Assembly: GCF_001904745.1 (NCBI RefSeq)
Contig: NZ_MRCD01000006.1
Span: 1 to 64,000, forward strand
DNA length: 64,000 bases
Direction: 5' to 3'
From: Calothrix sp. HK-06
GTDB taxonomy: Bacteria; Cyanobacteriota; Cyanobacteriia; Cyanobacteriales; Nostocaceae
Part shown: positions 1-64,000 of the stretch, piece after piece
How the letters are laid out: every line of letters begins with the position of its first letter
Position numbering within the stretch: the stretch's first letter is position 1
Made by a program: the position numbers and the translations under genes
The notes under the pieces: generated by a model
Database searches by the model: none
Seen by the model: only the letters and a program-made list of their open reading frames with translations
Told to the model about the DNA's origin: nothing

Positions 1-116
1 AACTCATGTATATATTATTACTTAACTAAAGCTTTGTATTAACTTTATAAATTAACTGTTTTGTCGAGGGCAGGTGATGACACCCGCCCACAAGGAAACA
101 AGAAACGAAAGGTTTT

Positions 117-695
117 TTATTTCAAAGTTCCTACAGCCGTTAATTCGGGAATAGGCAAGTGTACATCATTAAGATTTAAAGTATGATTTATGCGAATAAC
201 TTTAGCCGGATTTCCAACAACTACGGCATTTTCGGGTACATCTTTGACGACAACAGAACCTGCACCAATTACTGCATTATCTCCAATCGTAACAGCGCCA
301 ATAATTACAACATTTGAGCCAATGTCAACATTGTTTCCAATTTTTGGACAAGCGCTAAACGAGCCATCAGCTAGTTTTTTGTTTCCAATTGTTGTATTAT
401 GTCTTAAGGTACAATTATCTCCAATTGTAGAATAATGGTTAACAACTAACCCAACTCCATGTAGTAACTTCAAATTTTTTCCAACTTGCGTATCCGAAGG
501 TAATTCAATCCCCAATATCCACTCAACTACAAAAATATAAAGATTACAATATACTTTGGCAAATATTTTTACCAAAGCAGGCAATTCCTTAATTATTTGT
601 GCAGAACGAAAAAAAGCTAAAGCGAAACGTGTTTTTGCGCTACTGTCTTTATTGGTTTGCCAATCTTGGAATATATAGTTAATTATGTTTCTCAT
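117..695 (-). CDS. Hexapeptide-repeat acetyltransferase, serine acetyltransferase-like, of an exopolysaccharide operon
   Basis: A 192-residue protein. The N-terminal half is helical and the C-terminal half (about 75-170) is a left-handed beta-helix made of hexapeptide repeats such as [14 protein letters not shown] and [13 protein letters not shown], ending in the NPAKVIR motif typical of the CysE/WcaB-type acetyltransferases. True CysE proteins have a longer N-terminal domain, and this one is the last gene of a polysaccharide operon. I infer that it O-acetylates a sugar or a repeat unit, using acetyl-CoA, rather than making cysteine. It follows the Wzy-like gene by about 30 bases on the same strand. 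A role in serine acetylation cannot be excluded from sequence alone. Confidence 0.8.
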
Positions 696-726
696 ATGTT
701 TGTTTTAATTTTGATTTCAAAAGAGG

Positions 727-2154
727 TTAAGGGGTAGTTGTGTGCGGTTTCCATTGCCAACCCGCAATTGCTAATATTGTCCACCAGTAGAAAAACATTG
801 TTGTATGACTCCAAATGTTTTCGGTAATCATTCCAACGGGTACAGCTAGTAAGAATGCGAACAAGATTAGACACAGCGAACGTTGTGAAGAGATTGTCAA
901 AGGAGATTTGATAATGCTCCACAACCGGGCACCTTGGGCAAAAAAGAATAAAATGTAAGTGGTGAATCCAACAATTCCTCCTTCGACTAACGCACGTACA
1001 TAGTCATTATGTGGTAAAAGTTGGTTAGTGCTGACATACGTACTTAGTCCTAACCCAAAACCTAGCAACGGATAATGCTGCCATTGTTCTAGTAAGTACG
1101 TCCACTGCGACAGGCGCCAGTTAAAGCTGTTATTATCACCTTGAGCAAGCAAAATTGCTCGTGAAATATCTATATCAGGGTTTAATAAAGGTGTATTAGC
1201 TAGCGAACTTAAACGTTCTTGTCCAAATGGAGTGCTGGCAAATAAACCAATTACTAGCATGAAGAAGAGTATTCCACCGATAATTTTTAGCAAATTTAAA
1301 CGTGGTGCAATTAGTACTAATACGAATGTTGCTAGCATCATTAAGCTGAATAAAGCTTTAGTGCTAACAAAAAACATCGATAACACACCTAATAACAAAA
1401 GCCACGGTAAACGGTTTTTAGCTTCACCTAGTTTCCACCAAGTTAAAGAGATGAAAAGTAGTAAGTAAGTTGCGAAACTGTTGGGATGTCCAAAGGTTCC
1501 TCGAATACGTATTTCGGTTCCTGAAACTAAGGCGCCGATTTCCCCTCCTGCGTTTGCACTAAGCAAAGGTGGTAATATCGACGGTAGAAACATTTGCAGT
1601 AAAGCTAAACTTATTGGCGGTATTAAGCCTAAAAGTAATTGGGACAACATTACAGATGGTTCAACGTGGTCTTTGAGTTGCATTACTAGCAAGTAAAGCA
1701 TCAACCAAGAAAATAACCGTACCCATTCGCGCAAACTATCTACTAAGTAGGCGCCATCTAGTCCTAAACCCCCAAGTGGTAAAAGCACTACCCAAAGCGC
1801 TTGCATCATTATCCATGCAACAAAAAACCACCAGAAGCTATCTGTATGGACTTTTTGTTGTTGCAATAACATTTTAGTGACATACATCAGCGTCAGTATA
1901 TCAATTCCTACTGCTAAAACAGAAGGTATTTGTAACTGCGAAAATATGTCTACTGAACTTCGCACTATCAGCAACACGAGAACAGCTTGAGAAAAACTCG
2001 CAAAGAAGTAAGTTAGCGCTAGTATTACAACTACCCCTAAACCCATAAATAACGGCTGTATTCCAACTGCAACACCCGCTGCAAAACCTATTGCTATACA
2101 TGCCGACACTAGGAATGTCACTAAAGGTAATTGGTGTTGATTTGTTGCCGTCAT
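727..2154 (-). CDS. O-antigen ligase / Wzy polymerase-like membrane protein
   Basis: 475 residues with at least ten hydrophobic segments. Two family signatures are visible: RGTFGHPNSFATYLL in the middle and, near residue 380, a GFGLGLSTY stretch followed by HNDYVRALVEGGIVG. These are the conserved periplasmic-loop motifs of the Wzy_C / O-antigen ligase superfamily. Such proteins polymerise lipid-linked repeat units or transfer finished glycans on the outer face of the plasma membrane. The start codon lies two bases after the stop of the tyrosine kinase gene, so the two are almost certainly translated from one mRNA. Whether it acts as polymerase or ligase cannot be told from the sequence. Confidence 0.85.
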   Translation of the reverse strand: MTATNQHQLPLVTFLVSACIAIGFAAGVAVGIQPLFMGLGVVVILALTYFFASFSQAVLVLLIVRSSVDIFSQLQIPSVLAVGIDILTLMYVTKMLLQQQKVHTDSFWWFFVAWIMMQALWVVLLPLGGLGLDGAYLVDSLREWVRLFSWLMLYLLVMQLKDHVEPSVMLSQLLLGLIPPISLALLQMFLPSILPPLLSANAGGEIGALVSGTEIRIRGTFGHPNSFATYLLLFISLTWWKLGEAKNRLPWLLLLGVLSMFFVSTKALFSLMMLATFVLVLIAPRLNLLKIIGGILFFMLVIGLFASTPFGQERLSSLANTPLLNPDIDISRAILLAQGDNNSFNWRLSQWTYLLEQWQHYPLLGFGLGLSTYVSTNQLLPHNDYVRALVEGGIVGFTTYILFFFAQGARLWSIIKSPLTISSQRSLCLILFAFLLAVPVGMITENIWSHTTMFFYWWTILAIAGWQWKPHTTTP

Positions 2155-2156
2155 AA

Positions 2157-4346
2157 CTAGCTCCCCGATGTGTGATTCGAGTTAAAAGCGCCACCAATGC
2201 GTGCTAATCCTTTTGGTGATGCAGTTTGTTCATCATTAGCCAAGCGGTAGTACTGGTCACTAGGTGTACTGATGCCATTTACTACTACTCCCAACATTGG
2301 GATACGGTCGCGCGTTAAATCTGCTACTGCTTTCTCTAATACTTCCTTAATGGTGTAATTAGGACGAGTTACTAACATAACGCCATCACTGAGTTGACTT
2401 AATGTCGTTGCATCTGCACAAGCACTGAGTGGGGGAGTGTCTAAAATTACTAAATCATAATTTTCGGCAGCTTCGGTTAACAAAGCTTTCATTTGATTAG
2501 ATTCGAGTAATTGTGATGGACGCGCGGACATTGAACCACAAGTTAATACAGAAAGATTTTCAATACCTGTAGGCTGGACAAAATCTGCAAGGCGCCCTGA
2601 GCGTTGGCTAATAGCGTCACTAAGACCAGGGGCAGCTTGCAAATTGAATGCACGGTGTAACTTGGGTCGGCGTAAGTCAGCATCAATCAGCAAAGTTCGA
2701 CGCGATAGCATTGCTGCAACTGCTGCTAAATGTGATACTACTACTGATTTGCCCTCACTAGAAAGTGCGCTGCTAACCACAACTAAATGTAACTTTCCAG
2801 GACTGCGACATTCGAGTGTTTTTAATAGCATTCGATATGGTTCAACTAAGCCCATATCATCTAGAAATAAGTCGGCTTCTGCGAGCGCTAAATTCGATTT
2901 CGACAGACGCGGCAAAATTCCCAGTAAAGGTATATTTAACAACTCCGCTTCGGCAACATCATGCAAGCGGTTATCCATCATTTCCAGCAGAAGCACCATA
3001 CCCGTTGATAGCAGAATTCCAAAGGCGCCTGCAATCGCTAAAATAATTGCGGGTTGAGGTTCTGAGGGAAGCGTTGGAACATTTGCTACTTCAATAATGC
3101 GAATGTTACTAACTTTTTGAGCTTCGGCAATACGAGCTTCTTCAAGTTTGCGTTGAAGTCCCTTAAATGATTCAGCAGCTTCTTCACGCGCGCGCGTTAA
3201 TGCAGTTAAAGGTTCCTGTTTAATAGGTAGCTGCGCGAGTCTGTTTTGCAACCTGACTCTCTCAGCTTGCAAAGTTCGTAATTTATTCGCAACTGCTGTT
3301 CCCTCAACTGTATTTGTCACAAGTTGAGAGTTGAGAGTTTGACTTAAAGTATCATTAGATATATTAGCAACTGCATTACCGTTAGATATGCGCGCTAATT
3401 CTTGTTGATACATTGCACGCAAAGTGTCGCGTTGTTGTATCAAGCTATTTAACTCTGGATGTTCGGGAGTAAAGCGCTGTTGAAGAGCGACGATTTGTGT
3501 TTCTAATTCAGTTAGTCTTGCTCGCAGGTTTTTAATTTGCTCATCTTGACCGCTACGTACCGAAGCATAAGCATTACCCAAGTTACTCGAATTGGTAACT
3601 TGACGTAATGAAGAATCTCGTGAACGCGCTTCTTGCAACTGAGCAAATAGCATCCGCTCTTGGTCTTCAAGATTGGCGAGACTTGTAACTAAGCTCTTAC
3701 TTTGGTCATCAAAGGAAACAATACCACTTGTTTGACGATATTTATTTTCTTTAATTTCGGCTACTTTGAGTCGTTGTTGAGCATTGGGAACTTCGTTTTT
3801 CTCTAGAAATTGCCGAACTTTAGTTGCTTCCGAACTAATGGTTTTGATATTTTCCTCAACCATTGCGTTAGAAACTGCGTTAAGTAACCTAGCAGCAAAT
3901 ACAGGGTCCGATGCTTTATAACTCAGTTCCAGGATATTAGTGGCAGGAATTATTTTTACTTTTAAATCGCGACTAAGTTTTTTTAAAGTCGTTTTTTCTG
4001 CTTGCGAAGCTGTTTGAGAATTCGCTTTGAGAGCAGTAAGCGCTTTTTCTAAAACTTGCTGTGATTTTATTAATTCTGCCTGGTCTCCTAATGCACTTGC
4101 TCCTCCTGGAGTCCCTGCATTTAGTTGAGTGATACTGCGTCCAAAATCAGAGACACTCACTCCTTTGTCATCAACCATTAACCGGGAGCTTGTTTCATAC
4201 ATACGCGGAGCTACCGCCAAGTAGGTGACGGCGCCTGCTATTACTGCTGACAATGTTAAAAAGGCTGGTAAACTTCGCCTTTTTGCAACTGTCCATAAAG
4301 ATGATACGCCTTTTTCCATGATTTTTTTCTCCAGAGTGGAAGACAC
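2157..4346 (-). CDS. Wzc/GumC-type polysaccharide co-polymerase with tyrosine autokinase domain
   Basis: 729 residues. Order: a Wzz-type chain-length domain after a first membrane segment (about 28-47), a long coiled-coil periplasmic region (about 170-420), a second membrane segment (about 430-452), then a cytoplasmic BY-kinase. The kinase has Walker A SSEGKS (529-534), Walker A' LLIDADLRRP (552-561) and Walker B LVILDTPP (about 631-638). The C-terminal tail lacks the usual tyrosine cluster; only a Tyr-Tyr pair near 699-700 is seen, so autophosphorylation may be limited or the site may be elsewhere. It controls polymer length and export in the Wzy-dependent pathway, consistent with the Wzy-like gene immediately downstream. 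Confidence 0.92.
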   Translation of the reverse strand: MSSTLEKKIMEKGVSSLWTVAKRRSLPAFLTLSAVIAGAVTYLAVAPRMYETSSRLMVDDKGVSVSDFGRSITQLNAGTPGGASALGDQAELIKSQQVLEKALTALKANSQTASQAEKTTLKKLSRDLKVKIIPATNILELSYKASDPVFAARLLNAVSNAMVEENIKTISSEATKVRQFLEKNEVPNAQQRLKVAEIKENKYRQTSGIVSFDDQSKSLVTSLANLEDQERMLFAQLQEARSRDSSLRQVTNSSNLGNAYASVRSGQDEQIKNLRARLTELETQIVALQQRFTPEHPELNSLIQQRDTLRAMYQQELARISNGNAVANISNDTLSQTLNSQLVTNTVEGTAVANKLRTLQAERVRLQNRLAQLPIKQEPLTALTRAREEAAESFKGLQRKLEEARIAEAQKVSNIRIIEVANVPTLPSEPQPAIILAIAGAFGILLSTGMVLLLEMMDNRLHDVAEAELLNIPLLGILPRLSKSNLALAEADLFLDDMGLVEPYRMLLKTLECRSPGKLHLVVVSSALSSEGKSVVVSHLAAVAAMLSRRTLLIDADLRRPKLHRAFNLQAAPGLSDAISQRSGRLADFVQPTGIENLSVLTCGSMSARPSQLLESNQMKALLTEAAENYDLVILDTPPLSACADATTLSQLSDGVMLVTRPNYTIKEVLEKAVADLTRDRIPMLGVVVNGISTPSDQYYRLANDEQTASPKGLARIGGAFNSNHTSGS

Positions 4347-4483
4347 TCATCACTATAACCGTATAAACACTAGTTTTAAGAATAATCACTAAATACAATA
4401 CGGTTGTTATTTACGCATTAGTACTTAAGAAAACTTTAAATACACGGCGCCCTAAACTGTTGCAGCCCTTTATGCGTTTATGC

Positions 4484-5695
4484 CTAACCTCTAACTTCTA
4501 CTCTAAACTCAGATGTTTGCTCAACTGTTTTGTTGGCTGAGTCTGTGCCAAGTAAGTTTTGATAAACTTCTATATTTTGCGCTGTGATTTTTTCCCATGT
4601 ATAATGACGCTGAACATGACGCTGTGCATTTGCTGCCATATTCGCTAATTCATTTGGGTGATTTAATGCCCACTTCAAAGCATTTACACAATCATCAACA
4701 TCGCCATTCTGAAATAATACACCACGTTCTTGCTCTAAGAGTTGCTGGTGAGGAAGAATATCGCTTGCCAGTACAGGAATACCTTCGCGCATTGCTTCGA
4801 GCATCGCTAATGGTAAACCTTCAAGGTTTGAGGGTAATACAAATAATCCTGCACCCCGAACAATTTCTGCTAAACGTTTACCACGCAGTTCTCCGGCAAA
4901 AACAACTTGTTTACTACCCGCAACTTTTTGGAGCATTTGAGCAGTGTATGTTTCAGTATCACTGACGCCACCTGCTAGCACAAGTTTCCAACCAGTAGCT
5001 TTAAGTCTAAGAAAAGCTTCAATCAATAAATCTGGACATTTTTCTGGTACTAATCTACCTAAAAACAACAAGTAACGTTTTTGTGTGAGTCCCAAAGCTT
5101 TGCCATAAGCGAAGCTAGAGTCAGAATCAGGATAACCAGCAGGTGCATTCGGAATATAAACGGTATCGCGTTTGTAAGTTTCTGAAAAATAACTTTGTAG
5201 CGCTTGGGATACTACGATAATTTCATCAGCAAATTTGACAGCTGCTTTCTCACCAGCCAAAATTACTTTGCTTGAAAAATTTCCCCACTTTGCACGTTGC
5301 CAATCTAAACCCTGACATGTGACAACAATTTTAGAAGAGCGAAAAGTGCTAGTGATGCTACTAAATAAAGCTGGACCTAAAGCATGAAAATGAACAATAT
5401 CATATTTCTTACCAGATGCTGCGATTGCACCTAAAGCAGAACTAATAAACGCATCTACACCTTTCTTCGGAAAACTTGGTAAAGATATAACTTGCACTCC
5501 TTGATAGTCGCTCGAACCAAACCAACTACCTTCGGTATAAGAAGAACGTGCAAACAAATCTACAGTATGTCCTTGTGCAACTATTCTGGGGTATACTTCC
5601 GCACAGTAATGCTCGATTCCTCCTTGTTTAGGAGGTAAACCTTTAGCACCAATAACAGCAATTTTCATATTAATATTAGACATTACAAGAATCAC
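4484..5695 (-). CDS. Family 4 glycosyltransferase (exopolysaccharide operon)
   Basis: 403 residues with a GT-B fold. The N-terminus has the IGAKGLPPKQGGIEHY motif near residue 20 that binds the acceptor side. The C-terminal donor domain has LLFLGRLVPEKCPDLL and the E-x7-E signature in SNLEGLPLAMLEAM. Enzymes of this type add a sugar from a nucleotide donor to a growing lipid-linked repeat unit at the inner face of the membrane. Start choice is uncertain: a GTG at 5695 is preceded by AGAGAAG, with ATG alternatives at 5683 and 5668, the last giving the family-like start MKIAVIG. The sugar specificity is unknown. Confidence 0.88.
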   Translation of the reverse strand: MILVMSNINMKIAVIGAKGLPPKQGGIEHYCAEVYPRIVAQGHTVDLFARSSYTEGSWFGSSDYQGVQVISLPSFPKKGVDAFISSALGAIAASGKKYDIVHFHALGPALFSSITSTFRSSKIVVTCQGLDWQRAKWGNFSSKVILAGEKAAVKFADEIIVVSQALQSYFSETYKRDTVYIPNAPAGYPDSDSSFAYGKALGLTQKRYLLFLGRLVPEKCPDLLIEAFLRLKATGWKLVLAGGVSDTETYTAQMLQKVAGSKQVVFAGELRGKRLAEIVRGAGLFVLPSNLEGLPLAMLEAMREGIPVLASDILPHQQLLEQERGVLFQNGDVDDCVNALKWALNHPNELANMAANAQRHVQRHYTWEKITAQNIEVYQNLLGTDSANKTVEQTSEFRVEVRG

Positions 5696-5933
5696 GCTTC
5701 TCTAAGAATACAGAGCGCGGGAGAGTTTAATTACATCATTTTTAGCACTTATATCTGAGTGACATTAATAAGAGTAATTTGTTATACTTTTACTTCATGC
5801 CAGTCATGATAAATCATTAATTGGTAACACGCTGATAACGCTGATATTTCGCGTATGCATTATCTAATTTTTTAATATTTAGGAATAATCGCGAATATTT
5901 ATGAATAATTAAACCAAACAACAAATGTTTTGT

Positions 5934-7148
5934 TTACGAAACCGTAGATAATTTCTTAGTTTCCCAACGATAAAACATTTGGGTATATACTTGGGCAACA
6001 ACATTGCTTGCTGAATAAGGAGCAGCAGTTTTTACACAAGCATATGATGGATACTTTTCTGGTTGTAAAAGAATCCTTGTTAAAGCATGGGCAATAGATT
6101 CGACGGTTCGTTCACTACAAACTATACCACTATCCGACTTTAAAAACTTGGGAGTTTCGCCACAGTTTGTTGTTACAACTGGAATTCCACTTGCAAGAGC
6201 TTCGAGTACTACTAGCGGCAAACCTTCATAAACACTAGTCAAAACGAAAGCGCTACTAATTCTATAAAGTTTTGCTAATTGTACGCTCGTTGTCGCTCCT
6301 AACATGGTAATACGCTGCTCTTGTTTTAATTTAGCAATTTCGTCTTTCATAGCTAAAGCCAATTCTCCATCACCTGCAATGAGAAGATGAACATTGGGTT
6401 GTTTTAAAGCAGCAAACGCGCGAATTAAAAGTATTGGATCTTTTTGTGGGTGTAACCTACCTGCAAACATCACAAAAGATGTATCAGGTGATAAACCACG
6501 GGATATTGCTTCAGAGCGACGTTGCGCTAGCTTGTCTTCTGCATTCAATGGTTTAAAGACATCACCATCAAAAGTGTTTTTAATGTAAGCAACGCGGTCT
6601 GCTATATCTGGATAACGCTGCTGATACGAGCCAACTGCATTGTTATTGCACGATAGAATTTGATTGAACTGACGAATCAATGAACCCTCTAACGTGTAAT
6701 ATATATCAGGAAAACGGCGCCAGAGAATAGTCTTCTTATCGCCTCTTCCTTCGATTTGAGTTTGAATATCATTATGAATAAACAAAGTTTTGTCACCGCG
6801 CCAGTGGCGAGTAGCAATAGTCGGTTCCAAACGGTGAAAATGCATAAAGTCAGATGCATAACAGCGTCCCAGTAATGCCGCCGAATATTTAACAGTCGTT
6901 GGTATCAAACCTCGAACGTTATCATTTTCTAATGTGAATAGCGGCAGAAAACTAATTTCTTTACCCGCAAACTCAGCTTGCTGCCAACCTTTCATAGTCT
7001 GGCTGACAGAAGTCCCTGTTCCGACTAAGCGAATATCAAACTCGCTAGGCGCATACTTAATGAAGTTGCCTATCAATGTTTGAATGCCACCGATAGTGGG
7101 TTTCCAGGGATTAAACTGGTAAAAAATAGTTAAGACGGGCTTGTCCAT
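5934..7148 (-). CDS. Family 4 glycosyltransferase, first gene of the exopolysaccharide cluster
   Basis: 404 residues, GT-B fold. The N-terminal domain starts LTIFYQFNPWKPTIGGIQTLI, with the glycine-rich acceptor-side loop. The C-terminal domain shows FAGRLHPQKDPILL and the E-x7-E motif in SVYEGLPLVVLEAL, followed by GIPVVTT. It is a cytoplasmic or membrane-associated sugar transferase. It is separated from the next glycosyltransferase by about 240 bases with no visible gene, so the two may have separate promoters. Its partner genes downstream (Wzc, Wzy-like) put it in a capsular or released polysaccharide pathway. Donor and acceptor are not deducible. Confidence 0.87.
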   Translation of the reverse strand: MDKPVLTIFYQFNPWKPTIGGIQTLIGNFIKYAPSEFDIRLVGTGTSVSQTMKGWQQAEFAGKEISFLPLFTLENDNVRGLIPTTVKYSAALLGRCYASDFMHFHRLEPTIATRHWRGDKTLFIHNDIQTQIEGRGDKKTILWRRFPDIYYTLEGSLIRQFNQILSCNNNAVGSYQQRYPDIADRVAYIKNTFDGDVFKPLNAEDKLAQRRSEAISRGLSPDTSFVMFAGRLHPQKDPILLIRAFAALKQPNVHLLIAGDGELALAMKDEIAKLKQEQRITMLGATTSVQLAKLYRISSAFVLTSVYEGLPLVVLEALASGIPVVTTNCGETPKFLKSDSGIVCSERTVESIAHALTRILLQPEKYPSYACVKTAAPYSASNVVAQVYTQMFYRWETKKLSTVS

Positions 7149-7481
7149 TGCTTTTCTTATCTAAACACAGTCAAATTATAGACAACAAGATAATTGTGTC
7201 TACTAATACCCGGAACGAAGCAGTAATATTACTTGCGTAATAACCACATGTTGTAATTAATATAATTTGATTCAGATAAATTTACCACCTTTCGTAAACC
7301 CTTTATAAAATCTTTATAGATTAAGGTGCCACAGTATACCGCATCAAAGAGGCAAATCATAGCATTTACAAGGATGTTCTAAAATTTAGTAGTCTTGGTT
7401 ACAATTATACTCAATTTTGGGTTTATCCGAAGTTTAAAAAGATACCTACTCGTCTCTAAAATTTTGTTTAGTACTAAAAAC
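7149..7481. other. Gene-free AT-rich stretch
   Basis: About 330 bases between the first glycosyltransferase and msrA. No reading frame with coding character, hairpin terminator or repeat of the families found elsewhere was recognised. It probably holds the promoter of the polysaccharide cluster, whose first gene starts at 7148 on the minus strand, but no promoter can be assigned with confidence. Confidence 0.4.
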
Positions 7482-7952
7482 CTATATGTTCTTGTTGATA
7501 CTATGTTTTTTTTCTAAATACTGCTGATGCTCGTCTGATGCAAGCCAGTAAGCTGAGGCAGGCTTGATATCTGTGACTATATCTTTTTCGTATTTCCCAG
7601 AAGCCTGTAAACTCTGCTTAGAACTTCTAGCTATTGCTTCTTGTTGACTATTATGGTAAAAAATTACACTACGATACTGTTCACCTCGGTCGGCGCCTTG
7701 TCGATTTAAACTTGTAGGGTCATGAATGTCCCAAAATATATTTAATAGCTCTTCATAACTTACAATCGCAGGGTCGTACTCAATCTGCGCTACTTCTGCA
7801 TGTCCAGTAATTCGCGACACCACGTCAAGATAACACGGGTTCTCAAAATGTCCTCCCATGTAACCTACAGAAGTTAATGTAACCCCCTTCACTTTACGAT
7901 AAGCTGCTTCAACGCCCCAGAAACAGCCACCTCCAAATGTTGCTTTTTCCAT
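7482..7952 (-). CDS. msrA: Peptide methionine sulfoxide reductase A
   Basis: 156 residues. The catalytic motif GCFWG lies at 9-13 with Cys10 as the sulfenic-acid-forming cysteine, followed by GYMGGHFENPCY and the TGHAEV motif near 49-54. It reduces methionine-S-sulfoxide in oxidised proteins in the cytoplasm, with thioredoxin as reductant. In most relatives the second conserved cysteine sits in a 'DVC.G.TGHAE' context; here that position is Val and a cysteine is present instead at residue 40, so the resolving cysteine may be shifted. It lies 42 bases downstream of a peroxiredoxin on the same strand, with a strong hairpin between, and probably forms an antioxidant operon with it. Confidence 0.95.
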   Translation of the reverse strand: MEKATFGGGCFWGVEAAYRKVKGVTLTSVGYMGGHFENPCYLDVVSRITGHAEVAQIEYDPAIVSYEELLNIFWDIHDPTSLNRQGADRGEQYRSVIFYHNSQQEAIARSSKQSLQASGKYEKDIVTDIKPASAYWLASDEHQQYLEKKHSINKNI

Positions 7953-7960
7953 ATATAATA

Positions 7961-7987
7961 TAGGGTAAAGGTTTTTCCTTTACCCTA
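7961..7987 (-). promoter_or_regulatory. Perfect intercistronic stem-loop between peroxiredoxin and msrA
   Basis: The arm TAGGGTAAAGG is followed by five T and its exact reverse complement, giving an 11-bp perfect stem and a 5-nt loop. It sits in the short gap between two genes transcribed in the same direction. No T-run follows in the direction of transcription, so it is not a classical terminator. It may stabilise or process the mRNA or lower msrA expression relative to the upstream gene. Confidence 0.6.
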
Positions 7988-7994
7988 CCTTACC

Positions 7995-8543
7995 TTATAC
8001 TGCGGCGCCTACACGAGCGCTCTTAAGATAAGCAAGCATCGTCTCAGCATCAGAAACTTCAAACGGGTCAGTAGTACAATTATCTTCGTGACCTTCTTCT
8101 ATAAATATTTTTTCGATTTTGCAATCATTAACCACCATTGCATAACGCCAAGACCGCATTCCAAAACCCAAGTTGGACTTATCCACCAGCATTCCCATTT
8201 TACGGGTAAACTCACCATTGCCATCAGGCAAGATAAACAATTTTTTAATACCTAAATTTTTAGCCCACTGGAACATCACAAACGCATCGTTCACAGACAA
8301 GCAAATAACCTCGTCAACTCCCTGTGCTTTAATTTCATCGTAAAGTTCTTCATAACGTGGTAAGTGCGTCGAAGAACAGGTAGGAGTAAACGCTCCAGGC
8401 AGTGCAAGTAGTACAATCCTTTTTCCACCAAAAATTTCTTGTGTTGTCAGGTCTTGCCAACGAAAAGGGTTAGGCCCACCTATTGACTCATCACGTACAC
8501 GGGTTTTGAAAACTACGTTTGGTACTTTTGTTACCACTACCAT
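7995..8543 (-). CDS. Peroxiredoxin, type II / Prx5-like
   Basis: 182 residues. The peroxidatic cysteine is Cys56 in the motif [11 protein letters not shown], and the C-terminal half has the [17 protein letters not shown] region characteristic of the Prx5/type II branch. It reduces hydrogen peroxide and alkyl hydroperoxides in the cytosol, with glutaredoxin or thioredoxin as reductant. AGGAG lies about 11 bases before the ATG. The gene is divergent from a PerR-like Fur regulator (starting at 8831) and is followed by msrA, which fits peroxide-controlled expression. The control itself is inferred from position. Confidence 0.93.
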
Positions 8544-8830
8544 CTCATCTACTCCTAATATATGTATGTTTGTTGCTGGACTACGCTCAGAAACCCGGTT
8601 TCTTCATTCAAATCTTTTATAAAAATGACGATTTGCCTGCGACAATGAATGCGTAGAAACCGGGTTTTTACGATTTGGTTTGGCTTTTTACTCCAACTCA
8701 GAATAATTCTGATTTAATAATTAGTCAATAGTAATAAATACTCATATAAAATAATGTTTATGATTGTAGTATGATTTCAAGACGCGAACCATTACAATAA
8801 AAAAACACCATTAAGTAGCAGCAATAAGAG

Positions 8831-9253
8831 ATGAAAGAATTAGTCGATGACATAGTAAAGACCTTAAAAGGAAAAGGTTTAAAAGTTACACCTCAGCGGT
8901 TTGCCGTCTATGCGAACTTACTATCACGTCAAGACCATCCAACAGCAGAGCAGATACTTATTGACTTGAATAAGCAGGCGCCAATATCATCGCAAGCAAC
9001 GGTATACAGTGCGCTTCAGGCTTTACGCGATGTTGGTTTAGTGCGTGAAGTCCTTTTAGAAGCGGGTGTATCACGCTACGACGCGAATGTAGAAAAGCAT
9101 CATCACTTTTATTGTCGTGAGTGCAAAACAATAGAAGATATTCCTTGGGGAGCTTTTCCCGATGTTAGTTTAGATAAATTACGTCCAGGATTAAAAGCGC
9201 AAACTTACGAAGTTACTGTATATGGAACCTGCAACTGTGATATCGAACACTGA
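8831..9253 (+). CDS. Fur-family regulator, PerR-like peroxide sensor
   Basis: 140 residues. A winged helix in the first 80 (LKVTPQRFAVYANLL, then the recognition region ISSQATVYSALQALRDVGLV), then the metal-binding dimer domain with EKHHHFYCREC. Fur-family proteins bind DNA as metal-loaded dimers; the PerR type is inactivated by peroxide through oxidation of metal-binding histidines. The divergent peroxiredoxin-msrA operon supports that role. Odd point: the second structural zinc pair is usually C-x2-C, but here the protein ends TCNCDIEH, a C-x-C spacing. The C-terminus overlaps the next gene by 32 bases. Confidence 0.88.
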   Translation: MKELVDDIVKTLKGKGLKVTPQRFAVYANLLSRQDHPTAEQILIDLNKQAPISSQATVYSALQALRDVGLVREVLLEAGVSRYDANVEKHHHFYCRECKTIEDIPWGAFPDVSLDKLRPGLKAQTYEVTVYGTCNCDIEH

Positions 9254-9833
9254 TTTTATTACCGACTTAGCTCAAGCAGCTTTATCATTTCGAGATAGCA
9301 GTAAAACTCGTCCCAAACCTGATGTAGTTGTGAATGCACTATTACAAGCAGAGAAAACAGCAAAGCAACAAAAATTAACGTACCCCTTTACCTCATTATC
9401 AGGTAACTGGCGCCTATGTTTTGCCACCGGAACACGTAAAGTCAGAAAACGTTCCGGCATAATTTTAGGTAAAGGTTTTTACATGCCTAAATTTTCTCCT
9501 GCATATATAGGTTTTGATATATTAGATACATCTATCAACAGAGGTAGAATAAGTAATAAAATTCAGTTTGGCGGATTTGCGCTAGAATTATCAGGCTTAA
9601 CTCAATATATCGATAAAAAAAATCTACTAGCATTTGACTTTCATACTTATGAAATAAATTTATTTAATCACAAAGTATATAGTGGTAATGTCCCTAGTAG
9701 TCAAACAAATGTAAGTAATTTTTATGACCAAAAGATAGGCAAACTAGCGTTTTTTGCATTCTTTTTAGTAACTGAAAACTTCATTGCAGCGCGTGGCCGC
9801 GGTGGTGGTTTAGCATTATGGATAAAAGAATAA
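9222..9833 (+). CDS. Conserved cyanobacterial protein, possibly PAP/fibrillin-like lipid-associated protein
   Basis: 203 residues, soluble. The sequence has LSGNWRLCFATGT near residue 65 and ends TENFIAARGRGGGLALWIKE. The short beta-rich layout with a 'GxWRL.F.TG' opening and a terminal RGRGG tract resembles the plastid-lipid-associated (PAP/fibrillin) proteins of thylakoids and plastoglobules. The match is by eye only. The ATG at 9222 overlaps the end of the perR-like gene by 32 bases, so the two are probably co-transcribed, which would put it under oxidative-stress control. No signal peptide or membrane segment. Confidence 0.6.
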   Translation: MEPATVISNTDFITDLAQAALSFRDSSKTRPKPDVVVNALLQAEKTAKQQKLTYPFTSLSGNWRLCFATGTRKVRKRSGIILGKGFYMPKFSPAYIGFDILDTSINRGRISNKIQFGGFALELSGLTQYIDKKNLLAFDFHTYEINLFNHKVYSGNVPSSQTNVSNFYDQKIGKLAFFAFFLVTENFIAARGRGGGLALWIKE

Positions 9834-9849
9834 TTAAGGTAATCTCACC

Positions 9850-9951
9850 ATGAAAAAAATAGCTGGCTTGGTATTTTTTATTGTGATTGTGGTAGCGGCT
9901 ATCACTCTTGGATTAAACTGGATGCGGCGCCAAAAAACAACGAGAAGATAA
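9850..9951 (+). CDS. 33-residue single-span membrane peptide coupled to a glycosyltransferase
   Basis: A short frame starting MKKIAGLVFFIVIVVAAITL with a positively charged tail MRRQKTTRR: one membrane span with a basic cytoplasmic end. Its TAA stop overlaps the ATG of the following glycosyltransferase (TAATG), a classical translational-coupling junction, and it begins 17 bases after the preceding gene. Length and position suggest a real gene that automated callers miss. A function in anchoring the enzyme is conceivable but not shown. Confidence 0.55.
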   Translation: MKKIAGLVFFIVIVVAAITLGLNWMRRQKTTRR

Positions 9952-10706
9952 TGTCGAGTGTATCGATTATCATACCCACTCTTAATGAAGCAAGCAGTTT
10001 ACAACAAACACTGCGTCAGCTAACTGTTCTTAACCCAAAAGCAAAAGAAATTGTGATAGTTGATGGAGGAAGTTCAGATAATACAATCGAATTAGCTAAA
10101 CACTGCTTGCATTTTTTCCCCCTTAATGTAGATGTACAAATTATTAAATGTGATGTTAAAGGACGAGCGGTTCAAATGAACTTTGGTGCCAAAGTCGCGA
10201 GTGGTGATATTTTATGCTTCCTCCATGCTGATACTCAGGTATCCCATGATATAGTCACGGTGATTGAACAAACTCTTACAAACTCCAAAATTTCCTGTGG
10301 TGGATTTATTTCTTTAATGACAGGTACTCAAACAACACGCTGGGGTATATCGCTGCACAATTACCTCAAAACTTACTATGCACCCTTAATATTTCGTCCC
10401 TACTCATTTTTTAAAGGTTTACGATTATTATTTGGCGACCAAGTAATGTTTTGTAGGCGCCAGGATTTTTTAAAATGTGGTGGGTTTAATGAAGCATTAC
10501 CAATTATGGAAGATGGTGATTTGTGTTTAAAATTATCCAAATTAGGACAAATTCGCTTAGTTAACCGCGTTGTTACAAGTTCTGACCGTCGCGTTGCACG
10601 TTGGGGTGCAATTAAAGCAACGGCTATTTATTTATATGTGGGAATTTTGTGGGGTGTTGGTGTTGATGCTAATTATTTAAAAAAGTTTTATGAGGATATC
10701 AGATAG
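9951..10706 (+). CDS. Family 2 glycosyltransferase, TIGR04283-like
   Basis: 251 residues. GT-A fold: start SIIIPTLNEASSL, nucleotide-binding EIVIVDGGSSDNT, and the metal site in CFLHADTQV. The acceptor side has GDQVMFCRRQDFLKCGGF followed by MEDGDLCLKL. The FLHADT and GDQ.MFCRR patterns are typical of the TIGR04283 glycosyltransferase group. These transfer sugars to small molecules or lipids; the acceptor here is unknown. It is coupled at its start codon to a small membrane peptide. Confidence 0.88.
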   Translation: MSSVSIIIPTLNEASSLQQTLRQLTVLNPKAKEIVIVDGGSSDNTIELAKHCLHFFPLNVDVQIIKCDVKGRAVQMNFGAKVASGDILCFLHADTQVSHDIVTVIEQTLTNSKISCGGFISLMTGTQTTRWGISLHNYLKTYYAPLIFRPYSFFKGLRLLFGDQVMFCRRQDFLKCGGFNEALPIMEDGDLCLKLSKLGQIRLVNRVVTSSDRRVARWGAIKATAIYLYVGILWGVGVDANYLKKFYEDIR

Positions 10707-10710
10707 AAAA

Positions 10711-10735
10711 ACAGGCAGGATGCCTGTTCCACAAG
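10711..10735. repeat. Dispersed short palindromic repeat (CAGGCAGGATGCCTG type)
   Basis: Palindromic core followed by TTCCACAAG. Members of the same family, with the ends TGTGG/CCACA or GTAGCACAGGC/GCCTGTGC, occur near 18235, 18465, 26797, 32649, 35738, 41817, 44012, 44232, 48721, 50575, 54078 and 63899. Most lie just past stop codons, so they could act as transcript-end hairpins or be REP-like mobile debris. Confidence 0.75.
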
Positions 10736-10754
10736 ACTAAAAGACAAAACTATT

Positions 10755-12575
10755 TTATACTTGCTTTAACAGGTAAGAGCGAGTTCCTGTTTGGGTTGCT
10801 CCTGCGGCATCTTTGTATGAATAAGTACCAGTAGCGACAATATCACCAAAGTTATTAATACCTACTGCGCTGGTTAAAGTAACTGCGGCGCCGTTATAAG
10901 TAAGCGGTGAAGTTACTAAGTTATTGAGGTCGGCTATTGTACCGGAGTTCCAAACAAAGGCATGATTAGTACCAGAAGCAATTTGAGATGCTCCGACTAC
11001 TTCGCCAAATTCATTGATACCATTGACTGAACCTGTTTTACCGCCCAAGCTGCCGAGTGCCGTAAATTCTCCATCGCGTAAAATAAACGGAGTGCTGGTT
11101 GCGGTGGTGCCTGTACCATTGCTTGTAGAACCGATGATGCTACCTGCATCATTGATATCACGCAGTGTAGCTTGTTCGGCGCCAAAAGTACCAAGGTTTT
11201 TCAACTTATAGTTGCCTGTAACATATTTTTCCCAAATAACAGCTGTATTAACAAACTTTTCATCAAGGGCGCCATCACTATCTACATAACCAATAATTTG
11301 ACCATTATTATTAATACTGCGTGCAGTTCCACCGTCACCACCCAGCGCTGCGAGTTCGGTAATAACACCGTTTTCTATGTAGATAGTCTTCTCGTAACCT
11401 GAAGCCAAGATATTACGACCGACAATCACGTTGCTGTTATTGGTATCGAGTGAGTAACTTTCAACGCCACCAAAATCATTGATAGTTAGCTTGTAAGTAC
11501 TACCATCTTTTTCCCAAACTAATGCACGGTCGGTAGCTTTTGGAATTGGTTGACGCACTTCATCTGCTGTTCCCAAAATTACACCGCGATTGCTAATTGT
11601 GTTGACGTTGGGAGTGAGTAGCGTGACAGTTGTTCCATCAGCAGCACCAAAGTCAGACTGACCCTCTTTTACACCTGTGCTGGTAATTGCTGTTTGAACG
11701 CCATTTTCCCAAATAAAACCTTGGCGGACTAAATTGTTAGGTTGAATAGCACCTGTTGTTGCATTCTCGTTGGTAAAAGTGGCGCCAGTATCATAACGTC
11801 CGGCAATTTGTCCAAAGTCGTTGATAGAAGCAGCGTTGACGGCGCCATATTGATTAGAGCTTAGAGAACCTAAATCAGTTGCCTGGTAACGATAAAGAGG
11901 CCCATTATCTAATAAAGCTGGCGAACCAGATGCGACATATTTAAGAGTGGCAAGGACATCTGAACCTGACATGACCAGGGTATCTCCTCCTTGACTAACA
12001 TAACTTAGAGACTTATCAAGTAAGCTTTCAGCTAAACGCAGTTTGTCAGACTTGACGTCAAATCCAATGACAGTAACAGAACCTTGTCCACCTTCTAGAA
12101 TGATTTTGTCACTGCCACTGCCAATGTAAACAGTGTCATTTCCTGTACCCGCATTAATAATGTTATTACCTTCACCTGCATAAATCGTGTCATTACCCGC
12201 ACCACTGTAAATCGTATCGTTCCCGGCGCCTGCATAAATTAAATCGTTACCTTTGCCAGTCAGAATACGGTTTTTACCTTCACCTGCATAAATAGTATTA
12301 TTACCATCCCCAGCATTAATAAAATCACCTATCGCTCCAGAATAAATTAAATCATTACCTTTCCCAGAAGTAATGAGATTAATTCCTTCACCTGCATAAA
12401 TAGTGTTGTTGCCATTACCAAGCGCAATAATATCATCACCACCTTCGTAATAAACCGTTGAATCAACATCCATACTAGAGTGATTGCTTAATCCTGGTAA
12501 ATTCGTACTTAGATTTGATTCAGTAGCAAGCACAGAAGCATTCAACGATTGGTTTAGATTATTATTCATTTCCAT
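10755..12575 (-). CDS. Secreted RTX calcium-binding protein with HAF-type extracellular repeats
   Basis: 606 residues in two parts. Residues about 40-165 are tandem RTX nonapeptides (GGDDIIALGNGNN, GAGNDTIYSGAGND), which fold as a parallel beta-roll that binds calcium. From about 235 to the end come repeats with INxxGxIxG and LGGxxG elements such as ALGGDGGTARSINNNGQIIG and GINEFGEVVG, the HAF extracellular repeat. There is no N-terminal signal peptide, as expected for type I secretion of RTX proteins, but no type I exporter is encoded nearby. The combination suggests a surface or matrix protein. The first codons MEM give two possible starts. Confidence 0.85.
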   Translation of the reverse strand: MEMNNNLNQSLNASVLATESNLSTNLPGLSNHSSMDVDSTVYYEGGDDIIALGNGNNTIYAGEGINLITSGKGNDLIYSGAIGDFINAGDGNNTIYAGEGKNRILTGKGNDLIYAGAGNDTIYSGAGNDTIYAGEGNNIINAGTGNDTVYIGSGSDKIILEGGQGSVTVIGFDVKSDKLRLAESLLDKSLSYVSQGGDTLVMSGSDVLATLKYVASGSPALLDNGPLYRYQATDLGSLSSNQYGAVNAASINDFGQIAGRYDTGATFTNENATTGAIQPNNLVRQGFIWENGVQTAITSTGVKEGQSDFGAADGTTVTLLTPNVNTISNRGVILGTADEVRQPIPKATDRALVWEKDGSTYKLTINDFGGVESYSLDTNNSNVIVGRNILASGYEKTIYIENGVITELAALGGDGGTARSINNNGQIIGYVDSDGALDEKFVNTAVIWEKYVTGNYKLKNLGTFGAEQATLRDINDAGSIIGSTSNGTGTTATSTPFILRDGEFTALGSLGGKTGSVNGINEFGEVVGASQIASGTNHAFVWNSGTIADLNNLVTSPLTYNGAAVTLTSAVGINNFGDIVATGTYSYKDAAGATQTGTRSYLLKQV

Positions 12576-12660
12576 TTAGAATTCCTTTGCAAAGCGAGTT
12601 TGACTTTTTGAAAAAATGATTGAACTTGTAAAGTACATGAAAGGTTACTTTGCAACGCAT

Positions 12661-12745
12661 AGGAGCGGATGTAACGGTGCTTGTTATTGGAAAAGAACAA
12701 AATTTAGTTATTTAAAATCACTTATCCGTTACATCCGTTGCCAGG
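12661..12745. repeat. Short repeats of the ATCCGTT type
   Basis: Contains a GGATGTAACGG copy and, further on, ATCCGTTACATCCGTTGCC. The same heptad-like unit, singly or in tandem, recurs near 16134-16170, 45461-45490, 57634-57660 and 57715-57737, always between genes and on both strands. This looks like one of the short tandemly repeated repetitive families known from heterocystous cyanobacteria. Confidence 0.7.
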
Positions 12746-12746
12746 A

Positions 12747-12941
12747 TTACTTGGCTTGATACTTTACAGGCTTATATTCCATCGTTAATGACCTGATGTG
12801 AGAGTCGTATTTGGCAAATTTTTTATTTTCCTTGACTCTAAAGCAAGCAACAGGAAGACTAATTGCAAATAGAAGAAATACTCCAAGTAAGCCAAAAACG
12901 TAACCATGCATTTTTTTAGCAGGCATAAATCTTTGCTGCAT
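12747..12941 (-). CDS. Small single-span membrane protein of unknown function
   Basis: 64 residues if started at MQQRFMPAKKMHGYVFG, which is preceded by AAGAG about 9 bases upstream. A longer frame to 13010 would run into the preceding gene. One clear hydrophobic span, YVFGLLGVFLLFAISLPVA, is followed by a charged tail. It is the last gene of a minus-strand set of three membrane protein genes (13472-14104, 12974-13438, this one) with gaps of about 30 bases. I do not recognise the family. Confidence 0.55.
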   Translation of the reverse strand: MQQRFMPAKKMHGYVFGLLGVFLLFAISLPVACFRVKENKKFAKYDSHIRSLTMEYKPVKYQAK

Positions 12942-12973
12942 ATTTTTACTCTTGTAGTGATGATGTTGTGTTT

Positions 12974-13438
12974 CTATGACAGTGGTAAGTAACCAAATAG
13001 AGGATGCCAACTCATAGCAGTCGCGGCAATGAATAAGAAAAACATCCAGAAAAAGATGACTTTAGATTTGATTTGCTTGTCTTTCCAAAGCAAGTAAAGA
13101 ATTACCCAACTGACTAGCCAACCCAACAGCAGCACAGTCTCTTTGCCCGTATAACTTCCAATATTGCCCCATAGTTTGCTAGGGTTATGACTTCCGGGTA
13201 TCCAACTACCAAGAGTCCAGAGTAAGTTTTCTATTGTTTTAGACGTATCTCCATCTGAAAAGTGATGAGATACCATCATTGTGACGCACCCAATTCCAGC
13301 GCTAACTAAAGCTGCTGCTGCTGGACCAGATACTCTTGGTGATTTCTCCGAACCTTTAGACAAACTACCTGGAAAGCTTTTGAGTTTATGCCAAAACTTA
13401 CCATAAATAGGTTCTGAAGCAACAGAAGAACGTGCCAT
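12974..13438 (-). CDS. Membrane protein of unknown function, middle gene of a three-gene set
   Basis: 154 residues from the ATG at 13438, which has GAGG about 8 bases upstream; an upstream TTG would add four residues. A basic N-terminal region of about 45 residues is followed by three hydrophobic segments: AAAALVSAGIGCVTMMVSH, VLLLGWLVSWVILYLLW and VIFFWMFFLFIAATAMSW. Histidines lie near the membrane faces (SHHFSDGD and SWHPLFG). It is close to the neighbouring membrane protein genes and likely works with them. No family was recognised. Confidence 0.6.
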   Translation of the reverse strand: MARSSVASEPIYGKFWHKLKSFPGSLSKGSEKSPRVSGPAAAALVSAGIGCVTMMVSHHFSDGDTSKTIENLLWTLGSWIPGSHNPSKLWGNIGSYTGKETVLLLGWLVSWVILYLLWKDKQIKSKVIFFWMFFLFIAATAMSWHPLFGYLPLS

Positions 13439-13471
13439 AATAATCCTCAATTTCTAATTAACTTACAGACC

Positions 13472-14104
13472 TTACAATGCGTGAATTTTGGCTATTCCAA
13501 GTCCCGTAACTAAACCACCCATTGCAAAAAACATTATTGCCATTAAAGCCACACAAGTAGCCGTCAGAACTGGGCGATTTTCTTTTTCTAATATCGAGTC
13601 ACTGTAACTCCACAAAATCCAAGTGCAAGCTACACCCAATGGCAACGTAAACAGAACGCTGAACTCGTGGTATTCCATTAACACATACTGTCCTAATGGT
13701 GAATTCTCTTTTAACCACGCACGGGCGCCACCAAAAGTAATATCTGCCCGATAGCGCATATAAGCTAAGTTACCTGTAGCAATGCCCAAGAATGCAATTA
13801 CAGTAGACCAAAATGTTAAAGTTCGCATTTGCGGCAGAATTTTACTGGCGCCTCGTAATAATGGAAACGCTAAATGTCCTGTATAGACTGCAACAACCGA
13901 AGCAAGTAAGGCGCCAAATCCATGAATTGTGCCTATCCATCGCTGCCAAGGACTTGGATGCAAGATATTGAAAAACGGTAGAAACATGAACATACATGCT
14001 GACAGAATACTCAAGCCATAGATGCTGACTTGAGCAATATCTAACTGCCTGGGAAACTCTTTAGAAGTGCTATCTGTATACTCTTCGTGTCCTTTTTGAA
14101 TCAT
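13472..14104 (-). CDS. Multi-span membrane protein with conserved-looking histidines, function unknown
   Basis: 210 residues from MIQKGHEEYTD, whose ATG follows AAGGGAAGA by about 8 bases; a longer upstream frame exists but lacks such a site. Five hydrophobic segments. Histidine pairs are placed as in b-type cytochromes: TIHGFGALLAS with VYTGHLAFP, and VLMEYHEFSVLF. Haem binding is a possibility only. It is the first gene of a set of three membrane proteins upstream of the RTX/HAF surface protein, all on the minus strand. I do not recognise the family. Confidence 0.65.
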   Translation of the reverse strand: MIQKGHEEYTDSTSKEFPRQLDIAQVSIYGLSILSACMFMFLPFFNILHPSPWQRWIGTIHGFGALLASVVAVYTGHLAFPLLRGASKILPQMRTLTFWSTVIAFLGIATGNLAYMRYRADITFGGARAWLKENSPLGQYVLMEYHEFSVLFTLPLGVACTWILWSYSDSILEKENRPVLTATCVALMAIMFFAMGGLVTGLGIAKIHAL

Positions 14105-14634
14105 AGTAAATCTTCCCTTAAATACAGAAATCAGCACAAATGTCAACTTATGAGAAATATTCTCATAAGTCTGGGAACATATTTGGACGTTATTGATGAA
14201 ACTGTTCACACAGGGAGCATCTTAACAAGGAGACTCAAAATCTCAATTTTTGAGCCAAAAGTTGGTTAAATGCTCGTCTACATCACCTGTGGTTGCTAGT
14301 TATGTCAGCTTGTAAGCACAAAACAAGGTATTGCTTTCAATTGCAAACCCCATACAATTTATCCGAGACTATTTATTTTTCGTAAGCAATAACCTCGTTT
14401 GTTGATGAAGCTGAGGTAATAAAAGCTTTATCTACCCTGCTAATGAGAATAGGTTTTTTGCACCTTGTTGTCAATAAGTATCAGTAATATTGCTAGATTT
14501 TCTTAACATTGTGCAATTATGATGACACTCGTAGAATATTATATTTTTAGCAAAAAGCTTATCTATTAAGGATTATGGGTTATTTTGAGAGTAAGAGTAA
14601 CACTTTGGATAATGCTACAAAATAGTTACGATTC
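14105..14634. other. Long non-coding stretch between divergent regions
   Basis: About 530 bases upstream of the membrane gene set and downstream of the DUF547 gene. Only frames without coding character are seen. It probably carries the promoter of the membrane-protein set and the end of the DUF547 transcript. No repeat family was recognised. Confidence 0.35.
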
Positions 14635-15366
14635 TCAGCAAGCACTAATATACTGCTGATTAATATTCCAGTCATAGTACAAATATTTTACTGGAGTTGA
14701 TGCTGTGAGTGGTAGTTCGGTATTTAAGTAAGAACGTATATATTCGGGTAAAGATGGCGCCACCTGTAGAAAGTCTTGACGGTACCATTTAAAGATTTTG
14801 CTACAATAGAGCATATTATTTGCTGCATCGTATTTTACTTTGTCTGGATTGTTAATAAAACGACGCGCGTCACCATCTAATTGAGAAAGAACTTGGTCGG
14901 GGTAGTAAGCACCCGCACGCAGTAGCGGACAACCGATAGAAGCGCATACTATAGCAAAATGTATTCGTGGTTCCTGTAATTTTTCTCTCAGTATCTTGTT
15001 TTCAATTTCAGCTAAACTATAGTTTTTACCGCCAACTATATAAATCTGACGCTGAAAAAACGATAGAAAACCTAGCCAATTTGGTATTCCTAAAATTCGT
15101 GGTAATACTGACTTAATTGGATAGTTGTCTAAAATTGTTGCAACTGTAAATGCATTATATAAGTTTATCCACAAAGCTAACTGGTCATTAATGTTTAGGG
15201 GGGTGCGTGCATTGTCGTTTATTTGTAGTGCTGCGATACTCGATAGCCAATTAGCTAGCACTTTTGGTTCATCCCGTTTCCAAGCAACGTAGTTAACACG
15301 TCCCTGCTCATTAACATACTTTTTTAGCAATGTATCCCACAAATCAAAATTGATGGAACTATTCAC
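14635..15366 (-). CDS. DUF547 domain protein
   Basis: 243 residues covering the whole DUF547 family: WINLYNAFTVATIL near residue 85, FAIVCASIGCPLLRAGAYY near 140 and the C-terminal KIFKWYRQDF. The Cys and His-type conserved positions in CASIGCP resemble an enzyme site, but the family has no settled function. The start is a GTG at 15366 which overlaps the start of the divergent amidohydrolase by about 14 bases, so both promoters must lie inside the other coding region. No signal peptide. Confidence 0.88.
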   Translation of the reverse strand: MNSSINFDLWDTLLKKYVNEQGRVNYVAWKRDEPKVLANWLSSIAALQINDNARTPLNINDQLALWINLYNAFTVATILDNYPIKSVLPRILGIPNWLGFLSFFQRQIYIVGGKNYSLAEIENKILREKLQEPRIHFAIVCASIGCPLLRAGAYYPDQVLSQLDGDARRFINNPDKVKYDAANNMLYCSKIFKWYRQDFLQVAPSLPEYIRSYLNTELPLTASTPVKYLYYDWNINQQYISAC

Positions 15367-16132
15367 AATACATACACCTACAGTTAAAGCAATACCTTTA
15401 ATTGCTAATTTACCTCATAGTGGGCTATATATCCCGCCGGATATTGCTCTAATGATGGCGCCTGCTCATCTCCAATCTTTACCCAATAGCGACTGGCATC
15501 TAGAAAAACTTTACGATTTTTTACCATCGTTGGGCATTACAGTTATGCAAGCTAACTACAATCGTTACGTAGTTGATTTAAACAGACAAGCCAAAGAACC
15601 ATTAAGCGGCAACTTTTGGTCTGCGGTCGTTCCACTACAAACAGCTTTCGGTCAACCAATATATCAAACCACTCCGGCGCCGTATCAAATTCAAGAACGT
15701 ATTAATAAATATTATACAACCTACCATAATCAACTTAGCCAGCTTATAGAGCAAAAAGTCCGAGAGTTTGCCAAAGTATACTTACTTGACTTGCATAGCT
15801 TCGGTGGGTTAATAGATGACGAAGTTTGTTTAGGCAACATCAACGGCAAAACCTGTACAGAACACTTTATAAACACTGTCGAGCGAGCTTTTATTGATCA
15901 AAAATATCAAGTCGTCAAAAATAAAACCTTCACAGGTGGATATATTACAAGACATTACAGCGAAAACAAAAGCGTAGAGACTTTACAAATAGAAATTAGA
16001 TATCAAACATATCTAAGAGAGCAAGACCTTGACAAACCGTTAATTCCCCAATGGGATGTACCCAACTTTCATTTCTCAAAACAAAAATTACAACAAGTCA
16101 TCGCTGATATTGCCAACAAATACAACGAATAA
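15353..16132 (+). CDS. N-formylglutamate amidohydrolase family protein
   Basis: About 259 residues. Family motifs: IANLPHSGLYIP near residue 20, SDWHLEKLYDF near 47, YNRYVVDLNR near 70, and the DLHSFGG element around 150 whose Asp and His bind zinc. These enzymes hydrolyse N-formylglutamate to glutamate and formate in histidine breakdown. No other hut genes are nearby, so the natural substrate could be another N-acyl amino acid. ATG at 15353 is used; a TTG directly precedes it. Its 5' end overlaps the divergent DUF547 gene. Confidence 0.87.
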   Translation: MELFTIHTPTVKAIPLIANLPHSGLYIPPDIALMMAPAHLQSLPNSDWHLEKLYDFLPSLGITVMQANYNRYVVDLNRQAKEPLSGNFWSAVVPLQTAFGQPIYQTTPAPYQIQERINKYYTTYHNQLSQLIEQKVREFAKVYLLDLHSFGGLIDDEVCLGNINGKTCTEHFINTVERAFIDQKYQVVKNKTFTGGYITRHYSENKSVETLQIEIRYQTYLREQDLDKPLIPQWDVPNFHFSKQKLQQVIADIANKYNE

Positions 16133-16253
16133 CTCATCCGTTACATCCGTTCATCATCCGTTGCCAAGTATTTAAATTATAAAGTTTTAGCAAAATTGTA
16201 AAATACCAGTATTTATTACAGTGACATCTTAGCTTTATTATCCTAAGTTAGAA

Positions 16254-16400
16254 TTGTGTAATCGAAAAAATTTCAATAAAAAAACATTTTTATTTAATTT
16301 AATTTGTTTATTGAGTCTACCTGGATTATTAGTTGCTCAAGCTAAGGCGCCAGTACCTTCTCAAACAGTTTACGATCAAACAAAAGCTGGCAATAATTAA
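16254..16400 (+). pseudogene. Signal-peptide-bearing fragment, possible remnant or 48-residue secreted peptide
   Basis: A frame opened by TTG encodes a lysine/arginine-rich start, then FLFNLICLLSLPGLLVAQA, a convincing signal peptide with cleavage after AQA, and about 17 more residues ending KAGNN. No ribosome binding site is evident and no ATG is available. It lies just upstream of another broken secreted-protein gene. It may be the decayed end of a related gene. Confidence 0.3.
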
Positions 16401-16410
16401 AGAAAAAGTT

Positions 16411-16872
16411 ATGCAATTTACAAAACTATTTACTGCTGCTGTCTTAATTAGGTATTAGTATTTTATCCACCGCAGTTATTCCTGCAATGGCTGATAAAAA
16501 TTTGATAATTTCAATAAAAATTAGCTTGCTCATTTTAACGGAGACTCTCACGCTGAAACCTGTAAAAAAACAAGAACACGAGGTTATTTAAGATACGATT
16601 TATGTCAACATAAAGGTAAATCAGCATATATTATAGTTACTGATGATGGAACTACAATCGGTTTTTATAAATTACAAAATAGACAGTTAGTACAATTGTG
16701 TAGTATTGATGCTTTAATTTGTAGTGGCTACAAAAATAATCGATTAGTTGCTATTTTAAATTTAGAAGCTCAAACGGTAGATTTTAATGTCTTATCAGAG
16801 AGTAACCGAGAGATAGAAAAGGCTAATTTGCCTGAAGCTAAGAAAGCATTGAGAATATTTGCCTACAAGTAG
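16411..16872 (+). pseudogene. Degraded gene for a small secreted protein (at least two frameshifts)
   Basis: ATG at 16411 opens MQFTKLFTAAVLI, then a stop. The next frame continues GISILSTAVIPAMADKN, completing a signal peptide with AMA cleavage. A further shift near 16510-16530 restores about 110 codons from LAHFNGDSHAETC through YIIVTDDGTTIGFY to KALRIFAYK and a stop at 16870-16872. The pieces together form one protein of about 145 residues with a signal peptide and several cysteines. No single frame reads through, so it is either a pseudogene or carries sequencing errors. Family not recognised. Confidence 0.6.
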
Positions 16873-17016
16873 TGTAAAAACCGGGTTTCTATGATATTTA
16901 AGTATAAGAATACTAAATAGTATATTAAAGTTTCAGTAGTATTCCATACTTAGTTTGTCATACTCCATACAATTAGCACATAATAGAATAGTCAGATTAC
17001 AGTGTGCAATCAACTC

Positions 17017-18267
17017 ATGCTGACTTCATCAGTGGTTTTATCTATCATTGTCACCATGATTATTCTCGGCGCCGGAATTATGGGGCTGTGTATTTTTAGA
17101 ACAAGTAAAATTTTAACTTTATTTGAAATAGAAGCCGACCGCTCCAGTTGGCAAATAATGTATCGATTGATGATTTTTTTCCTGTGTGGTTACTCATTAC
17201 TAGCTTATCTAATTAGTGCAAAGCTTTTTGAATGGATACCATTGTTGACTGGAATGGTTTTCTTTCTCGGAGCGCTGTTTGTCTGGTTTAGTGTCAACGT
17301 GTACTATCGGACTCTAAATAGATTTTTGCAAATACAAGATAAGTATCGAGCGGCAAAAGAAAATGCTGAAACTATTTTGTTTCAATTGCAGAAGGTTCAG
17401 CAATCTCAATTACAATCAATTCATCGCGAGACAATGTTGGCTTTAGGACAAATGGTTGCTGGAGTCGCACACGAAATTAATAACCCAGTCAGCTTTATAG
17501 AAGGCAACCTAGGGTATGTTAGTTCATACACTAAAAATTTGTTAGATCTTTTAGAGACTTACGCTTCTGTATACCCAAATCCTGATAGTAAAATAATTAA
17601 TGCCATAGCTTCAAGTGACTTAGAGTTTATCAAATCCGATTTTCCGAGCATTCTAAATTCTATGGAAGCAGGCACAACTCGTATTAGTGAAATAGTACAG
17701 TCACTCTCAAGTTTCTCACGGTTGAATGAAACAGACTTTAAAAAAGCTGATATTCATGAAGGTATTGATAGTACACTAACAATTTTAAGCCATCGTCTTA
17801 ACTCTTGCGGGCATCGAACTAAACATATTACAGTAATTAAAGAGTATGGCGAAATTTCAAAAATATATTGTAACCCTCGTATATTAAATCAAGTATTCTT
17901 TCACGTCATCAATAACGCTATCGACGCACTAAATAAAAAAGCAGCCATAAGTCAAACAGAAGAACAAGAAACACCAACTATTCGCATTTGTACATCATAT
18001 TCTCAAAAAAATGAAATTAATATTCAAATAATCGATAACGGCAGTGGAATTACTAAAGAAGTTTGCAAAAATATCTTTAGACCATTTTTTACCACCAAAC
18101 CAGTAGGACAAGGCATAGGTTTAGGCTTATCTATAAGTCATCAAATCATCGTCGAACAACATGGTGGTACAATCAAATGCACATCAACCGAAAATCAAGG
18201 TGCTGAATTTTTAATTACACTCCCCATTGATGAATCTTGTGGAGCGGGCAATCCCTGCCCACCCTAA
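17017..18267 (+). CDS. Membrane-bound sensor histidine kinase
   Basis: 416 residues from ATG (a GTG at 17002 would add five). Three hydrophobic segments in the first 95 residues, a coiled coil (about 100-135), then the dimerisation helix with phosphoacceptor His152 in GVAHEINNPVSFIEGNLGYV. The ATP domain has NQVFFHVINNAIDAL (N box), IDNGSGI (G1) and FRPFFTTKPVGQGIGLGLS. No extracellular sensor domain is visible, so the signal may be membrane-borne. No response regulator gene is adjacent. The last residues, ESCGAGNPCPP, are encoded by a dispersed repeat that begins near 18235, which means the original C-terminus has been replaced. Confidence 0.9.
   Translation: MLTSSVVLSIIVTMIILGAGIMGLCIFRTSKILTLFEIEADRSSWQIMYRLMIFFLCGYSLLAYLISAKLFEWIPLLTGMVFFLGALFVWFSVNVYYRTLNRFLQIQDKYRAAKENAETILFQLQKVQQSQLQSIHRETMLALGQMVAGVAHEINNPVSFIEGNLGYVSSYTKNLLDLLETYASVYPNPDSKIINAIASSDLEFIKSDFPSILNSMEAGTTRISEIVQSLSSFSRLNETDFKKADIHEGIDSTLTILSHRLNSCGHRTKHITVIKEYGEISKIYCNPRILNQVFFHVINNAIDALNKKAAISQTEEQETPTIRICTSYSQKNEINIQIIDNGSGITKEVCKNIFRPFFTTKPVGQGIGLGLSISHQIIVEQHGGTIKCTSTENQGAEFLITLPIDESCGAGNPCPP
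18235..18263. repeat. Dispersed palindromic repeat forming the end of a coding region
   Basis: TCTTGTGGAGCGGGCA...TGCCCACC is the same family as the copies near 44012, 35738 and 63899. Here it overlaps the histidine kinase reading frame and supplies its last codons and nearly its stop. A second, more ragged copy with triplicated CCACAAGAGAT-like ends lies at about 18465-18513. Confidence 0.65.
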
Positions 18268-18527
18268 TTGTAATTTTAGAAGTCATTCATAGACAGTTCT
18301 AAAAAATTTACTGTTTTAACGACCAATATAATCCCATTACTGCATCTGCAAAGCTTCGAGATTTAATAATTAAAGGTAAGCAAAATAAATAGAAATATTT
18401 CAGATACGTTATCGCAATTTTCAACTATAGGCAGGCACCGAATAGCATATATACTGAAGAAGAACGGGTAAGGATGCCCATTCCACAAGAGATTCCACAA
18501 GAGATTGCACAAGATAGTTTGTTGTTT

Positions 18528-19976
18528 TTAGGCTTTGAAGGTTAGTATTGGGCTTAATATTGCTACAACTTCTATCATTTTTGCTTCTACTTGCACATCA
18601 ATAACTGATTGTATGGGTTTATAAGCGACAGGCGCCTCTTCAATTCGACGTTCTTCCTGTAAAGTAATACAGTCAACCCCAGTTAACCCCAATTCTTGTT
18701 CGCTATACGAAGCACCTTGACGGGTTAATTCAAAGCGACTACGTTGTCTTCCTGCACCGTGAGATGCGGAATATAGAAATTTAGGGTTACTTTTTCCTAC
18801 GCATAAATATGAACTGGCACCCATTGAACCAGGAATAATTACGGGTTGGTTCTCAAATGCTGGACAGGCGCCTTTACGTGTTATCCATTTGTTAATTACG
18901 GGTTGAGGTAAAGTAATATTGTGAGGTAAATCATAAACTAGCGGCGCCTCGATATCACCGAATACTTGCCGTAACCGTAACCGAAGTAACTCCGCTAAAA
19001 GTAAACGATTTAGAAATCCATAGTTTGCTGCTGTTGCTTCTGCTTGTACATAACTTGCTACAAGTTCAGGGTGCGAATTTGTTGATAATGGGAAGATATT
19101 CGAGTCAGGATATTTTACACTTCTACTCCAAGTCGCTTTTGCTTTATCACGCCATGCACCACCGATATATTTACCGACGTTACGTGAACCAGAATGAATC
19201 ATAAAAGCAACCTGTCCTTCTTTTACTCCCCATAAATGCGCTAGTCCACGATTTTCAATTTTGTCTATACGCTGAATTTCAACAAAATGATTACCACCAC
19301 CAATAGTGGCTAAACCTCCATCGCGCACAACTCCTTCATCTGGCACAAGTTCGCATGGCGCCTTTTTCCAGTTACCTTCCATTGAACCATTCAAGAAAAT
19401 ACGGTCTATTTCTTTGGCTAACTGTGTAAAATCTGATTTAACGAAACTTCCTGTTGGCGCCTTCCACATAGCATCAACCCATCCCAGCACACCATCCTGA
19501 AATAACGCGCGCATACTTGAAGCGGTCATCGTCACATCACGAGTACCAAAAAAGTAATCGCCTTTCATTAATTCGACAAATTTATCATGCTGTGCCAGAA
19601 ATTTATCAATGGTTAAATTTGCAACATGTAACCGCATCCCGCAGTTAATATCAGAACCGACGGCAGCAGGAATCACCATATTCTCGGTTTCAATAACCGA
19701 ACCAATAGCAACACCTGCATCTCCTGGATGAAAATCTGGTGTAGCACAGGCGCCGCATACACACCCACCAGCAGGATGTTGCATACTAGCAAGTAGCGCA
19801 AGTTGATTAAAAGCCTTTGCTTCAACAGGAAAATTTTTGGGTAAAAGAACCGAAGCAACAGGTACATCTCGCTTTGATTTATTTAAGCGAACCGAATAGG
19901 TTTTATTTTCGTAGCTAACATCTAAACCTTGACGCGACAACGCACGCAGGAGACGACAAATATTTTTGGGCTGCAT
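18528..19976 (-). CDS. rtcB: RtcB-family RNA-splicing ligase homologue
   Basis: 482 residues from the ATG at 19976, which has AGAGG about 4 bases upstream; a TTG at 19994 would add six. RtcB landmarks in order: TPDFHPGD near 85, GSDINCGMRL near 108, GGNHFVEIQ and HSGSRNVGKYIG in the middle, and the guanylation motif SASHGAGRQRSR with its histidine near residue 400. RtcB joins 2',3'-cyclic phosphate or 3'-phosphate RNA ends to 5'-OH ends with GTP and manganese, in tRNA repair or splicing. No rtcA or regulator lies beside it. All metal-binding motifs appear intact. Confidence 0.93.
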   Translation of the reverse strand: MQPKNICRLLRALSRQGLDVSYENKTYSVRLNKSKRDVPVASVLLPKNFPVEAKAFNQLALLASMQHPAGGCVCGACATPDFHPGDAGVAIGSVIETENMVIPAAVGSDINCGMRLHVANLTIDKFLAQHDKFVELMKGDYFFGTRDVTMTASSMRALFQDGVLGWVDAMWKAPTGSFVKSDFTQLAKEIDRIFLNGSMEGNWKKAPCELVPDEGVVRDGGLATIGGGNHFVEIQRIDKIENRGLAHLWGVKEGQVAFMIHSGSRNVGKYIGGAWRDKAKATWSRSVKYPDSNIFPLSTNSHPELVASYVQAEATAANYGFLNRLLLAELLRLRLRQVFGDIEAPLVYDLPHNITLPQPVINKWITRKGACPAFENQPVIIPGSMGASSYLCVGKSNPKFLYSASHGAGRQRSRFELTRQGASYSEQELGLTGVDCITLQEERRIEEAPVAYKPIQSVIDVQVEAKMIEVVAILSPILTFKA

Positions 19977-20340
19977 GAAACCTCTAGTTGTCAATAACTA
20001 GTACTCAAGTAAGTTTTTACTTTTTGAAGAGTAGAGACATTGGTTCAGCAGCCGCGTCTCTTTTAGTGTTTGCTTAATCACATTTGTACTTAAACAACAT
20101 GCAACTAGCTAGGTGATGTTTCCACTATTGCACAAATTGCAAAAAATGGGGTTGAAAATATGACAGATTTTTTACTGCCACATAACTAAATAACTAAATT
20201 GCTCTATTTATGACAGGCTGGAATATAGAGCAGTTTTTTTTTGGCATTTCCTTTCTACCACGAGCGTGAATAATTTTATATTTTGTGATGCAACCTCGGC
20301 TAGATACGCGCTTCTGTGGTGTCGTCTGATTTATAAATAA
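19977..20340. other. Intergenic stretch upstream of rtcB and of the ferritin-like gene
   Basis: About 360 bases between divergent genes. A partial GTAGAGAC...CGTCTC repeat of the family seen at 45383 and 63106 lies near 20030-20062. Promoters of both genes must be here. No gene was seen. Confidence 0.4.
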
Positions 20341-21309
20341 ATGATTAAACAACAATTTATACCAGGGTCAAATCTACCAAATTCCGAAGAAAATAAACTT
20401 TTATGTTGGCTCTCTTCTGAACTAGGCGCTCGACTTGGGCATAACAGTCAATTATCACCTACAGAGAGTACCCGTATCTACTGGGGCGCCAGCTATTTTG
20501 GCTTGAACAAAGTCAAAAGCTTTCAATCTGCTGATTTTTACTATCAAACCAAAATATTACACCTTTGCAATTACTATGTACTAGAACAAATATACGCAAT
20601 TGAAAAAGCTTGTGTAAATTATATGGCAAAACTGGTGTTGATGCATGAAAGTACTGAAGAACAAATGCTCTACAGCTTGTTTTGTGCTGATGAAGCGATG
20701 CACCTAGCCAAAATTAAACCATTTATTCCAATTCTACCATCAGCAGCACGGCAAAACGAAGACAAGCAATTACTCAAATTTTTACATGATGTAATTGATA
20801 TTCAAGATAAAGCTGTTATTTTATTTGTCCTTCTAGTATTGGACGGGTGGAGTTTGAGTTATTACCGTAGCTTGGCAATAGAATGCCGTGAACCTGATAT
20901 AAGCTTGATATTACAAGCTTTTTTGACAGATAAAAGCCGTCATCACGCAACGTCGGTAATGCTATTTCATAATTTGCCTTTAAGTATGGAAAGCCAAAGC
21001 ACAATTGTGGAAACTTTATCTAAATTTTTGCAAATTATGCAGGTTGAACCACAGCAAACGATTGTCTCGGTAATAGCACAAATTAAAGGAGATTTATCGC
21101 AACATCAAAAAATCCGTATCTTTGAGGAGCTAGATACCGAAGCTCACAGCTTGACTCGTTTAAAATTTTTACGCTCTTTGATGCGAAACCCAAATTCTGG
21201 CAGTATTGTACAGATGCTAGAAGCGCGCGGAGCTTTCCAGCCATTTAATCAAAAAAAAAGTGGCTATGCCACTCATGCTTGTAATTCCCAGGTAGAACCT
21301 AAAAGTTAG
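20341..21309 (+). CDS. Ferritin-like di-iron protein, function unknown
   Basis: 322 residues, mostly helical. Candidate di-iron ligands appear in the usual helix pattern: the IEKACVNY helix near 95, STEEQMLYSLFCADEAMHL (an E-x-x-H-like pair) near 110, and DKSRHHATSVM near 205. This layout fits the ferritin-like superfamily that includes AurF-type N-oxygenases. Such proteins activate oxygen to oxidise a small substrate. There is no neighbouring biosynthetic gene to suggest the substrate. It is not a storage ferritin: too long and with a different motif spacing. Confidence 0.6.
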   Translation: MIKQQFIPGSNLPNSEENKLLCWLSSELGARLGHNSQLSPTESTRIYWGASYFGLNKVKSFQSADFYYQTKILHLCNYYVLEQIYAIEKACVNYMAKLVLMHESTEEQMLYSLFCADEAMHLAKIKPFIPILPSAARQNEDKQLLKFLHDVIDIQDKAVILFVLLVLDGWSLSYYRSLAIECREPDISLILQAFLTDKSRHHATSVMLFHNLPLSMESQSTIVETLSKFLQIMQVEPQQTIVSVIAQIKGDLSQHQKIRIFEELDTEAHSLTRLKFLRSLMRNPNSGSIVQMLEARGAFQPFNQKKSGYATHACNSQVEPKS

Positions 21310-21393
21310 TATATGGCTTATACAATTTTCAAATAGTATAAACCTACACTGTTCAGAAAATTTAATTGTTGTAAAGCAATTTTTAGGCTATGA

Positions 21394-22356
21394 TTAGTTT
21401 CCCGTCCTACGAATTCTCTCAATTTCACGTTGGAGTTCCTCAAGCTGGCGCCTTAGTCTATCAGCTTCAGTATCATTATTTACCTCAACATTAACGGCTC
21501 CTTCCGCTGGCGAACGCATGTAGTTGCCCTGACGAATTTGTTCATATTCTGCTGATACTGCCCACTCACGCAAATAATGCACACGCTCGACTGCGAAAGG
21601 GTGGCTTTGCATTTCCCCTATTACCCCTGAATACATTAGCAGTTTGTAAACCTGGTTCAGCCCATCTTCATCAAGTGCCTGATATTCTTCGGACTGTTTT
21701 ATAAACTCTTGTAAATGGCACTCATGGGCATAATTTATACTACCTCCACTTATTTTCATCATCGTCTTCATCACCGTGTTTAGGTCTTCAATAACAAGCA
21801 AAGCCGCGCGGTCACACGATAATTCAGCTTTACGGCGCCATTCGTAAAACGCTAGCAATAAACCCTGGCTGACAAATTTACCGACACCAAATGTTACTTG
21901 ACCAATCGCAGTTGCAGCCTGACTCACCCACTTCGCCATTTGAATTAAAATAGTATGACCACACTTAATATGCCCCAGTTCATGGGCTAACACCGCCCTA
22001 ATTTCGACTTCACTAAGTAAGTCTAGTATACCTGTATTAATAACGATGCAAGGATTTTCTTTTCCAAGCGAGTAGCTGTTGGCGACAGCATTTTGTTCGA
22101 TGAACAGTTTAGGCTCGTTGGTAATGTCTAAATCCCGCACGCATTCGCGAAACATATGGTAAATAGTGGAATATTGACGAGGCCCAACTTGGATGGTGTT
22201 GCCCATTAGAAAAACTAACTGCGGGCGTTCGGCAAAAAATTCTACAAATTTACGTGCAAGGAAATCGAACCCTGGTAGGCTGCGGAGCGTCTGTTCCGCT
22301 TGCCTATCTAAGGGATGTCGGAATGCTTCCGCTTTGATTCCTGGGTAAGAAGCCAT
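21394..22356 (-). CDS. M48-family zinc metalloprotease (HtpX/Ste24-like)
   Basis: 320 residues. The zinc site is LAHELGHIKCGH near residue 145 (HExxH), with the third ligand Glu in the AELSCDRAAL helix near 195. Membrane-associated M48 proteases degrade damaged membrane proteins. Here only weak hydrophobic segments flank the active site, and the C-terminus is a coiled coil of about 30 residues (ADRLRRQLEELQREIERIRR), so the protein may be peripheral. The usual multi-span region of HtpX is absent. Confidence 0.88.
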   Translation of the reverse strand: MASYPGIKAEAFRHPLDRQAEQTLRSLPGFDFLARKFVEFFAERPQLVFLMGNTIQVGPRQYSTIYHMFRECVRDLDITNEPKLFIEQNAVANSYSLGKENPCIVINTGILDLLSEVEIRAVLAHELGHIKCGHTILIQMAKWVSQAATAIGQVTFGVGKFVSQGLLLAFYEWRRKAELSCDRAALLVIEDLNTVMKTMMKISGGSINYAHECHLQEFIKQSEEYQALDEDGLNQVYKLLMYSGVIGEMQSHPFAVERVHYLREWAVSAEYEQIRQGNYMRSPAEGAVNVEVNNDTEADRLRRQLEELQREIERIRRTGN

Positions 22357-22496
22357 AATGCAATTTGTTTATAACCAAAACTAAGTTATGTGGCTAATAT
22401 AACAATTGCCCACATAGTTAACGATGGCGCCTCGTTTTTCAAAGAGCGCGCATAATTGCTCTCTAAAGTCAACATTTCGTATGGAACGTAAAGCGT

Positions 22497-24023
22497 GTGA
22501 TTGAGGCAGAAGTTCATTTGTCATTACACAACTTCCTGCGGTCGCAGGCGGGTTTCCCAGCGTGGCACCATCATTTAACGATGGCGCGGTTGGTTGCACG
22601 TGCCTTGCGTTTGGGAAGAAGCGCCTTAATTCAAGTTGGCGCAGTTTGTGGTTATCAAGGTAGGTATCGCACTAGTTTTATTGCGTCGGCGTTAATGTGG
22701 CAATCTGGAGTTGTTATTGTTGCTCCTTCCGTTGTACAAAATCGTTTGCTCAAAGTTGAAATTCCTCGCTTACAGCAGTGGTTACGAGTTGATAAGCCCA
22801 TTAGAACAGGTGATGCTTGGGTCGGTGGTGACTTTCAAGGAATACTTTTAACGACACCCGAAGTTTGGCTAAACGCGCAACTTACACAAAACGGCGCCTT
22901 TAGCGAGGGGATTCCTACAATTATTGATGGGATTGATGATTTAGAAGATTGGGTGCGCGCTAGTCTTACTGTTACGCTTTCTCCATCTTGCTGGGATGAG
23001 CTTGCGCTAGCTTATCCGTTTCACGAGTCAGTTATTCGCAATTCGAGGGTTGAATTAACGCACAATATCTTTAAACATCCCGCTAATCCCTACGAATGCT
23101 ATGCAGTCTCTGAGGCAGAAATCGAAATTTTACAGCGATTGTATTCAGTTTTAGATATACCTTCCCTCCCTGACACATGGAAAAAATTCTATTCTAATTT
23201 TCAAGCTCAATCTGAATCTCCTCTTCTTTGGGCTACAATTAATCGGACGTATGGGACATTTTATCTACATACCTGCCCAGTTAAGTTCGCTCAAATATTG
23301 GCGCCGATTTGGCAGCGTCAACCAATTGTACTAATTGGTAGTGCTGTAGAAACAGAAACCGAGGCGCCGTTATTCCGAGAGCGTATGGGGGTAGGAGAGG
23401 TAACTTGTTTAAAGTTTTCTGGCGATAATCAAACCGAAGCCATACAACTTTACGTGCCTTATAACTTACCCCTACCTAATACACCCGAATATCAAGCGGC
23501 ATTTATTCACAAAACCCGTACATTAGTATGCCTTAGTGCAACGGCGCCTGGGTTGACGGTAATTTTAGTAGGGGATGTGCCGCTTAAAGCCCAAGTGGGG
23601 ACAATTTTGGCATCAGAATTTGGTTCACGGGTGCAAGTTGAAAAAACTTGTTTGGATGAAAACGGTATTTTAGTGACAGGTTGGGAATTTTGGCGTGAAC
23701 ATCAAAGTGTTTTACCTTCACCTCAGCTAATGATTATTGCTACATTACCTTTACCATCGTTAGAAAACCCTTTAATATCACTAAGGGTGTCATATTACAA
23801 GCGTACACATCAAGATTGGTTTCGGTTATACCTTTTACCTACGGCTTTAAATGAATTGCAGCGTGCCATCGCACCAGTTCGTGAGAACCAAGGAGTCGTC
23901 GCTTTACTCGATAGTCGTGTTGTTAACCGTAGCTATGGTGCCCAAGTTCTCAATTCTCTTAGTCCGCTTTCTCGCATTAACTACCTCGACCCAAACTTAT
24001 TCAACCAAACCAACAATGATTAG
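22497..24023 (+). CDS. Degenerate DinG/XPD-like superfamily 2 helicase homologue
   Basis: 508 residues. The start has LSLHNFLRSQ and LRLGRSALIQVGAVCGYQGRYRTSF, in the place of a helicase Walker A motif but without the GKT lysine. The DEAH box is replaced by IDGIDDLEDW. The C-terminus ends in PVRENQGVVALLDSRVVNRSYG, the counterpart of motif VI and the following DinG element, lacking the QAxGRxxR signature. I infer an inactive or unusual DinG relative; a role in DNA repair is conceivable. No iron-sulfur cysteine cluster is seen. GTG and ATG starts overlap the divergent region. Confidence 0.65.
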   Translation: MIEAEVHLSLHNFLRSQAGFPAWHHHLTMARLVARALRLGRSALIQVGAVCGYQGRYRTSFIASALMWQSGVVIVAPSVVQNRLLKVEIPRLQQWLRVDKPIRTGDAWVGGDFQGILLTTPEVWLNAQLTQNGAFSEGIPTIIDGIDDLEDWVRASLTVTLSPSCWDELALAYPFHESVIRNSRVELTHNIFKHPANPYECYAVSEAEIEILQRLYSVLDIPSLPDTWKKFYSNFQAQSESPLLWATINRTYGTFYLHTCPVKFAQILAPIWQRQPIVLIGSAVETETEAPLFRERMGVGEVTCLKFSGDNQTEAIQLYVPYNLPLPNTPEYQAAFIHKTRTLVCLSATAPGLTVILVGDVPLKAQVGTILASEFGSRVQVEKTCLDENGILVTGWEFWREHQSVLPSPQLMIIATLPLPSLENPLISLRVSYYKRTHQDWFRLYLLPTALNELQRAIAPVRENQGVVALLDSRVVNRSYGAQVLNSLSPLSRINYLDPNLFNQTNND

Positions 24024-24138
24024 TTCATTTGTGCCACAGGGTTAATATTCTGTAACCTACAACGTATGCTCAATGGCTATTTAATCGCGCTATTATCAGC
24101 TTGTAAGTGTGTTTGAAATACCAAATTTTAATTAAATT

Positions 24139-24354
24139 ATGGGTGAAGCTAAACGTCGTAAAGAATCGCTAGGAGAAAAATACGGGCAGGAACAGCAAAT
24201 TCTGCCGTGGTTGCCTGTTACTAAAACCCAAGCCGAAAAGTTTGTCAAATGGACTACTAAGGGCGCCTGGTATGGAATTGGTGCAATGGTCGCTATCTGG
24301 TTAACAGTGCGTTTTATTGGTCCAGCTTTCGGTTGGTGGCAAACTGTAGGTTAA
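24139..24354 (+). CDS. DUF2839 small membrane protein
   Basis: 71 residues: a charged N-terminus MGEAKRRKESLGEKYGQ, then LPVTKTQAEKFVKWTTKGAW and one membrane span, GIGAMVAIWLTVRFIGPAFGWW. This is the DUF2839 family, found in cyanobacteria and algae. It has no known function. It stands alone with long non-coding DNA after it. Confidence 0.85.
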   Translation: MGEAKRRKESLGEKYGQEQQILPWLPVTKTQAEKFVKWTTKGAWYGIGAMVAIWLTVRFIGPAFGWWQTVG

Positions 24355-25124
24355 TACCCAAAAAGGTCAAGGGAAAAGATTTAACATAGCTATTTATTTT
24401 CCCTGACCAAGTTGTATTTTTATAAACATTCGCTCACTTCAATAAATTAGTATAATTACTTGAGAAAAAGTAATCTACAATACTGAAAATTATAAAATCT
24501 AACTAACGGTTGAGAGCTAAGTAGCTAATAATACTTTTTTATTAAAGCTTAAGAATCGACCTGCCGAAATGGCAACATTGTCTACCGATGCTCAGTTATC
24601 TTCATTTTTATCAGTCAAGCGATTTGGTGGGTTACTTCGGGATTGTAGTCAAACTTATATCAGCAGCATTGATATAAGTCTATACAAGTTATCAGGTGTA
24701 TTAACCAATTAGGGCATCTATTAAATTAGTACGAAAGCAGACTATCCTTACTATTAGTCTAATTAAACACTTTTTTTACTTATACTTAGTTGTATTTTTA
24801 GTTAGAAGGCAAGTGAAATAAGCTTTTGCCTTGTAAGAATACAACAACGATATAGCAAAAACGTGTATATATTTAGACTTATGTACTCAAGAATAGCGAT
24901 TTTTTGATTTGCGTTATTGTTAGTGTGAAAGGCTTATAGTCTTGAGCAAACTGATCGTACAAAAGTAAAAATACTATCGTTTTTCTTAAGAAAAGTAGCA
25001 CATGTTACGGCGGTTCGTGAATTTTTGTGCTATTTGTAGCTTTTCCGTGCTTTACTTGTACTCAATCTGAGTTAGTCTTAAAGCGGACTCACTACAATAG
25101 CGAAGTCTACAAACAAAGCATTAC
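24355..25124. other. Long non-coding stretch
   Basis: About 770 AT-rich bases. The only notable frame is a 47-codon ATG frame at 24569-24712 without a ribosome binding site, which I do not call. A small regulatory RNA or a long 5' leader for the following two genes would fit but cannot be shown. Confidence 0.35.
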
Positions 25125-25364
25125 ATGAAGATAAGGTTAAATTTGACGATTCTGTCCGATATAACTGATGTCAAAAGTGAATGTTTTGATACGGCAGCAA
25201 AAATTCCTATGCACTACCTTAAGCGTGAGGTAGCTTTCCGGGACTTTGTAGACAACCTGGAAATTGTAATGATTAGTTTACAATACCAGTTCATGAGAGA
25301 ATCTAAAGAAAATATAAAAGTACGCCCAATACCGTGGTGTAAGGAGGAAAAAAAGTGTTTCTAA
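25125..25364 (+). CDS. Small hypothetical protein upstream of DUF1815
   Basis: 79 residues, soluble, no recognised domain. Its last 10 bases overlap the start of the DUF1815 gene, and the strong AAGGAGG site of that gene lies inside its end, so the pair looks translationally linked. No clear ribosome binding site precedes its own ATG. It may be a real partner or only a leader frame. Confidence 0.45.
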   Translation: MKIRLNLTILSDITDVKSECFDTAAKIPMHYLKREVAFRDFVDNLEIVMISLQYQFMRESKENIKVRPIPWCKEEKKCF

Positions 25365-25702
25365 GATTAGCGCAACAACATAGGCAGTTTGTCCAAGACT
25401 TGGTAATGAATTTACAAGCATTGGCAATAGTACTCGAACGTCGTGGCTATCCTGCATCTTGCTATACCTGTGGCGACCAAATGAACAGTGCTTCATTTAT
25501 GGTGAGCTTAGGAGAAAACCACTTAATTCGGTTTTTGGTATCCGATTATGGAATTACCTGGACTGAAATGCGTGATGACCGTGAGTTAATGAAGTTGGAA
25601 GGAGCAGAGGCTGTTAATCAGTTGCAAGAATTGGCTAATATTGTCAAATACTCTATGCAAGAGAAAGGCGCCGCTAATAAAACCCTTGCCAAGCGTCACT
25701 AA
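25355..25702 (+). CDS. DUF1815 family protein
   Basis: 115 residues, started by GTG at 25355 after AAGGAGG. The whole sequence (MFLRLAQQHRQFVQDLVMNL, CYTCGDQMNSASFMVSLG, FLVSDYGITWTEMRDDRELM) matches the DUF1815 family, which is conserved across cyanobacteria. Two cysteines in CYTCG could bind metal. Function is unknown. Confidence 0.88.
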   Translation: MFLRLAQQHRQFVQDLVMNLQALAIVLERRGYPASCYTCGDQMNSASFMVSLGENHLIRFLVSDYGITWTEMRDDRELMKLEGAEAVNQLQELANIVKYSMQEKGAANKTLAKRH

Positions 25703-26297
25703 GTACAATAAATGAAACTAGTATATTTATTTACAAAGTGCGTGAAGACAAGGTAATTATGAAATGCTCCTACTGGGAATGCTAATAGCTAATTGCTTGT
25801 TTTTAAAACGATGCCAAAGTGCTAAAAACGCTGTTAGCCTTTAGCCATTCCCCGGAAACCCAGAAAGCAAGCGTGCAAGACACTCACCTTATCTCAATAA
25901 GATTTAATACTAGCAAGTGGTTTTGCGGTAATAAATCAACGAGAGCAGTGATATTAAGTTGAATAGGAAGCGTATATAGCACTTCGCGAGTTAACTACAA
26001 TGTAATCATGAGCAACTCAGACGGTCATGCTCATGAATGGGGTGACATTACGAGTAATAAAACCGAAAGCGATTCGACTCGCGGTGCTATAATTGCTGAC
26101 CAACAAAGAAATTAAACACAAACAAATACGTAGTAAACTTCAACTCTTAGAGTTATAACTATTTAGGCTTTTCGATACTTGTTGACTTATTTGTCATATA
26201 TTTGAGTTCCCAGTCATTTTTCCCAGAACTACAATATGTATTGTTATTCTATTTCCAGCGTCGAAATAGTTAAGCATAAGAATGGGAAAGTTTTAAT
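25703..26297. other. Gene-free stretch containing a MITE
   Basis: About 595 bases. A 113-bp terminal-inverted-repeat element occupies 25977-26089. The rest holds no recognisable gene; the last part should carry the thioesterase promoter. Confidence 0.4.
25977..26089. mobile_element. 113-bp TA-flanked MITE with TAGCAC/GTGCTA ends
   Basis: The left end TAGCACTTCGCGAGT and the right end, read in reverse, TAGCACCGCGAGT form imperfect terminal inverted repeats. The element is bordered on both sides by TA (25975-25976 and 26090-26091), the target duplication made by IS630/Tc1-mariner-type transposases. It encodes no transposase. It shares TAGC...GCTA ends and TA flanks with the element inside the reverse transcriptase gene. 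Confidence 0.65.
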
Positions 26298-26792
26298 ATG
26301 TCCGAAGAAAAAGTAAATCAATACTCGTTACCCACAAGTACAATTACCAATCCATCATCTAATACATACGAAAACTGGTTCGAGTACCCAGTGCGCGTAT
26401 ATCCTCACCACACAGACTATGCTGGAATAGTTTGGCATGGCACTTATTTAACTTGGATGGAGGAAGCGCGCGTCGAGTATTTACGCACTTGCGGTATAAA
26501 CTATGCCGATTTAGTTGCTTTAGGTTGCGATTTACCAGTTGTAGAATTATCTGTACGTTACCATCGGTCATTGCAACTAGGAACAACAGCAATTTTAAAA
26601 ACCCGCATGGGAGATTTAAGCGGTGTACGTATTAATTTTGATTATGCTCTCGAATCTGAAGATACCCAAGAGTTATATTTTACCGCAGCAGTAACACTCG
26701 TAGCTGTAGACCGAGAGCGTGGTAAAATAATGCGCCAACTCCCTGTTAACGTCAAAGATGCGCTTCTCAAAATTTCTAACCCCATGAATTAA
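26298..26792 (+). CDS. Hot-dog fold acyl-CoA thioesterase (4HBT/DHNA-CoA hydrolase type)
   Basis: 164 residues. After a 28-residue hydrophilic leader comes the hot-dog domain with VYPHHTDYAGIVWHGTYLTW and MEEARVEYLR, the 4-hydroxybenzoyl-CoA-thioesterase layout with catalytic Asp in HTDYAG. In cyanobacteria a protein of this type hydrolyses 1,4-dihydroxy-2-naphthoyl-CoA in phylloquinone synthesis; I infer the same here but other acyl-CoA substrates are possible. No other menaquinone or phylloquinone genes lie near. Confidence 0.83.
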   Translation: MSEEKVNQYSLPTSTITNPSSNTYENWFEYPVRVYPHHTDYAGIVWHGTYLTWMEEARVEYLRTCGINYADLVALGCDLPVVELSVRYHRSLQLGTTAILKTRMGDLSGVRINFDYALESEDTQELYFTAAVTLVAVDRERGKIMRQLPVNVKDALLKISNPMN

Positions 26793-26796
26793 TTCG

Positions 26797-26827
26797 TTGT
26801 AGCACAGGCCGAAATGCCTGTGCAGTG
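26797..26827. repeat. Dispersed palindromic repeat (GTAGCACAGGC type)
   Basis: TTGTAGCACAGGCCGAAATGCCTGTGCAGT sits directly behind the thioesterase stop. It is followed by a TACCACAGATACACAGAG repeat at about 26840 and an AGAAACCAGGTTTCT palindrome at about 26876. All three families recur elsewhere in the window. Confidence 0.65.
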
Positions 26828-26908
26828 CATATTAATTTTTTTACCACAGATACACAGAGTTAAGATTTATGCTAAGAAACCAGGTTTCTAAGTTTTCATT
26901 ATAATTAA

Positions 26909-27091
26909 TTATCTACCACCCGTGCGCGTATTTTGAGTAAAGTGTTGAATTACATCAAGTAAAGTTATACCGTAACCTGCCTGTAAAAAGAAAATTACTG
27001 CGGCAATTAATGCTGCATTTACAAGTGTTGTCTTAATGACTCTGAGAAGAAATGTAAAGATAATCCACGCTACAATTAAAGCTACGAACAT
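26909..27091 (-). CDS. Small cyanobacterial membrane protein
   Basis: 60 residues with two hydrophobic spans, MFVALIVAWIIFTFLL and NAALIAAVIFFLQAGY, and a polar tail DVIQHFTQNTRTGGR. The clear codon structure and membrane character support a real gene. Function is unknown. It stands alone between two plus-direction and minus-direction genes. Confidence 0.65.
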   Translation of the reverse strand: MFVALIVAWIIFTFLLRVIKTTLVNAALIAAVIFFLQAGYGITLLDVIQHFTQNTRTGGR

Positions 27092-27329
27092 ATATTGTAT
27101 AAAATTAGTTAAGTATGAGTTTTAGTCAATGGCTAATGGGTAAGTTTTAATTTTGAATCGAAACAACGATAATAGTACTCGATTTTTACGAGACTTAAAA
27201 TAAATTTAAGTATTAATTGTTGCTATCATTCACATTGATTGTTACATCTATGTATTGAATTATGTTTTCTCTATGCTCTTCGTGGCATTGTTTCCCCCGG
27301 ATTTATACATCCGAGGGTTGACAATTAGA

Positions 27330-28520
27330 CTAACGTAATGAAATAAACTGGGGACGATTTTCTAATTGCTCAGTAACATCTATAACTTGTTGTCTTGCCC
27401 ATTTATCAGCGCCTATAATATCTTCCAAAGAAGGATTTTGTGTATTATTATGACGCGCACACGTCATTTCAATACAACGTGGGATATCTAAAAACTTAAT
27501 TTTCTCATCTAAAAACAGAGCTACTGCCTGTTCATTAGCTGCGTTTAATACTGCTGGCATCGAACCACCTGCCCGACCTGCTGCGTATGCTAAATTCATA
27601 CATGGGTATTTTTGATGGTCAGGTTCACGAAAAGTCAAATTTCCAGCTTTGACTAAATCGAGACGTTCCCAGTCTGTAAAAATTCTTTCGGGATAAGACA
27701 TTGCATACAACAATGGTAAACGCATATCAGCCCAACCAAGTTGAGCTAGTACTGAAGTATCTTGAAGTTCAATTAGTGAGTGAATAATACTTTGCGGATG
27801 AATTACAATCTCGATGTTATCGTAGTCCATCCCAAACAAAAAGTGTGCTTCAATTACTTCTAAGCCTTTATTCATTAAGGTTGCAGAATCAACGGTAATT
27901 TTGCGTCCCATTGACCAGTTCGGATGTTTTAAAGCATCGGCAACTGTAACTGAAGCTAAATCGGATACTGCCCAGTCACGGAAGGCGCCTCCTGAAGCTG
28001 TCAGAATAATCTTACGTAGTCCGTGATTTGGTACACCTTGTAAACATTGAAATATTGCAGAATGTTCTGAGTCGGCAGGTAGTAATTTAACACCATACTC
28101 CTCAATTAAAGGTAGAACAACTGGGGCGCCTGCAATTAAAGTTTCTTTGTTAGCAAGAGCAATATTTTTACCTGCTTTAATCGCTGCAATAGTTGGAAGT
28201 AGTCCAGCACAACCAACTATACCTGTAACAACGCTTTGGGAATCACCATAAGCAGCTACCTCAATAATTCCAGCTTCACCAGCAAGCAAAATTGGTTTGT
28301 AATCAAGGTCTTTAATGCCATCTTGAAGTATCGGCAATTTTTCAGGAGCGCAAATTGCTGCTATACTCGGTCGAAACTGCCGAATCTGTTTGATTAGCAT
28401 TTCAACATTATTACCAGCCGCTAACCCTACAACCCTGAATTGGTCAGGATATTGTGCCACAATATCTAAAGTTTGGGTTCCAATTGAACCTGTGGAACCA
28501 AGAAGAGTTATTGCTTTCAC
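27330..28520 (-). CDS. dxr: 1-deoxy-D-xylulose-5-phosphate reductoisomerase
   Basis: 396 residues, full length. The NADPH site [13 protein letters not shown] is at 8-20, the substrate and metal region has [14 protein letters not shown] near 150, and the flexible-loop and active-site helix [21 protein letters not shown] lies near 200. It converts DOXP to MEP in the MEP pathway, which feeds chlorophyll, carotenoid and quinone synthesis in cyanobacteria. Start [11 protein letters not shown] is typical of the family. A hairpin (CCTCGGAT...ATCCGGGG) follows near 27295-27318. Confidence 0.97.
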
Positions 28521-28573
28521 AATTTTTTAATTATTAAAGAATAACTCTAATATAAAATGCTTTGGCATTTACA

Positions 28574-29071
28574 TTATGGGCACATTAGTGTTTCACGGGT
28601 GTCGCGTCCGGTTTTGGGATTTGTACCTTTGGCGACTTTACATAATTTCTCTTGCTCGTCGTCGCGTAATAATACGTCGGTAAAGTCTGCTCCATCAATA
28701 ACGGCGCCATCAAATTTTGCACTAGCTGCGAAAGCTCCTTCTAATACTGCGTTGGTTAGGTTCGCTTTAACTAAGCGTGCTGAGTCTAAGGTAGCGTTTG
28801 TTAAATCAGCACCTGTAAAATCTACTGACTCAAGATTTGAGGCAAAGAAACTTACACCGCGCAAATTAGAGTTAGTAAAGTTGCTTTGCTTTAAGTTGGC
28901 TTTGGTAAAGCTAGAGTCGCTCAAGTCACGTCCCGAAAAATCAGCGTCAATCAAAATCTCTTTGTTATAGTCGAGTGCAAAACTTGCTGGCGCCAGCCCG
29001 AAATTGAAAATTAAGCAAATTATTCCGTAAAAGAATAAACTAAATAGGTACGTCCAAATACGTTTAGTCAT
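28574..29071 (-). CDS. Exported pentapeptide-repeat protein, lumen-type
   Basis: 165 residues. A signal peptide (LFSLFFYGIICLIFNFGLA then PASFA) is followed by about 15 pentapeptide units of the A(D/N)Lxx type (ADFSG, ANLKQ, SNLRG, ADLTN and so on) forming a right-handed quadrilateral helix. The C-terminus has two cysteines (KLCKVAKGTN, ETLMCP), which may form a disulfide after export. The layout is that of the thylakoid-lumen pentapeptide proteins. Function is unknown. It is divergent from yraN, with only 26 bases between the starts. Confidence 0.88.
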   Translation of the reverse strand: MTKRIWTYLFSLFFYGIICLIFNFGLAPASFALDYNKEILIDADFSGRDLSDSSFTKANLKQSNFTNSNLRGVSFFASNLESVDFTGADLTNATLDSARLVKANLTNAVLEGAFAASAKFDGAVIDGADFTDVLLRDDEQEKLCKVAKGTNPKTGRDTRETLMCP

Positions 29072-29097
29072 ATAGTTTTGAAGTAGTATTTACATTT

Positions 29098-29520
29098 ATG
29101 GCTCCTTCTAATCATTATCCCGACATCGGTACATTAGGTGAAGACTTTGTAGCCGAGTGGTTAGCTGAAAGTGGCTCAAAAATTCTACACCGCAGATGGA
29201 AGAGTGGTCGTAGAGGAGAAATTGATATTATTGCTATAAACAATACCACTCAAGATTTAACACTAGCGTTTGTTGAAGTGAAAACGCGCAGCGCACGAAA
29301 CTGGGACTCTGGAGGAAGAGATGCCGTAGAGCCACGTAAACAAACTAAATTAAGGATAGCAGCACAAATGTTTTTGGCAGAACACCCAGATAAAGAAAAC
29401 TATACGTGTCGCTTTGATGTTGCTATCGTCTCTTGTAAGCCAAAACCTAAAAGCCAAGATGCAGAAAACTCACAGTACTATTTAACACTACAAGAATATA
29501 TCACAGGTGCTTTTGATTGA
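29098..29520 (+). CDS. yraN: YraN / UPF0102 family endonuclease-like protein
   Basis: 140 residues. The restriction-endonuclease-like fold shows GTLGEDFVAEWL, GRRGEIDIIA and FVEVKTRSA, which contain the expected Glu, Asp, Glu and Lys of the nuclease core. The family's role in DNA metabolism is unsettled. AAACCCGGTTTCT palindromes follow directly after the stop codon. Confidence 0.9.
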   Translation: MAPSNHYPDIGTLGEDFVAEWLAESGSKILHRRWKSGRRGEIDIIAINNTTQDLTLAFVEVKTRSARNWDSGGRDAVEPRKQTKLRIAAQMFLAEHPDKENYTCRFDVAIVSCKPKPKSQDAENSQYYLTLQEYITGAFD

Positions 29521-29523
29521 TAG

Positions 29524-29561
29524 CCTAGAAACCCGGTTTCTCCGGTAGAAACTGGGTTTCT
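29524..29561. repeat. AAACCxGGTTT palindromic repeats
   Basis: Two copies in tandem, AGAAACCCGGTTTCT and AGAAACTGGGTTTCT. The same 15-base palindrome family occurs near 8589, 8654, 16878, 26876, 39975, 62407 and 62457. They are usually found in pairs some tens of bases apart, next to stop codons. Confidence 0.7.
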
Positions 29562-29612
29562 TAGGTCAAGGTCACCGTACAATTATTTAATTACTTTCTC
29601 AAACTTAACTTT

Positions 29613-30002
29613 TTAAGCGAGTGTTTCTGGGCAATAACCCAAACCTCGCACAAACTGTTGACGGAACGCTTCAATTTCTTCTCTCTCAGGATTTCCATGT
29701 GAGACTATCGCGACTTGATAGCGACGCATCACATCAACAGGATACTGTCCAGCTTCTAGACTCCACAGTGCCATTTGTACCCGCATTGGTGGTTCGTAAG
29801 CAATTCCTAACTCGTTTAAGAACGCGCGAAAATCACCATCTATATCCGATGATACTTGACCTGTAAATTTAACTCGTACCACCCAGCCATCAATTTGATG
29901 AATCACAGTTACGAAAGAAACAGGTAACTGTGGTCGGGAGTGTAAGAATTGAATTACTCTTAAAGTTAGACTAGCATTTGCCAGATAATACAAATATTCC
30001 AT
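29613..30002 (-). CDS. Conserved hypothetical protein
   Basis: 129 residues from MEYLYYLANASLTLRVIQF. Alternating strands and helices, no membrane segment or signal peptide. A TTG eight codons upstream is a weaker start. The ending YQVAIVSHGNPEREEIEAFRQ suggests a defined fold, but I do not recognise the family. Confidence 0.6.
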   Translation of the reverse strand: MEYLYYLANASLTLRVIQFLHSRPQLPVSFVTVIHQIDGWVVRVKFTGQVSSDIDGDFRAFLNELGIAYEPPMRVQMALWSLEAGQYPVDVMRRYQVAIVSHGNPEREEIEAFRQQFVRGLGYCPETLA

Positions 30003-30242
30003 TTCGCTGCTTGGGATGAAAGCCAATCCTACATATCTATTATTGGAACAATAACCCCATCATCCGGTAGGGTAAAAGCCCCCGTTTTTTATTGGGTAGG
30101 TTTACCCAATTTTCATATTTTCGTTTACGTGTTACCTAATAGTATTCATCATAAACTCAAAAGATAAGATTGACCCCGAATCGCGTAAAGTTCATTTATA
30201 AAGAAAAGCTAAAATTACTTTATATCCATTATCAGAATCTAG

Positions 30243-31382
30243 ATGCAGCAGGACTTAGAGCAACTCAATTTCAATCCCACTTCCACAGACGGAGAGAAAT
30301 ATTGTGATTTAGACCGTTCGACAGCTGGTTACGACTACGATTTACCCGAAGAATTGATAGCTCAAAACCCAGCAGTTCCCCGCGACAGTTCAAAATTGCT
30401 TGTAGTAAATTCGACTAGTAAAACTAATATTAGTTCTCCTTTACACCATATATTCCGTGATTTACCGGATATTTTGCGACCAGGTGATTTGTTGATAATG
30501 AACGACACCAAAGTTTTGAGCGCGCGTTTACACGGTCGTAAATCCACTGGCGCCAAGTTGGAAGTTTTACTATTAGAAGAGCGTGAACAAAATTGCTGGT
30601 TAGCATTGGTGAAACCAGGAAAGCGATTTAAGATTGGTTCACAGATTTTTTTCGAGGCGCCCCCTTATGATGGCACACTAGCAGCGACAGTAATAGACTC
30701 AGATAAAGCAACGGGTGGACGGGTATTAGAATTCCATGTGCCAAGTGGAAAATCTTTGGTGCAATTATTGGATACATTCGGCGAAGTACCATTACCTCCG
30801 TACATAACACAAAGCCAAGCATCCGACGAACAGTATCAAACTGTATATGCCAATACGCCAGGTGCAGTAGCGGCGCCAACAGCAGGGCTACATTTTACAC
30901 CCGAACTACTCGATACATTGGAGAAAAAAGGCATTAACCGAGCATTCATTACATTACATGTGGGTGTAGGAACGTTTCGTCCCGTCGAAGTTGAAGATGT
31001 GACTACACACACAATGCACTCCGAATGGATAGAAGTGCCATCTACGACAGTCGAGCAAATCAAAGCAACACAACAGAAAGGTGGAAGAATTATAGCAGTA
31101 GGAACAACCGTAGTTAGAGCATTAGAAGGCGCCGCAGCAGAAACCGGGGAAATAACAGAATTTTGCGGCAAGACAAATTTATTTATTTACCCTGGTTTTA
31201 AATGGCGAGTCATTGAGGGGTTAATAACCAACTTCCACTTACCTCGCTCCAGTTTACTAATGCTAGTCAGCGCACTTATCGGTCGAGCAAACTTACTCAA
31301 TATATACAAAGAAGCAATAAACGAGAATTACCGCTTCTACTCTTTTGGTGACGCAATGCTAATTCTTCCTGAGAAAACATAA
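30243..31382 (+). CDS. queA: S-adenosylmethionine:tRNA ribosyltransferase-isomerase
   Basis: 379 residues. The family core starts DYDLPEELIAQNPA, then GDLLIMNDTKVLSARL, PLPPYI, the AAPTAGLHFT motif and GTFRPVE, and ends in TNFHLPRSSLLMLVSAL. It transfers the ribosyl moiety of SAM to 7-aminomethyl-7-deazaguanine in tRNA to make epoxyqueuosine. An N-terminal extension of about 28 residues precedes the usual start. Confidence 0.96.
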   Translation: MQQDLEQLNFNPTSTDGEKYCDLDRSTAGYDYDLPEELIAQNPAVPRDSSKLLVVNSTSKTNISSPLHHIFRDLPDILRPGDLLIMNDTKVLSARLHGRKSTGAKLEVLLLEEREQNCWLALVKPGKRFKIGSQIFFEAPPYDGTLAATVIDSDKATGGRVLEFHVPSGKSLVQLLDTFGEVPLPPYITQSQASDEQYQTVYANTPGAVAAPTAGLHFTPELLDTLEKKGINRAFITLHVGVGTFRPVEVEDVTTHTMHSEWIEVPSTTVEQIKATQQKGGRIIAVGTTVVRALEGAAAETGEITEFCGKTNLFIYPGFKWRVIEGLITNFHLPRSSLLMLVSALIGRANLLNIYKEAINENYRFYSFGDAMLILPEKT

Positions 31383-31470
31383 ATATTCATCCATCACACT
31401 GTATATTTCATCAGGAATACTGGGAAACCTAGACTTATAGCCTTTAAATATAAGTACAGGTCTACCTGAT

Positions 31471-32643
31471 ATGTCTCATAATTATCATTCTCATAAGTAT
31501 CTACACTTTTATTCCCGGTTCAAACTTTTTACGGCGCTTTTTACAGCATCTGTTTTGCTAACACTAACGGCGCCGAGTTTTTTAAACACTCATAGTAAAC
31601 TATTGGCACAAAACGTTGTTACTCAAGACTTAGAAGCAGCAGGTTTATACCAGCAAGGTGTAATCCGTTACAGCCGTGGAGATTATCAGGGTGGAGAAAT
31701 GTTACTAAGGCAAGCATTACAGCGCGACCCCAACTTAGCAGCCGCGCGGACTTACCTTGGTAACATTATGTTGAAGCAAAATCGTATTGAATCAGCAGTA
31801 CAAGAATATTCAGAAGCAGTACGAATAGACCCAAACTTTGCAGAAGGTTACTTTAACTTAGGTTTAGGACTGCACAAGCAAGGACAGCGAGAAACAGCAA
31901 TTACTGCCTATCGTCAAGCATTAGTAGTTAACCCAACAATGGCAGCAGCACACTATAACATGGGGTTAGCATTGTACGAACTAGGACAAGTCAACGAAGC
32001 AATCACAGCTTACCAACAGGGAATAAATATCGACAGCAGTAATGCAAACGCTCACTACAACTTAGCTATTGCTTTAGAACAAACAGGACAAGTTCAAGAA
32101 GCAATGAATTCTTATCGCCAAGCATTAAACATCAATCCAGATAACACAAATGCTTACAATCGTTTAGGTAGTTTAATGGCAAAAAGCGGTCTAACAACCG
32201 AAGCTGTAGCAACCTACACTGAATCAATTCGTCGTACAGCCGTAAATCCAGATGCTTACTATAGTATCGGCATGGCTTGGATGAATCAAGGTGAATATAA
32301 AAAAGCAAACAGAGCATTCAAACGCGCGCAGCAACAATATCGCCAACAAGGTAATATTCAACTAGCCGAAAAAATCGAAGAATTAATCATTCAAACAGCA
32401 CAAGGTGACAAACGCACCACACCTGCTGCATCTCAACCTCAAGTTCAACCCGAAGCAACAACCCAAACTGAAACCCCAACCGAAAACACCGAAACCCAAA
32501 CTCAAACTCAAACCCCAACCGAAAACACCGAAACTCAAACTCAAACTGAAACTCAACCCAATAATTCCAGCGAATCAACCCAAACAAAAGTAATAGAATT
32601 CGGTCAACCTATGCCAGCAGAATCAGAACAAAATAAAAGTTAA
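31471..32643 (+). CDS. Exported TPR protein with TQ/TE-rich tail
   Basis: 390 residues. Signal peptide or anchor at 18-40 (FTALFTASVLLTLTAPSF), seven or so TPR units (AAGLYQQGVIRYSRGDYQ, NLGLGLHKQGQ, and onward to about 290), then a low-complexity tail built from TPTENTETQTQT units (about 325-370). TPR solenoids bind other proteins. The tail codons are direct repeats that can expand or contract by slippage. It may act at the cell surface; no partner is evident. Confidence 0.85.
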   Translation: MSHNYHSHKYLHFYSRFKLFTALFTASVLLTLTAPSFLNTHSKLLAQNVVTQDLEAAGLYQQGVIRYSRGDYQGGEMLLRQALQRDPNLAAARTYLGNIMLKQNRIESAVQEYSEAVRIDPNFAEGYFNLGLGLHKQGQRETAITAYRQALVVNPTMAAAHYNMGLALYELGQVNEAITAYQQGINIDSSNANAHYNLAIALEQTGQVQEAMNSYRQALNINPDNTNAYNRLGSLMAKSGLTTEAVATYTESIRRTAVNPDAYYSIGMAWMNQGEYKKANRAFKRAQQQYRQQGNIQLAEKIEELIIQTAQGDKRTTPAASQPQVQPEATTQTETPTENTETQTQTQTPTENTETQTQTETQPNNSSESTQTKVIEFGQPMPAESEQNKS

Positions 32644-32648
32644 TACCT

Positions 32649-32680
32649 CTTGTAGCACAGGCAGGATGCCTGTGCAGTCA
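32649..32680. repeat. Dispersed palindromic repeat (GTAGCACAGGC type)
   Basis: TTGTAGCACAGGCAGGATGCCTGTGCAGTCA, followed by an ACCACAGAGACCACG-type repeat at about 32694. The same pair of repeats occurs at 41780-41842 and 54040-54107, in the opposite order. Confidence 0.7.
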
Positions 32681-32774
32681 CGTCACTTTCTTTACCACAG
32701 AGACCACGATAGTTCACAGAGGAAGAGAGTAATAAAATTAACTCCAAAAGGCGCAAAGGTCGCAAAGAAAAACA

Positions 32775-33356
32775 TCAGGGAGAGAGCAAATAACCTAAAG
32801 CACGACTAACATATAATTGCCACGATTCTGTAGTAGGTGGAAAAATTAACCCATAAAGCATGATGCCGCTCATCATGTCAAACACAATACCTGGCTCTAA
32901 ATCTACACAAACTTCTTTTCTCGCTTTTGCCCTTTCTATAACCACAGCAAAAGCATCTCGTCGAGGTTGTAAATACTTTTCCCAATAAATACGCGCGAAC
33001 TGAGAATTACTCGATGCACTACTAATAATCATCGCTACAGTCTTTCTTCCTAGAGGAGTAAAAGTTATTTGCGCGGCGCCTTCAATTAATGCATCAATGT
33101 CACTCCATATACTTCCTGTGTCAGGAATTTCCACATCTTGCCTAACACTCTCAATTGCATCAGCGACCAACTCCTCTTTCGATGTATAACGTCGGTAAAT
33201 AGTCGTCTTACCCACACCCGCACGCGCAGCAATACCATCAATACTCATACCATCAAACCCAACTTCTGCAAGTAGTTCTAAAGTTGCTTGCAGCATGGCT
33301 TGGTGAGATTGGAGACTCCTAGGTCTTCCTGGCGATTTTTTGCTGTTACTACTCAT
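32775..33356 (-). CDS. TetR/AcrR family repressor
   Basis: 193 residues. The N-terminal helix-turn-helix is VGFDGMSIDGIAARAGVGKTTIYRRYTSKEELV (about 30-62); the C-terminal ligand domain is helical and unspecific. These repress nearby genes until a small ligand binds. A 17-bp palindrome in the 46-base gap to the divergent Coq4-like gene is the likely operator (33372-33388), so it should control both itself and that gene. Confidence 0.92.
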   Translation of the reverse strand: MSSNSKKSPGRPRSLQSHQAMLQATLELLAEVGFDGMSIDGIAARAGVGKTTIYRRYTSKEELVADAIESVRQDVEIPDTGSIWSDIDALIEGAAQITFTPLGRKTVAMIISSASSNSQFARIYWEKYLQPRRDAFAVVIERAKARKEVCVDLEPGIVFDMMSGIMLYGLIFPPTTESWQLYVSRALGYLLSP

Positions 33357-33371
33357 ATATGTTATTATATT

Positions 33372-33388
33372 TACGATACAGTATCGTA
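33372..33388. promoter_or_regulatory. TetR-type operator palindrome
   Basis: TACGATACAGTATCGTA: two exact 8-base arms around a central A. It lies in the short divergent gap between the TetR gene (start 33356) and the Coq4-like gene (start 33403), where it would cover both promoters. Confidence 0.8.
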
Positions 33389-33402
33389 TTTAAAAGTGAA
33401 AT

Positions 33403-33909
33403 ATGAATCCGCGTCCTAGCTACATGAATAAAAATAGCACTTTGACGCTGTCCGAAGGGTTAGAGGAATATTATGCATTAAATCCTAACGTCACCGACCC
33501 TAGAAAACTTCCTCCAGATTTTGCCAAAATTCTTTTAGCACATGATGTGTCCCACGTCATCTACGGTTGCGATACTGGGATGTACGATGAACTCAAAATT
33601 TTGCCCCTAACTTGGTGGACAAGTAACTATAAGTTTCGCGACCATTTACGTACACTCAAAGACCCAACTATTAGTCCTGCAATTCGCATTATGTATGACG
33701 ACTTAATAAAAGAGCATGGGGCAGTGTGGCTGTATGGGTCTATATTATTTGTTTTTCCAAGATTACTGCCAGAGTTGATAGCAATGTGGTTTAAAGCTAA
33801 AAGGCGCTCCTACCAACATTTGGTTCCCTTCCTTGATTTTGAACCAATGCTTGACAAGTCACTGATAGAGATTCGTCAAGAGTTTAACTTGTTCCCTTTT
33901 ATGGAATGA
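33403..33909 (+). CDS. Coq4-like protein, TetR-controlled
   Basis: 168 residues. The motif HDVSH (47-51), followed by exactly 11 residues and Glu63, is the HDxxH-x11-E zinc-ligand signature of Coq4. Coq4 takes part in ubiquinone synthesis in eukaryotes and proteobacteria, but cyanobacteria do not make ubiquinone, so the bacterial Coq4-like branch likely has a different isoprenoid or lipid substrate. The TetR gene is divergent with an operator between. The end is followed at once by a P450 remnant, suggesting an earlier Coq4-P450 operon. Confidence 0.75.
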   Translation: MNPRPSYMNKNSTLTLSEGLEEYYALNPNVTDPRKLPPDFAKILLAHDVSHVIYGCDTGMYDELKILPLTWWTSNYKFRDHLRTLKDPTISPAIRIMYDDLIKEHGAVWLYGSILFVFPRLLPELIAMWFKAKRRSYQHLVPFLDFEPMLDKSLIEIRQEFNLFPFME

Positions 33910-33911
33910 GC

Positions 33912-34081
33912 TAAAGGAATTCGCCAGATTATAAATCAAGTTGTTTGCAGCTTTGTTAATTCGTGGATATGAGTGGGAGTTGACGCCGGGGCAAAAAGTT
34001 AGGATTGCTTCACTACGCTATTATTTTACGTTTGTTGCTTATTTACTATCAATCACGCCGCCTAAATCCTGCTTTCGGTAA
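33912..34081 (+). pseudogene. 3' remnant of a cytochrome P450 gene
   Basis: Beginning directly after the Coq4-like stop, the frame reads LKEFARL, a stop, then IKLFAALLIRGYEWELTPGQKV and about 28 further residues. This corresponds to the region just after the haem cysteine in cyanobacterial P450s (usually GKEFARLE.K.FAALL.R.Y.WEL.PGQ), with the Glu codon turned into TAA. The upstream four fifths, including the haem cysteine, are missing. It is a dead fragment. Confidence 0.65.
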
Positions 34082-34342
34082 TCGAGAGCATTCATAATTG
34101 TGTAATTTTATGTCGAAGTTCACACCCGCAGAACGAAATAGCACGGATGCCAAGTCCCTTCAGTGGGTGTACAGTATTCTTCAGAACTGCTTCACCACCC
34201 AGCGTGAACTTATTGCGTAGTTTTTTTCGCACCGTTGGGGAGTGTCCACTCGTTATCCAAAAAAACATTTTTAGTTTTTCCGTAACTTTTAAAACTTAAT
34301 CTGTAGTCATGCTTGTTAAAATTCACACCACAATAAAAAATC
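34082..34342. other. Intergenic stretch after the P450 remnant
   Basis: About 260 bases before the peptidoglycan-binding gene. It contains short frames on both strands with some coding look (minus strand around 34100-34215, with FCGCELRHK) but none can be assigned. It may be part of the same decayed region. Confidence 0.3.
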
Positions 34343-34618
34343 ATGCCTACTACATTTACAGCTTTAAAAGAAGGTTCAACAGGCGCCGACGTTCGCAAAT
34401 TACAACAAAACTTAACAACTCTCAAGTATTATACAGGTACTATTGATGGTGTATTCGGCACCAACACTAAGAATGCTGTCGTCAAGTTTCAACAGAAGAA
34501 AAATCTGAGTGCTGATGGAGTTGTCGGTGCTAGTACATGGAAGCAAATCTCCTTTTTAAAGACATTTGACATGTCTCCAGAGCAAATAGTTTTAAATGGA
34601 GTTTTCAATCTAGCCTAA
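34343..34618 (+). CDS. Peptidoglycan-binding domain protein (PG_binding_1)
   Basis: 91 residues. A single three-helix domain: LKEGSTGADVRKLQQNL, GTIDGVFGTNTKNAVVKFQQ and LSADGVVGASTWKQI, the standard PG_binding_1 layout. There is no signal peptide and no catalytic domain, so its access to the wall is unclear. It could be a degraded end of a larger hydrolase, or act in the cytoplasm. Confidence 0.85.
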   Translation: MPTTFTALKEGSTGADVRKLQQNLTTLKYYTGTIDGVFGTNTKNAVVKFQQKKNLSADGVVGASTWKQISFLKTFDMSPEQIVLNGVFNLA

Positions 34619-34680
34619 TTTGCCGATTGTAGAGACGTGTTCACGTAGTGTCCCGCAGCTCATATATCACGTCTCCAAAA

Positions 34681-35538
34681 TTATAGTAGTCTCAAGTCCT
34701 TAAAACAACGGCGCATTAATTCTTTACGAGCAGCTATATCTTTCTCATTACGAATATCAATATTAACCGCAAAAAAATACACGTTTTTATTCTTTTCCAA
34801 GTATCCCACATACCATCCAATTTGCGGCGCCACACTGGTTGCCCAACCAGTCTTTGCTCTAATTGTATAGTCTGGAGTTTGTTCAACAACCATAATATCT
34901 TTTACAATCGAGAATGTTCTTTGAGAAAAAGGTAATTCTTGATTATAAAGACGGCGAAGAAACTGTATTTGCTCTTGAGGTGTAATGCGAAGTTCTCCTT
35001 CTAACCAAAATTTGTCAATATCTTTTTCCCCACCAATTTTTTTATTGCCATAACCAACTTTTGTAACCCAGTCTTGCATTCGCTCATGCCCAACTTTACG
35101 GGCTAAAACTTGGTAGAACCAAACTGCTGAACGCTTGTAAGCTTCTTTCATATTCAGGTCATGATTCCATTCCTCAAAATCTCTTTTTATTCCATCCCAA
35201 GTTAAAACAGCAACCTCATCAGATATTACACCTGTTTCCAAGGAGATCAGAGAGTTCAGAATTTTAAAAGTTGATGCAGGTAAGAAACTTGTTGCGTTAC
35301 GAGTTGGATTATGTTGATAAGTACGATTCGTCTTTAAATCATAAATTACGATAGAACCTTCAACACCCAGTTCTTGAAAGTGCCGTTCAAAATTGATTTT
35401 TTGGGCGCCGTCTACACTGTTTTGAGGTTGTACCAAGTTTGGCATAGAGAAAACTGACTGCATTGGCTGGAATACAAAAGTTACTACACAAGTTAAAGCG
35501 ACTAAGAGAATGATTATCAAACGAAATACTTGATTCAT
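34681..35538 (-). CDS. Class D (OXA-type) beta-lactamase or close relative
   Basis: 285 residues. A membrane-anchor or signal sequence (5-25) precedes the transpeptidase-like domain. Class D motifs are all present: S89-T-F-K92 (catalytic Ser and carbamylated Lys), SAV (Ser-x-Val), YGN, FWLEGELRITP and KTG followed by WATS. Class D enzymes hydrolyse penicillins in the periplasm. Environmental cyanobacterial versions are usually intrinsic. There is no mobile element nearby, and codon use looks like that of the neighbours. Confidence 0.9.
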   Translation of the reverse strand: MNQVFRLIIILLVALTCVVTFVFQPMQSVFSMPNLVQPQNSVDGAQKINFERHFQELGVEGSIVIYDLKTNRTYQHNPTRNATSFLPASTFKILNSLISLETGVISDEVAVLTWDGIKRDFEEWNHDLNMKEAYKRSAVWFYQVLARKVGHERMQDWVTKVGYGNKKIGGEKDIDKFWLEGELRITPQEQIQFLRRLYNQELPFSQRTFSIVKDIMVVEQTPDYTIRAKTGWATSVAPQIGWYVGYLEKNKNVYFFAVNIDIRNEKDIAARKELMRRCFKDLRLL

Positions 35539-35629
35539 GAACTGTTACAAGTAGTGAAATCACAGGCAGCTTGGAACTACAGTTACTATCTTTCTAATTT
35601 CGGAAAAGTAAAAGACAATTTATAAACTT

Positions 35630-35724
35630 GTAGGTTGGCTCCGCTACGCGGCAACCCAACACATCTTCAACAACGAACGCTTTAGATAAGATGTTGGGTT
35701 CCGCTATCGCTCCACCCAACCTAC
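35630..35724. repeat. 95-bp inverted-repeat element (GTAGGTTGGG type)
   Basis: Left end GTAGGTTGGCTCCGCTACGC and right end, in reverse, GTAGGTTGGGTGGAGCGATA form imperfect inverted repeats around an AT-rich centre that itself holds CAACCCAACA and TGTTGGGTT. This is a widespread MITE-like family in cyanobacteria. It lies between the beta-lactamase and ktrA. Confidence 0.7.
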
Positions 35725-35812
35725 AATATTATTTCTTGTGGGGTGGGCATCCTTGCCCGCCATTTTAATTGAAACAGGCAGGGATGCCTGTTCCACAACA
35801 TTTAAAAAATGA

Positions 35813-36508
35813 TTAAATGGGTAGGCGGTTAATGTCTTTGTTACAACCTATTACGACCATTGCGGAACCTTTTTGCAGTCGCTTGTCAGGTTCTGGGTTA
35901 ATCATAAATTTACCATCGTTACTGACTGCGAGAAGATTTAAGCCATAGCGGTTACGTAATTGTAATTCTGAGACGGTTTTGCCGTGAAATTCGTCAGGTA
36001 CAATTACTTCGACGATGCTGTTATCGGGGTCTAGGTCAAACCTTTCGAGAATAGATGGTTTGGTTAAGGTTCTTGCTAATGCACGGCCTGCTTCAAACTC
36101 AGGAAAAACAACATGGTCGGCGCCTACACGTGTAAGTAGTTTACAATGAACTTCGGTTGAAGCTTTGGCGACGACATGGGGAACACCACCTTCTTTGACA
36201 TTTAAAGTTGTGACGATGCTTTCTTGAATGTAGTTACCAATTGCAACAATTACAGTATCAAATTCAAATATTCCTGCTTCTTTTAATGCTGCTGGTTCGG
36301 TAGAATCAAGTTGTATTGCATGTCCTACTATTTGTTCTGTTAAAGCATCTGCTACGCGCTTTTCGCTAATATCAGTTGCTAACACTTGATAACCAAATTT
36401 ATGCAGTGTCGCACAAACAGAACGTCCAAAACGCCCTAATCCTATGACGGCAAATTGTTGGTTATCTTTACGCAAGCTGCGAAAAAAACCTAATGATGAT
36501 AGATTCAC
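35813..36508 (-). CDS. ktrA: KtrA, regulatory NAD-binding subunit of a potassium uptake system
   Basis: 231 residues. RCK domain: the Rossmann motif GLGRFGRSV at about 23-31, VLATDISEKRV for the nucleotide ribose, then the C-terminal TrkA_C domain (NSIVEVIVPDEFHGKTVSEL, to the end). It gates the KtrB pore on binding ATP/ADP or NAD(H). It sits 162 bases downstream of ktrB on the same strand and likely forms an operon. Two palindromic repeats follow its stop codon. Confidence 0.92.
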   Translation of the reverse strand: MNLSSLGFFRSLRKDNQQFAVIGLGRFGRSVCATLHKFGYQVLATDISEKRVADALTEQIVGHAIQLDSTEPAALKEAGIFEFDTVIVAIGNYIQESIVTTLNVKEGGVPHVVAKASTEVHCKLLTRVGADHVVFPEFEAGRALARTLTKPSILERFDLDPDNSIVEVIVPDEFHGKTVSELQLRNRYGLNLLAVSNDGKFMINPEPDKRLQKGSAMVVIGCNKDINRLPI

Positions 36509-36669
36509 GATTTTTACCTTGATGTATCCTGGCGTATTTATTGATTAGTTATGTAACTAACTACATAATTTGTTAAAAATAATTTTTTTATCCATAAACT
36601 ATTGTAACTGAACTTAACCGACAAGTAAGTTTTCTTCTGGATAGCGAATATGACTTTTACGAGGATCAC

Positions 36670-37947
36670 CTAATATCGCGACATTAATAGTAAAATACCA
36701 ACACGACCAATGTACATGGTGAGAATTAATATTAGCTTGGCGCCTATTGTAACAGTACCAGTAATACCAGTAGAAAGTCCAACGGTAGCGAACGCTGAGA
36801 CTACTTCAAACAAAATTTGAATGAAAGAAACTTCTGGGTCTGTCAAAGAAATCAATATTGTTGAAAAAATCACTGTAGCGATTGAACCAATCAGAACACC
36901 CACTGCTTTAAGAATCAAAGACAATGCAATTCTACGTTCATACAACAATACTTCTTCTTTGCCTTGCAAAATGGTTTTTGTACAGCTTGTTAACACACGC
37001 AAAGTTGTTGTTTTCATACCTCCACCAGTACCACCTGGACTGGCGCCTATAAACATGAGCGCAATTGTAATAAAAAGACCAGCATTAGTCATTTTACCAA
37101 TATCTATCGTGTTAAAACCAGCAGTTCTAGGTGTAACAGACTGAAACCAAGCAAGTAAAAATTTATCACCAAGATTAAAGCTAGCAAAAGTATCTCGGTT
37201 TCTTAATTCCACTACAAAGAAGGCAATTGTACCAAGAACAAGTAAAATTATTGTTGTAGTGGTTGCAACTTTAAAATCAAGTGATAGTATTAACCTTATT
37301 TGTCTTTTCTTGATAGTATCGCGCACCCACATGTATGTTTCCAAAATAACCTGATATCCAATGCCACCGAAAATAATCAAACCAGTAATTGTAAAAACTA
37401 CTAATGGTGATGTTTGATACCCTATCAAGTTATCTTTAAACAAACTAAATCCAGCATTGTTCCATGCATTTATACTATGAAATATTGCTAGCCACAGTCC
37501 TTGACTCCATCCGTACTTTGGTACAAATGCAATTAGTAGTAAAAAGACTCCAGTGATTTCAAAAATTAGCGTTGTAGCAATAATCGAACGAATGATGTGG
37601 TTACTACCACTCATCCCTGGTCGGTCTAATGATTGTTGAATAGCTATTTTTTGACGCAGGTTAAATTTTTGACCAATCAGCAAAATTAAGAATGTTGTGG
37701 TGGTCATGTAGCCCAAACCACCAATTTGTGCTAATAAGGCTATAAAAAACTGACCCCAAAATGAGAAGTGTGTACCTGGGTCTACCACCGATAAACCTGT
37801 AACACACACAGCAGAAGTTGACGTAAACAGTGCCACGATGGGGTCATTCCACGTACCACTACTGGTAGAAAAAGGCATCATCAACAAGATGGCGCCTATC
37901 GCGATAACAGCTAAAAAGCCTAGACAAATTGTACGAGAAACCGTCAT
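36670..37947 (-). CDS. ktrB: KtrB, potassium-transporting pore subunit, with an apparent frameshift at the C-terminus
   Basis: 425 residues in the open frame. The four pore loops are visible: TSTSAVCVTGLSVVDPG, NAWNNAGFS, PRTAGFNT and FATVGLSTGITG, each with the selectivity glycine. It moves potassium with sodium across the plasma membrane together with KtrA. The frame ends GILLLMSRY, but in the next frame the sequence goes on as AILGDPRKSHIRYPEENLLVG and stops at 36614-36616. This is the normal KtrB ending (LGDP...YPEENLLVG). A single missing base near 36680 explains it: either a real mutation or a sequence error. Confidence 0.9.
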   Translation of the reverse strand: MTVSRTICLGFLAVIAIGAILLMMPFSTSSGTWNDPIVALFTSTSAVCVTGLSVVDPGTHFSFWGQFFIALLAQIGGLGYMTTTTFLILLIGQKFNLRQKIAIQQSLDRPGMSGSNHIIRSIIATTLIFEITGVFLLLIAFVPKYGWSQGLWLAIFHSINAWNNAGFSLFKDNLIGYQTSPLVVFTITGLIIFGGIGYQVILETYMWVRDTIKKRQIRLILSLDFKVATTTTIILLVLGTIAFFVVELRNRDTFASFNLGDKFLLAWFQSVTPRTAGFNTIDIGKMTNAGLFITIALMFIGASPGGTGGGMKTTTLRVLTSCTKTILQGKEEVLLYERRIALSLILKAVGVLIGSIATVIFSTILISLTDPEVSFIQILFEVVSAFATVGLSTGITGTVTIGAKLILILTMYIGRVGILLLMSRY

Positions 37948-38100
37948 ATATAGGTAAAAAATTAAACAATCCCAAGCCTTATTGGTAGGGTGTACCGACT
38001 TGGGAACGAAAAATACCCTAATTCAAATCAAATCACACATGGTAGCCTACTTAAATATGTGTGACTAATCTTTCTGTCTTGTCTTAGCACTGCTTGACTT

Positions 38101-38940
38101 ATGAACGCAACACTTTATCAACAAATTCAGCAATTCTACGATGCTTCCTCTGGTTTATGGGAGGAAATTTGGGGCGAACACATGCACCACGGCTATTACG
38201 GCGCCGATGGTACAGAGAAAAAAGAACGCCGTCAGGCACAAATAGATTTAATTGAGGAGGTGTTGCGATGGGCAAAAATTGAACAAGCTTCTCATATTCT
38301 TGATGTTGGTTGTGGCATAGGTGGTAGTTCACTTTATCTAGCTGGCAAATATAATGCTAGCGCAACAGGAATTACTCTGAGTCCAGTGCAAGTAATAAGG
38401 GCAAAACAACGCGCGGCAGAGTTTGGCTTGAGTGAACGAGCTAATTTTCAGGTTGCAGATGCATTAAATATGCCGTTTGCCGATAACTCTTTTGATTTGA
38501 TTTGGTCATTGGAAAGTGGCGAACATATGCCTGATAAAGTCAAGTTTCTCCAAGAATGCTACCGCGTCTTAAAACCCGGTGGAACCATAATTGTAGTTAC
38601 ATGGTGTCACCGTCCGCTAGATACACCCCTTACTTCAGAAGAACAGAAGCACTTAGAAGAAATTTACCGCGTCTATTGTCTACCCTACGTAATTTCTTTA
38701 CCTCAATACGAAGAAATTGCCCGTCAATTACCTTTGCACGACCTTCGTACTGCTGATTGGTCTACTGCTGTGGCGCCTTTTTGGAATGTAGTTATAGACT
38801 CTGCTTTTAATTTGCAAGCTTTATGGGGTTTGCTGCGTTCAGGTTGGACGACTATTCAAGGCGCCTTATCGTTGGGTTTAATGCAGCGTGGTTACGAAAC
38901 TGGTTTAATTCGATTTGGTTTATTGTGTGGGAAAAAATAA
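38101..38940 (+). CDS. Gamma-tocopherol methyltransferase
   Basis: 279 residues. The start YQQIQQFYDASSGLWEEIWG and EHMHHGYYG, then SAM motif I DVGCGIGGSSLYL (about 68-80), SLESGEHMPDKVKFLQECYR and VAPFWN, match the cyanobacterial tocopherol methyltransferases closely. It methylates gamma-tocopherol to alpha-tocopherol (vitamin E) with SAM. It precedes the homogentisate phytyltransferase gene by 105 bases on the same strand, which strongly supports the assignment. The cyanobacterial proteins usually have an N-terminal extension, absent here. Confidence 0.93.
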   Translation: MNATLYQQIQQFYDASSGLWEEIWGEHMHHGYYGADGTEKKERRQAQIDLIEEVLRWAKIEQASHILDVGCGIGGSSLYLAGKYNASATGITLSPVQVIRAKQRAAEFGLSERANFQVADALNMPFADNSFDLIWSLESGEHMPDKVKFLQECYRVLKPGGTIIVVTWCHRPLDTPLTSEEQKHLEEIYRVYCLPYVISLPQYEEIARQLPLHDLRTADWSTAVAPFWNVVIDSAFNLQALWGLLRSGWTTIQGALSLGLMQRGYETGLIRFGLLCGKK

Positions 38941-38950
38941 TTCGGTGCCT

Positions 38951-39014
38951 GGTTTTGGGGCGGGTTTAGTATATCCTGATTAACAATGGAAATCTCGGTT
39001 AACCCGCCCCTACA
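38951..39014. repeat. GGGGCGGGTTTA...TAACCCGCCCC inverted-repeat element
   Basis: About 64 bases between the two tocopherol genes with inverted ends (GGGGCGGGTT and AACCCGCCCC). It is a MITE-like repeat and may also act as an intercistronic hairpin. Confidence 0.6.
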
Positions 39015-39045
39015 GCAATTCTTTATTCCTAATTCATAATTTATT

Positions 39046-39969
39046 ATGGCTCGCGTTTTTGGTGTTAAATCTCAGGGCAATTGGTTTTATTCGCTGTGGA
39101 AGTTCTCTCGTCCACACACTATTATTGGTACGACTTTAAGTGTAGTTGGGTTGTATCTGGTTGCTGTTGGAATTACGAATTCTACTTTTTCTCTTATAAC
39201 TCCGCTCGGCGCCTGGGTTAGTTGTATTTGTGGGAATATCTATATTGTTGGGTTAAATCAGCTTGAAGATGTTGCAATAGACAAAATAAATAAACCGCAT
39301 TTACCTTTGGCAGCAGGTGAGTTTTCTGAACGTACTGGAAAATTGATTGTTGGTATATGTGCTTTTTTAGCGTTAGCTGTAGCTTTTTTTCAAGGGCCAT
39401 ATTTATTTTGGATGGTCGCAATTAGCTTGGCTATTGGTACTGCGTATTCATTACCACCAATTCGTTTGAAGCGCTACCCTTTTTGGGCTGCTTTATGTAT
39501 TTTCTCGGTACGCGGCGCCATTGTGAATTTAGGGCTTTATTTACACTATAGCTGGGTTTCTCAACATAACTCAAGCATTCCAGCATCAGTGTGGGCACTA
39601 ACTTTATTTGTACTTGTGTTTACATTCGCTATTGCTATCTTTAAAGATATTCCTGATATGGAAGGCGATTTACAGTACAATATAACTACGTTTACAATTC
39701 AACTTGGTAAAGAAGCTGTTTTTAAACTCGCACGCTGGGTTATTACAGTTTGCTATGTGGGAATGATATTAGCAGGTTTATTTAGACTTGCTGATGTTAA
39801 TGCGATTTTGCTTGTAATCTCGCACATTATCCTATTAGTGTGGATGTGGCGCCGTAGCAAGCGAGTAGATTTACAGGATAAAACTTCTATCGCGAGCTTT
39901 TACCAGTTTATTTGGAAGTTATTCTTTATCGAGTATTTAATCTTTCCTTTCGCGACCTTACTAGGATAA
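39046..39969 (+). CDS. Homogentisate phytyltransferase
   Basis: 307 residues, about nine membrane spans, of the UbiA prenyltransferase family. The two Asp-rich motifs are GLNQLEDVAIDKINKPHLP (NQxxDxxxD) near 80 and IFKDIPDMEGDLQ near 200. SRPHTIIGT near residue 22 and KPHLPLAAGE are typical of the tocopherol-pathway branch. It joins phytyl diphosphate to homogentisate, the committed step of tocopherol synthesis in cyanobacteria. The next enzyme, tocopherol cyclase, is not in the window. Confidence 0.93.
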   Translation: MARVFGVKSQGNWFYSLWKFSRPHTIIGTTLSVVGLYLVAVGITNSTFSLITPLGAWVSCICGNIYIVGLNQLEDVAIDKINKPHLPLAAGEFSERTGKLIVGICAFLALAVAFFQGPYLFWMVAISLAIGTAYSLPPIRLKRYPFWAALCIFSVRGAIVNLGLYLHYSWVSQHNSSIPASVWALTLFVLVFTFAIAIFKDIPDMEGDLQYNITTFTIQLGKEAVFKLARWVITVCYVGMILAGLFRLADVNAILLVISHIILLVWMWRRSKRVDLQDKTSIASFYQFIWKLFFIEYLIFPFATLLG

Positions 39970-40010
39970 TTAACCCAAGAAACCTGGTTTCTGTTTTGAA
40001 ACCTGATTTC

Positions 40011-40223
40011 TCAAACACTATTATCTAGCGTTGAATCAAGCAAATCAAAAACCCATACCAATGCTTTAAATAAATAACCAAATGCTACAACCTGTTTTGT
40101 CGCCCAAACGATAGGAAAATTACTGTATTCGTCGTATTCTTTAATTTGAGGTTGGAATCGATGCCACTCGATTCCAACCCCAATTAAATAAGCACATAAA
40201 GCTACCCATAACCAAATTGACAT
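40011..40223 (-). CDS. Small membrane protein of unknown function
   Basis: 70 residues started by an ATG with a strong AAAGGAGG 8 bases upstream. One hydrophobic segment at the start (MSIWLWVALCAYLIGVGIEW), a polar middle (QPQIKEYDEYSNFP) and a second one (FGYLFKALVWVFDLL). The good ribosome binding site argues that it is real. Family not recognised. Confidence 0.6.
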   Translation of the reverse strand: MSIWLWVALCAYLIGVGIEWHRFQPQIKEYDEYSNFPIVWATKQVVAFGYLFKALVWVFDLLDSTLDNSV

Positions 40224-40428
40224 ACTTGTCTACCTCCTTTAACAACACTTAATATATATAAATACTTTTATTTGAATAATCGTCAACTCGCGGAAGCACT
40301 AGATACACTTCTTTCTTTTGATAGTGTTTACTACAATCAACTTATGCAGTTTATGCAGTTGTTGGGGAGATCAAACAAGAACTTGATATACTAGACAGGC
40401 GCCCTGTCCGTACATACTGGTATAAAAT

Positions 40429-40893
40429 ATGGAAATTCCTACAAGCGGAAGTAATTTAGCTGCAACGCTGATAGTTTTTTTAAGTGTATGCCTTCTTATT
40501 TATTTTGCTGTTAAAACTTTAATTACATCGAACCGCTTCCAGAAAGGAGTTACTCTATACCAGCAGAAAGACTACAAAAATGCCGAAGCAGCGTTTCGCC
40601 AAGTAATTGATATAAACTCAACAAACGATGTAGTACATTTGCTTTTGGGTGACTGCTTGATGCAGCAGGATAGAACCGAGGAAGCAATGACAGAATTTAA
40701 AGATGTAATCGAACGCGCTCCTAAAAAGGTTGATGCTTACTTACGTCTCTCGAACGCCTTGATGCAGCAGGGTAATAAAACCGAAGCTGTAGCAAACCTA
40801 GAAAAAGCGCGTGACTTATTTAAAGCACAGCGTCAACCCCAAAAAGCTGAACAAGTTGATAAATTATTACAGAATATCCAAAGCGCAACATAA
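40429..40893 (+). CDS. Membrane-anchored TPR protein
   Basis: 154 residues. One N-terminal membrane span (ATLIVFLSVCLLIYFAV, about 12-28), then three TPR units (FQKGVTLYQQKDYKNAEAAF, HLLLGDCLMQQDRTEEAM, YLRLSNALMQQGNKTEAV). A small scaffold or adaptor at the plasma or thylakoid membrane. No neighbour hints at its partner. Confidence 0.82.
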   Translation: MEIPTSGSNLAATLIVFLSVCLLIYFAVKTLITSNRFQKGVTLYQQKDYKNAEAAFRQVIDINSTNDVVHLLLGDCLMQQDRTEEAMTEFKDVIERAPKKVDAYLRLSNALMQQGNKTEAVANLEKARDLFKAQRQPQKAEQVDKLLQNIQSAT

Positions 40894-41038
40894 ATCCAAA
40901 TCTCTTAACTCGCGTATATAACATAGAGATTCACCATATATTTATCGTGCGTTTCACTCGTACAAAGGCAAATTTTGTAAATACTCTTGACAAATCACCT
41001 TTACGCTCGTTTTTATTAAGCATTTTTTCGCTCGATAC

Positions 41039-41383
41039 CTAGTCGCTAGCATCATTTGTTTCCTCATCTTTGGGGACAACAGCAATTCTGTAACCAAGTG
41101 CATCTAGAAACTCAATTAAGGTCAAAATTTCGTTGCCACCTGTTTGTGCAAGCATTTTATCAAGTTTTTCGTGGTATTGCTGTGCTGACAAAGAATAATT
41201 ACCTAACTGCTTACGTGCCTCAACCACTTTTTCCAATGCAGAACGTAAAATATTAGGGTTGTAACCATCTTCATCTAGTTCCAGCATTACCCCTATATAG
41301 TCGGCGGCGTGTTCCAAATCTTTAAGAGAAGAAATCAGAGATTCACGATAACTAGTACTAGCTGGTGCTTTTACGTCTTTCAT
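41039..41383 (-). CDS. Putative HigA-like antitoxin
   Basis: 114 residues. The C-terminal helices around LEKVVEARKQLGNYSLSAQQYHEKLD and GGNEILTLIEFLDALGYRIAVV match the layout of 'downstream of HI1420' addiction antidotes. The helix-turn-helix is weakly conserved. Its start overlaps the toxin gene by 26 bases in toxin-first order, the usual order for HigBA. Confidence 0.7.
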   Translation of the reverse strand: MKDVKAPASTSYRESLISSLKDLEHAADYIGVMLELDEDGYNPNILRSALEKVVEARKQLGNYSLSAQQYHEKLDKMLAQTGGNEILTLIEFLDALGYRIAVVPKDEETNDASD

Positions 41384-41711
41384 AATCTTTCCAGTATTCC
41401 CTTGCTTTTAATATGTCTTCGGACTGAGCACTTTTATCACCACCACATAGAATAAGTATAATAATTGACCCTATCTGGGCAAAATAAACACGATATCCAG
41501 GGCCAAAGTTAATTTTGAATTCACATACACCATCCCCAACACTCTTATATTTTCCAAAGTTACCTGATTCGACTTGTTCAAGCCTTTTCTCTATTTTGAC
41601 TCTTGCCCGTCTATCTGGCAGCGCTTTTAACCACTCACTAAATGGTTCTTTTCCATCTTCGGTGCAGTATTTATGAATTTCTCTCGGTGATGCCTCCATA
41701 GCCTGATTCAA
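41358..41711 (-). CDS. RelE/HigB-type toxin (phage-derived Gp49-like)
   Basis: 117 residues. The fold is recognised from PFSEWLKALPDRRARVKIEKRLEQ, GNFGKYKSVGDGVCEFKINFGPGYRVYFA and LILCGGDKSAQSEDILKAREYW. This is the HigB/Gp49-like (DUF891) branch of the RelE/ParE superfamily, ribosome-dependent mRNA-cleaving toxins. The GPGYRVYFA strand carries the usual catalytic Arg and Tyr. The antitoxin gene overlaps its end. Confidence 0.85.
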   Translation of the reverse strand: MNQAMEASPREIHKYCTEDGKEPFSEWLKALPDRRARVKIEKRLEQVESGNFGKYKSVGDGVCEFKINFGPGYRVYFAQIGSIIILILCGGDKSAQSEDILKAREYWKDYERRKSTS

Positions 41712-41779
41712 TGTACCCTAAATACTTATTTTGAACAATTGTACTTGAAATCAGCTTGCATTTTCGGCTTCTTCTGTAT

Positions 41780-41842
41780 ACTCTGTGTCTCTGTGGTAAA
41801 AATAAGTACTTATATGACTGCACAGGCAAGATGCCCGTGCTA
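41780..41842. repeat. Two dispersed repeats in tandem
   Basis: CTCTGTGTCTCTGTGGTAAAAATAA followed by GACTGCACAGGCAAGATGCCCGTGCTACG. The same pair appears at 54050-54107. It lies upstream of acetyl-CoA synthetase and could include its promoter region. Confidence 0.6.
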
Positions 41843-41945
41843 CGCCTTACTTTTTTAGGTTTGCTTAATGAAAATCAAAACATTTACCTGGTAATCTCAG
41901 CTAAAAATAAGTCAGCGTAACAACACCCAATTTGTATTTACCGAT

Positions 41946-43916
41946 ATGTCTCAACCAACGATAGAATCAATTCTTCAAGAAAAGCGTTTATTCCAACCCA
42001 GTGCTGAGTTTTCGCAAGCTGCACATATTAAAAGTTTAGAGGAGTATCAAAATCTGTACGACAAGGCAAAAGCTGACCCTGAGAAGTTTTGGGCGGAGTT
42101 AGCAGAAAAAGAATTACACTGGTTTCAAAAATGGGATACTGTGCTTGATTGGCAACCACCGTTTGCAAAGTGGTTTGTGAATGGAAAGATTAATATTTCT
42201 TACAACTGTCTTGACAGACACCTAACTACCTGGCGCAAAAATAAAGCTGCGATTATTTGGGAAGGTGAACCTGGTGACTCACGTACTCTCACTTATGCAC
42301 AGCTACATCGCGAAGTTTGTCAGTTTGCGAATGTTCTCAAAAGCTTAGGCGCCAAGAAAGGTGACAGAATTGGAATTTACATGCCCATGATACCCGAAGC
42401 GGCAATTGCAATGCTCGCTTGCGCGCGTATCGGCGCCCCTCATAGTGTTGTTTTTGGTGGTTTCAGTGCGGAAGCTTTGCGCGATAGACTTAACGACGCA
42501 CAAGCAAAAATAGTAATTACTGCTGATGGTGGTTGGCGTAAAGATGCAGTTGTTGCCCTTAAAAACCAAGTTGATAAAGCTTTAGATAACGGCGCCTGTC
42601 CAAGTGTAGAGAATGTACTCGTAGTTAAGCGCACTGCTCAAGATGTTAACATGGCGCCGAACCGTGACCATTGGTGGCATGAATTACAAAAAGGTGCTTC
42701 CGCTGACTGTCCTGCTGAACCAATGGACAGCGAAGATATGCTGTTTGTTTTATACACTTCTGGCAGCACAGGAAAACCGAAAGGGGTTGTGCATACCACA
42801 GGTGGCTATAACTTATATACCCATATGACCACTAAATGGATATTTGATTTGCAAGATACCGATGTATATTGGTGTACTGCTGACGTAGGTTGGATTACTG
42901 GACATAGCTATATTGTCTACGGCCCACTTTCTAATGGTGCCACAACGATAATGTATGAAGGGGCGCCGCGTAGCTCCAACCCTGGTTGCTTCTGGGATGT
43001 TATTGAAAAATATGGTGTAACTATCTTTTACACGGCGCCTACTGCAATTCGTGCGTTTATTAAAATGGGTGAACAGCATCCCAATGCACGCAATATGTCA
43101 TCGTTAAGATTATTGGGTACTGTCGGCGAACCAATTAACCCCGAAGCTTGGATGTGGTATCACAAAGTTATTGGTGGAGAACGTTGCCCAATCGTTGATA
43201 CTTGGTGGCAAACCGAAACAGGGGGTATTATGATTACTCCACTACCAGGTGCCATTTCCACAAAACCCGGTTCCGCAACTCGTCCTTTCCCAGGTGTCCT
43301 TGCTGATATCGTCGATTTAGAAGGTAACACTGTACCAGACAACGAAGGTGGTTATCTTGCCGTCCGTTATCCCTGGCCTGGTATGATGCGTACAGTATAC
43401 GGCGACCCCGACCGCTTTCGTCGTACCTACTGGGAACACATTCCTCCTACTGATGGTAAATACACATATTTTGCAGGTGACGGCGCTAGATGTGACGAAG
43501 ACGGTTACTTCTGGGTCATGGGTCGCGTTGACGACGTGTTAAATGTATCAGGACATCGCCTAGGTACAATGGAAGTCGAATCAGCGTTAGTTTCCCACCC
43601 AGCCGTAGCAGAAGCTGCTGTTGTTGGTAAACCCGATGAATTAAAAGGCGAAGAAGTGGTAGCTTTTGTAACTTTAGAAGGAACTCATCAAGGCAGCGAA
43701 GCACTAATTAAAGAACTTAAACAACACGTAGTTAAAGAAATTGGCGCCATCGCTCGTCCAGGTGAAATTCGTTTTACCGATGCTTTACCAAAAACCCGTT
43801 CTGGTAAAATTATGCGGCGCCTATTAAGAAATTTAGCCGCAGGTCAAGAAGTTTCTGGAGATACTTCAACACTCGAAGATAGAAGCGTTCTTGATAAATT
43901 GCGTGAAGGCGCCTAA
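41946..43916 (+). CDS. acs: Acetyl-CoA synthetase
   Basis: 656 residues, full length. AMP-binding motif [11 protein letters not shown] near 275, the WWQTETGG motif near 421, [14 protein letters not shown] near 538, and the C-terminal [14 protein letters not shown] whose Lys is the acetylation-controlled catalytic residue. It makes acetyl-CoA from acetate, ATP and CoA via acetyl-AMP. The monocistronic position fits the usual cyanobacterial arrangement. Confidence 0.97.
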
Positions 43917-44293
43917 GATTTTCCTTTCCTGCAGAACACTGCGTGAACGGACATGAATGGATTATGGGTTTTCGATTTGAGATTAATATCTATAATCTTG
44001 TAAAGTATTAATCTTGTGAGGTGGGCATCCTTGCCCGCCCTTTACTTTATGTCATTGCAATAATAATATTATTTATTTGAGCAGTAAAAAAAATAGGTAT
44101 AGATAGTGCAAAGCCCAGACAATATTACGCTTGAGTCAGTGAAACTAATAAATAAAGCCAACCCGTTTACCCTAATCTAGCATCAGAAGAAAACATTGTA
44201 ATAAAGAAGTTTGAGTAACTTATTTGAAAACTCTTGTGAGATAGGCATCCTGCTTATCCCATTATGTAGGGGTAAAGCAAGAGTCTATGATTT
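43917..44293. other. Gene-free stretch with two dispersed repeats
   Basis: About 375 bases between acs and a small gene on the other strand. Two copies of the TTGTGaGGTGGGCATCC-type repeat lie at about 44012-44040 and 44232-44260. Nothing else is recognised. Confidence 0.5.
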
Positions 44294-44470
44294 TTAGGAT
44301 TGTTTTGTTACTACTGCTTCTACTTTGACTTTTTGTTGTTCGGTGTCTACAGAGGTTATTGCCCAGCGCAGGGGTTCACCTTGTTTTTTCAGTTCGGTTT
44401 CTACGGCTTTTTGTAGTTCGGTGGGGGTTTGCTGTAGGTCGATTTCTGCGCTGATAAAATGTGTTGTCAT
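44294..44470 (-). CDS. Small hypothetical protein
   Basis: 58 residues from MTTHFISAEIDLQQTPTEL, with AGGA about 9 bases upstream. A longer frame to 44545 has no ribosome binding site. Soluble, with a beta-alpha-beta look (RWAITSVDTEQQKVKVEAVV). Family not recognised. Confidence 0.6.
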   Translation of the reverse strand: MTTHFISAEIDLQQTPTELQKAVETELKKQGEPLRWAITSVDTEQQKVKVEAVVTKQS

Positions 44471-44730
44471 TGTTGTGTATCCTGATTTGCTTTTACTATA
44501 ACTGGGAAAGTCTGAATTATTCCTACTGGTAACGATATATACCATTTTGGCTATTTAAATGATAGGCGCCCAGGCGGGTTTACAATTATTTTTCGTTTCA
44601 TTGTGATGCTGCGGTATTTACTGCTTTACTCATCCGGTTTACCTCACTGTCTGTACGCACAGAATTGGCACAATAGGGACATATGCAACAAAGATTAATA
44701 AAGTCGCAGCAATCGAGGGATTATTTAGAT

Positions 44731-45318
44731 ATGGCTATTATGAGCTGGCAGCGTCAAGGTGATATTCAAGCTATGCGTCGTGCAATGGATTCTATGTTTG
44801 GAGATATGATGGTACGTCAACCACAAATGGTAGCTTTTAGACCTGCAGTTGAATTGCAAGATACTAATGAAGCTTTTGTTTTACGCGCGCAAATTCCCGG
44901 TATCGATGCAAGAGATTTAGATATTCGTGTTACAAAGCAAGCGGTTGTTATCTCTGGTGAAAAGAGTGACAACAATCAAACTGAGAAGATTGGTTATTTC
45001 CGTTCTGAGTTTACTTATGGCAAGTTCCAACGGGTAATTCAATTGCCTGTTGCAGTTGAAAACGACAAGGTGCAAGCTGAATATAAGAATGGTATTTTGT
45101 CTTTGACATTACCTAAAGCAAGCGCTGCACGTAATCAAGCTGTAAAGGTTAACTTGTTAGATAATACTGCCTCAGAGGCGCCTGTTATTCAAGAAGTAGA
45201 ACCTACTACAGCAGTAGAAGAAGCTCAACCTACTCAAGAAACTAACGAAGTTGTAGCTACCGAAGTTGCTCAACCTATTCAAATGGCTGAAGAACTTCAA
45301 GATGTTTGGGCAGCGTAA
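44731..45318 (+). CDS. Hsp20 / alpha-crystallin small heat-shock protein with acidic tail
   Basis: 195 residues from MAIMSWQRQGD, preceded by GAGGGA at a good distance; an ATG 16 codons upstream is less family-like. The alpha-crystallin domain (about 40-140) has LQDTNEAFVLRAQIPGID, VISGEKS and the GILSLTLPKA motif. It holds unfolding proteins at heat stress. The C-terminal tail of about 45 residues is rich in Glu, Thr and Val, longer than usual; it lacks a clear IxI-type end. No CIRCE element was seen upstream. Confidence 0.9.
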   Translation: MAIMSWQRQGDIQAMRRAMDSMFGDMMVRQPQMVAFRPAVELQDTNEAFVLRAQIPGIDARDLDIRVTKQAVVISGEKSDNNQTEKIGYFRSEFTYGKFQRVIQLPVAVENDKVQAEYKNGILSLTLPKASAARNQAVKVNLLDNTASEAPVIQEVEPTTAVEEAQPTQETNEVVATEVAQPIQMAEELQDVWAA

Positions 45319-45382
45319 TCAAGATGCATGATTATTGCACTGTTTATTTCTAGTGCTGACATAAATTAAATTAATCCATAGT

Positions 45383-45410
45383 AGAGACGTTAAATGTAAC
45401 GTCTCTACAT
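45383..45410. repeat. GTAGAGACG palindromic repeat
   Basis: GTAGAGACGTTAAATGTAACGTCTCTAC: nearly perfect palindrome, of the same family as the copy inside the amidase gene (63106-63133) and the degenerate ones near 20030 and 34629. It lies behind the heat-shock gene and could end transcription. Confidence 0.7.
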
Positions 45411-45492
45411 TTGTTTTCTACATTTGTTTATTGTTATGCGTCATCAGAAACGAATCAACCATCCGTTACATCCGTTACATCCGTTGCCAAGG

Positions 45493-45810
45493 TTACTTCC
45501 CAAATTGTTGTTGATAAACAACTTCCTCTTGGTCAGTAACAATCTTCAAGTCAGAACGGGGATACGAAACACAAAGCAGCGCATAACCTTCTTTTTGTAA
45601 TTCAGTACTGATCCCCATACCTTCGCTTTGGTCTACTGTTCCACCGTTAGTAATTTTTGCTGCACATGTGGTGCAAACACCTGCATGACATGAAGCGGGT
45701 AATTCTAAACCTGCTTTTTCTGCCACTGCTAAAATTGTTTCGTTTTCGGGAACTTGAATTGTGAGTATTTTACCCTGATGGTTGAGTTCAACGTTATATG
45801 TTTGTGTCAT
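45493..45810 (-). CDS. Plant-type [2Fe-2S] ferredoxin
   Basis: 105 residues from MTQTYNVELNHQG; an upstream frame to 45873 adds 21 unlikely residues. The cluster ligands are CHAGVCTTC (C-x4-C-x2-C) and a fourth Cys in YALLCVSYP. It is a soluble electron carrier of the photosynthetic type, though the sequence after TTC differs from the common PetF, so it may be a minor ferredoxin. It is divergent from acnB. Confidence 0.9.
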   Translation of the reverse strand: MTQTYNVELNHQGKILTIQVPENETILAVAEKAGLELPASCHAGVCTTCAAKITNGGTVDQSEGMGISTELQKEGYALLCVSYPRSDLKIVTDQEEVVYQQQFGK

Positions 45811-46052
45811 ATTGTAATTTGATAATAACGGCGCCAAGCGACAAATGGAATATTTTAACTTAAAAAGTCTCATTCAACCAAACTTGTAGCTATATTTAAC
45901 ACTAACTAGCTGAGTTAAGATAAACCACCTTTAACGATAGCAATGATTGGCGATAAAGTGATAATTATAAGTTAGAGGCTCAGAAACACTTATAATTTGG
46001 CTGTCACATTGACAAGTACAGTAAAAAGTTGGATTGATACTTGGAGAGCAGA

Positions 46053-48698
46053 ATGCTGGATTCATACCGCAAACACGTCGAAGAAAGAGCAGCACTGGGA
46101 ATCCCCGCGCTGCCATTAGATGCAAAACAAACATCAGAACTGTGCGAACTACTTAAAAATCCACCTGCGGGTGAGGAACAGACATTACTGCATTTGTTAC
46201 GTGACCGAGTACCACCGGGTGTTGACCCTGCTGCTTATGTTAAAGCTGGTTTCCTAACGGGTATTGCCAAGGAAGAAATTATTAGTCCTTTAGTTTCCCC
46301 GATAGAAGCGGTTGAGTTATTGGGTACAATGATGGGCGGTTACAATGTACAATCGCTTATCGATTTGTTACAAGTCCCAACCGTTTCGTTATCTGAGTCT
46401 TCAGAAACTCCTTTAGTAATGGGGGGACAAGGTAAGGAACCTATCGCTGCATATGCTGCTGCGGCTTTGAGTAAGATATTGCTCGTATATGATGCATTCC
46501 ATGATGTTATCGAATTATCTAAAACAAATCCTTTTGCAAAGCGAGTTGTAGACTCTTGGGCAGAAGCGGAATGGTTTACTACCCGCGCGCAGTTACCAGA
46601 ATTTATTAACGTCACCGTCTTTAAAGTTCCTGGTGAAACCAATACTGATGATTTATCACCAGCACAACACGCTACAACTCGTCCCGATATTCCTTTACAT
46701 GCGTTGGCAATGTTGGAAACTCGGCAACCAGGAAGTTTAGAAACTATTGCCGAACTTAAGAAAAAGGGACACCCCATTGCTTACGTTGGAGATGTAGTAG
46801 GTACAGGTTCTTCACGGAAGTCAGCTATCAACTCAGTGTTATGGCATATTGGTCAAGATATTCCTTTTGTACCCAATAAACGCGCGGGTGGGTATGTACT
46901 TGGTGAAACTATTGCCCCTATTTTCTTTAATACCGCAGAAGATGCAGGCGCCTTACCTATCGAGTGCGATGTCACAAAGATGGAAACGGGAATGGTAATA
47001 ACTATATATCCTTATAAAGGAGAAATTACCAACGAAGCAGGCGAAGTTATTTCAACATTCCAATTAAGACCCGATACTATTTTAGATGAAGTACGCGCGG
47101 GTGGACGTATACCTTTACTTATCGGACGCACCTTAACAGACAAAACGTGCGTTGCTCTAGGTTTAGAACCAAGCAAATTATTTACCCGTCCTCAACAACC
47201 TGCTGACACAGGTAAAGGTTACACCTTGGCACAAAAAATAGTGGGTAAAGCTTGCGGTTTACCTGGAGTTCGTCCTGAGACATCATGCGAACCTATTATG
47301 ACAACCGTTGGTTCCCAAGATACTACAGGCCCAATGACGCGCGATGAACTTAAAGAACTTGCATGTCTAGGTTTCTCCGCTGACTTAGTAATGCAAAGCT
47401 TTTGCCATACTGCTGCATATCCCAAACCAGTAGATATCAAAACCCATAAAGAACTTCCTGACTTTATAGCTCAACGTGGAGGTGTAGCATTACGTCCCGG
47501 TGATGGAATTATCCACTCATGGTTAAACCGGATGTTACTACCCGACACAGTAGGAACAGGTGGAGACTCACATACACGCTTCCCTCTTGGTATCTCCTTC
47601 CCCGCAGGTTCTGGGTTAGTTGCATTTGCAGCAGCTTTGGGTGTAATGCCTTTAGATATGCCAGAGTCAGTATTAGTACGCTTCAAAGGAGAATTACAAC
47701 CAGGTGTTACATTACGCGATATTGTAAATGCAATTCCCTACGTAGCGATTCAAAAAGGTTTACTAACAGTCGAGAAGAAAAATAAGAAGAACATTTACGC
47801 TGGAAAGATAATGGAAATTGAAGGTTTGCCAGATTTAAAAGTCGAGCAAGCATTTGAACTAACCGACGCTTCCGCCGAACGTTCTTGTGCTGGTTGTACA
47901 ATCAAACTCAGCGTAGAAACTGTTTCCGAATATATCCGCTCGAACGTAGCACTGCTCAAAAACATGGTAGCGCGAGGTTACGGTGATGCAAGAACCATCA
48001 TGCGCCGTGTTGCCAAAATGGAAGAATGGTTAGCAAATCCGGTATTAATGGAAGCAGATGCAGATGCGGAATATGCGGAGATTATCGAGATTGACTTGAA
48101 CGAAATTAAAGAACCAATTGTAGCGGCGCCAAACGACCCTGATAACGTTAAATTACTATCAGAAGTAGCAGGCGACCCAGTACAAGAAGTATTCGTAGGT
48201 TCCTGTATGACCAATATTGGACATTACCGTGCTACTGCGAAGGTATTAGAAGGCGCCGGTCAAGTATCAGCAAGGTTATGGGTGGCGCCTCCCACACGGA
48301 TGGACGAAACTCAGTTAAAGAACGAAGGCGTTTACGATATTTTTGTAGCAGCAAACGCGCGGACAGAAATGCCAGGTTGTAGTTTGTGCATGGGGAACCA
48401 AGCGCGCGTTGAAGATGGAACTACAGTATTTTCAACTTCGACGAGAAACTTTAATAACCGCATGGGTAAAGATGCTCAGGTTTATTTAGGTTCTGCGGAG
48501 TTAGCTGCTGTATGCGCGCTGCTAGGTAGAATTCCTACAGTACAGGAGTATTCGGATATTGTAGGGACAAAGATTCAACCGTTTGCAGATAATTTGTACC
48601 GATATTTGAACTTTGACCAAATTACTGGGTTTGAAGATGAGGGAAGGGTGATAAGTAAGGAAGAGGAGGAGAAAATTTTGGAATTAAGTGTGAAGTAG
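46053..48698 (+). CDS. acnB: Aconitate hydratase B (bifunctional with 2-methylisocitrate dehydratase)
   Basis: 881 residues from [16 protein letters not shown], whose ATG follows GGAGAGC; the frame can start four codons earlier with TTG. AcnB order: HEAT-like domain (to about 160), then the swivel domain, then the three catalytic domains, with the [4Fe-4S] ligands in GSCMTN and [10 protein letters not shown] near the end. It interconverts citrate and isocitrate in the TCA cycle. A shortened, mutated copy of part of this gene occurs at 53499-53602. Confidence 0.96.
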
Positions 48699-48720
48699 TT
48701 TTTGGTTGTTGGGACATATA

Positions 48721-48750
48721 TCTTGTGGAACGGGCGTCCCCGCCCGTTTC
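48721..48750. repeat. Dispersed palindromic repeat
   Basis: TCTTGTGGAACGGGCGTCCCCGCCCGTTTC, with a perfect-looking hairpin core, 22 bases behind the acnB stop. Probably serves as the transcript-end hairpin, although no T-run follows. Confidence 0.6.
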
Positions 48751-48794
48751 AATTTTAAAGGGTTTGGAGGCGCCTACCTTACAAAATGCATAAT

Positions 48795-48920
48795 TTATTT
48801 TTTGGTTTTGCTTTTAATCTTTGATGCTTCATAACGTTTACTCGCTTCGTTCATAACCGCTTGAGGTTGCAAACCCGAAGCTAATAGCTTAAGTCCGTTT
48901 AAACGGGCTAAATGAAATAA
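48795..48920 (-). pseudogene. 3'-terminal remnant of an unidentified gene
   Basis: About 41 codons in an open frame without a start, HLARLNGLKLLASGLQPQAV and then KRYEASKIKSKTKK and a stop. The basic tail and codon use look coding, and the upstream end is cut by a stop. The family is not recognised. It lies between acnB and the reverse transcriptase gene. Confidence 0.3.
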
Positions 48921-48948
48921 AATTTAATACTAAGAAATAATATACTTT

Positions 48949-50601
48949 TTACTGTACAGTTAGTATTAATTTCAAACATTTTCCTACAACTTCACGATAT
49001 TCTATATACTCTTCTTTTGTTACTCCCCACGCAATTTTATCTGATATGCTAGGATGAGATACAGTATTTCTATTTCTTCTATCAAAAAGATTACGAATAG
49101 ATATACAAATTTCGTGAGGTATAGATTTAGAAGTTAAGTAATTAACAACATCGTCTGCTTCATATTTTGTCTTTTGCTTAATTGTATCAAAACACATACA
49201 TACCGCATGAATTTCATTTAATAAGTGATTTAATCCTACTGAATAAGAGTTGATTTTTTCATTAAATATACGTAACCGTGTTTGCTCTATCACATTGGAG
49301 TATTGTGTTATCAAAACAACTTCCTCATATGATAATTGAAAGTATCCTGGTTTTTCTGAGAATATAGAGATTTCCTCAAACGCATTGAAGATATGCTTAA
49401 AGCTATCGATAGTTTTGATTCTGCCAAATAAGTTAGTGTATTGAAATTCATGTTGACACAGTAATGTTAATATTAAATAAGCATCTCTAGTCGATAGTTT
49501 CATCTTTGAGTCCAAAAAATTTACGAATTCTTGTAAAACCTTCTTGCTTTTAGATATTATTAAGATAATCTCACGGGGCATAACATTAACTAAATCAAAG
49601 TTAAATTCATTGAATATAGCTTCAATTTGTGCTATGTTCTCTTCCTTTGCTAAAAGCTGATTTACAGATTTTTCGTAGATTTCTCTTAAAATATCTGCTT
49701 CAATCGTTCCATCTGAGTAAATGGAAAAGTCGATACTCGAATTTTTAAGCTTTTGGAGTTCATGAAAAATATTAGCTAATTTATTTTCTGGAGTTTCATC
49801 ATTTTCTTCGTCATTAAGATGATATTCAGGTGAAACTTTTTTCAAATCTTTTAATATAGTTTCTCTGTCAGATTTATTTCCAAGCCAATAAAGTTTTGTT
49901 TTTTTATTTAATTTAACTTTCAAATGTGAATATAGCAAATCTGAAATTTGTGAGGTTAATGAATATATAATTTTTTCTCTTTGCAATTGAATCGATTCAT
50001 TACAAAAATTCACAACTATGAATATATCATCAACATAGCGAATTATTGTATGCTCATTTATAAATTCTTTATATGTAAGTATTTCTGAGTCTATTAACAA
50101 ATCACTAAAAGTTAAATATAAGTAACTGATAAAGCTAGAAATTATATCATTATCAGCTTGCGGAATTCCACCTTGATTATGCGACAAATAACTATAAAAA
50201 AATTTTAAATTTTCTTTAGTCGATGTTGTAAAACTTAACTCTTCTTTAATACTTGGTTTAACAGATTTATCAAGATTATCAAGTAGAGTCGGAATGGAAA
50301 TATTATCAAAAAAATTTTCTATGTCAAGCTTAATTACAAGTTTATTGTCAGAATCATTAGTGATTTGTTTTCTAATTTGTTTCTTAAAATCTTTGTAGTA
50401 ATTTTTATAGAATGTAGTCTCATGTTTTACTGTTAAAGAATTTTGATTGAAGAGTAGATTTCCGCCATAGTAGCATTTTAAGCGTTTATTTTTAGCAGCA
50501 TAGGTTTGTAAAAAATCTTGGGATAGTTTGAGTAAGTAAAGACCTATAGCGTTTTCAGTTCTAATGAAGTACATCAGAGCGGGCAAGGATGCCCACTCCA
50601 C
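48949..50601 (-). CDS. AbiA-like defence reverse transcriptase, main part of a split gene, with C-terminal HEPN-type motif
   Basis: 550 residues. RT domain: LVIKLDIENFFDN with Asp93, GGIPQADNDIISSF near 145-157, and the catalytic YVDD (189-192) in IIRYVDDIFIVV. The C-terminal third ends with RNTVSH (511-516), an R-x4-H HEPN ribonuclease motif. The first nine residues (EWASLPAL) come from an inserted repeat; genuine sequence resumes at GLYLLKLSQ. Removing the 103-bp element at 50547-50649 joins it in frame to the 108-residue frame upstream, giving about 639 residues, near the length of AbiA (about 630). AbiA proteins stop phage infection. As it stands the gene is broken, though the RT part could still be made from an internal start. 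Confidence 0.72.
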   Translation of the reverse strand: MEWASLPALMYFIRTENAIGLYLLKLSQDFLQTYAAKNKRLKCYYGGNLLFNQNSLTVKHETTFYKNYYKDFKKQIRKQITNDSDNKLVIKLDIENFFDNISIPTLLDNLDKSVKPSIKEELSFTTSTKENLKFFYSYLSHNQGGIPQADNDIISSFISYLYLTFSDLLIDSEILTYKEFINEHTIIRYVDDIFIVVNFCNESIQLQREKIIYSLTSQISDLLYSHLKVKLNKKTKLYWLGNKSDRETILKDLKKVSPEYHLNDEENDETPENKLANIFHELQKLKNSSIDFSIYSDGTIEADILREIYEKSVNQLLAKEENIAQIEAIFNEFNFDLVNVMPREIILIISKSKKVLQEFVNFLDSKMKLSTRDAYLILTLLCQHEFQYTNLFGRIKTIDSFKHIFNAFEEISIFSEKPGYFQLSYEEVVLITQYSNVIEQTRLRIFNEKINSYSVGLNHLLNEIHAVCMCFDTIKQKTKYEADDVVNYLTSKSIPHEICISIRNLFDRRNRNTVSHPSISDKIAWGVTKEEYIEYREVVGKCLKLILTVQ

Positions 50602-50649
50602 AAGAGATACATTAATTTAGTGTGTACCTTACTTGACAAGGAACTGCTA
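50547..50649. mobile_element. 103-bp TA-flanked MITE inserted in the reverse transcriptase gene
   Basis: On the minus strand the element begins TAGCAGTTCC and ends GAAAACGCTA, with TA on both sides (50650-50651 and 50545-50546) as target duplication. Inside lies a copy of the TTGTGGAGTGGGCATCC-type repeat. Excision of element plus one TA restores the reading TCA ATA GGT CTT TAC, that is SIGLY, in frame. It carries no transposase. Confidence 0.72.
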
Positions 50650-50973
50650 TATTGAGTAATACAAAACTCTTAAAGGATAAGTAATAAATTTTTGATTGCG
50701 TAGACCTAGGTAAGATTTTGGAACAACATAATCATAAAAAGCGAACTCACGCTCTAGGGCATAAAAGAGAGCATTAGCAACCCGTTTATCAAAATATTCT
50801 TGAGTATTTACTATATTTGTCAAATGAGAAATACGTTTATAGTAAAACATACTAAGCGTCAAATAATGTTTATTTTTATCCATTTGATTAATTTGGAAAT
50901 CAAGTAATTTTTTTGCTTCTTGCCATAAAGAAAAATCTATAAAACTGAGTAGTGATAATGTGTTGTTTTTCAT
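50647..50973 (-). pseudogene. N-terminal part of the split AbiA-like reverse transcriptase
   Basis: 108 residues, starting MKNNTLSLLSFIDFSLW and ending ITYPLRVLYYSI, where the MITE brings a stop codon. In related RTs a region like VPKSYLGLRNQ followed by PLRVLYYS precedes the first RT block, so this is the missing front of the gene at 48949-50601. Its own ATG lies after an AT-rich upstream stretch of about 230 bases without other features. Confidence 0.65.
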
Positions 50974-51204
50974 GAGTATAAATCTTGACCTTATTGATTA
51001 GAATAATAGCAAAATTAAAAATATATAAAATCTTATTAGTTTTGGAATAAATTGATATATCATACCTTTGTTGCTAATTATCAAAGCAGATAAACAGGTT
51101 TAACTAAGTAAAATCTATAAAAACTGTTAATAAATATAGTATTAATAGTTGGATTACTTAATTAGTTATAATACAAGTGCAAGCGACTAAAGAAGTATGA
51201 CTCA

Positions 51205-53010
51205 TTATTTTTGGAAAAGCTTGGATACTGCCAGTAATTCTCGCCCTACTACTTCCACTGTAGACGAATCTTTTCTCGTAAAAACTTTATCACCAAGAAA
51301 TGAAACATCTTTTTGAGCAGGGATAGTAATCCTAATTACCGAATAACTTTTAGGCTTATATGAAATGGTATCGAATTTAGCTAGTACTTGAGTTTTAAGT
51401 GGTTCTGTTAAGGCAGAGTTTTGAATTGTATTAGTTATTAATTTAATATATTCCTCTATACTTTTATTTTGCAATTGTGCTTCTCTATCAATACCAACAA
51501 TATATCTTCCATTTATCTCAATTGGTGTAATTTTATCTAAAACTTCGATTCTGCGAGCATGTTTCTCACAGTCTGTGACTCCAATATGAATATACCCATC
51601 ACTATCTGACCCTAAATTGGCTATTCCACATATAGTTTCGGTAAGCCTTATCAGTAAGTCTTTATTTAACTCTCTTTTTGATGATAAATCAAGTAAGCCT
51701 TGCTTACATTCATATCTTGAAGTTTCTATACGAGAACGACGTAGGGAATTTTCTAAGTCAAGTACAAGTTCGGCACCATGTCCTAATGCAGAAGGTTCTT
51801 TTTTAGCAAAACAATCTTGAATTAAGCCTATAGTTCTGCTAATGTTTTTCTTTCGGTCTTCTGTTGTGGTATAATGGCTGCTTAAATCGAGTGCTTTTTG
51901 AAGCCCTCGTAAAGCTTTAGTAATACCATCTGGGTCGGCTGGAGAAAGTTCTTTACGGATAATTAGATCGAAAAATGCCATGAAAATAGTGTAAAAAGCT
52001 GTTCGGATGGGGTTATTACTAGATGGATTAACTATTCGTGATAAACGTTTTGTGTCTGAACTACAAGCTTCAATAGTTTCACGCATTACAGCAAATGTTT
52101 TAATAACATCATGAGTCAATTTCTTAGAACCGTAAGTAGCTAAAGCCGTTTCCAAAAGATTAAAATATTTACTATCTTTATCATACAAACTATCCAAACG
52201 CTCTGTACTTACAGGTAAAGGCTCGTTAAGCAAGATAGAAGCAGCAATATCAGCTACCATTTGTTCATCTTCGCTTTCTCGAAGTTGTTTGACTGTTAAG
52301 GCGCCTTGCTTACACCAAATAGTATCTTCGGCTTTAATTTTATAATTTTGGTTGCTTTTTTGTGAATCAATACTGATTTCAGGCATATTTGTAAGACGTA
52401 GTACTTTATCAGAAACATCACCACGTAATTCCATAGATATTGAGCGTACTAATTCTGCAAATGCCGTTGTTATGCCTGCTTGTCTTTTTTCTTGGCTACT
52501 TAGATGTTTGCCACTGGAATTGATGCGACCAAACACTTCTGTTATATCTTCTTCTCCCATTGCAGTATACACTGTCACTGCAAGTTGGTAGTCTAGTACA
52601 TCGGCACACTCTTTACCTGACAAAAGATTTATTTTTTGTTTGTCAATATCTTCTTTATTTATTTCAAGTTGAATAACTCCATCAGTTACTAATTGTTTAG
52701 CGTAAGAAAACTCATCAAGATTAAAATATTTATTATCAAAGCTAAAACAATTTTCTATAAAACTAAAAATTGCATTAAGACGTTGCATTCCGTCAATAAT
52801 TTCATATTTACCACTACCATATATTTGAGGACGCTCTGCAAACAAAATCAGTGGAATTGGATATCCTTTTAAAATGCTACTAATTAGCCTTTCTTTCTCT
52901 GTAACTGTCCAAACAAGCTTTCTTTGATACTTTCTGTTGACTAATAAACTGCCTGAACGGTAGAGTCGGTACGCTTCTGTAACACTCATCCCGCGAGGTG
53001 TAATACTCAT
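51205..53010 (-). CDS. DUF262 - Schlafen/AlbA_2 fusion protein, putative defence effector
   Basis: 601 residues. N-terminal DUF262 (ParB/Srx-like, as in GmrSD): VNRKYQRKLVWT near 25-36 and IIDGMQRLNAIFSF near 72-85, the DGQQR-type nucleotide site with Met in place of Gln. A helical middle (to about 410). The C-terminal part (about 420-600) looks like an AlbA_2/Schlafen domain: SRYECKQGLLDL (the E-x-K element), ICGIANLGSDSDGYIHIGV (ANxxGG-like region) and VIRITIPAQKDVSF. DUF262 proteins act in modified-DNA restriction and Schlafen domains cleave tRNA or bind nucleic acid, so a phage-defence role is inferred. It lies beside the broken reverse transcriptase, about 230 bases upstream of it, on the same strand. 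Confidence 0.75.
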   Translation of the reverse strand: MSITPRGMSVTEAYRLYRSGSLLVNRKYQRKLVWTVTEKERLISSILKGYPIPLILFAERPQIYGSGKYEIIDGMQRLNAIFSFIENCFSFDNKYFNLDEFSYAKQLVTDGVIQLEINKEDIDKQKINLLSGKECADVLDYQLAVTVYTAMGEEDITEVFGRINSSGKHLSSQEKRQAGITTAFAELVRSISMELRGDVSDKVLRLTNMPEISIDSQKSNQNYKIKAEDTIWCKQGALTVKQLRESEDEQMVADIAASILLNEPLPVSTERLDSLYDKDSKYFNLLETALATYGSKKLTHDVIKTFAVMRETIEACSSDTKRLSRIVNPSSNNPIRTAFYTIFMAFFDLIIRKELSPADPDGITKALRGLQKALDLSSHYTTTEDRKKNISRTIGLIQDCFAKKEPSALGHGAELVLDLENSLRRSRIETSRYECKQGLLDLSSKRELNKDLLIRLTETICGIANLGSDSDGYIHIGVTDCEKHARRIEVLDKITPIEINGRYIVGIDREAQLQNKSIEEYIKLITNTIQNSALTEPLKTQVLAKFDTISYKPKSYSVIRITIPAQKDVSFLGDKVFTRKDSSTVEVVGRELLAVSKLFQK

Positions 53011-53241
53011 ACTTAATTAAAATACTATTTGTCAACGACAATTATACTAAATTAATTAGTAATATTTCATACTTTGTATAAAAATTTTTGTCTTATAGTA
53101 TTTCTACGCAGTCAGAAGGCTAAAATTTTGAGAAAAAGCTGGTTTCAACTGCGTTCGTTAAGGTAGCATTTAGATTATTTCACGAATCGAACCACCCGCA
53201 ACGAGCCAAAATTTATGACATGTGCTACAAGGTTTATTTGC

Positions 53242-53463
53242 ATGAAATCGCTGCAAGACTATACAATCGTTATCCGCCCTGATGACAATGGTACATTTGT
53301 CGCTTACGTCCCTGCAATTCCCGGTTGTCAAGCTTGGGGACAAACTATAGATGAAGCGCGCGCTGATATTGTTAATGTTTTGGAGATGATACAAGAAGAA
53401 TATGTAGAAGAAGCACTAGTAATGCCTGAAGATGTTGAGTTGGTGATAGCGAACGTCAGCTAA
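53242..53463 (+). CDS. Orphan HicB-like antitoxin
   Basis: 73 residues from MKSLQDYTIVIRPDDNG; a longer frame from 53215 is less likely. The partial RNase-H-like HicB fold shows VAYVPAIPGCQAWGQTIDEARADI. HicB normally neutralises the HicA mRNA interferase, but no HicA frame is seen on either side. Single HicB-like proteins are common in cyanobacteria. The DNA-binding C-terminal domain of longer HicB proteins is absent. Confidence 0.75.
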   Translation: MKSLQDYTIVIRPDDNGTFVAYVPAIPGCQAWGQTIDEARADIVNVLEMIQEEYVEEALVMPEDVELVIANVS

Positions 53464-53498
53464 ATCAAGTGAATTAGAATGAGCTGCATAAAAATAAA

Positions 53499-53602
53499 AT
53501 GCAAGAATGGTTAGCAAACAAAGTATTAATGGAAGCAGACCCAAATGCGGAATATGCGGGAATTATCAAACTAAACTTGAACGAAATGAAGAACTAATTG
53601 TA
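53499..53602 (+). pseudogene. acnB: Misplaced fragment of acnB
   Basis: MQEWLANKVLMEADPNAEYA and further to NLNEMKN corresponds to the acnB stretch [20 protein letters not shown]...DLNEIKE at 48018-48116, with many substitutions and a stop. About 100 bases of the gene have been duplicated to this site 5 kb away and have decayed. Confidence 0.75.
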
Positions 53603-53623
53603 AAAGTATCAGGCGCCTAGATA

Positions 53624-53858
53624 GACTTAAGTTACAACTCCATACCTTCCACTAACAACTGAAACAATGCTTTTAGCCGTTCAGTTATGGGCAGAAGCAA
53701 GACTCAGAGGAAGACCAACAGCAGACCCTTCAGCATTAGATGGTGATGTAATTTTAGCCACACAAGCAATATCGGTAGAAAATGAAGGGTATGAAGTGGT
53801 AATTGCAACAACGAATGTAGGACATCTAAGTACCTGGACAGAAATAATTACATCTTGA
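53624..53858 (+). pseudogene. C-terminal remnant of a PIN-domain (VapC-type) toxin
   Basis: The frame from about 53624 reads VTTPYLPLTTET and then MLLAVQLWAEARLRGRPTADPSALDGDVILATQA, ending VVIATTNVGHLSTWTEI. This is the second half of a cyanobacterial VapC-type PIN nuclease with the acidic residues in ALDGDVILA. The first half with the first catalytic Asp (usually LLDTS) is missing, and no antitoxin gene remains. An ATG at 53667 can open only the last 63 residues. Confidence 0.7.
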
Positions 53859-54077
53859 GTTCTAGGCTGAGTAAAGGTTTCAAGCCTATTTTTTTGTAAT
53901 TAATTTTGTCTGGCTACTTATCACAGTTTATAGACGCTCAGGAATGGCGCACTATTTAATAAACTTAGTATTAATAATGCGTTTGTATTAATTATCCCAT
54001 TGAGGGCAGGTGCCATTTTAAACCTCTCTTTAACTCCCCCCCTGCGTTCTCTGCGTCTCTGTGGTAAAAATAAAAAC

Positions 54078-54107
54078 CACTGCACAGGCGAGACGCCTAT
54101 GCTACAA
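54078..54107. repeat. Dispersed palindromic repeat overlapping a gene end
   Basis: CACTGCACAGGCGAGACGCCTATGCTACAAG, preceded by a TCTCTGTGGTAAAAATAA repeat. The repeat contains the stop codon of the nucleotidyltransferase gene on the minus strand (54102-54104) and its last residues. Confidence 0.65.
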
Positions 54108-54650
54108 GACCATATTTTTCAAAACTGGACATTTTTCTAAAAAACTAGCAGCCTTATTACTTGCATCAACATTATTCACATGTATAGGAGTCGGACAAAT
54201 TACACCATTAAACAAATCATCTAGCCCATAAGGTGTAAAAAATTCCCATTCCCCTTCATTATCCACTCGCACCCCTACCGCAGTAGCAGTATGTAACCAC
54301 TTACTAATACCATCTTCTGTACTAATAAACGTCTGGCGCCCGCTACGCCACCTTGCAAAGCTAGCCTGATTTTTTACATCAAATATATAGTTAGGAAATT
54401 GGTTTGTTAAAGCTTCTTTGGCGCCAAGTTCTTGAGAACGCCCACCCTCAGCATCAAAGAAAGCAATATCAAAGTCTTTAATAGTTAATTTACAATCATC
54501 ACCACCAAGTATATGGCGCCAAACTGTATTACGAACGGCGCCACCTGCTAACCACCAGTTAGGGAGTTGCAGTTTTGCGATAGCTGGCAACACTTCACCA
54601 ACAGGAGAATTTAGAAGTATTTCTTTTAGCTGTACTTGGTTTGATGTCAT
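54102..54650 (-). CDS. Nucleotidyltransferase family protein (COG3575-type)
   Basis: 182 residues. The nucleotidyltransferase core is WWLAGGAVRNTVWRHI near 32-47 followed by IKDFDIAFFD near 60 (the acidic metal ligands). This is the small DUF925/COG3575 branch of unknown substrate. The start codon overlaps the stop of the TauE gene by four bases (ATGA). The last two residues and the stop come from a dispersed repeat, so the original end may have been longer. Confidence 0.83.
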   Translation of the reverse strand: MTSNQVQLKEILLNSPVGEVLPAIAKLQLPNWWLAGGAVRNTVWRHILGGDDCKLTIKDFDIAFFDAEGGRSQELGAKEALTNQFPNYIFDVKNQASFARWRSGRQTFISTEDGISKWLHTATAVGVRVDNEGEWEFFTPYGLDDLFNGVICPTPIHVNNVDASNKAASFLEKCPVLKNMVL

Positions 54651-55393
54651 TTGGCTGGAAATAAAAAGAAGTAGCTAGTTATGGAAACTCCAATACATGT
54701 AATAAAATTACGTACCCATACTGAACTAACCTTACGCGCGAAGAAAGCACTACCATATCCACCAATTAAAGCACCAACCGCCATTAAAATAGCACTTGAC
54801 CATATAATAATGCCTGCTTTCATAAAATAAAGCAAAGCGCAAGCGTTTAAAGTTGTTGCTAACCAGCTTTTTACAGCATTCATTGTGTGAATACTTTTAA
54901 TACCCATCATTTCTAGAATAGCTAGTATAACAATACCACCACCGCCACCAAAAAAACCTCCATATATAGCAATTAGGAATTGAAAGATAATTACTAACCA
55001 CATTGGTAATTTAAAACGATTTTGCAACCAGCTATTAATTCGCTTGCCAAATGCAAATAATAATGTGGCAGTTAGCATTAAATATGGAATTAAACCAGCA
55101 AAGCTTTTAGAGGGAGTATTTAACAGTATATACGAACCAATAGTTCCTCCTAAAACGCTTGCTACAGTCAGTGTAAAAAACTCCCATCGACGAATTGTCA
55201 TATCTTGACGATAAGCAAATGTTGAAGCAGCAGTTCCTACCCACATTGCCGCTGTATTCGTTGCATTCGCAGGAATTGGTGAAATTCCAACGAACATTAA
55301 AGCTGGAAATGCAATTAATCCCCCTCCACCAGCAACACCATTCATGGCGCCAGCAATTATAGCAACCGTAAATAAGAATAAATTAGTTAACAT
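54647..55393 (-). CDS. TSUP/TauE-SafE family membrane transporter
   Basis: 248 residues, eight hydrophobic spans in two similar halves. The family signatures NGVAGGGGLIAFPAL (about 19-33) and GGFFGGGGGIVILAIL (about 145-160) are clear. Such proteins move sulfite, sulfoacetate or other small organic acids across the plasma membrane. The gene overlaps both neighbours: one base with the methyltransferase upstream, four with the nucleotidyltransferase downstream. Confidence 0.9.
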   Translation of the reverse strand: MLTNLFLFTVAIIAGAMNGVAGGGGLIAFPALMFVGISPIPANATNTAAMWVGTAASTFAYRQDMTIRRWEFFTLTVASVLGGTIGSYILLNTPSKSFAGLIPYLMLTATLLFAFGKRINSWLQNRFKLPMWLVIIFQFLIAIYGGFFGGGGGIVILAILEMMGIKSIHTMNAVKSWLATTLNACALLYFMKAGIIIWSSAILMAVGALIGGYGSAFFARKVSSVWVRNFITCIGVSITSYFFLFPAK

Positions 55394-56142
55394 TAACTTT
55401 CCCTCACAGCAATAATTCGCAGGCGCCGATAATCAGCTGTCCAAGTTCCGTTTTTAAATAAGATAGGTTTAAGCTGTTGTTCTACTGCTTGAATGACTTC
55501 TTCTCTTTCTTGCTGTGTAGAGTTAGCAAAGAATCTAGTTGCGAACATTGTTAGCCAATTTCTTAAACCTGCTTCTCCATCAGGTAAAAGTGTTGGACGG
55601 TCAAATAGTACCGCATAACTAACATCAAAACCCTGCTTTTCTAATAGGGTCGTGTATTCTCCAATGCTGGGAAAATACCAAGATAATGGTGATTTTATTT
55701 CACTGGCTTGGTATAGTGCGTCTGTAATTAATTTGACATTACCTTTACCACCAAATTCTGCAACAAAGCGACCTCTAGGCTTTAACAGGCGGTGAATAGA
55801 ATTTATTACATCTACTGCTTCTGGTATCCAATGCAACGTAGCATTTGAAAATACTGCATCAAATTCTGTATCAAATTGGAATGAGCGCGCGTCTGCTACT
55901 GTAAATTCTAAATTCGGATAATTTAGCTTTGCTTTTTCCACCATTGCAGCCGATGCGTCTATTCCTGTTACGATGGCGCCCATATCAGCTATTTTTGCAG
56001 CGAGTTGTCCTGTACCGCAGCCAACATCTAAGATTTTTTCTCCTGGTTGTGGGGACAGTAAGTTAAGTAGGTCTTCACCATATTGCCAGACAAATGCATG
56101 TTTGCCCTCGTAAAGGGTTGTGTTCCAAGTATTTTGAAGCAT
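55393..56142 (-). CDS. SAM-dependent methyltransferase (trans-aconitate methyltransferase-like)
   Basis: 249 residues. Class I motifs: ILDVGCGTGQLAAKIA (motif I, about 36-51), VTGIDASAAMVEKA, and DAVFSNATLHWIPE, whose NATLHW is shared with trans-aconitate methyltransferases. The C-terminal lobe fits the same group. First gene of a three-gene overlapping operon with a TauE transporter. The real substrate is unknown. Confidence 0.87.
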   Translation of the reverse strand: MLQNTWNTTLYEGKHAFVWQYGEDLLNLLSPQPGEKILDVGCGTGQLAAKIADMGAIVTGIDASAAMVEKAKLNYPNLEFTVADARSFQFDTEFDAVFSNATLHWIPEAVDVINSIHRLLKPRGRFVAEFGGKGNVKLITDALYQASEIKSPLSWYFPSIGEYTTLLEKQGFDVSYAVLFDRPTLLPDGEAGLRNWLTMFATRFFANSTQQEREEVIQAVEQQLKPILFKNGTWTADYRRLRIIAVRES

Positions 56143-56161
56143 TTTTAATTCCTAGATTTTG

Positions 56162-56239
56162 ATCCTCCCCAACCCCCCTTGATAAGGGGGGGCTTTAGAG
56201 CTGCTCTTAGCCCCCCTTATTAAGGGGGGTTGGGGGGAT
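56162..56239. repeat. 78-bp perfect-ended inverted repeat (CCCCAACCCCCCTT type)
   Basis: ATCCTCCCCAACCCCCCTT and, 40 bases on, its inverted copy AAGGGGGGTTGGGGGGAT, with a further internal AGCCCCCCTTAT. A partial copy (AAGGGGGTTGGGGGGATC) lies at 57224-57245 behind the LysR gene. It is a common intergenic MITE-like family of cyanobacteria and occupies most of the gap between the divergent methyltransferase and LysR genes. Confidence 0.75.
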
Positions 56240-56332
56240 TTCTTATTTATCAGGTTACGTAATATATAAATTAATGTCCAATATATTTTTAGCAGACTAT
56301 TAATATGTATAAAGTATTAATCAATATTTTAA

Positions 56333-57217
56333 ATGGAACTGCGGCATCTACGTTACTTTGTCACCCTGGCAGAAGAATTACACTTTGGACGCGCTGCTGA
56401 ACGGTTACATATAGCTCAACCTCCCCTAAGTCAGCAAATTCGCCAACTAGAAGATGAACTTGGTTTCCAGCTATTTCATCGTACTAAACGGGTAGTACAA
56501 TTAACCGAAGCTGGAGAAGCGTTTTTATTAGAAGTTCAGAAAATATTTAAGCAACTCGAACAAGCTGTACAAACAGGGCGCCAAACTAGTCGTGGTGAAG
56601 CAGGACAATTAGTAATTGGGTTTGTGGGTTCGACTGCATATAATGTGTTACCAGAGATTTTGCGTAAATTTCGCTCTGAAGTTCCAGGAGTCAAGTTAGA
56701 ATTGCATGAACTTACAACTGACGAACAATGGCGCCTCTTACGCGAAGGTAAAATAGATATTGGTTTTGTGCGTCCTCCAATAGAAGAACCTTTATTTGCT
56801 ACCGAAACAGTATATAAAGAAGCCTTAATTGTAGCCTTACCTGAAGGACATAGATTAGCGCAAGAAACAAGTATCTCAATAAAATCACTTAGTGATGATG
56901 ATTTTATATTATTTCCTCGAATATTTTCCCCAGGACTTCATGACGCAATAATTAGTTTATGTCAACAAGCAGGTTTTTACCCAAACGTTACGCAAGAAGC
57001 TATTCAAATGCAAACAATCGTCAGCTTAGTTGCTGCACAAATGGGTGTAGCAATAGTACCTTCATCACTTCAGCATCTACAACGTACAGGTGTTATTTAT
57101 AAACCTATCGAAGAGTTTGTTACTGAAGTTTGTATTAATATTATTTGGCGCCGAAATGACATATCACCAACAGTCCAACAATTCTTAAAAATAATATTAT
57201 CTAAAACACACTCTTAG
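56333..57217 (+). CDS. LysR-family transcriptional regulator
   Basis: 294 residues. The winged helix-turn-helix is at 1-65 (MELRHLRYFVTLAEELHFG, then AAERLHIAQPPLSQQIRQLE), and the periplasmic-binding-like effector domain follows (about 88-290) with ELTTDEQWRLLREGKIDIGFVR. The AQPPLSQQI recognition helix is close to CbnR/CatR-type regulators. Divergent from the methyltransferase-TauE operon, which it may control, with an inverted-repeat element between. Confidence 0.92.
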   Translation: MELRHLRYFVTLAEELHFGRAAERLHIAQPPLSQQIRQLEDELGFQLFHRTKRVVQLTEAGEAFLLEVQKIFKQLEQAVQTGRQTSRGEAGQLVIGFVGSTAYNVLPEILRKFRSEVPGVKLELHELTTDEQWRLLREGKIDIGFVRPPIEEPLFATETVYKEALIVALPEGHRLAQETSISIKSLSDDDFILFPRIFSPGLHDAIISLCQQAGFYPNVTQEAIQMQTIVSLVAAQMGVAIVPSSLQHLQRTGVIYKPIEEFVTEVCINIIWRRNDISPTVQQFLKIILSKTHS

Positions 57218-57242
57218 CCCCCAATAAAGGGGGTTGGGGGGA

Positions 57243-57578
57243 TCAATCCTCATCAAGTGCAGGAAAATACTCCTCAAACTTCCACAACTCATCTTTATTT
57301 GCAACAAACCAAACGCGCGCTTCTGGCTTTAGCTTACTCCAAATAATGGACGGCGCCACATCTGGTAAAGCATATCGGTATTCATAACCAAGCACTCTCA
57401 AATTCTCTAGTACATCATTTGGCACACCGAGTCCTTCCCAGTCAACCTCTATATCAATACCTGACATACAGCTAGCAGGATTATACATTAATTGTGCTGT
57501 GCGTACTAAATCAGCAAAATGCACGGGTTTAATGCCAAGAAGCTGAAGCTCAAGTAATTCCTTATCCATTTGAGACAT
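57243..57578 (-). CDS. Hypothetical protein, cyanobacterial
   Basis: 111 residues from MSQMDKELLELQL (a second ATG three codons later is also possible; a TTG extends it to 57608). The sequence LGIKPVHFADLVRTAQLMYN and WSKLKPEARVWFVANKDELW suggests a compact soluble domain. Family not recognised. Confidence 0.55.
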   Translation of the reverse strand: MSQMDKELLELQLLGIKPVHFADLVRTAQLMYNPASCMSGIDIEVDWEGLGVPNDVLENLRVLGYEYRYALPDVAPSIIWSKLKPEARVWFVANKDELWKFEEYFPALDED

Positions 57579-57738
57579 AGTGAAAGTAAAATAAGTAAAT
57601 GTTCTCAATTGGATTTACGAACAGAGACTTGGCAACGGATGATGAACGGATGTAACGGATAGTTGATTTTATTTAATTAATCCTTTGCTGATAACTAGTT
57701 TTATAACTAATAGCTCATCCGTTGTATCCGTTGCCAAT

Positions 57739-59220
57739 TTATCCTCGTTGTAAGCTGCCGAATAGTTGTTGCCAATCTATATAATCAGCTTTATCCTCGG
57801 TTGCCTTAACTTCAAATGTCACATTACAAGCTTTATCATATTGAAGTGCTTGTACACAAACCTCGGCAACATCATCACGGCTAATTTTACCCCTAATATT
57901 ATCACCTTGCTCAAACACTAATTGTTTCCCACCTACTTCTTCTGTCAATGCACACGGACGGATAATTGTATAATTTACACCGCTTTCTTTAACGCTATCT
58001 TCACCTTTTAGTTTCCAAGTAAGAATACCTCCTAATTGGTCATTTAAACGCACTGCTGGTGGTTCTTCTTCTAAATTTATACCTGGTCTTCCTGGACGTG
58101 TGACTCCTGCGGAACTTACTAATACAAACCCTGGTAAAGGACTTCCACCATAAGCTTTTATTGTTTCGACTTCTAAAGAAAAAGTACCTGCTGAAAAATG
58201 AGGATTCAAATCACCGTCGTATTCAAATTTACTCAACATTAATTGAAACGAGCGAATTTGAGCAATATCAACAGGAGGACGGTCTCTAACTACCTTGGCA
58301 CGAAATACAGGAATTAATTCAGCAAAGGGTACACGAATATCTATCCAGGCGCCGTTTACAGTATCAAACGAGTAGGCATAACCAACACCGTCCCAAGCAG
58401 AGTCACTACGCAAAAATATTTTATATCGCTTACCGTCTCCTTTGACTCTTAGCTCAATACCCTCATAACCTGATAAATTTATAGCAGGGTCAAAGTTCTT
58501 AGTCCGTACAGAAGCGAAACCACCAGAGTTGTCAGTTGATACATTTCCTGTAAATAAAGCTGTTTCGCCAGCAAATATTATATTACTTTGGCTAACTCCA
58601 CCCATCACCACATCATCTAAGGCGCCCCAAACATTCTTGAGATTCTCCGATGGTTGAGTAAAAGCAAATATAGTTTTTACCGAAGCCTTTGGTAAGTGTT
58701 TTGCTGCTGCCTCAACTAAGTTTTTCACACCTTTGTATTCGACGTTTTCAGGTGTGTCACCGACTATTTCAGGCATATAAAATTTAATACCTTGATTATA
58801 CTTCGCACGGTCGGGAGTATCTCCTTCTTTTGGCTGCACACGCACAGCAGTACAACAAATAACCCCTTGGATATTCGCCATGACTAACGGTGTTAAAGTA
58901 TCAGCATTGGTAATATCTCCTACAACCATCTCAACTTCATTACCGAGAATCAAGCGTGCTTTTTCAATATCACGTACTAAACAACGCACACGATAGCCAA
59001 GTTGATTCAATCGTCGTACAACTCGCTTACCAACACCACCCGTGGCGCCTGCTACTAATATTACACCCACCTGTTTTGCTCCATATAGCTGATTTTGACT
59101 ATCTTGAGAACTACCTTGAAATAGATTTTGTACCCAGTTGAGTAAAGGGAAAACTTCAAAATAGCTAAGAGTCTTAATAAATCTACCTAAATCCCACGGC
59201 TGCCGATTTTTGTCGCTCAT
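57739..59220 (-). CDS. NAD(P)-binding Rossmann protein with inserted CIA30 domain
   Basis: 493 residues. The N-terminal Rossmann part has VILVAGATGGVGKRVVRRL (about 52-70), the atypical short-chain dehydrogenase type. Residues about 200-360 form a CIA30-like beta domain (WGALDDVVMGGVSQSN, then FTGNVSTDNSGGFASVRT), inserted before the second half of the reductase (ILTWKLKGEDSVKESGVNYTIIRP). CIA30 domains are known from mitochondrial complex I assembly. In cyanobacteria the fused form may act on a photosynthetic or NDH complex; this is inference. Confidence 0.85.
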   Translation of the reverse strand: MSDKNRQPWDLGRFIKTLSYFEVFPLLNWVQNLFQGSSQDSQNQLYGAKQVGVILVAGATGGVGKRVVRRLNQLGYRVRCLVRDIEKARLILGNEVEMVVGDITNADTLTPLVMANIQGVICCTAVRVQPKEGDTPDRAKYNQGIKFYMPEIVGDTPENVEYKGVKNLVEAAAKHLPKASVKTIFAFTQPSENLKNVWGALDDVVMGGVSQSNIIFAGETALFTGNVSTDNSGGFASVRTKNFDPAINLSGYEGIELRVKGDGKRYKIFLRSDSAWDGVGYAYSFDTVNGAWIDIRVPFAELIPVFRAKVVRDRPPVDIAQIRSFQLMLSKFEYDGDLNPHFSAGTFSLEVETIKAYGGSPLPGFVLVSSAGVTRPGRPGINLEEEPPAVRLNDQLGGILTWKLKGEDSVKESGVNYTIIRPCALTEEVGGKQLVFEQGDNIRGKISRDDVAEVCVQALQYDKACNVTFEVKATEDKADYIDWQQLFGSLQRG

Positions 59221-59263
59221 AATCTTAGAAGTTACAATAACTAAAGCCTATTAATTCAATTTT

Positions 59264-59560
59264 ATGCGCGCTCGTATCGAAGAGGATTTATTATTTTTGC
59301 ATCACGAAGATTTGCCCGAATACAAAAAAGGTGGTTCGGTAGTCCGTAACAGTTATTTCTGGGCACTTAAATCTATAGCTGGTAAAGCTTCACGTTATGG
59401 AGACTGGGAATATGAACAAGAAGTTTGGTTTGCGTTAGGACGAATGTTAATGTCGTTCACCGAGTCAGGGTATCTAGGACATCGCGAAACTATATTAGAG
59501 TTTCCTGTCTCACAAGGAGAAATTCCAGACCCTTTTCGTTTGGTTGCAACATGGGAGTAG
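59264..59560 (+). CDS. Conserved hypothetical protein
   Basis: 98 residues, soluble, starting MRARIEEDLLFLHHEDLPEY. Divergent from the NAD(P)-binding protein with 43 bases between the starts. Aromatic-rich SYFWALKSIAGKASRYGDWEYEQEVWF suggests a helical domain. No family recognised. Confidence 0.65.
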   Translation: MRARIEEDLLFLHHEDLPEYKKGGSVVRNSYFWALKSIAGKASRYGDWEYEQEVWFALGRMLMSFTESGYLGHRETILEFPVSQGEIPDPFRLVATWE

Positions 59561-59689
59561 AGGCGCCTAATATCGTTTATATGCACTTCTCCTTATAACT
59601 GTTGGTATTAAAAGCAACATTCCGGAATACTGAAAACAGGCTTTGTATCAGAATTAAGTATACTTTCCTGTTTACCTAAAGTAATAATT

Positions 59690-60313
59690 ATGTCTCTAAC
59701 TTCTAAAACTAACAATCAAAACTTAATTAACTTTCTTGTATCAAAAACAATTTCCATTCTCAGCTTACTATACTTCGTCTCTATCCCATTAGGTTGGACA
59801 AAGACAAAATTTGAAACCGACGATGTCATAATACTTTTTATTATCTTATTATTCAACTCTGAACTATTAGAAAAACTAGTTAAACTCGTAATCTCCAAAG
59901 ATGGTATCACGCTTGATTTAAATCAAATTAAAGAAACACAAGACAGCCAGCAACTCAGCATCCAAGCCAATCAATCCAACATCGAAGCAGTAACAAGCAT
60001 AATACAACGTATTACAGCATTAGAGCAGCAAATAGCTCAAAATAAAGATGAAAAAGAACTGATTGTAAATAGTCTATTGAGCGAATACGAGTTAAAGCAT
60101 CTCGAACAATTATCAGGTAATCAGCCCTTCCCGTACACAAAACAACGCGCGTTTGAACAAGAGTTACGCCATTTACGCGCGTTTGGCTTTATCGAAAATT
60201 TATCTGGTAAAACAATTTCTGGAATGGCACCAACGGGTGACTTAAGAGACTATGTGAAAATTACCCAAAAAGGTATAGATTTCTTAAGTAAAAAACAATA
60301 TAATACGGTATAA
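59690..60313 (+). CDS. Membrane-anchored coiled-coil protein with a winged-helix-like end
   Basis: 207 residues. Two membrane spans (about 16-35 and 44-58), a coiled coil (about 80-125, with QANQSNIEAVTSIIQRITAL), and a C-terminal region (about 130-205) ending with DYVKITQKGIDFL, which looks like the wing of a winged-helix domain. It could link a membrane signal to DNA or to other proteins. Family not recognised. Confidence 0.6.
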   Translation: MSLTSKTNNQNLINFLVSKTISILSLLYFVSIPLGWTKTKFETDDVIILFIILLFNSELLEKLVKLVISKDGITLDLNQIKETQDSQQLSIQANQSNIEAVTSIIQRITALEQQIAQNKDEKELIVNSLLSEYELKHLEQLSGNQPFPYTKQRAFEQELRHLRAFGFIENLSGKTISGMAPTGDLRDYVKITQKGIDFLSKKQYNTV

Positions 60314-60425
60314 AAAATTATAGGTGTTTAAACAAAAACTTTTGGCACAAATTCGGTGCAATTTGACAACTTTCTGTTATACCTGATATTTGAAAGCCTA
60401 ACTCAAAATACATTTCACATATCTA

Positions 60426-61880
60426 ATGGTAAACAGCACAACTTATCAACCGCCTATAGATAAACTCTTAACTCTTGGCTCGCAGCACTTGAATGATGTA
60501 GCAGAACTCGGTATTGGTTCTGAGCATATTCCTGATTTAATTAAAATGGCGGTTGATGACGAGTTGCTAGGCGCCGATAATCAAAAAGAGGCAATGGCGC
60601 CTGTTCATGCTTGGCGTATATTAGGGCAACTACAAGCAACTGACGCAATAATTCCATTAATACAGTTGTTTAAGCTAGTAGATAATGATTTAGTCAACGA
60701 AGAACTGCCAAAAGTTTACGGTAAAATCGGTACTGCGGCAATTCCAGCACTTGTAGAATATTTAGCTCAAAACCAAAATCACCTTTTAGCGCGCGTTACT
60801 GCTATAAATAGCTTAGAAGAAATTGCTAATCAACACGGAAGTGCGAGTAATCAAGTTAAAAGCGTACTAACTCAAAGTTTACAATCGTGTAATCAAAATG
60901 AAGCCGAACTAAATGGATTTATTATAAGTGCGCTTATTAACTTACAGACACAAGAAGCGGCGCCTGTAATAAAATACGCATTCAATACGAATCAAGTCGC
61001 TGAAGATATTGTAGGTAACTGGGACGAAGTACGACAAAGTTTAGGTATTAATTCAGACGAAGAAGTTCAGGAATTTCATCCTCAAGCATTAGAACAATTA
61101 ACAAACACCGATACTAATATCGAAACTGAAACATCAACACCAAATGTACAAGAAGCAAGCGAAGATGAAATGAATGCTTTAATTAATTTAGTCACAGAAG
61201 TAACCAAGACAGAAACCCAAACTCAAGAAGATATAGTTCCTACAACTGAGTCAGTTTCCGAAGTTACTGAGACAGAAACCCAAACAGAAGATACTGTACT
61301 TCCTACATCTGAGTTAGCTTCCGAAGTTAGTAAGACAGAAACTGAAATTGAAGAAAATACAGTTCCTACAACTGAGTTAGCCTCCGAACTGGCTGATATC
61401 GAAACTCAAACTCAAGAAAATGTAGTTCCTACAACTGAGCCAGCTTCCGAAGTTACTGAGACAGAAATTCAAACAGAAGATACAGCACTTCCTACATCTG
61501 AGTTAACTTCCGAAACTGAAAATACATTTTTACTATCAAATGAACCAGAAGTGCAGCAGGAGATTATTAATACGCAAGAAAATCTAACTAATACAATAGA
61601 TAAGGCAGAAGACGAGATAGAAGAAGTTGCGTCTTTTATTGAAGTTAGTCAAGAAACACAAGTAACTGATGAAGCATCAACTCAAGTCGATGAATCGCAC
61701 GAACAAACTAGAGATGAACCTATCGAAGCTGTAATTGTAGAATCGGACGAAGAGTCGAACCTATTGGAGCAAGAAGATAATAAAGGTTTTGGGCGCCCTG
61801 CTACAAGTAAAGAAAAACCAGAGAAACCACAGAAAGCAAAGCCAAGCAAAAAGAAAAAGCGTAGTTTCAGTGATTTGTAA
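60426..61880 (+). CDS. HEAT-repeat protein with a repetitive acidic tail
   Basis: 484 residues. The first 220 are a HEAT-type solenoid (AWRILGQLQATDAIIPLIQL, then VYGKIGTAAIPALVEYL). From about 230 to 450 the chain is disordered and very rich in Glu and Thr, with four near-repeats of about 21 residues (SEVTETETQTEDTVLPTSEL and variants), and ends in a lysine-rich tail (KPQKAKPSKKKKRSFSDL). The basic end could bind nucleic acid or an acidic partner. Function unknown. Confidence 0.75.
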   Translation: MVNSTTYQPPIDKLLTLGSQHLNDVAELGIGSEHIPDLIKMAVDDELLGADNQKEAMAPVHAWRILGQLQATDAIIPLIQLFKLVDNDLVNEELPKVYGKIGTAAIPALVEYLAQNQNHLLARVTAINSLEEIANQHGSASNQVKSVLTQSLQSCNQNEAELNGFIISALINLQTQEAAPVIKYAFNTNQVAEDIVGNWDEVRQSLGINSDEEVQEFHPQALEQLTNTDTNIETETSTPNVQEASEDEMNALINLVTEVTKTETQTQEDIVPTTESVSEVTETETQTEDTVLPTSELASEVSKTETEIEENTVPTTELASELADIETQTQENVVPTTEPASEVTETEIQTEDTALPTSELTSETENTFLLSNEPEVQQEIINTQENLTNTIDKAEDEIEEVASFIEVSQETQVTDEASTQVDESHEQTRDEPIEAVIVESDEESNLLEQEDNKGFGRPATSKEKPEKPQKAKPSKKKKRSFSDL

Positions 61881-61896
61881 TACAGGGAATTAATTT

Positions 61897-62403
61897 ATGA
61901 ATATTTGTTGCGAAGTTTCCCCAGATTATCCAAAAATAGCAGAGGTAATTACCGAAGCCTTTGGACAGTCAAACGAAGCTAAACTTGTGGAAGCAATACG
62001 TAATTCAGAAAATTATATTCCCGAACTTTCCTTAGTTGCAGAAATTGACGGTAACATCATCGGTCATGTTCTATTTAGTTACATACATGTTGTGAGTAAT
62101 GAAATTTTATCTGTGTTAGCATTGGCGCCAGTAGCTGTGTTACCACAATTCCAAAACCAAGGTATCGGAACTGCTTTGGTACAATATGGATTAGAAAAAG
62201 CGGACGAATTAGGAGAAGCACTAGTTATTGTACTTGGTCATCCCTCATTTTATAGTCGTTTTGGCTTTGTTCAATCAACTTATTACGGTATAAAAGCACC
62301 TTTTGAAGTTCCAGCAGAAGTGTTCATGGTGAAACCACTGAAAAATTATGAAATTAAATATACTGGTGAAGTGATTTATCCACAAGTATTTAATAATGTT
62401 TAA
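61897..62403 (+). CDS. GNAT family N-acetyltransferase
   Basis: 168 residues. Acetyl-CoA-binding motif VLPQFQNQGIGTALVQYGL (about 85-103) contains the Q/RxxGxG/A signature; the C-terminal part has GHPSFYSRFGF, as in the YhbS-like N-acetyltransferases. It transfers acetyl from acetyl-CoA to an amino group of an unknown small molecule or protein. It follows the HEAT-repeat gene by 16 bases and may be co-transcribed with it. Confidence 0.88.
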   Translation: MNICCEVSPDYPKIAEVITEAFGQSNEAKLVEAIRNSENYIPELSLVAEIDGNIIGHVLFSYIHVVSNEILSVLALAPVAVLPQFQNQGIGTALVQYGLEKADELGEALVIVLGHPSFYSRFGFVQSTYYGIKAPFEVPAEVFMVKPLKNYEIKYTGEVIYPQVFNNV

Positions 62404-62406
62404 GAA

Positions 62407-62472
62407 ACATAGAAACCCGGTTTCTCAACGAAGCGCAAAAACTAGTAATGTTGAGAGACCAGGTTTCTTTCG
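62407..62472. repeat. Paired AAACCxGGTTT palindromes
   Basis: AGAAACCCGGTTTCT and, about 45 bases later, AGACCAGGTTTCTTT. Another piece, AACCTGGTTTCAAG, at 62508-62521 overlaps the end of the amidase gene and encodes its last residues (ETRFI). Confidence 0.65.
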
Positions 62473-62500
62473 TTTCTATTGATGATTGTTGTGTTCAGTG

Positions 62501-63871
62501 CTAAATAAACCTGGTTTCAAGATATGCTGCTACTTGTATTATTTTGGCTTCGTTGTAAGGTGCCGCTATTAACTGTACACCTAGAGGTAAAGCGTTTGGG
62601 CGTTGAATTGCAATTGATAATACTGGTAGACCAATAAAAGATAATGGCTGTGTAAATTGTCCTAGGTAAGGACGAACTAAAATTTCCTCACCATCTAATA
62701 TCATGGTTTGCTGTCCTATTGAAGGCGCCGTAATTGGTGTAGTAGGGGCGATAATTATATCTACGTTTTGGAATATTTCTCTGACTTTATTGCGATACCA
62801 TTTTCTAAATCTTTGTGCTTGTATATACCAGTTACTTGGAATTAAGGCGCCTGCTAAAAATCTATCGCGAGTTGCTGGGTCAAAGTCTTGGGGACGGGAG
62901 CGAAGTTTTTCTAAGTGTAAGTTGGCGCCTTCTGCTGCTGTAATAATAAATGCGGCTGCACGCGCGCGGTGTGCTTCGGGAATGGTAACGTAATCTTTTA
63001 CATTTAACGCTTCGGCGACTTTTTGAACTGCTGCGAATGCTTCTGGTTCAGCTTTTTGATTGAAATAATCATCTGCGATAGCTATTTTTGTGTTATCAAT
63101 ATCACGTAGAGACGCGATTAATCGCGTCTCTACAGGTGGACGTGTTGTACAAACAGGGTCTTTATCATCTGCACCTTGCAATACATCAAATGCTGCTGAG
63201 ATATCACGAACAGAATTTGCGAACGGCCCAATATGGTCAAAACTACTAGAAAATAAAGCCACACCCGCGCGAGACAATCTACCGTAAGTTGGTTTAAAAC
63301 CATATACACCACACAAAGCTGCTGGAACTCGTATCGAACCATTGGTATCACTACCTAAAGTTATTGGCACTAAACCAGCAGCAACAGCAGCAGCAGAACC
63401 TCCCGATGAACCACCAGCTACACGAGTAACATCATTTGGGTTACGTGTGGCGCCATAATGAGAGTTTTCAGTAACAAAACCATAAGCGTACTCATCCATA
63501 TTTAGCGCACCTACAAGTATTGCACCCGCTTGTTTTAACCTCGCTACAGCGGTTGCATCTTGTGTAGCTACAGCGTTTTCTGCATTTATTTTGGCACCCG
63601 CAAGCGTAGTTAAACCTTTAATATCAAATAAATTTTTGACGGCAAACGGTACACCAGCAAGAATACCCGTGTCCTCACCCTTCTGAATTTGATTATCTAT
63701 TTTTTCAGCATCAGCTAAAGCAGTTTCTGCGGTAACAGTCGTAAAGCAGTTTAGTTCAGTATCGCGCGTTTGAATGCGTTCAAGCGTAGCGCGCACAACT
63801 TCGACTGCGGTCACTTCACGTGCTTTTACCGCAGTTGCTATTGATATCGCGTCGGTTAAATTTAAACTCAT
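62501..63871 (-). CDS. AtzE-family amidase (amidohydrolase of the amidase signature superfamily)
   Basis: 456 residues. The amidase triad is visible: Lys in [12 protein letters not shown] near 79, and [15 protein letters not shown] (about 153-167) with both serines, followed by [16 protein letters not shown]. The overall layout and [11 protein letters not shown]-type start region fit the AtzE family, which hydrolyses amide bonds of biuret-like or carboxybiuret substrates, normally with a small AtzG partner; none is visible downstream. Residues encoded at 63106-63133 ([10 protein letters not shown]) come from a 28-bp palindromic repeat inserted in frame, and the C-terminus from another repeat. 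Confidence 0.88.
63106..63133. repeat. 28-bp perfect palindrome inside the amidase coding region
   Basis: GTAGAGACGCGATT followed by its exact reverse complement. It is a copy of the intergenic GTAGAGACG family (45383, degenerate near 20030 and 34629). It reads through in frame in the amidase gene without a stop codon. Confidence 0.85.
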
Positions 63872-63898
63872 TATTTAATATATATTTAAAAACTTTTT

Positions 63899-63960
63899 CT
63901 TGTGGGGTGGACATCCTTGCCCGCCCTTTAAACTGGACGGGCGAGACGCCCATCCCACAA
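63899..63960. repeat. Double dispersed palindromic repeat
   Basis: TTGTGGGGTGGACATCCTTGCCCGCCC followed by GGACGGGCGAGACGCCCATCCCACAA: two members of the same family in inverted order, upstream of the amidase start. A like pair is at 35738-35800. Confidence 0.7.
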
Positions 63961-64000
63961 TTAATCACAATAAATGATGTTTATCAAGGCTCAAAAACAG

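Follow-up and report, generated by a model that had tools for sequence, protein, structure and literature searches.

The locus lies in the window, by which we mean the whole stretch of 64,000 nucleotides of Calothrix sp. HK-06 analysed here; the genome of this source strain is known from one assembly, of 9.99 Mb, and the genera Calothrix and Dulcicalothrix are filamentous. Two open reading frames are listed on the minus strand, one of 108 amino acids (50647-50973) and one of 550 amino acids (48949-50601), and between them lies a 103-bp MITE-like element with TAGC...GCTA ends (50547-50649) that is bordered by TA on either side (50650-50651 and 50545-50546). The element reaches into both frames, since the TAG that stops the N-terminal frame (50647-50649) is formed by its first three bases on the minus strand and the first 18 codons of the 550-residue frame, which is listed from a GTG at 50601, are element sequence. 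The gene proper consists of an N-terminal piece of codons 1-108 (50650-50973, minus strand) and a C-terminal piece of 531 codons and the stop (48949-50544, minus strand), which carries the polymerase and HEPN motifs, giving 639 codons. Gene calling is expected to list an abiA locus interrupted in this manner as two proteins. Upstream, on the same strand, follows a gene for a 601-residue protein with a GmrSD_N (DUF262) domain (51205-53010), which precedes abiA also in Dulcicalothrix desertica PCC 7102 and Calothrix sp. PCC 7103, and downstream a convergent plus-strand gene (46041-48698), which we take to be aconitase B-like, is present in all three strains.

Both pieces belong to the AbiA family. 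When searched separately against the TIGR04499 profile (AbiA family abortive infection protein; curated cut-off 250 bits), the first piece matches profile positions 2-90 with 75 bits and the second positions 91-615 with 362 bits, and in the PADLOC AbiA profile they occupy positions 3-91 and 91-592, respectively. In profile coordinates the second piece thus continues where the first one ends, as is required of parts of a single gene, and the intact ortholog of PCC 7103 covers TIGR04499 positions 2-615 with 440 bits. The polymerase motif YVDD (50026-50037, minus strand) is part of an RYVDD sequence (50026-50040) in which R277, Y278, D280 and D281 are invariant among four aligned proteins and residue 279 is either V or T. 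At the C-terminus, R598 and H605 (49054-49077, minus strand) are kept in all four aligned cyanobacterial AbiA proteins with a spacing of R-x6-H, which falls within the R-x4-6-H pattern of HEPN domains at the motif level. AbiA is further characterised by a helical domain, a priming tyrosine, untemplated DNA synthesis and phage defence. The original prediction had drawn both the AbiA relationship and the intact YVDD site correctly, but its R-x4-H motif has to be replaced by R-x6-H, as the arginine at residue 600 on which it depends is a serine in two of the four proteins. Structure prediction of the intact PCC 7103 protein from five alignment rows yielded a mean pLDDT of only 35.9, and the domain layout is therefore taken from the sequence profiles and from the structure published for Lactococcus AbiA. 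Among solved structures the searches found either no match or, up to an E value of 10, eight matches, the best of them a weak one to the RNA-directed DNA polymerase 9n69 (E 1.5e-4) and none of them the AbiA entry.

The C-terminal piece is matched in three of seven genus genomes, namely those of the source strain, PCC 7102 and PCC 7103. Among 386 genomes sampled across the phylum 92 contain some match (E up to 0.001) and three, the source genome included, one above the family cut-off, as compared to one and none, respectively, of 14 control genomes. No second AbiA above the cut-off was found in the source genome among the three of 11 first-look candidates that were scored. Searches of plasmids, phages and viral contigs, one with an alignment that included the two short pieces and yielded a single pattern and another with an alignment free of them, found no AbiA relatives within a reach that is limited, as the plasmid search missed the lactococcal AbiA too.

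The relatives provide the empty site. A 2104-base query spanning the locus aligns to PCC 7103 with its bases 1-354 and 457-2103, leaving a net insertion of 105 bp in the source strain, and to PCC 7102 with its bases 12-354 and 457-2089, with an identical break point. The net difference of 105 bp is made up of the 103-bp element and 2 bp of duplicated TA, so that at the abiA locus comparison with the empty sites in two relatives reveals the target-site duplication directly. The PCC 7103 ortholog is a single frame of 646 amino acids (639 from the homologous ATG) that lacks the element, is flanked by the same two neighbours and is 97% identical to the N-terminal piece and 95% identical to the C-terminal frame, the element-coded residues of the latter being included. 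The peptide YYSIGLYLLKLSQ, which forms the junction of the rejoined gene, occurs naturally in both PCC 7103 and PCC 7102. The claim that the two frames are parts of one gene of about 639 codons is borne out by the adjoining profile stretches and by this uninterrupted ortholog, which is also the related strain without the element that had been called for as a check; neither of the two outcomes named as speaking against the claim, relatives with the same two frames but no MITE and a loss of similarity to reverse transcriptases across the junction, was found. That the gene can be restored in frame holds as well, yet as arithmetic: 105 bp correspond to 35 codons, but whereas the two gene pieces contain no stop, one TAG and two TAA are found across the locus, all three of which consequently sit in the insert, and so the length of the insert preserves the frame while reading halts at once. 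The abiA gene of PCC 7102 (L015:5683-7602) also lacks the element, but in the one assembly of this strain carries a premature in-frame stop at codon 142, which, with the reservation that goes with a single assembly, appears to be a loss independent of the MITE insertion.

The element belongs to a family that is present in all seven genus genomes searched, including the source genome. At least about 40 element matches per genome were scored, many of which span the central repeat only; 30 places were fetched, of which 22, the window copy among them, are near full length and eight partial ones were left out. These 22 copies were picked by similarity, a choice that favours conserved ends but not the flanking TA; TA borders 20 of them on either side, 20 start with TAGC and all 22 end with GCTA. 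The two inverted ends of a consensus built from 18 copies match each other at 19 of 30 positions. The element is short, present in many copies, bounded by inverted ends and devoid of a transposase, and the assignment as a MITE, which had been made from its TAGC/GCTA ends and TA flanks in the window, finds its confirmation in this multi-copy family with TA at both ends. Two further copies in the source genome match the window copy at 103 of 103 positions (G000:C228:9380-9482) and at 102 of 103 (C145); both sit between listed frames and not within one, and their flanks are unrelated to those in the window (23 and 19 of 60 positions, respectively). The perfectly identical copy makes the insertion into abiA look recent. 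In another genus genome (G005) the four copies fetched are identical at 101 to 103 of 103 positions and have different flanks, and these would appear to be another recent spread of the element. A short hairpin repeat inside the element (50581-50605, plus strand) also occurs without the element ends, at four more places in the window (18466, 35734, 44012 and 63898; no such match in shuffled sequence) and at further places in the genome. Rfam gave no match at gathering scores between positions 48000 and 53500.

A likely source of the enzyme can be proposed. TA targets are typical of the IS630/Tc1-mariner group. Scanning of 15 places with a DDE_3 domain in the genome for element-like ends singled out an insertion sequence (L077, G000:C48) that measures about 1.03 kb from end to end and whose two overlapping frames encode HTH_Tnp_IS630 and DDE_3 domains. 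Its ends agree with the element consensus at 20 and 21 of 30 positions. None of 100000 shuffles of these ends, with the first four bases kept, matched as well, a result that has to be read with L077 having been chosen as the best of the 15 places, and its opposite ends agree with the element ends nearly as well (18 and 19 of 30). Six of the 15 places were scored, and in the better orientation the five other candidates reach 35, 30, 24, 18 and 11 of 60 positions as compared to 41 of 60 for L077. The ends of L078 (35 of 60) and L085 (24 of 60) are also inverted and begin with CAGC or TAGC, and thus L077 is the best but not the sole candidate. Judged from these ends, which are similar but not identical to those of the element, and with the ends of L078 being related too, L077 would be the best candidate for the source of the transposase, and the comparison supports mobilisation of the element by an enzyme of the IS630 type.

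Until recently the gene appears to have been maintained. The ratio dN/dS between source strain and PCC 7103 is 0.085 for the first and 0.159 for the second piece, between source strain and PCC 7102 0.060 and 0.127, and between the abiA genes of PCC 7103 and PCC 7102 0.060 and 0.126; for the neighbours it is 0.082-0.100 (upstream gene) and 0.045-0.058 (downstream gene, codons 1-800). Hence purifying selection acted on abiA during most of the time over which these strains diverged, and in combination with the identical element copy this past selection suggests that the loss is recent. Against PCC 7103 the value of the larger piece, 0.159, is somewhat above those of the neighbours (0.085 and 0.058), which could reflect relaxed selection before the insertion. 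Across 46041-53010, dS between source strain and PCC 7103 is 0.085-0.144 in abiA and the GmrSD_N gene and 0.228 in codons 1-800 of the downstream gene; the lower values may be a sign that the defence stretch has recombined between strains.

Taken together, we consider it highly probable, at roughly nine in ten, that an AbiA-family reverse transcriptase gene has recently been inactivated by a 103-bp non-autonomous element, with a predicted loss of AbiA activity in the source strain. The element, most likely of the IS630/Tc1-mariner type and probably moved by an IS630-type transposase, entered a TA between codons 108 and 109 and doubled this target. Reading from the natural start now halts at the first codon of the element, after 108 residues, and what remains, which includes the polymerase and HEPN motifs, has lost its natural start; the interrupted locus is unlikely to yield a working protein. 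The anti-phage role of the intact protein is likewise presumed, by analogy with its family.

But could the interrupted gene still work, in that its N-terminal piece is produced separately from a C-terminal piece with a start inside the element and the two assemble? The C-terminal frame is open over 550 codons and contains the catalytic motifs, the element offers in-frame GTG (50601), TTG and ATG codons, and a GGAG nine bases before the TTG could serve as a ribosome site. These starts, however, fall within or next to a stable hairpin (RNA fold of -32.1 kcal/mol, z -3.64), and the cut falls in a stretch that is conserved among AbiA relatives (TYPxRxxYYxIGLYLLKLSQ). Moreover, Tyr27 near the N-terminus of Lactococcus AbiA is described as contacting DNA (PMC11077055). 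We therefore regard a functional split protein as improbable. It is more doubtful still that the element acts as a slow on/off switch that leaves abiA in some cells, such that a few defended filaments are kept and the majority is spared the cost of the system; if this were true, the independent stop in PCC 7102 would reflect the same cost. An artefact of assembly, in which the locus had become chimeric with the identical C228 copy, draws on the presence of just such a copy elsewhere in the assembly, but is hardly credible given that the flanks of the two copies differ (23 of 60) and that a TA duplication, fitting the 20 of 22 family copies with TA on both sides, is not expected from an artefact. 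Finally, that the two frames have always been separate, the split being ancestral or the similarity across the junction coincidental, can practically be dismissed in view of the uninterrupted ortholog in PCC 7103 and the continuous, element-free junction in PCC 7102.

The upstream GmrSD_N gene may be another defence gene; on visual inspection the C-terminal part of its protein is similar to an AlbA/Schlafen-type domain, a likeness with no Pfam match behind it. A two-gene system of abiA and GmrSD_N was considered and rejected: the genes are adjacent in the three strains of the clade, yet none of nine other full-length GmrSD_N relatives has AbiA nearby. Around each of the nine, 8-11.5 kb were fetched and searched by tblastn with three AbiA proteins and with an AbiA alignment profile, without a match in any, while L092 and L016, which served as positive controls and had contributed their own proteins to the queries, were matched. 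Conversely, no GmrSD_N relative lies within 16 kb of the two other cyanobacterial AbiA loci above the cut-off. We therefore claim no two-gene system. At one AbiA locus of another cyanobacterium (G314, L092:3258-6557) the gene directly before AbiA encodes 1099 amino acids and looks like an SNF2-type helicase by eye; the two may form a possible defence island.

The case is well supported and combines two familiar components, an AbiA gene and the MITE-like element by which it was broken. A mobile element disrupting a known kind of defence gene is an ordinary kind of event, and the locus is a clean natural example, with empty site and intact ortholog, of a defence-type gene being lost to a very small mobile element. 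Of the three strains in which the locus was found, two carry a broken abiA, through different events (the MITE and a stop codon), in keeping with the view that such systems are frequently gained and lost. A search of the literature on AbiA and abortive infection in cyanobacteria and on IS630, MITEs and pseudogenes found no title on this abiA locus or element, which does not imply that they are unpublished.

Among the known systems, the AbiA of Lactococcus acts against phage in E. coli in a manner that needs the polymerase, and its structure (8OZ7) and HEPN residues R581 and H588 have been described (PMC11077055). The source-strain protein resembles it in belonging to the same TIGR04499 and PADLOC family, in its RYVDD motif and in the C-terminal R-x6-H spacing (R581/H588 there, R598/H605 here; PMC11077055). 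It differs in that its gene is interrupted and in being too distant to be returned by searches of solved structures, and the two are likened through family and motifs, not by direct alignment. For the element, inactivation of genes by MITEs is known in cyanobacteria, the MITEs of the Anabaena mcy cluster being an example reviewed in PMC10969869. Like these and like Nezha it is short and non-autonomous and has inverted ends, a likeness by description and not by sequence (PMC10969869). The AbiA of PCC 7103 (L016), finally, is orthologous and shares both neighbours, and differs from that of the source strain in being uninterrupted.
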